Assembly (NCBI GenBank): GCA_949743265.1
Contig: CATJSX010000042.1
Location: forward strand, 1-41,873
Source: an uncultured Peptococcaceae bacterium
Lineage (GTDB): Bacteria > Bacillota > Peptococcia > Peptococcales > Peptococcaceae
Direction: 5' to 3'
Length of the DNA stretch: 41,873 nt
The notes beneath the pieces are model-generated. The model was not told where the DNA came from. It worked only from the letters and a program-made list of their open reading frames with translations, and did not search any database. A program made the translations under genes and the position numbers. Shown in pieces: positions 1-41,873 of this stretch; positions within the stretch are counted from its first letter, which is position 1, and each line of letters starts with the position of its first letter.

Positions 1-1
1 C

Positions 2-265
2 AATATTCAAACGCGGTTGTATCAATCAACCGACGGCAATACGTTTACTCCCGTCCCTGGCGCTGTTATTACCTTAACGCCAGCATTAAGCGGCGTAAGT
101 GTTTTGCCCGGTACCATCAGCAAAGGCAGCGTTACTGGATTGAATATCCCTGTTACGCCTGAAACCCGCCTATTATTAGTCTTTACCGCTGTCGTTAGCG
201 ATGGCAGCACTATATTACTTAATTCGGTAACAGGCTACGCTAGCGCTGGCTTAGCCATTTCCTAA
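2..265 (+). CDS. C-terminus of BclA-like / collagen-like surface protein (5' partial)
   Basis: The reading frame is open from the left edge of the window to the TAA at 263-265, giving about 87 residues. The text (LYQSTDGNTFTPVPGA, then TPETRLLLVF and ending GYASAGLAIS) resembles the C-terminal trimerising, TNF-like beta domain that follows Gly-X-Y repeats in BclA/BclB-type exosporium and other collagen-like proteins of spore-forming firmicutes. The collagen-like part itself would lie outside the window, so the full architecture cannot be checked. If the call is right the product sits on the spore or cell surface. A stem-loop terminator follows about 70 bases downstream. Family assignment rests on remembered motif similarity only. 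Confidence 0.55.
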   Translation, partial: NIQTRLYQSTDGNTFTPVPGAVITLTPALSGVSVLPGTISKGSVTGLNIPVTPETRLLLVFTAVVSDGSTILLNSVTGYASAGLAIS

Positions 266-336
266 GCTAACAATACGGCAGGCGTAAAAATCTATCATCA
301 AGTTGACGATAAAAGCAACTGTCATTATGGCTGATT

Positions 337-388
337 GGCGTTGGAATCTTTATGATCTAAAAAATCGGTTCCAACGCCGATTTTATTT
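337..388 (+). terminator. Intrinsic terminator after the BclA-like gene
   Basis: A perfect 10-bp inverted repeat (GGCGTTGGAA at 337-346, TTCCAACGCC at 369-378) with a 22-base loop is followed by a T-rich run. It lies between the partial surface-protein gene and the next promoter. Confidence 0.6.
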
Positions 389-452
389 AAAGCAATTTTT
401 TTATTGATAAAAGACGATTCAACAATTTTTCAAACAGGATTTTGTATTTTAT

Positions 453-481
453 TGGACAAAATCTCCCGTTTCGCCTATAAT
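453..481 (+). promoter_or_regulatory. Sigma-A promoter for the PuuD-like gene
   Basis: TGGACA (453-458) and TATAAT (476-481) are separated by 17 bases, a near-consensus pair. The start codon at 572 lies about 85 bases beyond the expected transcription start; that leader shows no obvious hairpin. Confidence 0.6.
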
Positions 482-571
482 TTTTAATAGATCAGTTATT
501 ACCCGCCAATGATTAAAGAACAGAAATTTTTTCTACACAGCATATGAATCAATGAAAAACAGGTGATTTTT

Positions 572-1288
572 ATGAAAAAACCAATTATCGGCTTAACTGC
601 CGCTTATGATCAAGAAAAACAGACTTTTCGGCTAGGCACAGAATATTTTCGTTCGGTACAAGCTGCCGGCGGTCTGCCTTTATTATTGCCAATAACGCCT
701 AACGAAACGCTTTGGCAACCATACTTAGCAAACATTGACGGTTTCATTTTTACCGGCGGCTGCGATATCACCCCCAAATTTTACGGCGCACAAACACAGC
801 CTTTGTGTGGCGAAACGCAAGATTTTCGAGACAGTTTTGAACTTTCGTTATTAAAAGCGGCGCTTGCGCACAACAAACCCGTTCTGGCTATTTGTCGCGG
901 TCATCAATTAGTCAATGTCGCTTTTGGCGGTACCTTATATCAAGATCTTCCTACTGAAAAACCATCAGCAATCGTTCATCGCCAACCAGAACCTTACGAA
1001 ACACCGACCCATGACGTTATGCTTGATGCTTCATCGCCCTTAGCGCGGCTCCTTGGCAACCGTATTCGGGTCAATTCTTTTCATCATCAAGCTATTGCTG
1101 ACTTGGGTAATGGTCTTGTTGCCGTTGGCTATAGTGAAGACGGCTTGATTGAAGCTGTTCTCTCGCCAGAAACGCCCATGCTTTTGAGTGTTCAATGGCA
1201 TCCAGAGCGGTTATACCAAACAGAAAACAGCGCACGCGCTTTATTCGAGCAATTAGTACATTGGGCGTCTGGTCAAGTTAAGCCCTAA
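572..1288 (+). CDS. Gamma-glutamyl-gamma-aminobutyrate hydrolase family protein (class I glutamine amidotransferase-like, peptidase C26)
   Basis: This 238-residue cytoplasmic hydrolase has the class I amidotransferase fold. The nucleophile elbow AICRGHQLVN puts the catalytic Cys near residue 108, and SVQWHPE near residues 206-212 supplies the catalytic His and Glu. TGGCDITP near residue 61 is the usual oxyanion-side glycine loop, and SFHHQAI is also conserved in PuuD-type enzymes. These enzymes cleave gamma-glutamyl amide bonds, for example gamma-Glu-GABA in putrescine breakdown; the substrate here is not known because no other putrescine genes are nearby. The ATG at 572 is preferred over an in-frame GTG at 563 because AGGTGA at 561-566 is correctly spaced from it. 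The gene is monocistronic with its own promoter. Confidence 0.85.
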   Translation: MKKPIIGLTAAYDQEKQTFRLGTEYFRSVQAAGGLPLLLPITPNETLWQPYLANIDGFIFTGGCDITPKFYGAQTQPLCGETQDFRDSFELSLLKAALAHNKPVLAICRGHQLVNVAFGGTLYQDLPTEKPSAIVHRQPEPYETPTHDVMLDASSPLARLLGNRIRVNSFHHQAIADLGNGLVAVGYSEDGLIEAVLSPETPMLLSVQWHPERLYQTENSARALFEQLVHWASGQVKP

Positions 1289-1444
1289 ATTTATAGAAGA
1301 TACACGTCTATTAAAGTAAAATTTTTGCCTCAATTCGACGCTGTATGTCTGACTGGCTACCATGAACATTTATCGCAGTTTATCAACATACATTTGATAC
1401 TCAAAAATGACAGTGATGCGATAAATCAAATTTTGGAGGAGAGC

Positions 1445-1636
1445 ATGAAAACAATAAATTTGTTTTGGTCATTTAGCTTAGTCATGTTAGGAATAGGTAC
1501 TATCATTCTTGCAGGTTCGAATCTTTTGAGCATTGAACTGCCGGATTTTATGACACGAAGTATCGGACTAATTGATTTAGCATCATTGCCGATATTGGGC
1601 TATACAACCGTTAAGAAGCTAAAAAATAAGCCATAA
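1445..1636 (+). CDS. Small two-helix membrane protein, unknown function
   Basis: This 63-residue protein starts at an ATG with an excellent ribosome binding site (GGAGGAGA, 1434-1441). It has two hydrophobic stretches, roughly residues 5-27 and 38-56, separated by a short polar turn (ELPDFMTRS), and a Lys-rich end (KKLKNKP). That is what a small inner-membrane hairpin protein looks like, with the C-terminus probably inside. Translation from the upstream in-frame codon at 1325 would give an unlikely extension lacking a binding site. I do not recognise a family. It sits alone between the PuuD-like gene and a LysR regulator. Confidence 0.6.
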   Translation: MKTINLFWSFSLVMLGIGTIILAGSNLLSIELPDFMTRSIGLIDLASLPILGYTTVKKLKNKP

Positions 1637-1730
1637 CAATCTCGGTTTATGGCGAAAATAAATATTTGTCAAAATTAACGCTTATCCCGCAGGAAACAAG
1701 AGTTAATTGGAAGTATTTTTTATCTGTCGC

Positions 1731-1759
1731 TTGTTCAAATAGTAGAAAAATGGTAAAAT
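1731..1759 (+). promoter_or_regulatory. Sigma-A promoter for the LysR gene
   Basis: TTGTTC (1731-1736), a 17-base spacer and TAAAAT (1754-1759) form the pair; TGG directly before the -10 makes it an extended -10 element. The LysR start codon lies 34 bases downstream. Confidence 0.5.
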
Positions 1760-1793
1760 AACAAGAAAAACCTGTTTGCTAAAGGAGGCCGTT

Positions 1794-2699
1794 ATGCATA
1801 CCGAACATTTGGCATATTTGCGTGAAATAGTCAAGCGCCGTTCAATGAATACAGCCAGTAAAAAACTTCATGTAGCACAGCAAACGTTAAGCACGGCTGT
1901 TAAATCATTAGAAAAAGAATTAGACGCCAAACTTTTAGAACGTACTTATCATGGCGTTTATCCTACGCCTATCGGACAGGAAGTCGTTGATTTAGCAGAT
2001 GAAATTTTAAGTAAAATAGATTATCTAAAATTGCGTATTGCCGCTCAGAAGGAACAAAATATAGTGGGTAAATTAGATATCGGCATCGATCACGGCATTA
2101 ATTTATTGATCATGCCTAAAGTAATCAGTCATTTCTATAAATTTCACCCCAATATACGAGTAACTATACAAGAAATGAGCGGTCCACAAATTCGGACAGC
2201 TCTTTTGGAAGGAACGATTGATATTGGTATTATTCCCCATTACGATCACCTTTCCCCCAATTTAAGCGAACCAGAACTTATCCATGTGGAGATCATTACT
2301 TATACATTTTTTGCTAGAGTCAATAAAAATTCTCCTTTAGCACAAGAAAACGCCATTTCTATACGGGCACTCTTGAATTATCCTTTAGCGCTTTATGAAC
2401 TGGGAACCTCCAGTGGTCAAGACATGCTCAATAATTTAAAAAAATATGGCGAACCGCGAATTCTCCCAACGCATTATCCCAGCGTCGCTCAACAGCTGGT
2501 CAGCGATAATTTAGCTGTTTCTATTGCCGTTAAAGCCAATAATTATATGCCGCTGATGTTTTCCGATTACGGCAATACCATCGTCACTATACCGCTTAAG
2601 GAACAAATTCCCTTTTACGCCAGCTATGTCATTCACCGCAATCATTTAAACAATCCCATCATCGACAAATTTGTTGATGTACTAACTAAATTAACATAA
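1794..2699 (+). CDS. LysR-family transcriptional regulator
   Basis: The 301-residue product has the usual LysR length and layout. An N-terminal winged helix-turn-helix (about residues 1-65: LAYLREIVKRRSMNTASKKL, then VAQQTLSTAVKSLEKELDA and LLERTYHGVYPTPIG) is followed by a two-lobed periplasmic-binding-protein-like effector domain from about residue 90 (GKLDIGIDHGINLLIMPKV). The start at 1794 is set by AAAGGAGG at 1781-1788; the ORF could open at 1776 but that codon lies upstream of the binding site. LysR proteins normally control a neighbouring or divergent gene; here the neighbours are a small membrane protein upstream and, after a terminator, a nitroreductase downstream, so the target is unclear. 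Confidence 0.88.
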   Translation: MHTEHLAYLREIVKRRSMNTASKKLHVAQQTLSTAVKSLEKELDAKLLERTYHGVYPTPIGQEVVDLADEILSKIDYLKLRIAAQKEQNIVGKLDIGIDHGINLLIMPKVISHFYKFHPNIRVTIQEMSGPQIRTALLEGTIDIGIIPHYDHLSPNLSEPELIHVEIITYTFFARVNKNSPLAQENAISIRALLNYPLALYELGTSSGQDMLNNLKKYGEPRILPTHYPSVAQQLVSDNLAVSIAVKANNYMPLMFSDYGNTIVTIPLKEQIPFYASYVIHRNHLNNPIIDKFVDVLTKLT

Positions 2700-2732
2700 G
2701 TTTTTAGCCTTATAACCTCATCAAAAGATACC

Positions 2733-2775
2733 AAAAGCACTTTCAAGGATATGACCCTGAAAGCGCTTTTTTATT
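2733..2775 (+). terminator. Intrinsic terminator after LysR
   Basis: The arms 2733-2745 and 2758-2770 pair over 13 positions with one mismatch around a 12-base loop, and a T run follows. It lies 33 bases after the LysR stop codon. Confidence 0.7.
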
Positions 2776-3030
2776 GCTAGCAGACGAAGATAATAACACT
2801 ACGTCTTATCTGTATGTTCCATTCACGTGAGTTTTACATGAGCTTCGTGCAAGCTAACCTGATGACAAACTGTATAATATGCTAAAAATCATAGCTTCGC
2901 TCAAGCAAAGTGCTAAATCTCGCTGTGCTCATCATAACAAGAAAATTATCTATTATTAGAGGATATACCGTTATTTTGTCCGGCGAAAATATTCCTCTTA
3001 TCAAGAACAAACGATAATCAGATGATATCA
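2776..3030. other. Non-coding stretch with a degenerate short repeat
   Basis: I see no gene here. Two related 14-mers (AGCTTCGTGCAAGC near 2840 and AGCTTCGCTCAAGC near 2892) can each fold into a small hairpin. An imperfect inverted repeat lies around 2958-3000. Nothing identifiable as a known RNA was recognised. Confidence 0.3.
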
Positions 3031-3070
3031 TGTCGAAACAACGCCATATTTTGTAGAAATTACTTCGTCA
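3031..3070. promoter_or_regulatory. Two candidate Spo0A (0A) boxes upstream of the nitroreductase/Spo0E-like pair
   Basis: TGTCGAA at 3031-3037 (plus strand) and TTCGTCA at 3064-3070 (TGACGAA on the minus strand) both match the 0A-box pattern TGNCGAA. A TATAAT at 3090-3095 lies just downstream. The motif is short, so chance matches are possible. Confidence 0.35.
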
Positions 3071-3143
3071 AACTTCGCCAATTTTGGTGTATAATGAAAA
3101 TAAGTTTCGAAACCCATTGATATCTCAGAAAGGATTGATCGTT

Positions 3144-3698
3144 ATGTCAGCGTTATTAGATTTATTACAAAAACGCAGAAGTATTCGCCGCTATCAGGAT
3201 AAAGCAATCGAGCCAGAATTGTTGCAGCAAATTTTGCAAAGCGCCTTATTAGCGCCATCATCAAAAAGCACTCGTCCATGGGAATTTATTATTATCGAAG
3301 ATAAAGCCATTTTAAACCAACTGCCTGCTTGCCGCAAACCCGCCATGACTTGGCTAAAAGACACCGCCGCTGCCATAGTGGTTATTGCCGATGAAAGCAA
3401 AATCGACGTTTGGGTAGAAGATTGCTCTATTGCCGCCGTTTTAATGCAGCTGGAAGCAGCAGATTTGGGTTTAGGTTCTTGTTGGGTACAGCTGCGCAAC
3501 CGTCAAGCCTTTGACGATACCAGCAGCGAAGATTATATGAAAAATTTGCTGCACATACCAGACGGCTACAAAACCGAAGCCATTATCGCCCTTGGTTATC
3601 CCGCTGAAGAAAAAAAAGCCGTCGCTTTGGACAAACTAAACTACGATAAACTGCATTATAACGATTTCAACAAAAGCTATACCGTCGAAAGAAGGTAA
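3144..3698 (+). CDS. Nitroreductase-family FMN oxidoreductase
   Basis: This 184-residue protein has the nitroreductase signature. The N-terminal KRRSIRRYQDKAIE (FMN-phosphate-binding Arg residues near 10-15) is followed by LLAPSSKSTRPWEFIII, and a C-terminal IIALGYPAEEKK contacts flavin in the family. Such enzymes use NAD(P)H to reduce nitro-aromatics, quinones or other electrophiles as cytoplasmic homodimers; the physiological substrate is not predictable. AAAGGA (3129-3134) fixes the start at 3144 rather than at the in-frame codon at 3084. The stop is followed after only 4 bases by the Spo0E-like gene, so the two are almost certainly co-transcribed. Confidence 0.88.
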   Translation: MSALLDLLQKRRSIRRYQDKAIEPELLQQILQSALLAPSSKSTRPWEFIIIEDKAILNQLPACRKPAMTWLKDTAAAIVVIADESKIDVWVEDCSIAAVLMQLEAADLGLGSCWVQLRNRQAFDDTSSEDYMKNLLHIPDGYKTEAIIALGYPAEEKKAVALDKLNYDKLHYNDFNKSYTVERR

Positions 3699-3702
3699 CA
3701 TC

Positions 3703-3903
3703 ATGAAAAACAGCAAGCCCTTAATTAAAACCGTTTCTGTCCAAAAAGATCAATTACTTGCTCAAATCGAGCAGGAACGCCGCCAAATGTACGCGCTTTA
3801 TCAACGAGAGCCTAATATTGCTGCCCAAAAATTGCAGGAAAAAAGCTGCGCCTTAGATCATCTGTTGGTCGCCTATTTGCGTTTGGAACAAGGCGATTGC
3901 TAA
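3703..3903 (+). CDS. Spo0E-like aspartyl-phosphate phosphatase (small helical-hairpin protein)
   Basis: The 66-residue product is predicted to be two helices. The first (about residues 17-30, QIEQERRQMYAL) matches the usual Spo0E pattern I-E-x-x-R-x-x-M/L. The second, SCALDHLLVAYLRLE, matches the signature S-x-x-L-D-x-L-I/L-x-x-Y, in which the Asp is the residue required for dephosphorylation of Spo0A~P in Bacillus. Spo0E proteins delay sporulation by draining phosphate from Spo0A; that role here is inference. GAAGGTAA just before the ATG serves as the ribosome binding site and overlaps the end of the nitroreductase gene. Two candidate Spo0A boxes lie upstream of the pair. Confidence 0.6.
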   Translation: MKNSKPLIKTVSVQKDQLLAQIEQERRQMYALYQREPNIAAQKLQEKSCALDHLLVAYLRLEQGDC

Positions 3904-3934
3904 TCAGCCATCCTCTAATAGTCGCATTATGCCA

Positions 3935-3966
3935 AAAAATCCCTGTTGTCACGAACAGGGATTTTT
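3935..3966. terminator. Bidirectional intrinsic terminator
   Basis: A perfect 13-bp inverted repeat (AAAAATCCCTGTT at 3935-3947, AACAGGGATTTTT at 3954-3966) with a 6-base loop lies between convergent genes and carries T runs on both strands. Confidence 0.85.
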
Positions 3967-3971
3967 CTTGA

Positions 3972-4853
3972 CTAGAAATCATTGTAACTGTGATAATAAC
4001 TGCTGCCATAATTGATCATACCGCCATCATGCCATTGACCGCCGCCGGAATAATCAGATGACCACGAGGACTCCCAGAAAGACGGCGAATTATCGTAATA
4101 ATTTGTCGTCCAAGGATCATGATGATGACTGCATCCACAACATGGCTCCCAAATCGTTGGCGCCGACTGTTGCGCTGGCGTGCAGAAACAATTGCAATTC
4201 CAGCTTTGGCTGGGATAATAATCATTAAAAGGTGGTCTAGGCGGCGGCAACGGTCTTTGAGGCAAGCAGTCAATCACAATAATATGGCTGCAATATGGCT
4301 GTACTCTTGCCGAACCGGTAATATATAAAGTATAGGAACGACCAGCGGCTAACGTAATTGCTGGCACATCAAGCACCACAAAATTGCTGTCGCAAACCAT
4401 TGCTTGCATACGATAAGTACTAGGCGTGACCGGATAATATTGCGTAACATCTTGATAGCGAATGTTATTGGCGATAACGAAAGCACCGTCGGTAAAGCGG
4501 AAATCAAGACAAGGCGCATCAAGCGCTAAATTTACAAAACGCAAAAATGCTCGGTCGCTGCCAAAGGACTGCGTATACCCGTCGGGAACAACAAACATTG
4601 ACGGATTGTCGCGCATACCACCAAAAACAGCCGTATGGTAACTATTTTCTGGAATAAAAGTATAGGCAGTCGCCAACGGCTGTTGAACAGCTTGCGGCAG
4701 ATAAACGGCCAAATGGTGACTGCCATAATCGATGTCACGATAATCACTACAACCATTATAAGCAATATTTTGACCAATAGGTGTATCACCGCAAAAACCG
4801 TTCAACTGAGCATGAGCTGGACAGCCATGCAGCAGACGAATTCGACTGGGCAA
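3972..4853 (-). CDS. DUF4397-domain protein with Cys/His/aromatic-rich tail
   Basis: This 293-residue protein begins at a TTG, chosen because AAGGAGG lies 8 bases upstream (about 4862-4868). Residues 1-190 show two DUF4397-like repeats: SRIRLLHGCPAHAQLNGF at the start and RAFLRFVNLALDAPCLDFR near residue 100, each followed by beta-rich text. DUF4397 domains are extracytoplasmic beta domains of unknown function. The last 90 or so residues are very unusual: Pro-rich (PLPPPRPPF), then clustered Cys (NCNCFC, CCGCSHHH) and a Trp/Tyr/Ser/Gly/Asp-rich end. No signal peptide is visible, as in several spore-coat proteins. A coat or crust role is inference from this composition and the sporulating background. 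Confidence 0.6.
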   Translation of the reverse strand: MPSRIRLLHGCPAHAQLNGFCGDTPIGQNIAYNGCSDYRDIDYGSHHLAVYLPQAVQQPLATAYTFIPENSYHTAVFGGMRDNPSMFVVPDGYTQSFGSDRAFLRFVNLALDAPCLDFRFTDGAFVIANNIRYQDVTQYYPVTPSTYRMQAMVCDSNFVVLDVPAITLAAGRSYTLYITGSARVQPYCSHIIVIDCLPQRPLPPPRPPFNDYYPSQSWNCNCFCTPAQQSAPTIWEPCCGCSHHHDPWTTNYYDNSPSFWESSWSSDYSGGGQWHDGGMINYGSSYYHSYNDF

Positions 4854-4908
4854 AGCAAAAACCTCCTTTTTCTTGCTAATGACAATTGTATTTTATGATT
4901 TTTTAGCG

Positions 4909-4936
4909 TTTATACACCAAAAATCAACGCTCACAA
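4909..4936 (-). promoter_or_regulatory. Candidate promoter for the DUF4397 gene
   Basis: On the minus strand TTGTGA (4936-4931) and TATAAA (4914-4909) are 16 bases apart, about 55 bases upstream of the TTG start. It is a moderate match to sigma-A; a sporulation sigma factor site would be hard to exclude. Confidence 0.35.
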
Positions 4937-5049
4937 ATACGACTGTCTATGATCAGTATATGACATAATACACTTGTCGGTAACCACTAGGAAAATTTTT
5001 CTATTATTTTTTTGTCAAAAGGGGTTAAAATTTATCCCATTTTGTGGTA

Positions 5050-5058
5050 TGGTATACT
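5050..5058 (+). promoter_or_regulatory. Extended -10 promoter for the coiled-coil gene
   Basis: TGGTATACT is an extended -10 (TGn plus TATACT). No good -35 is present at 17 bases, which is typical of extended -10 promoters. The start codon lies 36 bases downstream. Confidence 0.45.
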
Positions 5059-5093
5059 GATAAATTTATGCAAAAAAGAACGGAGGGCGGGGT

Positions 5094-5816
5094 ATGGCCA
5101 GCAGTAATTTCAGCAAAAAAATGTGTCAAGAATTACTTTTATACGAAGACTATATACTAAGCTGCAAACCCATGCGGTTTAATAAAGACAACATTGTTGT
5201 CGAACGCCAAACGTTGATGGATCTTATCGTTCGTTTGCGCAGTTATCATTGTGCTGACCGTTCATCTACAGATGACGAACCCCAAACGATGATGAATCTC
5301 GGCGAAATCCTTTCTGCCAAAGAAGATTTAGCGCTGACTGAATTCCAAGAAATCACCCAAAAAAATACAGAAAGCGAACGTATTTCCCCAGACGAAGCCG
5401 CTATTGCCGCCAAACAGATTATTGAAGATGCTCAAACGCAGGCACAGCTTGCTTTAGAAGATGCGCATACACAAGCACAATTTATTCTGGAGGATGCTAA
5501 ACGACTAGCTGAACGCATTGTGACGCAAGCCGAAGAAAAAGCTAAAGAAAAACAACGACAAATTGATGAAGTCTTAGTAGAAAAAATTAACGAAGCTGAG
5601 CGTCAAGCCAAAGCTATTGTCAATAAAGCAGTGGATAACGCCACTTTAGAATTAGAAACCAAAGAAGCGCAAGCCATGAATTTGGAGTTGGCCGCTTTTA
5701 CCAAAGCAGATAATCTGATTGAACAAGTAGAAAAAATATACGCCCGTCAACTGGAAGTCGTGATGAAAGATCGGCAAGAAATTATTAAGATTTTGAACAG
5801 TTTAAGCAAAAAATAA
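5094..5816 (+). CDS. Hendecad coiled-coil protein, V-ATPase subunit H-like / DivIVA-like
   Basis: This 240-residue soluble protein has a short globular start (residues 1-60, including FNKDNIVVERQTLMDLIVRLR split as FNKDNIVVERQ and TLMDLIVRLR), an acidic linker, and a long Ala/Glu/Gln-rich coiled coil from about residue 100 to the end. Within the coil the 11-residue units EDAQTQAQLAL, EDAHTQAQFIL and EDAKRLAERIV follow one another exactly, a hendecad pattern giving a right-handed or straight coil like the b/H stalk of rotary ATPases. The N-terminal layout resembles firmicute proteins loosely annotated as ATPase or cell-division initiation proteins. It is monocistronic between its own promoter and a bidirectional terminator. 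AGGAGGG-like text (CGGAGGGCGG) fixes the start. Function unknown. Confidence 0.6.
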   Translation: MASSNFSKKMCQELLLYEDYILSCKPMRFNKDNIVVERQTLMDLIVRLRSYHCADRSSTDDEPQTMMNLGEILSAKEDLALTEFQEITQKNTESERISPDEAAIAAKQIIEDAQTQAQLALEDAHTQAQFILEDAKRLAERIVTQAEEKAKEKQRQIDEVLVEKINEAERQAKAIVNKAVDNATLELETKEAQAMNLELAAFTKADNLIEQVEKIYARQLEVVMKDRQEIIKILNSLSKK

Positions 5817-5825
5817 AACAATGCA

Positions 5826-5879
5826 AAAAAGGGCTGGGATGAACAATGATTGATATCATTACTCACTCCAGCCCTTTTT
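5826..5879. terminator. Bidirectional terminator between the coiled-coil gene and rpsT
   Basis: AAAAAGGGCTGG (5826-5837) pairs with CCAGCCCTTTTT (5868-5879). The loop contains a second small hairpin (AATGAT 5845-5850 with ATCATT 5855-5860). T runs occur on both strands. Confidence 0.85.
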
Positions 5880-5892
5880 GATTAACAGATAA

Positions 5893-6159
5893 TTAGCCAA
5901 CGAGCTGATTAAACATTTTATGCAACCGAGATTTTTTATGCGCTGCATTATTCTTATGCAGCAGACCTTTGGTGACTGCTTTATCAATGGCGCTGATGGC
6001 TGTTTTAAAAGTTGCCGTTGCTTTTTCGGTATCATTAGCTGCCGCTGCTGCTTCAAAATTTTTGATAGCAGTTTTGACGCTGGACATTATGCTTTTATTT
6101 CTTAACGTACGAATTTTTGCGACTTTTGCACGCTTAGCTGCGGATTTGATATTTGCCAA
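5893..6159 (-). CDS. rpsT: 30S ribosomal protein S20
   Basis: This 88-residue basic protein starts LANIKSAAKRAKVAKIRTLR (Met in the cell) and reads as S20, which binds 16S rRNA in the small subunit body. The start is a TTG (6159-6157), not the longer ORF, because GGAGGTGAG lies immediately upstream and every S20 begins M-A-N-I-K-S. S20 genes often use weak start codons, which in other bacteria relates to autogenous translational control; whether that holds here is untested. It is divergent from spoIIP. In Bacillus subtilis the order is rpsT, gpr, spoIIP, but no gpr is present here. Confidence 0.95.
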   Translation of the reverse strand: MANIKSAAKRAKVAKIRTLRNKSIMSSVKTAIKNFEAAAAANDTEKATATFKTAISAIDKAVTKGLLHKNNAAHKKSRLHKMFNQLVG

Positions 6160-6212
6160 AGTGCTCACCTCCTTCAATGACTTCTTTATATTAACCAATA
6201 CGTAAATTCAAC

Positions 6213-6240
6213 AGTTTACATTGTAACACGCTCTTGTCAA
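6213..6240 (-). promoter_or_regulatory. Promoter for rpsT
   Basis: On the minus strand a perfect TTGACA (6240-6235) is followed after 16 bases by TAAACT (6218-6213). Transcription would start about 45-50 bases before the TTG start codon. Confidence 0.5.
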
Positions 6241-6359
6241 AAATGCAATAAAAACTCATATCGACAACCAATTTTTTATCCATAATCTACAGCGTTTTTG
6301 ACATAAATAGTTAAACCAGCCCATAAAATAAATTAAAACCCCTTGCTGGAGGCTTGTCA

Positions 6360-7427
6360 ATGAAAAAAATTATTATGATTCGCGCTGGCTTTTGGGTCAA
6401 GCTGTTTTTGATCGTACTGACAGCGTTTGTGATTTTCTCGGCTATTCATGTACGTTTGACGCCAAAAGCGGTAACGGTTTCTACCGAGCCACTGAAAATC
6501 GAAACGCCTTCGCCACCGTCACGACTTGCCGAGCAAATTAAAAACATAGATGTTTCTTTTTGGCAAAAAATGATGATTAATGGCTATTCTCTGCTTGAAA
6601 ACAATCAACCTAATCATTTTGAAAGGTTTTTCGGTTTTCAGCTAAACAGCCCTTACGAGCAATTAGGACAAGGAATGGGCATTCTCAAATGGCTTGACCG
6701 ACAAAATTTCGGGAGCCAAAACGTCATGACCGCTATTGAAAATGAAGATTTCTATTTGGATACCGAAACGATGGTTGACGATTGGCATTTTGAATTGTCT
6801 AATCTAAGCGACGTTTCATTGTCACAGGACGTTGCGGTATTATTATATCATACACACAACGCCGAAACATACAGCCCTACTGACGGTACCAGCAAACGAC
6901 CGGGCGAAAATGGCGGCGTTAGTACTGCCGCCGAAGTGCTGAAAGATTCTTTGGAACAAAAGTATGGGCTTAAAACTTTGCATTCCAAAGTGCTCCATGA
7001 CTACCCAAACTGGAATCGTTCTTATATCAATTCTCTAGCGACAGTCAAAGATTTATTGGCAGCTCATCCCAAAGTGCAGGCTGTCTTTGACATCCACCGC
7101 GATGCCGGTTTTACTTCTAAAGAACCAACAACCTTAACGTTAAACGGACAGAAAGCGGCCAAAATCATGATCGTTGTCGGCGCCAATCACGAAAACTGGC
7201 AGAGTAATCTCTCTTTTGCCCAAAAACTGGAAGACCGAAGCAACGAAATTTATCCCGGATTAGTTCGCTCAATTCGCATTGTGCAAGCCAATCGCTACAA
7301 TCAACAGGCGCATCCTCATTCATTGATATTGGAAGTTGGTTCTGACTTAAATACACAAGAAGAAGCCAATTTTGCCCTAGAATGTTTTGCCCAAGTCATT
7401 GCTGATGTGCTCCTTGCAAGGGAATAA
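6360..7427 (+). CDS. spoIIP: Stage II sporulation protein P (SpoIIP)
   Basis: The 355-residue product has one N-terminal membrane helix (about residues 8-30) and an extracytoplasmic amidase/endopeptidase domain from about residue 160. The family motifs are YHTHNAETY (about residues 163-171), DIHRDA (about 243-248) and LEVGSDLNTQEEA near the C-terminus; the His and Glu residues bind the catalytic zinc. SpoIIP works with SpoIID and SpoIIM to thin septal peptidoglycan and drive engulfment of the forespore. The ATG at 6360 is set by TGGAGG (6347-6352). No clear sporulation promoter could be assigned by eye. Together with the Spo0E-like gene this is the best evidence that the organism sporulates. 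Confidence 0.92.
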   Translation: MKKIIMIRAGFWVKLFLIVLTAFVIFSAIHVRLTPKAVTVSTEPLKIETPSPPSRLAEQIKNIDVSFWQKMMINGYSLLENNQPNHFERFFGFQLNSPYEQLGQGMGILKWLDRQNFGSQNVMTAIENEDFYLDTETMVDDWHFELSNLSDVSLSQDVAVLLYHTHNAETYSPTDGTSKRPGENGGVSTAAEVLKDSLEQKYGLKTLHSKVLHDYPNWNRSYINSLATVKDLLAAHPKVQAVFDIHRDAGFTSKEPTTLTLNGQKAAKIMIVVGANHENWQSNLSFAQKLEDRSNEIYPGLVRSIRIVQANRYNQQAHPHSLILEVGSDLNTQEEANFALECFAQVIADVLLARE

Positions 7428-7459
7428 CCCCAAATGATTCTCCCTTGATTTTTCAGCAA

Positions 7460-7507
7460 AAGCCCGCCGTCATAGCTTCTATATGCTACGACGACGGGCT
7501 TGTTTTT
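7460..7507. terminator. Terminator between spoIIP and glyA
   Basis: The arms 7460-7476 and 7485-7501 pair over 17 positions with two imperfect pairs and an 8-base loop. A strong T run follows on the plus strand. It serves spoIIP and probably also the convergent glyA operon. Confidence 0.8.
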
Positions 7508-8745
7508 TATTGATATAATGGAAAACGATCAGTCAATGCCTTAACCATCGTTTTAGCTTGTTGAGGATTTTTATCCAATAAAATGACCTTGAAGATCTCA
7601 GCAATTTCTGCCATTTCGTTCTCTTTCATTCCTCGTGTGGTTACTGCTGGTGTTCCTACGCGAACGCCGCTAGTCACGGAAGGTTTTTCTGTTTCAAAAG
7701 GAATGGTGTTTTTATTGACGGTGACGTTAGCATCGTCCAGCATTTTTTCCGCTTCTTTACCAGTCAACCCTTTTGATTTAACGTCAATAAGCATCAGATG
7801 GTTGTCAGTACCGCCGCTGACCAAACGGAATCCCATATCTTGCAAGGCTTTTGCCAGTGCTTGGGCATTATTCACAATCTGCTGCTGATAAACTTTAAAT
7901 TCTGGCTGCAAAGCTTCATGGAAAGCAACAGCTTTAGCGGCAATAACATGCATCAGCGGTCCACCTTGCGTACCAGGGAATACAGCTTTATCAATCGCTT
8001 TGGCAAATTCTTCTTTGCAAAGAATCATTCCGCCTCTGGGACCACGTAATGTTTTATGCGTCGTTGTGGTAACAAAATGCGCATAATCAACAGGATTCTG
8101 ATGCAATCCAGCTGCCACAAGACCGGCAATATGTGCCATATCGACCATTAAATAAGCGCCTACTTCATCGGCAATTTCTCTAAAGCGTTTAAAATCTAAT
8201 TTACGAGGATAAGCACTAGCACCGGCAACAATCATTTTTGGTTTGACGGCTTTAGCTTTTTCCAATACTTTATTGTAATCCAGCATTTCTGTATCTTTTT
8301 CAACACTGTAAGCATCAAAATTGAAATACGTACCAGAAATATTGACTGGACTGCCATGGGTCAAATGGCCGCCATGGCTCAAATCCATGCCTAAAACCGT
8401 ATCGCCTGGTTTTAGCATGGCAAAATAAACCGCCATATTAGCGTTAGCACCGCAATGAGGCTGAACGTTGGCGTGTTCAGCGTTAAACAATTTTTTAGCG
8501 CGAGCAATAGCCAAATCTTCGGCAATATCGACGAATTCACAGCCGCCGTAATACCGTTTTCCCGAATACCCTTCGGCATATTTATTCGTCAATACAGAAC
8601 CTTGTGCTGCCATAACAGCCGGTGAAACAAAGTTTTCAGAAGCAATCAGCTCAATTTTCTGCTGTTGTCTGCTTTTTTCCTTAAAAATCGCTTCTGCCAG
8701 CTCCGGGTCAACCGGCGCTACTAATGTTTTGATATAATCTTCCAT
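7507..8745 (-). CDS. glyA: Serine hydroxymethyltransferase
   Basis: This 412-residue PLP enzyme interconverts serine and glycine with tetrahydrofolate, feeding one-carbon units to purines, thymidylate and methionine. Clear family text includes [17 protein letters not shown] near residue 30, [13 protein letters not shown], and the PLP-lysine motif [15 protein letters not shown] near residue 225. The start MEDYIKT (8745) has AAGGAG about 10 bases upstream; the longer ORF to 8844 would run into the preceding gene. It is the last gene of the sua5-ywlG-glyA operon, 43 bases after ywlG, matching the B. subtilis order. Confidence 0.96.
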
Positions 8746-8788
8746 GTGATCAACTCTCCTTAAAAATGATTGAATTTCAAAATAAACA

Positions 8789-9352
8789 TCAACAGCCCAA
8801 CGCCGACTCAACGTCAAGACTGTATTTGGCACGCTCGCCGCCAATGAGTTTAGGGCGAGTATAAGCGGCGTTTAATCTCGCTTCTCCCAGTGTGCGGCTG
8901 GATAAACGCAACGGCACAGCTACTGACCGCAAATGCATACCAATTAACGTTTCGCCAATATCCCAACCGCCATGAGCCTGAATCGTTTCACAAAGACAAG
9001 GCTCAGACAAATGACGATACGCATAAGATGCCATAGCGCCGCCGGCGTGGTCATGAGGAACTGCCGATACTTCTTCTAAATGATAATATTCCATGATTTC
9101 GCGATTTACCACCAAAGCGCGGTTTAAATGTTCGCAACACTGAAAAGCCAAATAAAGACCATGCGCTTTTGCCAAAGGATACAGTCCGTCAAAAATAGCG
9201 GCGGCAATGGCGCTGCTGCCATTTTTGCCAATACTGCCACCAGCGACTTCGCTGGTAGAGCAACCAATAACGATAATATCGTTAGGGTGGAAATAATCTT
9301 TGCTCAAAAATTCTTCAAATAAACGGTGAGTTTGCTCTTGCAGCTCGTTCAT
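8789..9352 (-). CDS. ywlG: TIGR01440/UPF0340 family protein (YwlG-like)
   Basis: The 187-residue protein belongs to the YwlG family, recognised by [14 protein letters not shown] near residues 30-43, [13 protein letters not shown] and [12 protein letters not shown]. Its molecular function is not established. It is conserved between rpiB and glyA in many firmicutes, and the same order is kept here. Its ATG overlaps the rpiB stop codon by 4 bases (ATGA), indicating translational coupling. The compact size, Cys/His clusters (CCEH) and glycine-rich loops suggest an enzyme, but I do not claim a reaction. Confidence 0.88.
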
Positions 9353-9810
9353 TGTTTTTGCGCCTCTCTTTGCTGAATCTGCTCAATTTTATCTATTCTA
9401 CGCTGGTGGCGTCCTCCTTCAAAGTCAGTAGTCAGCCAAATATCAACGATATCCAGCGCTAAGCCTTGTCCAACAACTCGTTGACCGAGCGTCAAAATAT
9501 TAGCGTCATTATGTTGGCGGCTGGCATGAGCTGAAAACGTATCATGACATAAAGCGGCTCTGATGCCAGCAACTTTATTAGCGGCAATCCCGATGCCAAT
9601 ACCTGTGCCGCAAATCAATATGCCCCGTTCAAATTGACCGTCGGCAACCGCTTCGGCAACCGCTTCGGCAATATCGGGATAATCGCAAGAGTCTTCGGAA
9701 AACGTACCGAAGTCTTTCAATAAATATCCCTTGTTTTCTAAATGAGCTATGACAGCGCTTTTTAATTGAAAACCGCCATGATCACAGCCAATGGCAATAG
9801 TATACATCAT
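9349..9810 (-). CDS. rpiB: Ribose-5-phosphate isomerase B
   Basis: This 153-residue enzyme interconverts ribose-5-phosphate and ribulose-5-phosphate in the pentose phosphate pathway. RpiB/LacAB motifs are present: IGCDHGGFQLK at the start, CDYPD near residue 43, the catalytic Cys in CGTGIGIGIAANKVAG near residues 67-82, and HNDANILTLGQRVVG. A start at either of two adjacent ATG codons is possible; the first (9810) overlaps the stop codon of the preceding phosphatase gene by one base (TAATG), and AGGAGA lies upstream. RpiB is ywlF in the Bacillus version of this operon. Confidence 0.95.
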   Translation of the reverse strand: MMYTIAIGCDHGGFQLKSAVIAHLENKGYLLKDFGTFSEDSCDYPDIAEAVAEAVADGQFERGILICGTGIGIGIAANKVAGIRAALCHDTFSAHASRQHNDANILTLGQRVVGQGLALDIVDIWLTTDFEGGRHQRRIDKIEQIQQREAQKQ

Positions 9811-10499
9811 TATCTCTCCTTTTGTGTCAGTTTATCGAAAATCGCCTTGATGCTTTCTGCCAAAACGTCGTAGCACTGCTGATAATCGTCCAAACTCCCA
9901 CCGAAAGGATCGGGAATTTCCAAGGCTTTCAGCTGATCGTCAACCGCTTTAATGGCTGTTTCAGATGGTTCTAACAAAGCGGACAACTCTTGATCTAAAA
10001 CGGCAAATTGTTTATCAGCCTCTGTTTGATCCATTTTTGCCAACGCATCCAACTGTTTCAAAACTTCTTGGTGCTCAAGAATAAATTTTTCCCGCAAAAT
10101 GTTATATTCGCCGAACAGTTGATTCAGCTGATAAAGCAGTTCATTAGCGTTTTGGCCATATTCATACTCTTTCAAAAGAAACGTTTTATCGATTGCCACA
10201 GGATTTAAAGCGCCAAGTAATCGTTTGTGATCATTGGTCATGGTCAAAATAAGATCAGCGCCTGTCAATAATTCTGGACTAACTTGCTGAGAACGAAAAT
10301 CCGTTAAATCAACGTCATGAGCTTGAACGACCAGAAGCGCATTAGCGGAAGCAGGCGCACCATCTGTAGCACAAGTACCGGCAGACGCTACTTTGATTTG
10401 ACCATAGCGATGGGGATCGCTTTTAATCAGCTGCTTGGCAATAGCCTGTGCCATCGCGCTACGACAAGTATTGCCCGTACAAACGAATAAAATATTCAT
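9810..10499 (-). CDS. ywlE: Low-molecular-weight phosphatase of the protein-arginine-phosphatase (YwlE) type with a helical insertion
   Basis: The P-loop VCTGNTCRS (residues 6-14) is that of LMW phosphatases. The Thr after Asn is the residue that in YwlE selects phospho-arginine over phospho-tyrosine, where classical tyrosine phosphatases have Ile. The general-acid Asp is in IPDPFGGS (Asp near residue 197). At 229 residues it is far longer than the usual 150 or so. The excess lies between TFLLKEY (residue 112) and IPDP (194): roughly 80 residues, Gln/Glu/Leu-rich and predicted helical, inserted just before the general-acid loop. In Bacillus YwlE opposes the McsB kinase that tags proteins for ClpCP. 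Position between sua5 and rpiB supports the ywlE call. Confidence 0.85.
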   Translation of the reverse strand: MNILFVCTGNTCRSAMAQAIAKQLIKSDPHRYGQIKVASAGTCATDGAPASANALLVVQAHDVDLTDFRSQQVSPELLTGADLILTMTNDHKRLLGALNPVAIDKTFLLKEYEYGQNANELLYQLNQLFGEYNILREKFILEHQEVLKQLDALAKMDQTEADKQFAVLDQELSALLEPSETAIKAVDDQLKALEIPDPFGGSLDDYQQCYDVLAESIKAIFDKLTQKER

Positions 10500-11536
10500 A
10501 TTTTTTTCACCTCGTTGTCACTATTGGACACTTGAGCAGCCGCTTTATTCAACCGATTGGCAACTGCTCTTCCGATACCTTCATTAGGAAATGCTTCTGT
10601 ATAAATCACCTCTGCCGTCGTATCATCAAAATAGCGCAAAGCAGCAAATAAATGACGGGCTATATCATTCAATTTTTGGCGGCTGCCGATAATCTGCACC
10701 GGTACAGTGGCGGGCAATAGAGGAAGCAGTGATAACGTTTCCTCAGAAATCATCAAACCAATTGTAACGCTATCATCTGCTAATGCTGCTGTAATAGTTT
10801 GAGCAGCTTCGTATTCATTTTGACCAGCAATGCGTACTTCGGCTTTTGGCGCATAGTGCTTATACTTCATGCCGGGCGCTTTGGGTTGATTATCATCGCC
10901 AGAACAAAACGCAACTGTACCAATAACACTTTCCAGCTGTTCTTTGGTAATAGCGCCCGGACGCAGGATTACTGGTACTGCTGCGGTCATATCAACCACC
11001 GTTGATTCTAAACCAATACTGGTTTCACCACCGTCAATAATACCTGCAATTTTGCCAGATAAATCATGCCAAACATGCTCGGCACTGGTAGGACTGGGAC
11101 GTCCAGAAGTATTGGCGCTGGGAGCGGCAATAGGCAGATCAGCCAACGCCAACAATTTAAGCGCTGTTGGATGATTTGGCATACGCACCGCTACTGTAGC
11201 CAACCCGCCGCTGACGCATAGAGGCACGGCAGAACTTTTGGGCAAAATGAGCGTCAATGGTCCGGGCCAAAAGCGTTCCATTAACGACTGAGCTTTAGGT
11301 GGAATAACGCTTGTCAATAAATCCAGCTGTTTTTGATCGTAAATATGTACAATCAAAGGATTATCACTGGGACGACCTTTAGCTTGATAAATGGCTTTAG
11401 CTGCATGATCATCAAGCGCATTAGCGCCCAAACCGTAAACGGTTTCAGTAGGAAAAGCCACCAGCTGACCATTTTGCAAACATTGCGCCGCCACAAGCAA
11501 ATCGCTCTCGTTATCAGCTTGCCAGCGTACGGTCAC
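10496..11536 (-). CDS. ywlC: L-threonylcarbamoyladenylate synthase (Sua5/YwlC type)
   Basis: This 346-residue enzyme makes threonylcarbamoyl-AMP from threonine, bicarbonate and ATP for the t6A37 modification of tRNAs decoding ANN codons. The N-terminal YrdC domain has GQLVAFPTETVYGLGANA, KGRPSDNPL and APSANTSGRPSPT; after about residue 220 (SGDDNQPKAPGMKYKHYAPK) comes the extra Sua5 domain found in the long form. The start is the GTG at 11536, overlapping the previous stop (GTGA), with AAAGGAGG upstream; the ATG at 11560 lies before that binding site. The 3' end overlaps the phosphatase start by 4 bases. Confidence 0.94.
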   Translation of the reverse strand: MTVRWQADNESDLLVAAQCLQNGQLVAFPTETVYGLGANALDDHAAKAIYQAKGRPSDNPLIVHIYDQKQLDLLTSVIPPKAQSLMERFWPGPLTLILPKSSAVPLCVSGGLATVAVRMPNHPTALKLLALADLPIAAPSANTSGRPSPTSAEHVWHDLSGKIAGIIDGGETSIGLESTVVDMTAAVPVILRPGAITKEQLESVIGTVAFCSGDDNQPKAPGMKYKHYAPKAEVRIAGQNEYEAAQTITAALADDSVTIGLMISEETLSLLPLLPATVPVQIIGSRQKLNDIARHLFAALRYFDDTTAEVIYTEAFPNEGIGRAVANRLNKAAAQVSNSDNEVKKI

Positions 11537-12177
11537 TGATCCTCTGCCTCCTTTAAACAAGTTAGCAATTTCTCTACTCTGGTTTTACACCCTTCTGCTC
11601 CAACATAGATTAAAATATCGTTAGCTTCAATCCGATCATCAGGAGAAGGCGCCAAATACTCTTCACCATTTCGTTCAATAGCTAAAACCGTAGCGCCAGT
11701 TTTATTGCGGAAATCAATTTCCCCCAAACTTTTGCCCACCAACGGCGATTCTGCCGAAACAAAAATATCATCGACACGCGGCAATAAATTGATCATACGT
11801 GAAGTATAAGAAAGGATTTTCTTAATCTGCTGCTCAATCTCTTCGTCAAGCGCTCGTCTTTTAGTCAATAATTCAGCAAATTCCTGCTGTGCAATCATCA
11901 AACCTTTGCGCTGATTAAAATTTTCCACATAATCTAGCGCTTTTTGCTGGTTGGTAACGGATATGCCGCGACCAGCTTCTACCTGAACAATGCGCATGGA
12001 CTGCAAAAGCGCAACGGCGCGTCTGATTGTTTCTGGCGATACATTATACTGACCTGCCAACACCGAACGGCCATAAAGTTTGTCCCCTACCGCATATTCA
12101 TTGCGAGCGATTTTGGCAGCAATATCAACTGCAATTTGCTCATAACGGGCAAATTCGTGAATATCTCGATTTCCCAC
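11533..12177 (-). CDS. GntR-HTH plus RCK_C (TrkA-C) regulator, BusR-like
   Basis: The product (214 residues from this start) has three parts: a GntR-type winged helix (about residues 1-75: IAAKIARNEYAVGDKLYG, SPETIRRAVALL), a coiled-coil linker (about 80-125), and an RCK_C/TrkA-C domain to the end (ESPLVGKSLGEIDFRNKTG, APSPDDRIEANDILIYVG). This is the architecture of BusR, a repressor of osmolyte uptake in lactococci and streptococci whose RCK_C domain binds cyclic di-AMP. Binding here is inference. Starts at 12186, 12180 and 12177 are all GTG; GAGG (12189-12186) is best spaced for 12177 or 12180. It is the first gene of the operon, directly behind a strong promoter. Confidence 0.78.
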   Translation of the reverse strand: MGNRDIHEFARYEQIAVDIAAKIARNEYAVGDKLYGRSVLAGQYNVSPETIRRAVALLQSMRIVQVEAGRGISVTNQQKALDYVENFNQRKGLMIAQQEFAELLTKRRALDEEIEQQIKKILSYTSRMINLLPRVDDIFVSAESPLVGKSLGEIDFRNKTGATVLAIERNGEEYLAPSPDDRIEANDILIYVGAEGCKTRVEKLLTCLKEAEDQ

Positions 12178-12219
12178 CACTGACACCTCGTTTCCTTAAA
12201 AATCATTTAGTTAATTTCC

Positions 12220-12248
12220 ATTATACCGATAAGTTGCGCATAGTTCAA
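12220..12248 (-). promoter_or_regulatory. Sigma-A promoter of the BusR-like/sua5/glyA operon
   Basis: On the minus strand TTGAAC (12248-12243), a 17-base spacer and a perfect TATAAT (12225-12220) lie about 40 bases upstream of the first gene. This is the only clear promoter for the six-gene operon down to glyA. Confidence 0.75.
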
Positions 12249-12337
12249 TCAGCTTAGATAAAAAAATTCTTAATGATTAACGCCTTATCCCCACAAGAGC
12301 GTTGTACGTATTTAAATAAATCGCTCTTAAAATGAAT

Positions 12338-12369
12338 AAAAAAAGACCGCGATACTATTCGTTCGCGGT
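12338..12369 (-). terminator. Intrinsic terminator, minus strand
   Basis: ACCGCGA (12346-12352) pairs with TCGCGGT (12363-12369); the plus-strand A run at 12338-12344 gives a T tract on the minus strand. It probably ends the transcript of the DUF6514 gene upstream on the same strand. The 210 bases between that gene and the terminator show no convincing gene. Confidence 0.65.
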
Positions 12370-12580
12370 TGAAAAGTTATACCCATCTGCCAACAACAAA
12401 ACCGAAATGACCGATCTGCTTGCTTTATGATGCCGGTATGCACTAAAGTAAGCGTTTTTGGTCTTTTGCGTTTGGCGAAAACTTTAGAAGCGAAAACTGC
12501 CGATAAGCCAAATCGTTTTCGCTTATTCATACTACTCATGCACAATCAACAGATAAATCATTCAAATTTACAGCTAAAAA

Positions 12581-12784
12581 TTAACAACTAAGAAAATCTT
12601 CAATAACATCCATAATATGAATACAATCGAGCTTTAGCATATTACATAAAGCAACTAATTGCTCTATGGCATTCTTTTCCAAAGAAATGTCATTGATCTG
12701 GTCGTTATTCCAGCTGATCCCATAAGAAACATAATAATTTCCTTCAACATAATGGGTATTGCTTGTCAGTTGGTATAAATTCAT
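12581..12784 (-). CDS. DUF6514-like small protein
   Basis: The 67-residue product begins MNLYQLTSN, with AGGGGAG 6 bases before the ATG; a longer ORF to 12805 has no binding site. The text YGISWNNDQINDISLEKNAI then LVALCNMLKLDCIHIMDVIEDFL resembles the DUF6514 family of clostridial and related bacteria: a small beta region followed by a helix carrying the conserved L-V-x-L-C-N and V-I/V-E-D-F-L patterns. The function of the family is unknown. It is monocistronic, preceded by an unusual hairpin-rich non-coding stretch and followed by a terminator. Confidence 0.6.
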   Translation of the reverse strand: MNLYQLTSNTHYVEGNYYVSYGISWNNDQINDISLEKNAIEQLVALCNMLKLDCIHIMDVIEDFLSC

Positions 12785-12853
12785 AGAATACTCCCCTTTC
12801 GTCATACATTTGCGAAACCAATTTTTATGCTAGATTTATTTATGCCCAATGAA

Positions 12854-12881
12854 AAAAACTTACAAAAATCTGTAAGTTTTT
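12854..12881. terminator. Symmetrical terminator-like hairpin upstream of the DUF6514 gene
   Basis: AAAAACTTACA (12854-12864) and TGTAAGTTTTT (12871-12881) form a perfect 11-bp stem with a 6-base loop and T runs on both strands. On the minus strand it sits about 70 bases before the DUF6514 start, so it may end a leader or small RNA rather than a gene. Confidence 0.65.
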
Positions 12882-12911
12882 CAGCATGAAAAACCCAACT
12901 GTTTTCGAATA

Positions 12912-12954
12912 AAAAGAACTTGTTGCTGATAGCAATTATTTTACCGTCAGCAAC
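12912..12954 (-). terminator. Second terminator-like hairpin, minus strand
   Basis: GTTGCTGA (12922-12929) pairs with TCAGCAAC (12947-12954); on the minus strand the stem is followed by AAGTTCTTTTT. No gene upstream on that strand explains it. Confidence 0.45.
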
Positions 12955-13190
12955 GTGGCATGTCTTCTCACGCCCGCTGTTTAAAAGGGATTTTGTTCAT
13001 GCTTTGTACAACGACAGGAAGTTACTTGTATACTATCCTACATTTTTACGGAAAAATCAAGTCCTATAGCAAATTTTTTACAATTTTTTTGGTTATTTTT
13101 GGTTAATAGTTCATTTTAAACTGGCTTTGCCAACGATTTAAAGAAAATAACTAGCGTCAAGAAAGACTCAATGATATAATTGAAATGATA
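12955..13190. other. Non-coding region, possible small RNA (minus strand) and promoter of the L7/L12-like gene
   Basis: No ORF with a ribosome binding site is present. On the minus strand the sequence from about 13040 down to the hairpins at 12954-12912 could be a short RNA. On the plus strand TATAAT at 13175-13180 is a likely -10 for the gene at 13214, although the -35 is poor. Confidence 0.3.
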
Positions 13191-13213
13191 TTTTACGGCA
13201 AGGAGGAATTGAT

Positions 13214-13555
13214 GTGAAAAAACGGTTTATGTTCGCTGTATCAATAGCCACTATCGGTGTAGGTCTATTGATGCGACAAACGACAACGACCAAACAATCA
13301 AAATCAATCGTTTTGATCAGCGGTAACGATCCGGCCTTCGATGCGGCAATGCACAATGTTTTTCTGTTGAAACGAGTCGATCCAGATAAACCTGTCAGTA
13401 CCATTAAAGCTATCCATGATTTCACCAACGCGCCGTTAGAGCAAGTCAAAATATTAGTCCAACATGGTGGTTATATTTGTGGTTTATCTGACGATGACAA
13501 AGAATTGCTAAAGGTTCAGCTTGAAACATTAGGCTGTTTGGTGGAATTAAAATAG
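13214..13555 (+). CDS. Membrane-anchored protein with ribosomal L7/L12 C-terminal-like domain
   Basis: This 113-residue protein starts at a GTG 7 bases after AGGAGG (13201-13206). Residues 1-20 are a hydrophobic segment with two Lys and one Arg near the start (signal anchor). After a short linker, residues 30-113 resemble the L7/L12 C-terminal domain: an early beta strand, STIKAIHDFTNAPLEQVKIL (matching the I-K-x-V-R-x-I-T-x-L-x-L-x-E-A-K pattern), then DKELLKVQLETLGCLVELK, matching the closing helix-strand E-x-L-K-x-x-L-E-x-x-G-A-x-V-E-L-K. In L7/L12 this surface binds translation factors; stand-alone membrane versions have no assigned role. It is monocistronic and ends in a long perfect palindrome. 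Confidence 0.6.
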   Translation: MKKRFMFAVSIATIGVGLLMRQTTTTKQSKSIVLISGNDPAFDAAMHNVFLLKRVDPDKPVSTIKAIHDFTNAPLEQVKILVQHGGYICGLSDDDKELLKVQLETLGCLVELK

Positions 13556-13607
13556 TTTCAAAAAAATACGCTATTCACTTTAGTGAATAGCGTATTTTTT
13601 TGAAACT
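13554..13607. terminator. Perfect 26-bp inverted repeat terminator
   Basis: The arms 13554-13579 and 13582-13607 are perfectly complementary with only TT between them; seven-base A and T runs lie inside the arms. It begins within the stop codon of the L7/L12-like gene and can terminate from either side. Confidence 0.8.
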
Positions 13608-13761
13608 AGAAATTTTTACACAGCCGTCTTTTTATCGAGTTTTAAAAATTTTGCTCAAATAAGGGAACAGCAATACGATATATAGACAAATATGCGCCTA
13701 TCCGCTTCTAAATCACTCTGTAACACATGCGCTTGCTAAATAAATCGTTCGCGCATTATGA

Positions 13762-14532
13762 TCAACTAATTTCTCCATGCCACTGCACTTTTTGAAATTT
13801 CTCAATAAAATCTATGCAAAATTGGGCGGTAGCTTCCAACATTTCTTGACCCCAAATGGCATTAGCAGTAGTTGGATGGTCTGACCCAAACCACCCTGGC
13901 GGAGCATATTGAACGACATCGCGAGGAACATTGACGCTAATACCATTACAAAGCACATTGCTGCCGCGATCATAAGTCAGCTGGTCAGACAAATCCTGCG
14001 GCGTATAATCGCAAAAAAAGTCCATCTTAACCAACGCGGGATCAATGGCCATCATTGCCGCCGTTTCTTCTCCAGCGCCATGACCACCTCTCCAAGCGGG
14101 ATTCAAATCTCCAGCAATTACCCACCAATCCAAAATAGCGCACAAAGCGCCTTGCGGCGCCATTTCCAAGCCAATACGATTCAAAGCTGGATCATTACCG
14201 CCATGACCATTCAAAAAAACGAATTTGCGCGCACCATGATGATAAAAATCATCGACTACTTTTTTCATAACCATATACAGCCCGTCAAGCCCAATAGAAA
14301 CCGTACCGGGAAAACTAAGATGATGATCAGCAACCCCAAAGGGCATAGTCGGCGCAAAAGCGACATCCAATTTTTCTGCCATTAAATCAACCAAATAACT
14401 GGGAATAATCCCATCCGTACCTAGCGCTAGATGAGAACCGTGATTTTCCAAACTGCCTACAGGTAGAACGACTAAATCACGGCGAGCGAAATAATCTTTG
14501 GCTTCCAGCCAAGTACTATGTGCTAATTTCAT
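13762..14532 (-). CDS. Creatininase-family amidohydrolase
   Basis: This 256-residue protein has the creatininase-family metal ligands: SLENHGSHLALGTD near residues 28-41 (Glu, His, Asp), FLNGHGGND near 112-120 and GHGAGEETA near 151-159 (His, Glu). Family members hydrolyse cyclic or linear C-N amide bonds (creatinine, formamide intermediates, mycofactocin or pyrroloquinoline maturation), so the substrate cannot be read off. The ATG at 14532 follows AGGAGGT; an in-frame codon at 14550 lies before this site. The gene starts 18 bases after the isoaspartyl dipeptidase gene, forming a two-gene operon, which hints at sequential hydrolysis of an amide or peptide taken up by the divergent permease. 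Confidence 0.85.
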   Translation of the reverse strand: MKLAHSTWLEAKDYFARRDLVVLPVGSLENHGSHLALGTDGIIPSYLVDLMAEKLDVAFAPTMPFGVADHHLSFPGTVSIGLDGLYMVMKKVVDDFYHHGARKFVFLNGHGGNDPALNRIGLEMAPQGALCAILDWWVIAGDLNPAWRGGHGAGEETAAMMAIDPALVKMDFFCDYTPQDLSDQLTYDRGSNVLCNGISVNVPRDVVQYAPPGWFGSDHPTTANAIWGQEMLEATAQFCIDFIEKFQKVQWHGEIS

Positions 14533-14550
14533 AAACGAACCTCCTATCAT

Positions 14551-15687
14551 TTAAAACGATTCAAATAATCCCTTAACCAACAGCTCTTTATGCAGCATCA
14601 TTAACTGCCCTTTGGCAATAACCGTATCAATCTGGTTATGCTCGTCCAAAATAACCACATCGCCATCACTGCCTACGGCAATAGCGCCTTTTTGCGGATA
14701 CAGTTTCAACGCATGGGCAACATTGCTCGTCGCTACAGACAACGCATCAGCAAATGACAGCCCTTGCTCTACGGTTAACGCCATGATAGTTTGGTAAAGC
14801 GTATCCATTTTAGCGGCAGTAATACCAATAATTTCTTTTTTCTCATTCCAAACCGGTTGACTGCCATTAGCGTCAGAACTAAGCGTTATCTGTGACAAAG
14901 ATGTTTCAGTCAAATAACCAGCCAAAGTGGTAGCAGCTTCTTTAGGGTCACGACCGCTGGTAAAATCAAGATAGCCACCACGAGCAGCGAACTCTCTAGC
15001 GCCTGGCGTATGATTTCTAATATGGGTCGGACGAAAATGAGCAATAGGTAGCTCGGTTTCATTAAGAATATCCAAAACCATTTGCAATCCTTGCGGTTCG
15101 CTGCCAGTATGTAAATGCACTATGCCCGCTTTTTTGCTGATCAGCGACGCTACACGAACTTGTGAAACCAAACGAATTAAAGACTCTTTCGTCAAATGCG
15201 GTCCGCGATGGTCAGAAATTGCCAGCTTAACCCCTAACACTTCACTAATATAGAGAATATCTTTGTAGACATCGCCGCTAATTGTGGGCGAGGGATAATC
15301 ATAAGCGCCGGTCAGACAATAAGCAGTAATGCCTTCTTCATTGAGCGCTTTGGTCTTAGCCACTAAATTTTCTACGCTGCGAGTTTGAGAATCAGTACCC
15401 AAAAGCCCGACAACGGTAGTCACGCCCGCTTTAATACAATCCGACAATTTCAACTCCGGCACGCGACTGGCAAAGCCGCTTTCACCACCGCCGCCGGTGA
15501 TATGAACGTGTTGATCAATCAAACCCGGTATACAGCGACAGCCTTTTCCATCAATAACCGAAACATCATCAAAAGGCAACGCATTGTCGATATTGCCAAT
15601 AGCAGCAATTTTGTCATTGACAATAAGAACATCCTGATTGTGCGCATATTCCGGCGTATAAAGTTCAACATTTTTGATCAGCAGCAT
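14551..15687 (-). CDS. iadA: Isoaspartyl dipeptidase (beta-aspartyl peptidase)
   Basis: The 378-residue protein is an amidohydrolase-superfamily metalloenzyme close to IadA in length (390 in E. coli). GLIDQHVHITGGGGESG (residues 56-72) supplies the HxH metal pair and the glycine loop typical of IadA; VVGLLGTDSQTRS, HLHTGSEPQGL and TLSSDANGSQP provide further ligands, the last including the catalytic Asp. IadA cleaves beta-Asp-X dipeptides from damaged proteins. AAGGAAGG lies 10 bases before the ATG. It is the first gene of a two-gene operon with the creatininase-family gene and is divergent from an SLC13-type permease. Confidence 0.88.
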   Translation of the reverse strand: MLLIKNVELYTPEYAHNQDVLIVNDKIAAIGNIDNALPFDDVSVIDGKGCRCIPGLIDQHVHITGGGGESGFASRVPELKLSDCIKAGVTTVVGLLGTDSQTRSVENLVAKTKALNEEGITAYCLTGAYDYPSPTISGDVYKDILYISEVLGVKLAISDHRGPHLTKESLIRLVSQVRVASLISKKAGIVHLHTGSEPQGLQMVLDILNETELPIAHFRPTHIRNHTPGAREFAARGGYLDFTSGRDPKEAATTLAGYLTETSLSQITLSSDANGSQPVWNEKKEIIGITAAKMDTLYQTIMALTVEQGLSFADALSVATSNVAHALKLYPQKGAIAVGSDGDVVILDEHNQIDTVIAKGQLMMLHKELLVKGLFESF

Positions 15688-15946
15688 ACAAAATCAACCT
15701 TCCTTTTTGAGTAAATATGACACAATACTATTATAGCGCCAGAATATGCAGGAAAAAAGGGGTATCAAAAAATTTTGTCTTGAATTATCAAATCTCGAAA
15801 AAATGTTATCACTTAATACTTACTAGACAGGTATGAAAGTGCCGAAAACCAGCAACTTTTAGTTGACATATATGATATAAATAAATTGTTTCTATGCAGA
15901 ATATTGATTTAACAATATAATGAAATCGTAAAAAGTGTTAAACAAC
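15688..15946. other. Divergent intergenic region, left part
   Basis: This AT-rich region separates iadA from the permease. A TATAAT on the minus strand near 15729-15734 may serve iadA and one at 15916-15921 on the plus strand may serve the permease, but neither has a convincing -35, as expected if both need an activator. Confidence 0.3.
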
Positions 15947-15972
15947 GTATCATTGGCATCATTTTATGATAC
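15947..15972. promoter_or_regulatory. Candidate LysR-type operator
   Basis: GTATCAT (15947-15953) and ATGATAC (15966-15972) form a perfect interrupted dyad with a 12-base spacer, fitting the loose T-N11-A style of LysR sites. It lies in the divergent region of a locus that ends with a (broken) LysR gene. Confidence 0.4.
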
Positions 15973-16035
15973 AAATTCAAGCGCTAGAATTCAAGTTGAC
16001 ACATCAATAATAATAAAATTGTAGGAGGTCTTGCT

Positions 16036-17491
16036 ATGTCTGCAAATACTATCAAAAATAACCGCATTAGCTATATCCATGTCATTGTAATGCTTATCTT
16101 GATGTTAGGCGTCGGCTATTTTCCCTTTTGGCGCCATTACACCTTTAGGTATGAAAGTATTTGGTGTGTTCTTAGGGCTATTATACGGCTGGTGTTTCAT
16201 TGATATTTTATGGCCCAGTGTACTAGGATTCTTTACGCTGGCTTTAACTGGCTATACCACTGTATTAGGTGGCTTTATGGCAGGATTTAATAATGCAACA
16301 ACAATCATGGTCATTTTTTCTTATGCATTTGCTTACTGCTTAGAACAAATCGGCGTCAGTGAAGCAATCGCTTATTGGGCGCTCAGCAAAAAAATTTTCC
16401 TAAATCGCCCTTGGTTGTTGATTAGCGCTATTGTACTAATTACGGTGCTGATTGGTATGCTGGGTGGTATGTTCGCTGGTATTTTCCTCATGTGGACAGT
16501 TGTCAAAGCTATTGCCGAAGCCAACAATATCGAAAAAGGAAACTTAATTGTCAGTATGTTGTACGCTCTAATCCTTTTTGGCGGTTTTAGCGGCGGTCAA
16601 ATGGTTCCTTTTTTTGGTGGTGTTATCATGTATGGCGGCTTTTTAACCAAAAATACTGGTATTGTCGTCGAAGGTTCTGCTTTTTTGTTCGCAGGTGAAT
16701 TATATACCGTATTGTCTATGCTAGCCATCATTTTAATTGTAAAAGTCATTTTTAAACCTAACGCCTCTTCTTTTATCTTAACAGAAGAAATGCGTCAGAA
16801 TTATGCCCAATATCAGCTCAATAAAAAACAAGAAGTCGGTTTAATTACCTTGATCTTTTACTTTTTAGCACTGCTTTTGCCTTCAGTATTTCATGGTGGT
16901 TTTTGGGCTATGCTAAGCGGTTGGGGTATGGTTGGTATGACAGTAATTTATATGACAATTTTTGCTATCTGGAAAGATGAAAACGGACAATCGATGTGCC
17001 CCATGGGCGAATGTTTCACCAAAGGAGTTGCTTGGGCACCCATCATGTTATTTATGGTCACTATTCCTTTGGCTAATGCAATGGAATCAGAAGAAGTTGG
17101 CATCATGGTTACAGTCAATCAGGCATGTACATCTATTTTCTCAGGATTAAACGTCACAGTCATGCTGATCTTAGTCGTTATTATTATAGGTTTTTTAACG
17201 CAACTCTTGCACAATCTGGTTATGGGCGCTTTGTTTATTCCAACTTTAGGAGCCATTGTTATTGAAATGGGCGGCAACCCCATCACGTTCTTTTTCGTTA
17301 TTTACGCCGCACTATGCTGCTCTTTTGCCACACCAGCCGCTTCTATGCAAGCAGGGTTAATTTATGGACATGACGAGGTGCCAGTCAGCCATTCTTACCT
17401 ATTAGGTTGGCTGTATTATATAGTAACCGTTGTTATTGTCATCGCCATGATTCCTTTGTGCAATATTTTATTTGCCTCCTATATGGGCTGA
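16036..17491 (+). pseudogene. SLC13/DASS-type anion permease with a frameshift near codon 29
   Basis: A perfect start (GTAGGAGG then ATG at 16036) opens a frame reading MSANTIKNNRISYIHVIVML, then LILMLGVGYFP, but this frame stops at 16201. The rest of the protein continues in the next frame, which is open from 16109 to 17491 (GAITPLGMKVFGVFLGLLYG and about ten further membrane helices; QMVPFFGGVIMYGG and FATPAASMQAGLIYG are SLC13-like). The join lies at about 16117-16130, in TTTTCCCTTTTGG; family members have two prolines there, so a 2-base deletion is the simplest cause. The restored protein would be about 485 residues, a normal permease length. The ATG at 16151 has no ribosome binding site. 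Either a mutation or an assembly error. Likely substrate: a carboxylate. Confidence 0.75.
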
Positions 17492-17537
17492 TAAAAATAT
17501 ATTCATTAATTTTATATTTTTGAGAGGAGAAATCAAT

Positions 17538-19622
17538 ATGAAAAATCAAAAGGTATTGGTTTTGGGTATCGATGGAATGGATCCAAAATTGTGCAAACGA
17601 TTATTAGATGAAGACAAATTGCCGAACATCAAAAAAATGCTGAATCGCGGTAGCGCCAGAAAAGATCTAGTAATGCTTGGCGGCGTGCCAACCATCACGC
17701 CACCCATGTGGACGACGTTAGCAACAGGCGCTTATCCCAATACTCATGGCGTTACTTGCTATTGGAATTCTCATCCTACTGAATTGGATAAACTTATTTA
17801 TACTTTTGACACGTCTAAAATTACTGCAGAGCAAGTGTGGGAAACAGCTGTAAAAGCAGGTAAAAAAACTTTAGTCTGGACATGGCCTTGTTGTTGGCCA
17901 GCTCGCATTGATAGTCCCAATCTGCACATTGTAGGAGGTTTAGCGCCATTAGGACCTAATCACACCTCAGCACTAGCCGATGACGACTATTTAACCTATG
18001 CTTTTGCTGAGTGTCAAGCCATCGCTCCTCGTGACCATTTAGAAGCAAAAGGCGGAGCAGGTTGCATTTTAACAGAAGACATGAAAGAAACCGAACCCAA
18101 TGCTGGTTATGTTGAAAGCTTTAACGAAATGGGCGCTGGAAATGCATCTGCCGATGTGGACGGTGCCGGTGTGCAGGTAGGAATTGCGCCAAAAGCATGG
18201 TTACTTTTTGACCACATGGAAGGCGAAGAAATGAACGAAAGCGATAAATGCTTAAAAACTTATGACTCTACTCTTACCGAGCCCCAAAACTGGGCACATG
18301 AAGTGCCTGCTGGAGCTAAAGAATTCCGTGTGCTTGTCGCGCAAGGTACTGTACAGTATCCCAGCTTAATGTTACAAAACGAAAAAGGCGACTATGATCA
18401 TGTGGAAATTTACTTGACCAAAAAAGCCGAAACTCCCTTAGTAACGATTCAAGACGGCGATTATCACCCCTTAGTAGAAACTGAGCTTTTATTTGGTGAA
18501 CAGAAAATTAAAACAACAAGACACTTTACCATCGTCAAAATTGATCCTAAAGGTTATTATGTTATCGTATCTGCTGGTACCGCACTAGATATTGAAACAG
18601 AACGCAAAGAATCCAACTGGCTGCCGCAATCGCTATACCAACAAACCGTCGATATTGCAGGTCATATTCCTTATGCTATTGGCGTAGGCGGCGGTTATCC
18701 AGAAATGATCAGTCGTCGTTCTTTACCAAGCTGGGATGTATTTGAAAAATGGCAAGCAAAAGCATTGCTGGGATTAATTGAACAAAATCAATACGACGCT
18801 GTATTTACTCATATTCATAATCACGATCATATCGGACACCCTTGCTGGAGATGGGCAAAAACTAGAGAAAAATATGGCAATAACGATGAAAAAGTTTATC
18901 AAGGTTTCTTAGAAGAAATTTTTCTCCAAACTGACGACTATATCGGTCAATTTCTTCCTTTATTGGATAAAGGCTGGAATATTATCGTCACTAGCGATCA
19001 TGGCTTGCTATGCAGTGAAGAAGACGATTTGCCTTATTTAGGCGAAGGCTTTGTCATGAATGTTGGCGTTATGCGTGATTTAGGCTATACTGTATTAAAA
19101 AAAGATGAAAATGGCAAAGAACTACGCGAAATTGATTGGACAAAAACAAAAGCAGTAGCTCCTCGCGGCAATCATATTTATATTAACTTAAAAGGTCGTA
19201 ATCCTCACGGCATCGTTGATCCATCAGACCAATATGAATTGGAACGAAAAATCATTGACGACCTATACAACTATCGTATGAATAATAAACGTATCGTAAA
19301 TATTGCTATGCGCAATAAAGATGCCGCTTTATTGGGTATGAGTGGTGATAAATGCGGGGATATTATTTACTTTTTAGAAGAAGGATTTAATCGTTTGCAT
19401 GGCGATGCGCTGTCAACTACTGACGGTTATTTCGGTACCACTGTATCTCCAATTTTCTTTGCAGCAGGTTCTGGCATCAAAAAAGGGCACACGACGGATC
19501 GTGTAATTCGTGAAGTTGATGTGGCACCAACAGTTTCAGCCTTGTTAGGCATTCCCATTCCAGCACAATGTGAAGGCGCTCCTATCTATCAAATTTTAGA
19601 AGAAGGCTCCTATATCATATAA
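17538..19622 (+). CDS. Alkaline-phosphatase-superfamily phosphodiesterase/phosphohydrolase
   Basis: This 694-residue cytoplasmic protein (no signal peptide) starts VLGIDGMDPKLCKRL, the first metal-binding Asp of the nucleotide pyrophosphatase/phosphodiesterase branch. The catalytic Thr lies in PTITPPMWTTLATGAYPNTH near residues 55-74. Downstream ligands include HIHNHDHIGHP near residues 428-438 and VTSDHGLL near residue 490. A large insertion of beta-rich sequence (about 215-380) separates the halves, and the C-terminus has DVAPTVSALLGIPIP. Such enzymes cleave phosphomonoesters or diesters; the substrate is unknown. AGAGGAGA fixes the start. It follows the permease by 46 bases, so it is probably the co-transcribed processing enzyme for the imported compound. 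Confidence 0.82.
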   Translation: MKNQKVLVLGIDGMDPKLCKRLLDEDKLPNIKKMLNRGSARKDLVMLGGVPTITPPMWTTLATGAYPNTHGVTCYWNSHPTELDKLIYTFDTSKITAEQVWETAVKAGKKTLVWTWPCCWPARIDSPNLHIVGGLAPLGPNHTSALADDDYLTYAFAECQAIAPRDHLEAKGGAGCILTEDMKETEPNAGYVESFNEMGAGNASADVDGAGVQVGIAPKAWLLFDHMEGEEMNESDKCLKTYDSTLTEPQNWAHEVPAGAKEFRVLVAQGTVQYPSLMLQNEKGDYDHVEIYLTKKAETPLVTIQDGDYHPLVETELLFGEQKIKTTRHFTIVKIDPKGYYVIVSAGTALDIETERKESNWLPQSLYQQTVDIAGHIPYAIGVGGGYPEMISRRSLPSWDVFEKWQAKALLGLIEQNQYDAVFTHIHNHDHIGHPCWRWAKTREKYGNNDEKVYQGFLEEIFLQTDDYIGQFLPLLDKGWNIIVTSDHGLLCSEEDDLPYLGEGFVMNVGVMRDLGYTVLKKDENGKELREIDWTKTKAVAPRGNHIYINLKGRNPHGIVDPSDQYELERKIIDDLYNYRMNNKRIVNIAMRNKDAALLGMSGDKCGDIIYFLEEGFNRLHGDALSTTDGYFGTTVSPIFFAAGSGIKKGHTTDRVIREVDVAPTVSALLGIPIPAQCEGAPIYQILEEGSYII

Positions 19623-19662
19623 TAGCACAGCGTAAATTAGCCGCTTAAATCAATAGCCCTAC

Positions 19663-19701
19663 ATACTGCGTCAAAAGTTTCTTTTTGACGCAGTATTTTT
19701 A
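19663..19701 (+). terminator. Intrinsic terminator of the permease operon
   Basis: A perfect 14-bp stem, ATACTGCGTCAAAA (19663-19676) with TTTTGACGCAGTAT (19683-19696), is followed by a T run. Confidence 0.85.
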
Positions 19702-19822
19702 ATAAATAAAGCCCAAAATTCATGATATATTTGAAGTAGAAACTACACTCTAACAGAACCATAAGCAAGCGTATAACGGATATGCTTAGTAAAAAACACC
19801 GTTAACAGAAAGGAAATCTTCA

Positions 19823-20739
19823 ATGAATATTGTACAAATTCAATACCTTTTAAGCTGTATTCAAACGCACTCTATCCATAAAACGGCCTACAAATACAAT
19901 ATGTCACCGCAAGGCGTCAGCAAAGCCATCAGAATGTTAGAACAGGAATTAGGCGTATTATTAATTGAACGCTCCACAAAAGGAGTGAAGCCGACAGCAA
20001 ATTGCGAACAAATGTTAGACTACTTTAAGGCATTATCAGAAAACTATGATATGATCATGAGTTACTGTCATACTGTACAAAAATTTCTGATCCCAAACTA
20101 ATACAAGGTGAAATCAGCTTAGCGATAACGCCAAGATTTTCAGATTCCTATTTAGGCAAATTAATGTATCGCTTCAGTTACCATTACCCAAAAATAAAAT
20201 TGCTAGTTGATTCTATGTCTAACGATAAAATCGCCAAAAAGATGCAGAGCGGAGAAGCAGAATTTAATTTAGCAATTATCAATGTCTCCAGCACAGAAGT
20301 CAATATCGGTCAACTGCCCAATTATTTGCAAAAATGGAATTTGCACTTTATTTCTTATTACACCAAAGAATTATATATGTGTGGACTAAAAAAAGTATTG
20401 GATAATATTGGAACAGTTTATGAAATCAACGGCATTTATCCATTTCCTGTCGTTTGTTATGAATATGGCGGAGTTATCAGTAAACAAAATAAAATGTGCG
20501 ATTATCAAATAGACTCTATTGCAGCGCAAAAAGAGTTGATCAATCATCATCATGCCATAGGTTCTTATAGTTTAGACGAAATCAATTTGCATTTTAATCA
20601 TAATCGATATGCCTATCTTCCTTTTAACCAATCACTCACATTAACTTATGGCTGTTTGCTCAAAAACGACCACAAGCTTTCGGAAGCGGAGAAAACATTT
20701 TTACAATTTTTGCTGGATTATTTTGATAAAGTCAATTAA
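19823..20739 (+). pseudogene. LysR-family regulator broken by a one-base deletion
   Basis: The first frame (19823-20101) encodes a complete LysR helix-turn-helix (MNIVQIQYLLSCIQTHSIH, MSPQGVSKAIRMLEQELGVL, ERSTKGVKPT) and stops after 92 residues. The effector domain continues in another frame up to 20739: GEISLAITPRFSDSYLGKLM directly after the break, then the two-lobed binding domain. Adding one A to the A5 run at 20079-20083 joins the frames as HTVQKISDPKLIQGEISLAI and yields about 305 residues, the normal LysR length. AAAGGA precedes the ATG. It probably regulated the adjacent permease/hydrolase locus. A sequencing error in the homopolymer is possible. Confidence 0.8.
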
Positions 20740-20863
20740 AATCTTTAATATTATATAAGATACTCTCATCAATTTTGGAACATCTCCGTTAAATATCATA
20801 AAAAATTTTAACAGCGTGCCTTTCCTAATTAGCTTTTAACTCTACCCATACTGCTACTGCAAA

Positions 20864-20906
20864 AATATAGCCGATAAACAGACTATCGCTCATAAGTTTA
20901 TCGGCT
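20864..20906 (-). terminator. Terminator of the radical SAM gene
   Basis: A perfect 11-bp stem, AGCCGATAAAC (20869-20879) with GTTTATCGGCT (20896-20906), is followed on the minus strand by ATATTTTTG. It lies about 85 bases past the stop of the minus-strand gene. Confidence 0.6.
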
Positions 20907-20991
20907 TACGTCTGAAGTATTTGATACCGCTACTAAAGACGATTATTAACCATTTTATTGCCTTAACTACTATTCCTCTCTTGCATTTCAA

Positions 20992-21891
20992 TTAATACAA
21001 ATTTTTATAGGGCATTTCCAAATTCCAAAAGCTTAATTGTTTAACAGCCTCTTTTTCTTCAAAGGTATGCAGACATTGAAATATTTGCTCGTTATGATGA
21101 ATAATTCCGTTTTCGTCACACTTTTGAGCCAACAATGTCATCAAACGACGGTTGTTTGGACTTTCAAGCCAATACTGCTCTTTGTATGTTCGTATGTATT
21201 TTTCTTTTAACGACGGAAACAAACGATCTAATTGTTTATAAAAATATTCTCTGTTCCCTTCCCGAAGCGTTAAGCCCATACCGAAACAAATAATCCCATA
21301 AACTTCCGCTTCCATGCACATCTGCAAAATACCAGAAATATTATCCTCCGTATCGTTGATAAATGGCAAAATCGGCGTCAGCCAGACAACGGTCGGTATT
21401 CTTGCTTCCCGCAATCGTTTCAAAACCAGAAAGCGTTCCTTGGTCGTACTTACATTGGGCTCAATTTTTCGGCACAAATCCTCGTCATAAGTCGTTAAAG
21501 TCATTTGCACAACACATTTTGTCTTTTCGTTTATTTTTTGCAAAAGATCTAAATCTCGCAAAATACGGTCTGATTTTGTCATGATCGTAAATCCAAATCC
21601 ATACTTATCAATCAACTGCAGCGCTTTCCTGACATTTCCAATTTTCATTTCCAAAGGAATATAGGGATCTGTCATAGAGCCTGTTCCAATCATACACTTT
21701 TTCCGTTTATGCTCAAGCGCATACGCCAATAGCTCAACAGCATTTTCTTTAACTTCAATATCCTCAAAATCGTGTTCTATACGATAACATTTGCTTCTGG
21801 AGTCGCAATAAATACACCCATGCAAACAGCCGCGATATAAGTTCATTCCATTTTTTGATGATAATATTCCTTTCGCCATCACAAAATGCAT
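20992..21891 (-). CDS. SPL-family radical SAM protein
   Basis: This 299-residue protein carries the radical SAM iron-sulfur motif C-x3-C-x2-C in YRGCLHGCIYCDSR (residues 19-32). MIGTGSMTDPYIPLEMKIG and LIDKYGFGFTIMTKSDRILR are typical of the spore-photoproduct-lyase-like group (also called Rv2578c-like). Many members are not true DNA photoproduct lyases, and this one lacks the long N-terminal part of SplB, so function is open. GGAGGAG precedes the ATG. The gene is monocistronic with its own terminator, lying between the catabolic locus and the rlmN-rsmB operon. Confidence 0.85.
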   Translation of the reverse strand: MHFVMAKGILSSKNGMNLYRGCLHGCIYCDSRSKCYRIEHDFEDIEVKENAVELLAYALEHKRKKCMIGTGSMTDPYIPLEMKIGNVRKALQLIDKYGFGFTIMTKSDRILRDLDLLQKINEKTKCVVQMTLTTYDEDLCRKIEPNVSTTKERFLVLKRLREARIPTVVWLTPILPFINDTEDNISGILQMCMEAEVYGIICFGMGLTLREGNREYFYKQLDRLFPSLKEKYIRTYKEQYWLESPNNRRLMTLLAQKCDENGIIHHNEQIFQCLHTFEEKEAVKQLSFWNLEMPYKNLY

Positions 21892-22089
21892 CAGTTCTCC
21901 TCCTCATTGATGGACACCATTTTTTACTGTTTCAAATCAAAAATTTAAAACACTGTCCTTTATTTTATCGGAGTAACGCTGACACCTTATGTCAAGATTT
22001 ATGCTCTTTGCCAATTTTGTTGCGATTTCCTGCCAAAATCAACTGCTAATTTATCCTTCATCAATTTTTAACGTTTACCTACCAATCAT

Positions 22090-23142
22090 TTAACTCAATT
22101 CCTTAATTTTTCCTCTAAGCTGACCGCAAGCGCCGTCAATATCTTTACCTTTTTCTTCACGAATACTGGCATTAACACCGACTTTTTTTAACCCTTGTAC
22201 AAAACGTGAAATATATTCTCTCGACGGTTTTTGAAAATGTCCAGCGCCAGCAACAGGATTAACGGGAATCACATTCAAATGACAATCCAAACCTTTTAGC
22301 AACATTTCTAATTGTTTGATATGTTTTTCTTGATCATTAAAACCTTTAATCAAAGCATATTCAAAAGAAAGACGCTTTTTAGTTACCCGCTGGTATTCCC
22401 GACAAGCATTCATCAACATTGCCAGTGGATATTGTTCGTTAATAGGCATAATCTGACTGCGCAGTTCATCATTAGGCGCATGCAACGATATCGCCAACAC
22501 AAAATCTTTTTGCGCCTGCGCTAATCGTGCAATTTGCGGTACAATGCCACACGTCGAAATAGTCATTCGCCGTATCCCAATATTCTGTCCTTGAACATCA
22601 TTAAGCAACTCAATAGCCTTGAGCACATTGTCCAAGTTCAGCAAAGGTTCACCCATGCCCATAAAAACCACATTACCAACGGGCATTTTCTCTCCAAGCA
22701 ATGCATTAACTTCATAAACTTGTCCCACAATTTCACCAACAGAAAGATTCCGCACCAATCCGCTTTGACCTGTAGCGCAAAAAATACAGCCCATAGCGCA
22801 TCCAACTTGTGAAGAAACGCAAAGCGTATTGCGCGCTTTGCTCATATCGCCTCGGTACCGCATCAGCACACACTCAATAAATTCGCCGTCGCTCAAACGA
22901 AATAAATATTTTTCTGTCCCATCTGCCGATACTTGTCGTTTTTCCAGTTGCATTACGCCCAGCGTATGCTCATTTTGCAACATAGCAAGCAAATTTTTGC
23001 CAATATTGCTCATTTGCGTTATATCAGTAATATTTTTTTGATGAACCCAGCCAAAAATTTGCTTTGCCCGAAACGATGGTTGTTGTAATTGCTGCATCAT
23101 TTCTTCCAAACTTCTTAAATCACAGCTGCGCAATTCGCTCAT
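22090..23142 (-). CDS. rlmN: 23S rRNA (adenine2503-C2)/tRNA (adenine37-C2) methyltransferase RlmN
   Basis: The 350-residue protein is a full-length RlmN. It has an N-terminal accessory domain, the radical SAM motif SSQVGCAMGCIFCATG (three Cys, about residues 107-122), NVVFMGMGEPLLN for SAM binding, and a C-terminal GKDIDGACGQL whose Cys forms the methyl-transfer adduct. It methylates A2503 in the peptidyl transferase centre and A37 of some tRNAs. Its start overlaps the rsmB stop by one base (TAATG), so the two RNA methyltransferases are translationally coupled at the end of the priA-rlmN operon. Confidence 0.96.
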   Translation of the reverse strand: MSELRSCDLRSLEEMMQQLQQPSFRAKQIFGWVHQKNITDITQMSNIGKNLLAMLQNEHTLGVMQLEKRQVSADGTEKYLFRLSDGEFIECVLMRYRGDMSKARNTLCVSSQVGCAMGCIFCATGQSGLVRNLSVGEIVGQVYEVNALLGEKMPVGNVVFMGMGEPLLNLDNVLKAIELLNDVQGQNIGIRRMTISTCGIVPQIARLAQAQKDFVLAISLHAPNDELRSQIMPINEQYPLAMLMNACREYQRVTKKRLSFEYALIKGFNDQEKHIKQLEMLLKGLDCHLNVIPVNPVAGAGHFQKPSREYISRFVQGLKKVGVNASIREEKGKDIDGACGQLRGKIKELS

Positions 23143-24494
23143 TATTTTCGCTCCCCGCTTCGCTTCAATTTTGCAATAAAAAATCCGTCCATATGATCCC
23201 GAAAAGGCAAAAACTGCACCATGCCCGCCTGATATTCCGTTTCACCCCAACACTGCGTTAGCTGTGTATCCAAAATAAATTCGGAATGATCAGCTAAAAA
23301 AGAGTCTATTACTTGCTGATTTTCTTCTGCTGTCATCGTACAGGTACTATACACCAATGTGCCGCCTGCTTTAGTCAAAGCCGCCGCTTGTTGCAAAATT
23401 TCCTGCTGAAGCTGCGCTAAGAGTTTTATGTCACTGCGACGCTTACTCCAGCGAGCATCGGCGCGACGCCCTAAAACGCCTAAACCTGAGCAAGGCGCAT
23501 CAACAAGCACCACATCAAAAGTTCCCGTCAACACCTCGCCAAGATGACGTCCGTCGGCTAATTGAGTGATAATGTTAGTAATGCCTAGTCGTGCGGCATT
23601 CTCTTCTATCAGCTGCAGCCGATGAGCATGAATATCACACGCTACAATCTCACCGGTATTATCCATCAACTGTGCTAAATGCGTCGTTTTACCACCCGGC
23701 GCACTACAAACGTCTAGTACCCGCTGCCCTTTTTGCGGCGCTGCTGCATGAGCGACATGCATTGAACTTAAATCCTGCACAATAAAATACCCATCTTGAA
23801 ACAAATCCAACTGATGCAAATTGAATTCTCCAGAAAGGCACAGTCCTTCTTCAATCACATGACTGGCCGTTACTTGATATCCTCGCTCTAACAATCGCCG
23901 TTCTAATTCTTTGGGCGAAATTTTTAACGTATTTGCTCTGATCCATAAAGGTTGCGGCTCATTGAAGTAACGACATAAAGCCTCTGTTTGTGCAGCACCG
24001 TAATTTTTATACCATTGTTCCACCATCCATTGCGGAAAAGAATACATCACGCTGAAATACTGTACTGGCTGGCGTTTTTTTTGCGGATAAACAATTTTTT
24101 CTCGATTGCGGTCAATATTGCGTAAAATACCGTTCACAAATTTCTCGCTGCCGCGATTAGCATTTTTTTTGGCTAGATTAACGGCTTCATTGACGGCCGC
24201 TGACGTGGGAATACGTTCCAAATATAACATTTGGTATAGTGCCAACCGCAAGATATTGCGCACCATTTTATCCATCTTTGTTGTTTTGACTTTAGCAAAT
24301 TGATCCAAGATATAATCAAGATGACCGCGATTTTTGATACTGCCATACGTTAATTCAGTAACCAGCCCTTTATCTCGGCTGTCATTTAACTGACATGCCA
24401 AAAGAGCCTGATCCAAAGCAATATTGGCGTAGGCTCCTTCTTCATTCACTTGATAAATAACTTCTAAGGCAATTTGACGCGCTGACTTAATCAT
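23142..24494 (-). CDS. rsmB: 16S rRNA (cytosine967-C5)-methyltransferase RsmB
   Basis: This 450-residue enzyme has an N-terminal NusB-like RNA-binding domain (about residues 1-140) and a C-terminal Rossmann methyltransferase domain. LDVCSAPGGKTTHLAQLM binds SAM, VDAPCSGLGVLGRRADARW and YSTCTMTAEENQ provide the two catalytic cysteines. It methylates C967 of 16S rRNA. The ATG at 24494 (MIKSARQ) is chosen over 24506 because GGAGG lies 5 bases before it; it overlaps the preceding metallopeptidase gene by 8 bases. Confidence 0.95.
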   Translation of the reverse strand: MIKSARQIALEVIYQVNEEGAYANIALDQALLACQLNDSRDKGLVTELTYGSIKNRGHLDYILDQFAKVKTTKMDKMVRNILRLALYQMLYLERIPTSAAVNEAVNLAKKNANRGSEKFVNGILRNIDRNREKIVYPQKKRQPVQYFSVMYSFPQWMVEQWYKNYGAAQTEALCRYFNEPQPLWIRANTLKISPKELERRLLERGYQVTASHVIEEGLCLSGEFNLHQLDLFQDGYFIVQDLSSMHVAHAAAPQKGQRVLDVCSAPGGKTTHLAQLMDNTGEIVACDIHAHRLQLIEENAARLGITNIITQLADGRHLGEVLTGTFDVVLVDAPCSGLGVLGRRADARWSKRRSDIKLLAQLQQEILQQAAALTKAGGTLVYSTCTMTAEENQQVIDSFLADHSEFILDTQLTQCWGETEYQAGMVQFLPFRDHMDGFFIAKLKRSGERK

Positions 24495-25170
24495 CGCCGC
24501 CTCCAATCACACCGGAAATCACCAGCAATCTCAACAGTTGAAAAATTGCCATCACGGCTGCCGCTACATACGTCAGCGCCGCTGCACTCAATACTTTTTT
24601 AGTTCCTTTCAGTTCATTAGTCGATAAAATACCGTCTCCCGCTAAAACAGCAACCGCACGATGACTAGCATTATATTCTACCGGCAACGTCACAATCTGA
24701 AAAAAAACAATAGCAATAAAAAGAAGTATCCCAATCTGGATAAAGGTCGAACTACTAACGATCAAGCCCAGCAAAAAAATTGGTATAGATAAATAAGAGC
24801 CTATCTGAGTTACAGGGATAATCGTATTACGTGCATACAGCGGCCAATACCCAATATCATGTTGAATTGCATGCCCTACTTCGTGAGCTGCTACACCTAA
24901 AGCAGCAATAGAACGATCACTATACACCGATGAAGACAAGCGTATAACCTTGCTTCTAGGATCATAATGATCACTTAAGTGACCGTCAACCCGCTCAATA
25001 GAAACATGATACAACCCATTTTTGTCCAAAATATATCGGGCAACATCATATCCTGTCATTCCGCGCTGGCTTGCCACTTGCGAATAACGATTAAATGTCG
25101 AATTAACCTTGAATTGTGCATACACTGACAAAATAAGTGCCGGAATTAAAAAAACATCCCAAAACAGCAT
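24487..25170 (-). CDS. Membrane zinc metallopeptidase (YugP/peptidase_M48-like family)
   Basis: The 227-residue protein has the zinc motif HEVGHAIQH near residues 95-103 and four hydrophobic segments: an N-terminal anchor, two around residues 115-160 and one near the C-terminus. MTGYDVARYILDKNG and DPRSKVIRLSSSVY are typical of the neutral zinc metallopeptidase family related to B. subtilis YugP. The substrate is unknown; it may clear membrane proteins. AAGGAGGAG lies before the ATG. Its place between a DUF116 gene and rsmB is a common firmicute arrangement. Confidence 0.88.
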   Translation of the reverse strand: MLFWDVFLIPALILSVYAQFKVNSTFNRYSQVASQRGMTGYDVARYILDKNGLYHVSIERVDGHLSDHYDPRSKVIRLSSSVYSDRSIAALGVAAHEVGHAIQHDIGYWPLYARNTIIPVTQIGSYLSIPIFLLGLIVSSSTFIQIGILLFIAIVFFQIVTLPVEYNASHRAVAVLAGDGILSTNELKGTKKVLSAAALTYVAAAVMAIFQLLRLLVISGVIGGGDD

Positions 25171-25193
25171 TTTTGTCTCCTCCTTATCAAAAA

Positions 25194-25949
25194 TTAGATT
25201 TCATCAATCAACTGCTCAACAGCTTGCCGCACCTTACACAACTGCACATTGGTATTATAACAAGGTCCATTAGGTCGTTCATTCAATACCCCCAAAACAG
25301 GTATCCCTTGCATATCTTGAATACCGCTGGTCAGATCCCGCTCACAAGCAATGGCAACAATGGCTTTAGGCTTTAATTCCTGAGCAAACTTACGCGCAAA
25401 AGTTCCGCCGCTGGCAATTACCAGCTTGACGCCCATCTCCTCTGCCATCTGCAAAAGCCCATTGACACTACATCGCCCGCAGCGGTGGCAATTCTGCACA
25501 TCTATAGTTATCTTATGCGGGCAGTTCACATTTTGCAAACAATGCGGCGCCAAAATCAAAATCTCCTCTGCCCGAAATTTTTCCCCGCTGGCTGCCGTCA
25601 TTTGATTAACAATCTTAATATAGGAATTCTCAATGGTCTGCTGTTCTATTCCTAACAAACGACCCATACGAGAAACTGCTGGGAAAAAAATTTCTACAAC
25701 GCACCGATTAAATTTATTTAACCGTCGAGAAGATTTAAATCGCCACAAACTAAAAACCAACAGCAACAATCCGCCAGCCATAAACAACATGATAACAACA
25801 AAAGCGGCAACAATGCTGATAAGCAAAATTTTGTTGAACAACGGCGAGCGATTACTGATCAAAAACCAAATAAAAGCAAAAATTGCACCATAAACTACTA
25901 AAATGCTCAAGCCCAACAAAATAAACAGCCGTTTCTTTCCCTCTTTCAT
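25194..25949 (-). CDS. DUF116-domain membrane protein with a cysteine cluster
   Basis: This 251-residue protein has two membrane helices (about residues 8-30 and 42-68) and a cytoplasmic DUF116 domain. The domain contains the cysteine-rich block CLQNVNCPHK and NCHRCGRCSVNG (about residues 137-165), which could bind an iron-sulfur cluster or zinc, then IASGGTFARKF and AIACERDLTSGI. The role of DUF116 is not known. The start overlaps the fmt stop by 4 bases (ATGA). Conservation next to fmt and def suggests, but does not prove, a link to translation start or protein maturation. Confidence 0.87.
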   Translation of the reverse strand: MKEGKKRLFILLGLSILVVYGAIFAFIWFLISNRSPLFNKILLISIVAAFVVIMLFMAGGLLLLVFSLWRFKSSRRLNKFNRCVVEIFFPAVSRMGRLLGIEQQTIENSYIKIVNQMTAASGEKFRAEEILILAPHCLQNVNCPHKITIDVQNCHRCGRCSVNGLLQMAEEMGVKLVIASGGTFARKFAQELKPKAIVAIACERDLTSGIQDMQGIPVLGVLNERPNGPCYNTNVQLCKVRQAVEQLIDEI

Positions 25950-26878
25950 TGCCCTAACCTCGAAGACATATCAAAAGTAACGCCGTTGACAAAATCCTTA
26001 AAACTCATTATTTTTTTCCCCGCCGGCTGCACTGTTAGCAACTTCAATGCACCTTCTTGACAGCTTATAACCAATCCTTCGCCATCAGCTTTTAAAACGT
26101 TGCCTGCCGGACGATTTTGATTATCGTCAAGCACCTGCGTTTCCCATATTTTCAGCCGCTCTCCGTTAAAAAACGTGTACGCACCGGGCGTTGGGTTCAA
26201 GCCGCGAACTTGATTGTGCAAAATATACGCGGGTTTCTGCCAATCAATGATTTCATCTGTTTTGCTCAACATTGGCGCATAAGTGGCTTCAGCCTCATTT
26301 TGCTTTTCCCTTTGCAGTCGCCCTGCGGCTAACGCCTCCAAAGCGTCAACTAACAATTCACCACCCAAATACGCCAGCCGCTCAAACAACTGACCAGTCG
26401 TATCGTTTTCGCCGATAGGCACCGCTTTTTTTAACAGAATATCGCCTGTATCCATACCAGCAGCCATCTGCATAATTGTCACACCAGTTTCTTTATCGCC
26501 GTTTAATATCGCCCGCTGGATAGGCGCCGCTCCGCGATATTGTGGTAAAAGTGAGCCATGCACGTTAATACAGCCAAAAAGCGGCAATTCCAACACGCTT
26601 TGAGGCAAAATTCGTCCATATGCCGCCACCACAATAACCTCTGCTTCTAGTCGCTTAAGCAATGCCAAAAATGCTTCATCCTTCACTGACTGCGGCTGAT
26701 AAAGCGGCAAACCAAGCTGCAGCGCTCGCTCTTTAACCGGTGGTGGCAGCATTTTTTTGCCCCGTCCTTTTGGACGATCAGGCTGAGTAATGACACCCTT
26801 TACCTCATGACCAGCCTTCAATACAGCGTCCAAGCTCTTTACCGCAAAATCCGGCGTTCCCATGAAGACAACTCGCAT
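25946..26878 (-). CDS. fmt: Methionyl-tRNA formyltransferase
   Basis: This 310-residue enzyme formylates initiator Met-tRNA using 10-formyl-THF. The catalytic region NVHGSLLPQYRGAAPIQRAI (Asn, His) and the downstream Asp in AGMDTGDIL are present, as is the N-terminal VVFMGTPDFAVKSLDAVL. A C-terminal OB-like domain begins near residue 205. It lies 11 bases after def, its functional partner that removes the formyl group, inside the priA-def-fmt operon. Confidence 0.96.
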   Translation of the reverse strand: MRVVFMGTPDFAVKSLDAVLKAGHEVKGVITQPDRPKGRGKKMLPPPVKERALQLGLPLYQPQSVKDEAFLALLKRLEAEVIVVAAYGRILPQSVLELPLFGCINVHGSLLPQYRGAAPIQRAILNGDKETGVTIMQMAAGMDTGDILLKKAVPIGENDTTGQLFERLAYLGGELLVDALEALAAGRLQREKQNEAEATYAPMLSKTDEIIDWQKPAYILHNQVRGLNPTPGAYTFFNGERLKIWETQVLDDNQNRPAGNVLKADGEGLVISCQEGALKLLTVQPAGKKIMSFKDFVNGVTFDMSSRLGQ

Positions 26879-26889
26879 GGCTTTCCCTC

Positions 26890-27342
26890 CTATTGTGCCT
26901 GAATCCGCTTAGCTTTATCAATAAACAATATCCCATCTAAATGATCAATCTCATGCTGTAAAACAACAGCAAAATAATCCTCTGCCTCAATGGTTGTTTC
27001 TTCACCATTAGGCAATTGCGCTTTAACTGTGACGCGTTTGGCACGCTTGACTTCACCAATCAATCCCGGACAGCTCAAGCATCCTTCTGCTCCTAACTGC
27101 GATCCCGAAGACGCTACAATTTCTGGATTGATTAACTTAACTGGTCCTTCACCAATGTCAATCACTATTACGCGTTTCAACACACCTACCTGCGGCGCCG
27201 CTAAGCCCACACCATTAGATTTATACATGGTTTCCAGCATATTATCCAATAGTTTCAAAACATTGGTGGTAATCTTCGGGACGTTTTTACTGCGTTCCCG
27301 TAATAATTCATCTTCTTTTTCTACGATATTATAAACAGCCAT
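26890..27342 (-). CDS. def: Peptide deformylase
   Basis: The 150-residue protein has all three deformylase motifs: [10 protein letters not shown] (residues 43-52), EGCLSCPG (Cys metal ligand, near 87-94) and [13 protein letters not shown] (HExxH, near 129-141). It removes the N-formyl group from nascent proteins. The ATG at 27342 is preferred to the TTG at 27348 because AAGGGGG is 9 bases upstream. It sits between priA and fmt, the usual arrangement. Confidence 0.96.
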
Positions 27343-27400
27343 TACCAAAATCCCCCTTAACCTTATTTATCACTTCCCCATGTCATATTCTATTTCTAAA

Positions 27401-29848
27401 CTATAAAATACTTTGGGGTTCAACATCAATAACAATACGCAAAGTTTTACTCTTTCTTGATACATTCATATAAATTTGCCCACGATTGGCAGCTTCAAGC
27501 AGCAAATTCAGATCATGATGCTTTAAAACCAAATGATAACGGTACCGCTCCCGAATTTTCTCTATAGGCGCTGCTGATGGTCCTAACCGCTCTATTTGCG
27601 GATAGTGTTCAGCTAAAAAGTCACCTAACAATGTAGCCATTCTTTGCGCTTCCTGCTCATCAAAATCGCTCAACAAAAAACGCGCCAAAACAGTAAAAGG
27701 TGGATATTCCAGCAACTGCCGATTGCGGATTTCCTGCTGATAAAACGCTTCATAATCATGTTTTTGCGCACAAAGAATACTATAATGTTCAGCATTATAC
27801 GTCTGTACCACGACTACCCCTTGCTTATCGCCGCGTCCTGCTCTACCAGCCACTTGCGTCAATAGCTGAAAATTTCGTTCGCTGGCAGTATAATCAGGCA
27901 TATTAAGCGTAATATCAGCAGCTATTACACCAACTACCGTCACATTGGGAAAATCCAAACCTTTAGTAATCATTTGTGTTCCGATGAGAATCTGCGCTTC
28001 TCCTTTAGCAAATATTTCCAAAATTTTTTGATGGGCATTTTTATTTTGCGTCGTATCCATATCCATACGCACCGTCTGCAAATATGGCCACGTTTTACGT
28101 ACCTGTTCTTCAACCAACTGAGTACCAGAACCAAAATGGCGAATAAATTGGCTTCCACAATTAGGACAATGCTTTGGGTTCGGCACGATATAATCACAGT
28201 AATGACATTTTAAGACATTTTGCCCTTTATGATAGGTCAGCGCAATATTGCATTTGCGACACATCATCGTATAGCCACATTCACGGCAAACAACAGAACT
28301 GGCGAATCCTCGCCGATTCAAATACAAGATAACCTGCTCTCCCTTTTTAATTGCTTCTTCAACAGCCATTTGCAATTGACGACTAAAAATACTGCGATTG
28401 CCTGCTTTGAATTCTTGCGCCATATTGACAATATCAACCGCTGGCATGGATTGCGCTTTAGCTCTTTTTTTTAAGGTCAACAACAGATGCTCGCCAGTTA
28501 ACGCCCGATAATAACTCTGTATTGACGGTGTAGCGCTGCCTAAAATAACTACCGCCTGATTCATTTCTCCCCGCTTTAAAGCGACATCGCGAGCATGATA
28601 ACGCGGATCAGGTTCACTTTGCTTAAAAGTCGTTTCGTGTTCTTCATCCATAATAATCAATCCCAGATTTTCCACTGGCGCAAAAACGGCGCTACGCACG
28701 CCAATAACTACTTTTATTTGCCCTTGCTTCAGCCCCTGCCATACTTCATATCGTTGCCCATCGGATAAACTACTGTGTAAAACTGCTATGGATACATCTA
28801 AAACACTGGCAAAACGTCCAATTAACTGTGGCGTCAACGCTATCTCCGGTACCAAAACCAAAACGCCTTTATTTTGTATTAGCGCATGTTTTATACTATG
28901 CAAATAAATTTCTGTTTTTCCACTGCCTGTTACGCCATGAATCAATACTGATCGATACCGATTAGCGTCCAATAACGCTACAATTTGTTTTGCTGCCACC
29001 TGCTGATCATTGTTCAAAACTAATTGAGCATCATTATAAAAGACAGTTGTTTCCTCTGATGTTTTAGTAGACATGATTTCTTGACGACTAATCAGCTCTT
29101 TTTCCAATAGCGCTTTTGTCAATTCTCGATAATTGGGCCAAAATTTTTGCAGTTTTCGTCCTTCTAACGGACCTTCATAAGCCAAATACTGCAGTAATTC
29201 CCGTTGTTTTCGAGCCCGTCCAAGCCTTTTTTGCACCCAATCAGTGGCCAATTCTTCTGGCTTCAGCAAACTTTGATAACAATACGTTTTTTTACTGCCG
29301 CCTTGTTGTTTAAAACGGCTTGTTGTTTCAACCAACTTAGCGTTCAATAGCGGTTCCAAATAAGCCTGATAATCATTGCCAAACATCTTAAGCAATTGCC
29401 TTTGGGTTTTTGGTTCCTTTCGCAATGCGTCTGCCAATCGTTCGCTTTGCGCTGACAAAAAAATGCGGTGATAGTCATACTCTTCTGGCTGAGCAACAAA
29501 TTGATAAACGACTTCCTGTATCTGCCGAGCGAATTTGGGCAAAATATATTCCAAAACCAAAAATGCAGGCACTATATATCGTTCGCTTACCCATAGCGCT
29601 AACTGAACTAGTTCCAAACTTAAAAGCGGCACTTCATCCAAAACGCCAGCAATAGTCTTATAATTTAGCGCTCCTTCATCTGTTGCAAAAGCCACAATAT
29701 ACCCTTGCACCAAACGATGACCGCGACCTAACGGCACTTCTACTCTAGTCCCGATTTGCGCTTGCTCAAGCAACGATTCAGGCACTCGATAATCCAATAT
29801 TCCCTTATCCGCATGCATTAACGCCACAGCAACGCGAACGATTTTCAC
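27401..29848 (-). CDS. priA: Primosomal replication restart helicase PriA
   Basis: This 815-residue helicase restarts stalled forks. An N-terminal DNA-binding domain (about residues 1-110) is followed by the helicase core: Walker A GVTGSGKTEIYL, DEEH in LIIMDEEHETTF, and the zinc-binding insertion CRECGYTMMCRKC to CPNCGS with eight Cys, then ATQMITKGLDFPN-type motif V (GTQMITKGLDFPN). The GTG at 29848 follows AAGGGAAAG. Starting at 29902 would place the metK terminator inside the gene, which argues against it. Confidence 0.95.
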   Translation of the reverse strand: MKIVRVAVALMHADKGILDYRVPESLLEQAQIGTRVEVPLGRGHRLVQGYIVAFATDEGALNYKTIAGVLDEVPLLSLELVQLALWVSERYIVPAFLVLEYILPKFARQIQEVVYQFVAQPEEYDYHRIFLSAQSERLADALRKEPKTQRQLLKMFGNDYQAYLEPLLNAKLVETTSRFKQQGGSKKTYCYQSLLKPEELATDWVQKRLGRARKQRELLQYLAYEGPLEGRKLQKFWPNYRELTKALLEKELISRQEIMSTKTSEETTVFYNDAQLVLNNDQQVAAKQIVALLDANRYRSVLIHGVTGSGKTEIYLHSIKHALIQNKGVLVLVPEIALTPQLIGRFASVLDVSIAVLHSSLSDGQRYEVWQGLKQGQIKVVIGVRSAVFAPVENLGLIIMDEEHETTFKQSEPDPRYHARDVALKRGEMNQAVVILGSATPSIQSYYRALTGEHLLLTLKKRAKAQSMPAVDIVNMAQEFKAGNRSIFSRQLQMAVEEAIKKGEQVILYLNRRGFASSVVCRECGYTMMCRKCNIALTYHKGQNVLKCHYCDYIVPNPKHCPNCGSQFIRHFGSGTQLVEEQVRKTWPYLQTVRMDMDTTQNKNAHQKILEIFAKGEAQILIGTQMITKGLDFPNVTVVGVIAADITLNMPDYTASERNFQLLTQVAGRAGRGDKQGVVVVQTYNAEHYSILCAQKHDYEAFYQQEIRNRQLLEYPPFTVLARFLLSDFDEQEAQRMATLLGDFLAEHYPQIERLGPSAAPIEKIRERYRYHLVLKHHDLNLLLEAANRGQIYMNVSRKSKTLRIVIDVEPQSIL

Positions 29849-29878
29849 AATACTTTCCCTTCTTTGCTCTTCAGTACC

Positions 29879-29912
29879 AAAAAAGCAGGCGTTTTGCCTC
29901 ACCTGCTTTTTT
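29879..29912. terminator. Terminator between metK and priA
   Basis: A perfect 11-bp stem, AAAAAAGCAGG (29879-29889) with CCTGCTTTTTT (29902-29912), lies 9 bases after the metK stop on the minus strand. It divides the yicC-metK block from priA-rlmN, so priA needs read-through or a promoter in the 30 bases before it. Confidence 0.75.
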
Positions 29913-29920
29913 ATGTTGAC

Positions 29921-31099
29921 CTATTGAACCGCTTGCTGTAATGCTTCTACACGATCGCATCTTTCCCACGGCAAATCCAAATCATTACGTCCGAAATGCC
30001 CATAAGCCGCCGTTTGCCGATAAATAGGTCGTCTTAAATCCAAGTCGCGAATAATTGCCGCAGGGCGCAAGTCAAAAACAGTCAGCACCGCTTGAGCAAT
30101 TTTTTCTTCTGCTACTTTATGCGTACCGAAGGTTTCTACTAATACTGATACCGGATGCGCAACGCCAATGGCATAAGCCAATTGCACCTCGCAACGATCT
30201 GCCAAACCAGCAGCAACAATATTTTTAGCCACATAACGTGCGGCATATGCACCGGAACGATCGACTTTAGTACAATCTTTTCCAGAAAACGCGCCGCCAC
30301 CATGACGCGCCATTCCACCATAAGTATCTACAATAATTTTCCGTCCTGTTAAACCAGCATCTCCTTGCGGTCCGCCAATGACAAAACGACCAGTAGGGTT
30401 AATATAATATTTAGTATTGGCATCTAAAAATTTCGCTGGCAATACGGGTTTAATAATTTTTTCAATAATATCACTGCGAATCTCTGCCAGCTCTGCTTCT
30501 GCTTTATGCTGCGTAGAAATAACCACCGCATCAATACGCACAGGCTGATCGTTTTCATATTCCACTGTTACCTGCGATTTACCATCAGGCAATAAATAAG
30601 GCAAAAGCCCGCTTTTTCTAGCATATGTCAGTCTTCTGGTCAATTGATGTGCTAAAGCTACTGGTAACGGCATATAACTGTCCGTCTCATTGGTAGCATA
30701 GCCGAACATCATGCCCTGATCTCCCGCACCGATAGCTTCAATATCTTCTTGTCCACCTTCTCTGACTTCTAGCGCCTGATCTACCCCCATGGCAATATCT
30801 GGTGACTGTTCATCAATAGCCGTCAATACCGCGCATGTTTTATAGTCAAACCCTTGGCGAGCATCAGTATAGCCAATTTCCTTAATGGTTTCCCGCACGA
30901 TTTTAGGCATATCTACATAACAATTTGTGCTAATTTCACCAGCTATCAACGCCATTCCCGTTGTCAAAAAAGTTTCGCAAGCTACTCTAGCTTGCGGATC
31001 TTTTTCCATAATAGCATCTAAAATAGCGTCCGAAATTTGATCGGCAATCTTATCAGGATGGCCTTCTGTCACAGATTCAGAAGTAAAAAATTTTCGCAT
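29921..31099 (-). CDS. metK: S-adenosylmethionine synthetase
   Basis: The 392-residue enzyme makes SAM from methionine and [23 protein letters not shown] at the start, [15 protein letters not shown] (residues 122-136), [20 protein letters not shown] and [20 protein letters not shown] are the ATP and metal binding motifs. No SAM or T-box riboswitch is visible in the 33 bases separating it from coaBC, so it appears to be controlled as part of the housekeeping operon. Its product feeds the two rRNA methyltransferases encoded downstream. Confidence 0.97.
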
Positions 31100-31132
31100 A
31101 GTTGGTCAACTCCTTGTTGGATTTCATTTTAA

Positions 31133-32326
31133 TCATTCATTCTGCCAAAGCTGTCCTATTTGATCTAATATCAAATCAGCCGCTTGTTTTTTACTCATTA
31201 AAGGCAAACTAATTTTGCTTTGATCTTTACGATAAATAGTCAAACGATTCGTTTCTGTCCCAAATCCTGCTTCTGCCTCAGTGATATCGTTAGCACAGAT
31301 TAAATCTAAATTTTTTGCGACTAATTTTTTGCGAGCATTCGCTTCTACATCATTTGTTTCCGCCGCAAATCCTACCAAAATCTGCCGTGTCTTTCTTCCG
31401 CCTAATTCTGCCAAGATATCGGGATTGCGCACCAATTTGACTAGCCAATCGCCGTCTTTTTTCTTAATTTTTTCTGCTGATACCGTCTCTGGTCGATAAT
31501 CCGCCACTGCCGCAGCTTTGATAACAGCATCTTGTTCGTCAAAACGGGCTAACACAGCCTCATACATCGCCAAAGCGCTGTCCACTTTAATAACATCGAC
31601 CCCCGTTGGCGCTGCCAAATTCACTGGTCCACTAATCAAAGTCACTAGAGCGCCGCGCTCATAGGCTGCTTCTGCTAAAGCATACCCCATACGCCCGCTA
31701 CTATGATTGGTCAGAAAGCGCACCGGATCAAGTGCTTCTCGTGTCGGTCCTGCTGTAATCAAAATTTTCTTTCCTGTTAAATCATACCGTCCCAACCGCT
31801 TAAGATAATCAACAATAACGTTGGGTTCTTCCATTCTTCCTTTTCCACTATCGCCGCAAGCCAACTTGCCTACTGCTGGCTCAATAAAAAAACACCCTCG
31901 CTTCTTTAGCAACGCAATATTATCCACAACCGCTTGATGTTCATACATCGCCTCATTCATCGCTGGTACTAAAACAATAGGCGCTTTCGTTGCCATCACA
32001 CAGGTTGAAAGAAAATCATCACCTATACCAGCTGCCATCTTGCCAATAATATTAGCGGTGGCAGGAGCAATAATAAATACATCTGCCCATTTTGCCAAAG
32101 CGATATGTTCGACATTCCACTGAGTAGTAGGCGCGGCAAATAAATCAGTGATCACCGGATGATTAGATAATGTTTGCAGTGTCAACGGTGACAAAAACTG
32201 CTGTGCGCTTTTAGTCATGACACAACGCACATCATAACCTTCTTTTTTTAATCGGCTGGTAAGCTCTGCCGCTTTATAAGCAGCAATCCCACCCGTTACG
32301 CCTAAGACAATATTTTTGATTTTCAT
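31133..32326 (-). CDS. coaBC: Bifunctional phosphopantothenoylcysteine decarboxylase / phosphopantothenate-cysteine ligase
   Basis: This 397-residue protein carries two coenzyme A steps. The N-terminal CoaC flavoprotein domain (residues 1-180) has GVTGGIAAYKAAEL, PAMNEAMYEH and the active-site CGDSGKGRM. The CoaB ligase domain (about 185-397) has ITAGPTREALDPVRFLTNHS then SGRMGYALAEAA, and KIKKKDGDW for nucleotide handling. The ATG at 32326 is spaced correctly from AGGGGGT; a GTG immediately before it is less likely. It lies 27 bases after rpoZ. Confidence 0.96.
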   Translation of the reverse strand: MKIKNIVLGVTGGIAAYKAAELTSRLKKEGYDVRCVMTKSAQQFLSPLTLQTLSNHPVITDLFAAPTTQWNVEHIALAKWADVFIIAPATANIIGKMAAGIGDDFLSTCVMATKAPIVLVPAMNEAMYEHQAVVDNIALLKKRGCFFIEPAVGKLACGDSGKGRMEEPNVIVDYLKRLGRYDLTGKKILITAGPTREALDPVRFLTNHSSGRMGYALAEAAYERGALVTLISGPVNLAAPTGVDVIKVDSALAMYEAVLARFDEQDAVIKAAAVADYRPETVSAEKIKKKDGDWLVKLVRNPDILAELGGRKTRQILVGFAAETNDVEANARKKLVAKNLDLICANDITEAEAGFGTETNRLTIYRKDQSKISLPLMSKKQAADLILDQIGQLWQNE

Positions 32327-32353
32327 CACGTTGACCCCCTGTTAACGATTAAG

Positions 32354-32563
32354 CTATTTAATCCCTTCTTTAGTCTGTTCATAAACGACTTTATCATGAC
32401 CTATCTCACATAACGCAATGCTAACCGGTTTATTGGAAGACTCTGCTTTTTCCATTGGCTCAGCGCCGTCAACCAATTCTCTAGCTCTTTTCGCCGCCGC
32501 TACGACTAAAGAATACTTACTGTCTACTTTTTCCAACAGCTCATCAATCGAAGGTTTAATCAT
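32354..32563 (-). CDS. rpoZ: RNA polymerase omega subunit
   Basis: This 69-residue protein reads as omega: MIKPSIDELLEKVDSKYSLV then VAAAKRARELVDG, which wraps the beta-prime C-terminus. The C-terminal half (KPVSIALCEIGHDKVVYEQT) is typical of firmicute omega proteins. AAGGGGG precedes the ATG. Its place directly after gmk is the conserved order in both proteobacteria and firmicutes. Confidence 0.94.
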   Translation of the reverse strand: MIKPSIDELLEKVDSKYSLVVAAAKRARELVDGAEPMEKAESSNKPVSIALCEIGHDKVVYEQTKEGIK

Positions 32564-32584
32564 AATAAAATGTCCCCCTTAAGA

Positions 32585-33181
32585 TTATTCTGTCAGTATG
32601 AATCCATCATTCCGACTGACTCGGCATCGTTCTGCCTGCAAAATTGACAACAGTTTCTGCGCCGCTTTATCAACTTCGTCGTTTATTATAACATAATCAT
32701 ACCGGTTAATGAAGCTTATTTCATCAGCCGCACAACTCATTCGTTTATCAATTTCTTCTATACTTTCTGTTCCTCTACCCAAAATGCGGCGACGCAACTC
32801 CGTTAACGACGGCGGCGCAATAAAAACAAGCACAGCGTCATTCATTGCTTGCTTAACGTTCATTGCTCCTTGCGTATCAATTTCTAATAAACAATCTTCG
32901 CCACTATTTAATACGTTTTCTACAAATTCCCGCGGTGTACCATAATAATTATCATATACTTTAGCCCATTCCAGCAAACCATCTTGCGCTATCAATGTTT
33001 CAAACGCCTGCTTTTCATAAAAAAAATACTCTCTGCCATGAACTTCCCCTTCTCTGGGTTTGCGCGTTGTCGCTGAAATTGAATATCTGATAGGCATATC
33101 TTCCCGCAACTTTTGACAGATCATCCCTTTGCCAGTCCCAGACGGTCCTGAAATTACCAACAATACGCCTTTCTGCTGCAT
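32585..33181 (-). CDS. gmk: Guanylate kinase
   Basis: This 198-residue kinase converts GMP to GDP using ATP. The P-loop is SGPSGTGKGMICQKL (residues 10-24), with the GMP-binding ATTRKPREGEVHGREYFF and the lid region GRGTESIEEIDKRM. Length and motifs are normal. TAGGAGGAG lies before the ATG. It sits 9 bases after remA in the yicC-remA-gmk-rpoZ block. Confidence 0.97.
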   Translation of the reverse strand: MQQKGVLLVISGPSGTGKGMICQKLREDMPIRYSISATTRKPREGEVHGREYFFYEKQAFETLIAQDGLLEWAKVYDNYYGTPREFVENVLNSGEDCLLEIDTQGAMNVKQAMNDAVLVFIAPPSLTELRRRILGRGTESIEEIDKRMSCAADEISFINRYDYVIINDEVDKAAQKLLSILQAERCRVSRNDGFILTE

Positions 33182-33190
33182 TTACTCCTC

Positions 33191-33433
33191 CTATTCTGCT
33201 TCTGCTGCAATCCTGCTGATAATCGTTTCCGGCTGCAAAGCCGAAAGTACCAGCTGCCCTTCCGCCATAAAAATCACTGCTCGGCTTTTACGCCCATGCG
33301 TAGCGTCGATCAATTGCTCTGCTTCCCTGGCTTTTTGAATACTACGTTTAATAGGCGCTCCCTCTGGCGCTACTATAGCAACAATTTTATGAACGGCGAC
33401 AATATTGCCGAAACCAATATTGATAAACTGCAT
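33191..33433 (-). CDS. remA: RemA (DUF370) DNA-binding regulator
   Basis: The 80-residue product starts [20 protein letters not shown] and contains [20 protein letters not shown] then [10 protein letters not shown], the Arg-rich stretch used for DNA binding in RemA. In B. subtilis RemA forms ring-shaped oligomers that wrap DNA and activate biofilm matrix and osmoprotection operons. Location between yicC and gmk is the conserved one. The target genes in this organism are unknown. Confidence 0.94.
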
Positions 33434-33450
33434 CGTTATCGCAACCTTTG

Positions 33451-34323
33451 CTATTCAATATTTTGTATTTGTTCCCTGATTTTTTCCAGTTGGCTTTTCA
33501 TTGCCACTACTAGCTGCCCAATTTGCAAATCGTTAGCTTTAGAACCTATCGTATTAGTTTCACGATTCATTTCCTGAATCAAGAAATCCAACTTGCGACC
33601 GACTGCTCCTTGCTCTGCCATCGTTTGAGCAAACTGTCCCAAATGGCTATTCAACCGCACCAATTCTTCGTCAATGCAACTTTTTTCTGCCATGATTGCG
33701 ATTTCCTGCCATAATCGTTCCTGTTCAATCTCCACACCATTCAGCAATTCATTCATTCGCTCATGCAAACGCTGCTGATACTGAATGATCACTTGCGGTG
33801 CTCGCGTTTCAATATCATGATGCAGATTATGCAAACTAGTCAATTTTTCCTGCAAATCTGCTTCAATAGCCGCACCTTCTTGCTTGCGCATTGCCATATG
33901 CTGCTTCATTGCTTTTTCCAATGCTTTTTCCATCACTAACCACACTGCTTGCAAATCTTCCTCTGCTTTTTCTTCTATAACAACCTGCGGCAGAGACAAC
34001 AATCGATAGCCATCAAAAACATATTCTTCACCTAAAAGTCGACAAAGCGTTCTTAACTCATCATGGTAAACCGTTGCCTGCTCTTGATCAATATGCAACT
34101 GGCTTTCGCTCTCCATATACTGTACGCGGATATAGATTTCCACATGTCCTCGCTCAATAAACATGCCAACATATTTTTTTATTTTATCTTCCAACGCCAT
34201 ATAGTTACGTGGCTGCTTAATCACATATTCACTATAACGATTATTGACCGCCTTGACTTCTACCATAATTTTTAACTGCCCATTATCATATTCCCCGCTC
34301 CCATAGCCTGTCATACTCAGCAA
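33451..34323 (-). CDS. yicC: YicC/YloC-family endoribonuclease
   Basis: This 290-residue protein starts [20 protein letters not shown] (first codon TTG, Met in the cell). The TTG at 34323 is chosen because AAAGGGG lies 7 bases upstream and family members begin M-x-S-M-T-G-[YF]-[19 protein letters not shown] and the C-terminal [20 protein letters not shown] then KANDL are diagnostic. YicC/YloC proteins are RNA endonucleases involved in small-RNA turnover. It is the first gene of the remA-gmk-rpoZ-coaBC-metK block. Confidence 0.93.
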
Positions 34324-34374
34324 ACCATCATCCCCTTTCTGTCCCAAATCATTCAATGCATAAACTATTTTAAC

Positions 34375-34418
34375 AAAAAGAGGAAATAAAGTCTTAAAAG
34401 ACTGTATTTCCTCTTTTT
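34375..34418. terminator. Bidirectional-type terminator after the unknown gene at 34420
   Basis: AAAAAGAGGAAATA (34375-34388) pairs perfectly with TATTTCCTCTTTTT (34405-34418), and an inner AGTCTT/AAGACT hairpin extends the stem. It follows the stop of the minus-strand gene directly. Confidence 0.85.
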
Positions 34419-34419
34419 A

Positions 34420-35133
34420 TTATGCCAGCTCAAAAATAATTTCTACTGGCTGCAAATCCTTAGTCAAAACATTGTTAATTGGTTTGATCACCACACGATT
34501 TTTACGAATCAAAATCGTTCCAGCATACTGCAAAGCCTGTGCTAATGATTCCGCACGAACTAACTGCTGTTCCTTGATCAATTTTCCAGCCATACTTTCC
34601 ACCAAAACATTCATTTGACACTCGCCGTTATCAAACAACTTAGCCATCACCTTAACATTAACAGCTTTATCATTTTTCATTTGATAAACAATATCCAACG
34701 CTTCGCCATCATTTTCAATTTTTTTAGCAGCATCTTCTACCATACGTTTCTTTTCTTTCGTATCAGCAAAAAAGTTCAACAAAATCGCTTTAGTCAGTTG
34801 AAATATTTCCTGCTGTTTCTCTGCATCACTCAAGCGCTCAAAATCTTCCACCGACAAGCCATAATCAACATAACGCATCCACTTATCAGTAATTCGCTCA
34901 GAAATTGCCGCTTCACCTTTAGGCATGGCTTGAGAAAACACGATCACTAACCGTTCAAAATCAGTCAGCTTAAAACCAGCTTCTCTCAATAGTAGAGCAA
35001 AACGCTGACCAATAACAGCATAATGCTTTGATGGATGATAAATCTCGCCAACTTCTTCCGGCAAACGACTTCCTATTGTTGTTTGTACAGTATTTTCCAT
35101 ATAGCTGATATCACGAATAACTTTTGCGCTCAT
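34420..35133 (-). CDS. Unknown 237-residue soluble protein
   Basis: I do not recognise a family. The protein begins MSAKVIRDISYMENTVQT; GAGGTG upstream and the lack of a better site support the ATG at 35133. It has no signal peptide or membrane segment. The middle (about residues 60-150) is helical and charged (FERLVIVFSQAMPKGEAAIS, LSDAEKQQEIFQLTKAIL, DTKEKKRMVEDAAKKIEND). The last 90 residues are strand-rich (VNVKVMAKLFDNGECQMNVL, IRKNRVVIKPINNVL, LQPVEIIFELA). It is a single-gene unit with its own promoter and terminator, placed between yicC and a transporter gene. Confidence 0.65.
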   Translation of the reverse strand: MSAKVIRDISYMENTVQTTIGSRLPEEVGEIYHPSKHYAVIGQRFALLLREAGFKLTDFERLVIVFSQAMPKGEAAISERITDKWMRYVDYGLSVEDFERLSDAEKQQEIFQLTKAILLNFFADTKEKKRMVEDAAKKIENDGEALDIVYQMKNDKAVNVKVMAKLFDNGECQMNVLVESMAGKLIKEQQLVRAESLAQALQYAGTILIRKNRVVIKPINNVLTKDLQPVEIIFELA

Positions 35134-35187
35134 CTCAAACACCACCTCGCTAATCATTACTTTATTTTTCTATGATGAATGTGTTTT

Positions 35188-35217
35188 ATTATATCATCAA
35201 ATCGCGCCAAAAAACAA
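35188..35217 (-). promoter_or_regulatory. Promoter of the unknown 237-residue protein gene
   Basis: On the minus strand TTGTTT (35217-35212) and a perfect TATAAT (35193-35188) are 18 bases apart, about 55 bases before the start codon. Confidence 0.45.
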
Positions 35218-35322
35218 CTTAATCACCAATTATTTTTAAAATCATAATTTATCATTTTTATAGCCTTTCTCTGCACTGCGATACTTATCTATTTAACCAA
35301 TTTATAGAACATGATTTTCCTG

Positions 35323-36516
35323 CTACTCTTTTTCCTCCTTATACCCATGACTATAATCCTCCGTTTGTTTGCTCAATCCTTTTTCTTCCAAACGTCTTTC
35401 CAGATAATTTTTAAGCAACGCATAAATAACAGCAAAAGTCGGCACGCCAATTAGCATACCAACAAAACCCGCTAATCCACCGCCTACTAATATAGCAAAC
35501 AATACCCAAATAGCTGGTAAACCGGTAGAATTGCCCAAAATTTTTGGTCCTAAAATATTTCCATCGAATTGCTGTAACAAAAAAATAAACGCCAAAAACA
35601 ATAAAGCTTTAAATGGATCCACAATAAAAATAATAAACGTACTGGGCACTGCCCCGATAAAAGGGCCAAAAAAAGGAATAATATTGGTAATGCCTACGAT
35701 TACACTAACTAATAAGGCATAGGGCATCTTTAAAATTGTTAAACAAGCGAAACACAAAACGCCAATAATCGCCGAATCAATAATCTTGCCATTGATAAAA
35801 CCATTAAAAATTTTATTCGTTAACGCCCCCACACTCAAAACTTGTTCAACAATATGCTTGGGCAGACAAGCATAGAGCGTTTTGGTTATCTGTGCAAAAA
35901 ATTTCTCTTTGCTGGTCAGCAAATAAATTGACACGATAACGGCAACAAAAATATTCAATAAGCTGCTGGTAAGTTGTCCAGTCATTCCTAATAAATATTG
36001 GAAACCTTTCACCATAATATCACTAGAAATATTTAGAATGGTTTTCCATGCTGCCAGAATTTCCTTATAAACTTCATTGCTGATTTCTACCGGAAACTCT
36101 TCCAATAATTCTCGCATCCAAACATCAATATCGCCTAAATACCGCTGAATATTATTGACTAGCATAAACATACTATCTATTAGCTGCGGTACCACTACTG
36201 ACAATAGCGCACCCAAAACAAAAACCGTAATTCCCATCGCTAAAATAATGGCTATCGGTCGCCTATACCGCCGCAAATACTTATATTGCTCCAATTTTTT
36301 CAGCCATGTCCGCTCAAAAAATTTCACGGGTCCTGTCAGCAAATAAGCCAAAACAAATCCATAAATAAAAGGCGTCACAATGGTCATAAAAAAATTCAAA
36401 CCGCTATGCAGTTTATCCAAATTTAATAATAAAAAACAAAAAGAAATTCCCACAATAACAACTACTATATTTGAAATGGTCCGCTTACGCGTATCATGAT
36501 CCCATAAAAACTTCAC
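35323..36516 (-). CDS. AI-2E family transporter (YdiK/TqsA-like)
   Basis: This 397-residue membrane protein has about eight hydrophobic helices. It follows the family layout: two at residues 15-60, one near 70-95, a soluble segment (about 105-150), then a cluster from 160 onward with GITNIIPFFGPFIGAVPSTF and GNILGPKILGNSTGLPAIWV, the most conserved motifs. Family members include quorum-signal exporters and Na+/H+ or Na+/Li+ antiporters, so the AI-2 label is only a family name. The start is a GTG 8 bases after AGGAGG. The C-terminal tail is charged and cytoplasmic (KGLSKQTEDYSHGYKEEKE). Confidence 0.9.
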   Translation of the reverse strand: MKFLWDHDTRKRTISNIVVVIVGISFCFLLLNLDKLHSGLNFFMTIVTPFIYGFVLAYLLTGPVKFFERTWLKKLEQYKYLRRYRRPIAIILAMGITVFVLGALLSVVVPQLIDSMFMLVNNIQRYLGDIDVWMRELLEEFPVEISNEVYKEILAAWKTILNISSDIMVKGFQYLLGMTGQLTSSLLNIFVAVIVSIYLLTSKEKFFAQITKTLYACLPKHIVEQVLSVGALTNKIFNGFINGKIIDSAIIGVLCFACLTILKMPYALLVSVIVGITNIIPFFGPFIGAVPSTFIIFIVDPFKALLFLAFIFLLQQFDGNILGPKILGNSTGLPAIWVLFAILVGGGLAGFVGMLIGVPTFAVIYALLKNYLERRLEEKGLSKQTEDYSHGYKEEKE

Positions 36517-36847
36517 ACTTTCATCCTCCTGCCATTATCCACATCAATCGTTCATCAAAATCACAAAAATTACAAACCAAATTTTATTAACCCACTCCAG
36601 CAGATTAAACTTTATTTAGTTTTATTCTGTCCATATTTCCAAAATCCCTATGCCAAACAAGAAAGATTTTTGGAATAATTCATCATAAAATGATTTTATG
36701 ATACAAAAACATATGATACTCGTTCTTTTTACAAAAAATAAAAATAGCGTTCTTTTATGTTATCATACGATTTAAACCAAACAATTGCTATCTTATTAGT
36801 AATAATCTAAACCAGTAAGCGTATTTAATTTTTCTAAATTTGCTTTC
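36517..36847. other. AT-rich intergenic region with a 21-bp palindrome
   Basis: No gene seen. ATCATAAAAT (36682-36691), a central G and ATTTTATGAT (36693-36702) form a perfect palindrome, and ATGATAC is repeated just after it. It may be an operator for the transporter gene on the left or the exporter unit on the right. Confidence 0.4.
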
Positions 36848-36877
36848 TTGACTTTTGAAAGTTAATTTTGATATAAT
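36848..36877 (+). promoter_or_regulatory. Sigma-A promoter of the MATE-kinase unit
   Basis: TTGACT (36848-36853), an 18-base spacer and a perfect TATAAT (36872-36877) lie before the leader RNA. Expected transcription start is about 36884. Confidence 0.7.
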
Positions 36878-36883
36878 ATCACC

Positions 36884-37019
36884 GAAATTTAAAAATGAAT
36901 ACAGTCATTCAACGACACATGTAGTGCTTTGCACGTAAATCTGATTACGGTATTGAAAGCTACTGCATGTGAAACGTGTTTGATTTACGCGACACATGCA
37001 AAAGCATGTGTCGTTTTTT
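36884..37019 (+). promoter_or_regulatory. Attenuator leader RNA with switching hairpins and terminator
   Basis: Four segments compete. A1 CACATGTAGTGCTTT (36916-36930) pairs with B1 AAAGCTACTGCATGTG (36956-36971) with one bulge. A2 CGACACATGC (36990-36999) pairs with B2 GCATGTGTCG (37004-37013), followed by six T: an intrinsic terminator 28 bases before the exporter start. B1 GCATGTG (36965-36971) can instead pair with A2 CACATGC (36993-36999), and A1 CGACACATG (36913-36921) with B2; either would remove the terminator. In addition CGTAAATC (36934-36941) in the first loop can pair with GATTTACG (36982-36989). It is thus a two-state attenuator; the signal could be ribosome stalling on a short upstream ORF or a ligand. 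Confidence 0.7.
36895..36924 (+). CDS. Possible leader peptide MNTVIQRHM
   Basis: A nine-codon ORF starts about 11 bases after the predicted transcription start and ends inside the A1 strand of the leader hairpin. A ribosome paused at its end would cover A1 and leave B1 free to pair with A2, blocking the terminator. This is the geometry of antibiotic-induced attenuation. No ribosome binding site precedes it, so translation is uncertain. Confidence 0.3.
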   Translation: MNTVIQRHM

Positions 37020-37047
37020 GTCTGTAAAAACAGGAGGTTATTTTTTC

Positions 37048-39024
37048 ATGGAACAAAACAATTATTTAGGCACAGAGAAAGTAGGTACATTGCTAAGGCA
37101 ATTTGCAATCCCATGCATTTTCTCACTAATTATTTCCTGCCTTTACAATATCGTTGACCAGATTTTTGTAGGCAATGGCATTGGCTATTTAGGAAATGCT
37201 GCAACGGGCGTCATTTTCCCCATTACAGTTATTGGTTGGGGTATATCATTGCTCTTTGGGGATGGTGCAGCTGCCCATCTAAGCGTTTCTTCTGGGAAAA
37301 ATGAAACACAAGATATTCATTCTGGTGTCGGCAACAGCATGTTATGCTCTTTCCTCTGTGGCGTAGTGCTCGTAGCTATTAGCTATCTTTTAGGAGATAA
37401 TCTGCTGCTTTTAATCGGCGCAACAGAGGCTAATTTGTCACTGGCGCATGACTATGGCTTCATTATCTATTTTATGATGCCAATAGCTTTAGCCCAAAAT
37501 ACCCTTGCCTCTATCATTCGAGCAGACGGAAGCCCTCGTTATGCTATGTGCGCGATGTTAGTTGGCGCAATTATCAATATCATAGGTGATCCCTTAGCAA
37601 TTTTCGTTTTAAATCTAGGCATTAAAGGGGCAGCTTACGCAACAATATTAGGTCAGTTTGTCAGTTTTATTATTTGCGTTTTGTATTTACGTAAAAGCAA
37701 AACTTTCAAAATATCTTTTAAAAGTTTCTTGCCAAATACCCTCATTTTGAAACGTATCATCACTTTGGGCGCTTCCAGTTTTCTGACACAATTGTCCATT
37801 GTGATTATTACCATCATAAACAATATCTTGCTGGTAAAATACGGCGCTGCTTCTGTTTATGGCGCTGATATTCCTTTAGCCGCCTTCGTTGTCATTATGA
37901 AATTATTTCAGATTGTCCTAAATGTTGCAATCGGTATTGCTGCCGGCGCACAGCCGATTGTAGGATATAACTACGGCGCTGGAAATTATAGTAGGGTACA
38001 ACAACTTTTAAAGCTCATCATCAAATGGACAGTTATTGTTTGCGTAATATGCACCATATTGTTTGAAACATTTCCTCTTTTATTCATTAAAATGTTTGGA
38101 GCAGATGGAGAACTATACACACAATTCGCGGTTCTTTGCTTACGAATTTATCTTTCTTTGATAATTTTTACATGCGTGCAAAAAGTTTGCGCTATTTTCT
38201 TACAATCCATAGGTCATGCTAAAACCGCCGCCCCATTATCTATTTTAAGAGATATGTTATTGATTATTTTTTCATTGATTTTACCCATTTTTGACGGCGT
38301 TACGGGTATCTTTTGGGCAGCTCCCATTGCTGATATTATCGCTATTGCCATTACATGCGTTGTCATGGTACAGCTATGGAAATCATTAGAACAAGAAAAA
38401 CAACAAATACAGCCAAAAGTAAGTTTTAAAGCCATACAAACTTCTTCTCCCGGCGCAATTATTACGATTGCTCGTGAACACGGCACAGCAGGAAAGTATA
38501 TCGGACAGTTAGTTGCAGAAAAACTAAATATTCCGTGCTACTACAAAGAAATGACTGCTATTGCAGCAAAAGAAAGCGGTCTTGCGAACGAATTTATTTC
38601 TAATATAAATTCAGATGAAAATGCCGTCATGCGTGAATTGTATCTAAGCACAAATGTCATACAACAAGCCATCATAGCACAAGACAAAGTAATAAAAATG
38701 ATTGCAGAAGCAGGCTCGTGTGTCATTATAGGACGTTCAGCAGATTATGTTCTACGTCATAATAAAAATCTGGTACGAATTTTTATCCATGCGCCTAAAA
38801 AATATCGTATAAAAAAAGTAATGGAAATGTATGGCGATACGTATGAGGAAGGTCGAAAAAATGTCGAACGTTCTGATGCGGCAAGAGCTGCTTATTATAA
38901 GAATATATCTGGCAAGAAGTGGGGCGATCCACATCAATACGACCTTTGTATTGACAGCTCTATGGGGACAGAAAAATGTGTCGACATTATTATCGAATAT
39001 GTTTCTAAAAAAATAACTAGCTGA
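37048..39024 (+). CDS. MATE exporter fused to a cytidylate-kinase-like domain
   Basis: The 658-residue protein has two parts. Residues 1 to about 450 are a complete MATE transporter with twelve helices (LLRQFAIPCIFSLIISCLYN, IVDQIFVGNGIGYLG, GAQPIVGYNYGAGNYSRVQQ). From about residue 469 to the end is a cytidylate-kinase-like (Cytidylate_kin2) domain: AIITIAREHGTAGKYIGQLV as the P-loop region, YYKEMTAIAAKESGLANEF, CVIIGRSADYVLRHNKNLVR, IFIHAPKKYRIKKVMEMYG, and the lid ARAAYYKNISGKKWGDP. MATE proteins export cationic drugs with Na+ or H+. The kinase would face the cytoplasm. The ATG at 37048 follows AGGAGG; an ORF extension to 36976 crosses the terminator. Single-gene unit under an attenuator. 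Confidence 0.88.
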   Translation: MEQNNYLGTEKVGTLLRQFAIPCIFSLIISCLYNIVDQIFVGNGIGYLGNAATGVIFPITVIGWGISLLFGDGAAAHLSVSSGKNETQDIHSGVGNSMLCSFLCGVVLVAISYLLGDNLLLLIGATEANLSLAHDYGFIIYFMMPIALAQNTLASIIRADGSPRYAMCAMLVGAIINIIGDPLAIFVLNLGIKGAAYATILGQFVSFIICVLYLRKSKTFKISFKSFLPNTLILKRIITLGASSFLTQLSIVIITIINNILLVKYGAASVYGADIPLAAFVVIMKLFQIVLNVAIGIAAGAQPIVGYNYGAGNYSRVQQLLKLIIKWTVIVCVICTILFETFPLLFIKMFGADGELYTQFAVLCLRIYLSLIIFTCVQKVCAIFLQSIGHAKTAAPLSILRDMLLIIFSLILPIFDGVTGIFWAAPIADIIAIAITCVVMVQLWKSLEQEKQQIQPKVSFKAIQTSSPGAIITIAREHGTAGKYIGQLVAEKLNIPCYYKEMTAIAAKESGLANEFISNINSDENAVMRELYLSTNVIQQAIIAQDKVIKMIAEAGSCVIIGRSADYVLRHNKNLVRIFIHAPKKYRIKKVMEMYGDTYEEGRKNVERSDAARAAYYKNISGKKWGDPHQYDLCIDSSMGTEKCVDIIIEYVSKKITS

Positions 39025-39041
39025 AATAGCTGCCAATAAAT

Positions 39042-39101
39042 CATAATGGAGCAAACCGAAAAAATGCTTTTCAAAGCACTTTTTCGGTTTGCTCCATTAT
39101 G
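39042..39101. terminator. Long 29-bp inverted repeat terminator
   Basis: The arms 39042-39070 and 39073-39101 are complementary at 28 of 29 positions around a TC loop. It lies 17 bases after the MATE-kinase stop and ends that unit. The AT-rich region begins just beyond. Confidence 0.75.
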
Positions 39102-39498
39102 GACTATAAGAACTAGAGCATCATGACATATGTGATGACAAAAATAAATGAAAGATTACAACAACGATTGGATAAGTGTCATAATTAGACTAGTAAATGA
39201 CATAGATAGACCTTGTTTTTTATGCTGAAAATAGTTATTATAATATTAACGGTCGACCTTAACTTAAGAAATCATATTACAACAAATATAATAATTACAT
39301 TTTTATTATATTTATTATAAAAATTATCCTTAATGGAATTTATGTATTTTTCATATAACATTAAAAATCCTTAAGAAATTTTAATATGTGATTTACTTCT
39401 GAATAATGCTGTAATGAGCTCTTATGCAAACCAAAAAATAATATAGAAATAAAGAAGTGCGTATAATTAAAATAATAAGAAACAGGAGATATAATAAG
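39102..39498. other. Very AT-rich intergenic region
   Basis: I see no gene with a ribosome binding site. A 17-codon ORF at 39135 (MTKINERLQQRLDKCHN) could be a remnant but has no other support. Base composition drops sharply compared with the sequence to the left, suggesting a junction with foreign DNA. Confidence 0.35.
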
Positions 39499-40533
39499 AT
39501 GAATATTTCGATTAAATTAAATGTAAAAAAAGCAATCAGTTGTTTATTGTGTTTAACATTTTTATTTAATAATGTACCATTTGCATTAGCTAATGATTCT
39601 AATGTAACTAATAATAATTCAGTTTATCTAAAAAAATCAGATGATGGAATTGGAATATATACTATTCATGAAGATGCTAGCTTATATAAAACAAATGATG
39701 CTATACTAGCCCAAAAAGATAGTATTTATCAAGATATTTATCGGGCGATAGATACCGATGGTCAAAACATTATTGTTGTGGCTGCAACGGATACTTTGTT
39801 CCAATCTGTAGATGAAGTTATAGTTACGGAAAATAACGTTGAAGATACTATCAGTGAATATGATCTTCATGATAAATTGGCAAATGCTCTAAGAAATGCT
39901 GTCAATAGTGAAGAGCACCCAATTATTACAGCATTTTTGCCAAAAAATTTCTCGACCTATGGAACGTATCCAGCAGGAACAACAGAGTACACATATAATG
40001 GATATCAACTACAAAAAATATTGTGGGGCGTGTCACCATTAGCTAATGGCAGACCCTTAGAGCTAGCTAGTGGTTCATCTGCTAAGTCTGAACAAGTCAA
40101 AAATTTAACAATTTTAGTTCAAAATGTTGTTGGAACCTTTGTGAAAGAAGTAGGTATTGCAAATTTAATAATAAGCACAATTGATAATGCATTTACTTTC
40201 CATACATCTGCTGGAGATCGAATTGATATGTATCTATTAGAAAATAAAACAAGAACGTATATCAATGTAAAAGAAAGTGGTATATATATGCCGAGAGCAG
40301 TACATGATACAGCAGCTTGGCGTTTTAAAATCAATGAAATCACTAATGACATGTCAGCAACATCTTATACACCATATTATGATAGTAGAAATTTAATGTC
40401 AGTAAACGATTTAAATGAAAAAGCAATCCAATACTATGGGCATAACGAATTTGATCCTATGTTCATTGACACCCTCCCATATTATATTGTTAAAGGAAGT
40501 AGAACACTACGATTTAATTCGGAATTACAATAG
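39499..40533 (+). CDS. Exported protein of unknown family, paralogue 1
   Basis: The 344-residue precursor has a clear signal peptide: Lys-rich start, hydrophobic CLLCLTFLFNNVPFALA, cleavage probably after about residue 32. AGGAGA precedes the ATG; an in-frame codon at 39457 lies upstream of it. The mature part contains DGIGIYTIHEDASLYKTNDA, IIVVAATDTLFQSVDEVIVT, FHTSAGDRIDMYLLENKTRT and DTAAWRFKINEITND. I do not recognise the family. No membrane anchor or cysteine is left in the mature protein. The base composition is much more AT-rich than the core genes, as expected for acquired DNA. A related gene follows in the same direction after about 540 bases, and both share these motifs. Confidence 0.8.
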   Translation: MNISIKLNVKKAISCLLCLTFLFNNVPFALANDSNVTNNNSVYLKKSDDGIGIYTIHEDASLYKTNDAILAQKDSIYQDIYRAIDTDGQNIIVVAATDTLFQSVDEVIVTENNVEDTISEYDLHDKLANALRNAVNSEEHPIITAFLPKNFSTYGTYPAGTTEYTYNGYQLQKILWGVSPLANGRPLELASGSSAKSEQVKNLTILVQNVVGTFVKEVGIANLIISTIDNAFTFHTSAGDRIDMYLLENKTRTYINVKESGIYMPRAVHDTAAWRFKINEITNDMSATSYTPYYDSRNLMSVNDLNEKAIQYYGHNEFDPMFIDTLPYYIVKGSRTLRFNSELQ

Positions 40534-40548
40534 CATCAATAAACAAAT

Positions 40549-40597
40549 GGCTTTCTAATTGGAAATAATTGTATAATCTGTTAGAAAGCCTTATTAT
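40549..40597 (+). terminator. Intrinsic terminator after paralogue 1
   Basis: GGCTTTCTAA (40549-40558) pairs perfectly with TTAGAAAGCC (40581-40590), followed by TTATTAT. It separates the two paralogues transcriptionally. Confidence 0.55.
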
Positions 40598-41069
40598 ATG
40601 TCTATTGTATTAGAAGAAGCCACTAAAGTGTATATTTCCAAAGCAGTATAATAACCGTTCACTCCTAAAACTTCTGAAATTATCAGGGAATCAGAAATTC
40701 AGGCGTAATCAAAATATAAGTCTAATATGCAGAGGAAGTTTTGTCAAGAACACAAATAATCTTATACATGCACGTTTCATAAATCTTTTTCTCATATTTT
40801 TAACTGCAAACATCCTTTTGGTCAGATAGGCATCTGATAACTATTTTAATGGTTTTTATTCCTTATACTGCTTTCTCCTATGAATAGATTTGTCAAGCTG
40901 CAATGTGTTCTCCAATGCTTTGGAAACTTCAGGAGTTTACAAGACAGAATCGTGACGTCCTTTCCCTAATTTTAACTATACACAGTTGGCAACAGCGTCT
41001 TATAATTATCTTATAGAGATAAGTTACTTGTACTAACCTAAATTTATTATACAAGGAGTTTAAAATATA
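40598..41069. other. Spacer between the paralogues, possibly with a decayed gene remnant
   Basis: No intact gene. On the minus strand a short frame ending at 40858 reads EVSKALENTLQLDKSIHRRK and, read across one stop codon, extends further back (LGKGRHDSVL). It looks like the tail of a decayed protein, perhaps a transposase, but I cannot name it. Confidence 0.25.
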
Positions 41070-41873
41070 GTGAATTTATTTGAATTTATCATTCCGCTTG
41101 TTATACTTACAGCTCATTTTAGTACGCCTTTTGTATCTATAGAAGATTTGCAAACTGTTACTCTAGCACCATCCACTAATGGTATAGGAATATTTACAAT
41201 AGCTGACCCAGCAGAAAGTTACTTTACGGCAAAAAAAGATTCTTTTATTGATAATGTATATAAAGTATCTATAAATGACAATGAGCTAACTTTTTTGGCC
41301 GTATCCGATAAGCTATATCAGTTAGTTGACGATGTCATTGTTACGAAAAATAATTTGCAAAAAATCATCAGCGAATATTGTCTACCATTGGAAATAATTA
41401 ATGATTTAAAAATAGTATGCGCAAATAATGCTTCTGGTGTAAGAATGTTTCTGCCAAAGAAGTTATTGAATGATTCTTCCACAACAACATCATTCTCTTG
41501 TTATCAATATGGCGAACATCAATTAACTAGAATATTGTGCGTTTTATCACCGTTAAAGAATCCTATGCCACTTACTATAAAGTATAAAGATTGGCAACAA
41601 TCGAATAAGTTACAAAAAATCTTTTCTAATCTCATAGATGCGATGCAACACACTTTAGGTTACCATACTTCTGCCGGTGACTATATCTATATAACACTAC
41701 AAGAAAACAAAACAAGAACATATATTTCCGTTTTTGAAAACGATGACACTTATAAACTTTGCTTAAAATGTGATGCAGCTAAATGGCGTTTCATTTTGCG
41801 AGAAATAGTAAATGATCGCGAAAAAATAATCCCTACCAATTATTACACTAAAAAATCCACTTTGTCTCTTGAG
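41070..41873 (+). CDS. Exported protein, paralogue 2 (3' partial)
   Basis: The frame is open from a GTG at 41070 to the right edge (268 codons), with a TAA in frame just upstream so no earlier start exists. AAGGAG lies 11 bases before it, slightly far. The product begins with a hydrophobic segment (MNLFEFIIPLVILTAHFSTP) acting as a signal sequence though lacking basic residues. It matches paralogue 1 along its length: NGIGIFTIADPAESYFTA, FLAVSDKLYQLVDDVIVTKN, YHTSAGDYIYITLQENKTRT and DAAKWRFILREIVND line up with the same blocks there. The two have clearly diverged. Function unknown. Confidence 0.78.
   Translation, partial: MNLFEFIIPLVILTAHFSTPFVSIEDLQTVTLAPSTNGIGIFTIADPAESYFTAKKDSFIDNVYKVSINDNELTFLAVSDKLYQLVDDVIVTKNNLQKIISEYCLPLEIINDLKIVCANNASGVRMFLPKKLLNDSSTTTSFSCYQYGEHQLTRILCVLSPLKNPMPLTIKYKDWQQSNKLQKIFSNLIDAMQHTLGYHTSAGDYIYITLQENKTRTYISVFENDDTYKLCLKCDAAKWRFILREIVNDREKIIPTNYYTKKSTLSLE

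Follow-up and report, generated by a model that had tools for sequence, protein, structure and literature searches.

A conserved leader RNA upstream of MATE-kinase and other membrane-protein genes: probably an undescribed class of transcriptional ON riboswitch

The DNA analyzed here (the window) is a stretch of 41,873 nucleotides, read on the forward strand, of contig CATJSX010000042.1 from an uncultured Peptococcaceae bacterium (GCA_949743265.1); all features described below lie on the + strand. The gene at 37048..39024 encodes a 658 aa fusion of a MATE transporter and a cytidylate-kinase-like domain. Both domains named by the original prediction are confirmed by Pfam (PF01554, MatE, and PF13189, Cytidylate_kin2), and among solved structures the MATE transporter BH2163 and a putative kinase come closest. 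Right after the stop codon lies a long near-perfect inverted repeat (39044-39104), probably a bidirectional terminator. Upstream of the gene, a near-consensus promoter of the sigma-70 type (36848..36877; TTGACT-18 nt-TATAAT with a TG before the -10, 11 of 12 consensus matches) would place the transcript start near 36884. The 131-nt leader is predicted to be much more stably folded than its shuffled counterparts (-47.9 versus -31.5 kcal/mol, z -4.9). It contains an intrinsic terminator, T2 (36989..37019), which consists of 11 bp (36989-36999 with 37004-37014), a 4-nt loop and TTTTTT (U run 37014-37019); one such terminator is found where shuffles give 0.3. T2 stands directly before the ribosome binding site, as had been proposed: the last U of the run is at 37019, AGGAGG occupies 37032-37037 and the ATG lies at 37048.

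The leader had originally been described as a set of repeats that can each pair with alternative partners. A repeat search recovers both copies of CGACACATG (36913 and 36990) and both copies of GCATGTG (36965 and 37004), together with four competing arms: P1 (36916-36925/36962-36971), an antiterminator (36959-36971/36993-37005), the terminator (36990-36999/37004-37013) and an outer arm (36900-36921/37005-37026). P1, which spans 36916..36971, can be extended by GCUU/AAGC (36926-36929/36957-36960), and the antiterminator (36959..37005) is centered on GCAUGUG/CACAUGC. The outer helix P0 (36900..37026) pairs 36900-36904 with 37022-37026; since it spans the terminator U run, it could form only in read-through RNA. 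The preference of P0 strands for their own partner is weak overall (57 of 99 leaders, a count in which the window's U run is misassigned), and P0-like covarying pairs occur in some relatives, for example L067 and L072.

The part of this leader that is most widely conserved is a 45 nt core at 36911..36955, the candidate aptamer. A search with the encoded protein gathered 80 loci with MATE-kinase homologues (62-87% identity), mostly from Lachnospiraceae and Oscillospiraceae, and 70 of these carry a near-invariant core in the leader, with the consensus AACGACACAYGYRG-[YGCnnnGCR]-CGUAARYCUGAUYACGGUACRG. The ten without it comprise three loci truncated upstream of or within the gene and seven divergent homologues. 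Six divergent homologues that lack the core motif (L070, L076, L077, L078, L079 and L081, from spirochaete, fusobacterial and clostridial MAGs) were inspected upstream, and most have, in the 190 bases before the gene, parts of another leader: GUCnGnC..AGAGCGUAGAAUYCYGAC, a terminator and GUUUUCAGGYAGCUUUYCUC..GAUAAAGACUCCA. This leader has no Rfam match and may be a regulatory RNA of another, unrelated kind that serves the MATE-kinase gene.

A covariance search, as the original prediction had suggested, shows that the core recurs before MATE-kinase homologues and before other membrane-protein genes as well. The model used, R1, describes the core only (short consensus RACGACACAnGY-[P2]-GUAARYCUGAUYACGG, with two conserved ACG trimers); it scores 69.2 bits in the window's own genome (E 1.3e-11) and was run on genome samples picked regardless of gene. 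R1 has hits in 7 of the 398 phylum-wide genomes, in 29 of the 391 from Clostridia (roughly 7%, the class being inferred from named relatives), in 12 of the 197 from one order and in 2 of the 46 from the window's own class. Because the motif is this rare in the window's class while the MATE-kinase of the window nests in a Lachnospiraceae clade of the protein tree (up to 87% identity), the sequences suggest that gene and leader moved together by horizontal transfer. A scan of viral contigs for the motif returned one chance match, in coding DNA.

Fifty matches, gathered by the RNA model or a DNA pattern in genome samples that were not gene-selected, show which genes lie behind the core. In thirty-eight the gene that follows encodes a membrane protein of ~190 aa that matches DUF2798 weakly; five precede an MFS pump whose nearest models are LmrB/EmrB, and three, including L111, precede a MATE-kinase. 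The DUF2798-type, MFS or MATE assignment was made by homology search in 45 of the 50 contexts, and L111 was identified separately; the other four were matched to no gene. L163 is a chance DNA match. The DUF2798-type protein gives a confident predicted model (pLDDT 89), to which nothing in the PDB is significantly similar in structure. In the MFS leader of L085 (1560-1700), a second large hairpin follows the first terminator and repeats the GGCACACGU...GUGUGCC theme, perhaps as a tandem copy. The core thus lies in cis before several non-homologous genes of one theme, as a riboswitch would, and the placement of three unrelated membrane-protein families under one RNA points to a shared signal and not to gene-specific attenuation.

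Within the core, R1 describes a weak hairpin, hairpin A (36918..36943), followed by a conserved unpaired tail, AUUACGG (36944..36950; AUYACGG across the family). In hairpin A the 5'-strand C-A and G-Y pair with the 3'-strand U-G and R-Y (36918-36919 with 36942-36943; 36921-36922 with 36939-36940) around the P2 hairpin (36924-36927 with 36931-36934), leaving GUAA (36935-36938) as an internal loop. All hairpin A cells were paired in the first alignment, and 99.0% are paired over the 90 distinct sequences of the 99-member alignment, which was fitted to the R1 model and so leans towards this structure. When APC mutual information is computed with no structure assumed, the four top-ranking column pairs are all hairpin A pairs, and up to five pair types occur at a single P2 position among the 99 members. 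On the MATE-kinase protein tree the basal Y-R pair has switched between UA and CG at least four times, and in three of these cases well-supported branches leave no alternative; the P2 pair at the center has changed nine times. Both keep a standard pair in every row. The core is therefore a structured element supported by covariation, as expected of a riboswitch.

The minimum-energy hairpin of the same region, CGUAA/UUACG (P3), was also considered as the conserved fold; it has 13 broken cells and no compensatory changes. Hairpin A on its own is worth -0.5 kcal/mol in the window. Covariation backs hairpin A and leaves CGUAA/UUACG unsupported, so the fold that has been conserved differs from the one of minimum energy; the low stability of hairpin A is what one would expect if a ligand were needed. 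Ligand binding had been raised earlier as an alternative, with an 8-bp pairing between the loop and a downstream strand (36934-36941 with 36982-36989) as the ligand-binding pseudoknot. The general idea is the better reading of the leader, and the pairing itself is present in the window, but it is retained in no leaders beyond the small clade of the window, and the widely conserved aptamer-like element is hairpin A with its AUUACGG tail, which the original prediction had missed. The 8-bp pairing shows G-U changes within this clade and one A-C mismatch in L003.

How the core is connected to termination can be seen from the predicted folds of 99 leaders. In 93 of them a T-rich run is preceded by a stem whose 5' side is formed by the 5' strand of the core (the window, which has a weak T-rich stretch and a separate T2, is classed as 'embedded' by artefact, and a few relatives possibly likewise), and in 88 of those 93 at least half of the hairpin A 5' nucleotides are re-paired downstream. 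Because the 5' arm of the terminator stem takes these nucleotides, hairpin A and the terminator are alternatives. In most members P1 itself bears the U run and is the terminator. In about thirty MATE-kinase leaders, the window included, there is a second terminator, T2, whose 5' arm copies the CACAYG of the core and is thereby a pairing partner for the P1 3' strand (predicted duplex about -9 to -18 kcal/mol); in the window, P1 sequesters the strand that could otherwise disrupt T2. The copied arm explains the repeats in terms of two global folds, P1 with T2 or hairpin A with the antiterminator. Some clades other than the window's have a UUUAC stretch ahead of T2.

With hairpin A enforced, the predicted probability of T2 in the window drops to 0.44 from 0.98, and many relatives, but not all, are left with almost none; in the T2 leaders L002, L066, L072, L026 and L041 equilibrium T2 is undiminished, so that a switch there would have to be kinetic. 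The P2 5' arm and loop, paired with their own downstream strand, do modestly better than in swapped combinations (36 of 55 arms; p 0.001, with relatedness ignored). Taken as models, the folds argue for an expression platform and a core fold that exclude each other, the arrangement sought in a riboswitch. The claim of a switching attenuator before the MATE-kinase gene thus holds beyond the window, in that two mutually exclusive folds are kept across about 100 leaders.

Our analysis suggests that the leader is probably a riboswitch of a class not yet described, one that acts on transcription with putative ON logic and a putative ligand. During transcription, the core (36911-36955) would fold into the weak hairpin A and the AUUACGG tail. 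A small molecule, probably an export substrate of the downstream protein, would stabilize this fold and leave the P1 3' strand (36959-36971) free to pair with 36993-37005, the 5' arm of T2; the antiterminator so formed would block T2, and the MATE-kinase gene would be transcribed. When the ligand is absent, the P1 3' strand would invade hairpin A, P1 and T2 would form and transcription would stop. Most other members would use a shorter version, in which P1 carries the U run. The sensed molecule is probably a toxic small molecule that these proteins export. As for the wider picture, we lean slightly towards a class that is widespread in gut-type Clostridia, binds a single toxic compound of low molecular weight (a metabolite, microbial product or drug) as its direct signal and turns on three or more unrelated families of membrane proteins that handle it, two of them known efflux types, including the uncharacterized DUF2798-type proteins and the MATE-kinase fusions.

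The alternative that survives best is that a regulatory protein, or another RNA, binds the core and chooses between P1 with the terminator and read-through, the RNA itself sensing no small molecule. The invariant segments might just as well serve as a binding site for a protein, and hairpin A is intrinsically weak. Yet the element recurs in many families of Clostridia before three unrelated membrane-protein genes, and its make-up, densely invariant at the core and with a covarying stem at the periphery, is typical of aptamers; we regard this alternative as unlikely.

Far less probable is leader-peptide attenuation, which the original prediction had raised as a possibility and in which a ribosome stalled on MNTVIQRHM would cover the first CGACACATG strand and promote read-through. 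The nine-codon ORF MNTVIQRHM* (ATGAATACAGTCATTCAACGACACATGTAG, 36895..36924) does end within the 5' strand of P1, as had been pointed out, and the gene codes for an efflux-type pump, so that the arrangement recalls the leader-peptide attenuators of antibiotic-resistance genes, where a terminator/antiterminator choice also precedes a drug-pump gene. Those attenuators, however, have a conserved ORF with a ribosome-binding site, and no conserved translated short ORF with such a site is found here. An ATG-initiated ORF runs into the core in 19 of the 99 leaders and the peptides are unrelated; an SD-like start occurs in one of the 99, and the ORF of the window lacks a Shine-Dalgarno site. The ATG is absent from the closest relatives (L002, L003, L035, L055 and L066), loop indels of 1-4 nt break any reading frame, and the predicted transcript start is only about 11 nt before the ATG. 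The ORF is accordingly judged fortuitous, and control by a leader peptide falls away. A plain terminator or insulator with chance alternative pairings agrees with the minimum-energy fold of the window leader, which is the OFF state, but is highly improbable given that the best-conserved, covarying element lies outside that fold.

If the riboswitch reading is true, the leader represents a new orphan class, compact in its core of about 45 nt and clear in its expression platform, which ties the MATE-kinase fusion, the LmrB/EmrB-like pump and the DUF2798-type family of unknown function to one signal. The identity of the ligand would at once point to a substrate for all three protein families; there is precedent for a ligand revealing a substrate in the guanidine riboswitches, which did so for SugE. 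Relevance of this signal to the gut is likely, because most named hosts are Lachnospiraceae and Oscillospiraceae, whose usual habitat is the gut.

With respect to known classes, no family matches the window RNA among the covariance models of Rfam 15 at the gathering score, and a scan of the whole window, together with the leader at a relaxed E-value, gives chance matches only, which agrees with the earlier view that this is not a named riboswitch class. Twenty motif loci likewise have no Rfam match, and the same scan recovered guanidine-I in seven SMR loci as a positive control. The motif was not found in the open-access main texts of the literature on MATE, MFS, cytidylate kinase or DUF2798 riboswitches, and the main text of the 26- and 50-genome motif papers mentions no multidrug, cytidylate or efflux genes. 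The best reading is thus an orphan class, its novelty being relative to Rfam 15 and the open-access literature.

Two described families invite comparison because they are also associated with MATE genes in Firmicutes: guanidine-IV (the GGAM-1/mepA motif), an ON switch acting through a terminator (PMC7736828), and Gd4v, for which the same has been proposed (PMC9788692). Membership of either is scarcely credible. In both, a loop-loop pseudoknot links two hairpins, of which the second is the terminator (PMC7736828, PMC9788692), whereas most members here have one terminator hairpin and no conserved upstream hairpin, and the T2 loops are unconserved. Guanidine-IV has no conserved ACG trimer and its commonest gene is sugE (PMC7736828); the present core conserves two such trimers, and neither the sugE nor the transaminase association of the two families is seen among the contexts here, which, where assigned, are of the DUF2798, MFS and MATE types. 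Architecture, consensus and genes all differ, as judged from the published descriptions of the two families.

The closest known system in its working is the HMP-PP (thiS motif) riboswitch, in which a small aptamer lies within an intrinsic terminator, the folds are mutually exclusive and the logic is ON (PMC6478431). In architecture the present leaders are alike, with core strands embedded in the terminator and mutually exclusive folds. The genes are different, being concerned with thiamin precursor synthesis in the one case and encoding membrane proteins in the other, and in some members here, including the window, there is a further, separate terminator whose 5' arm is a copy. By analogy, the likeness would be one of mechanism and not of membership.
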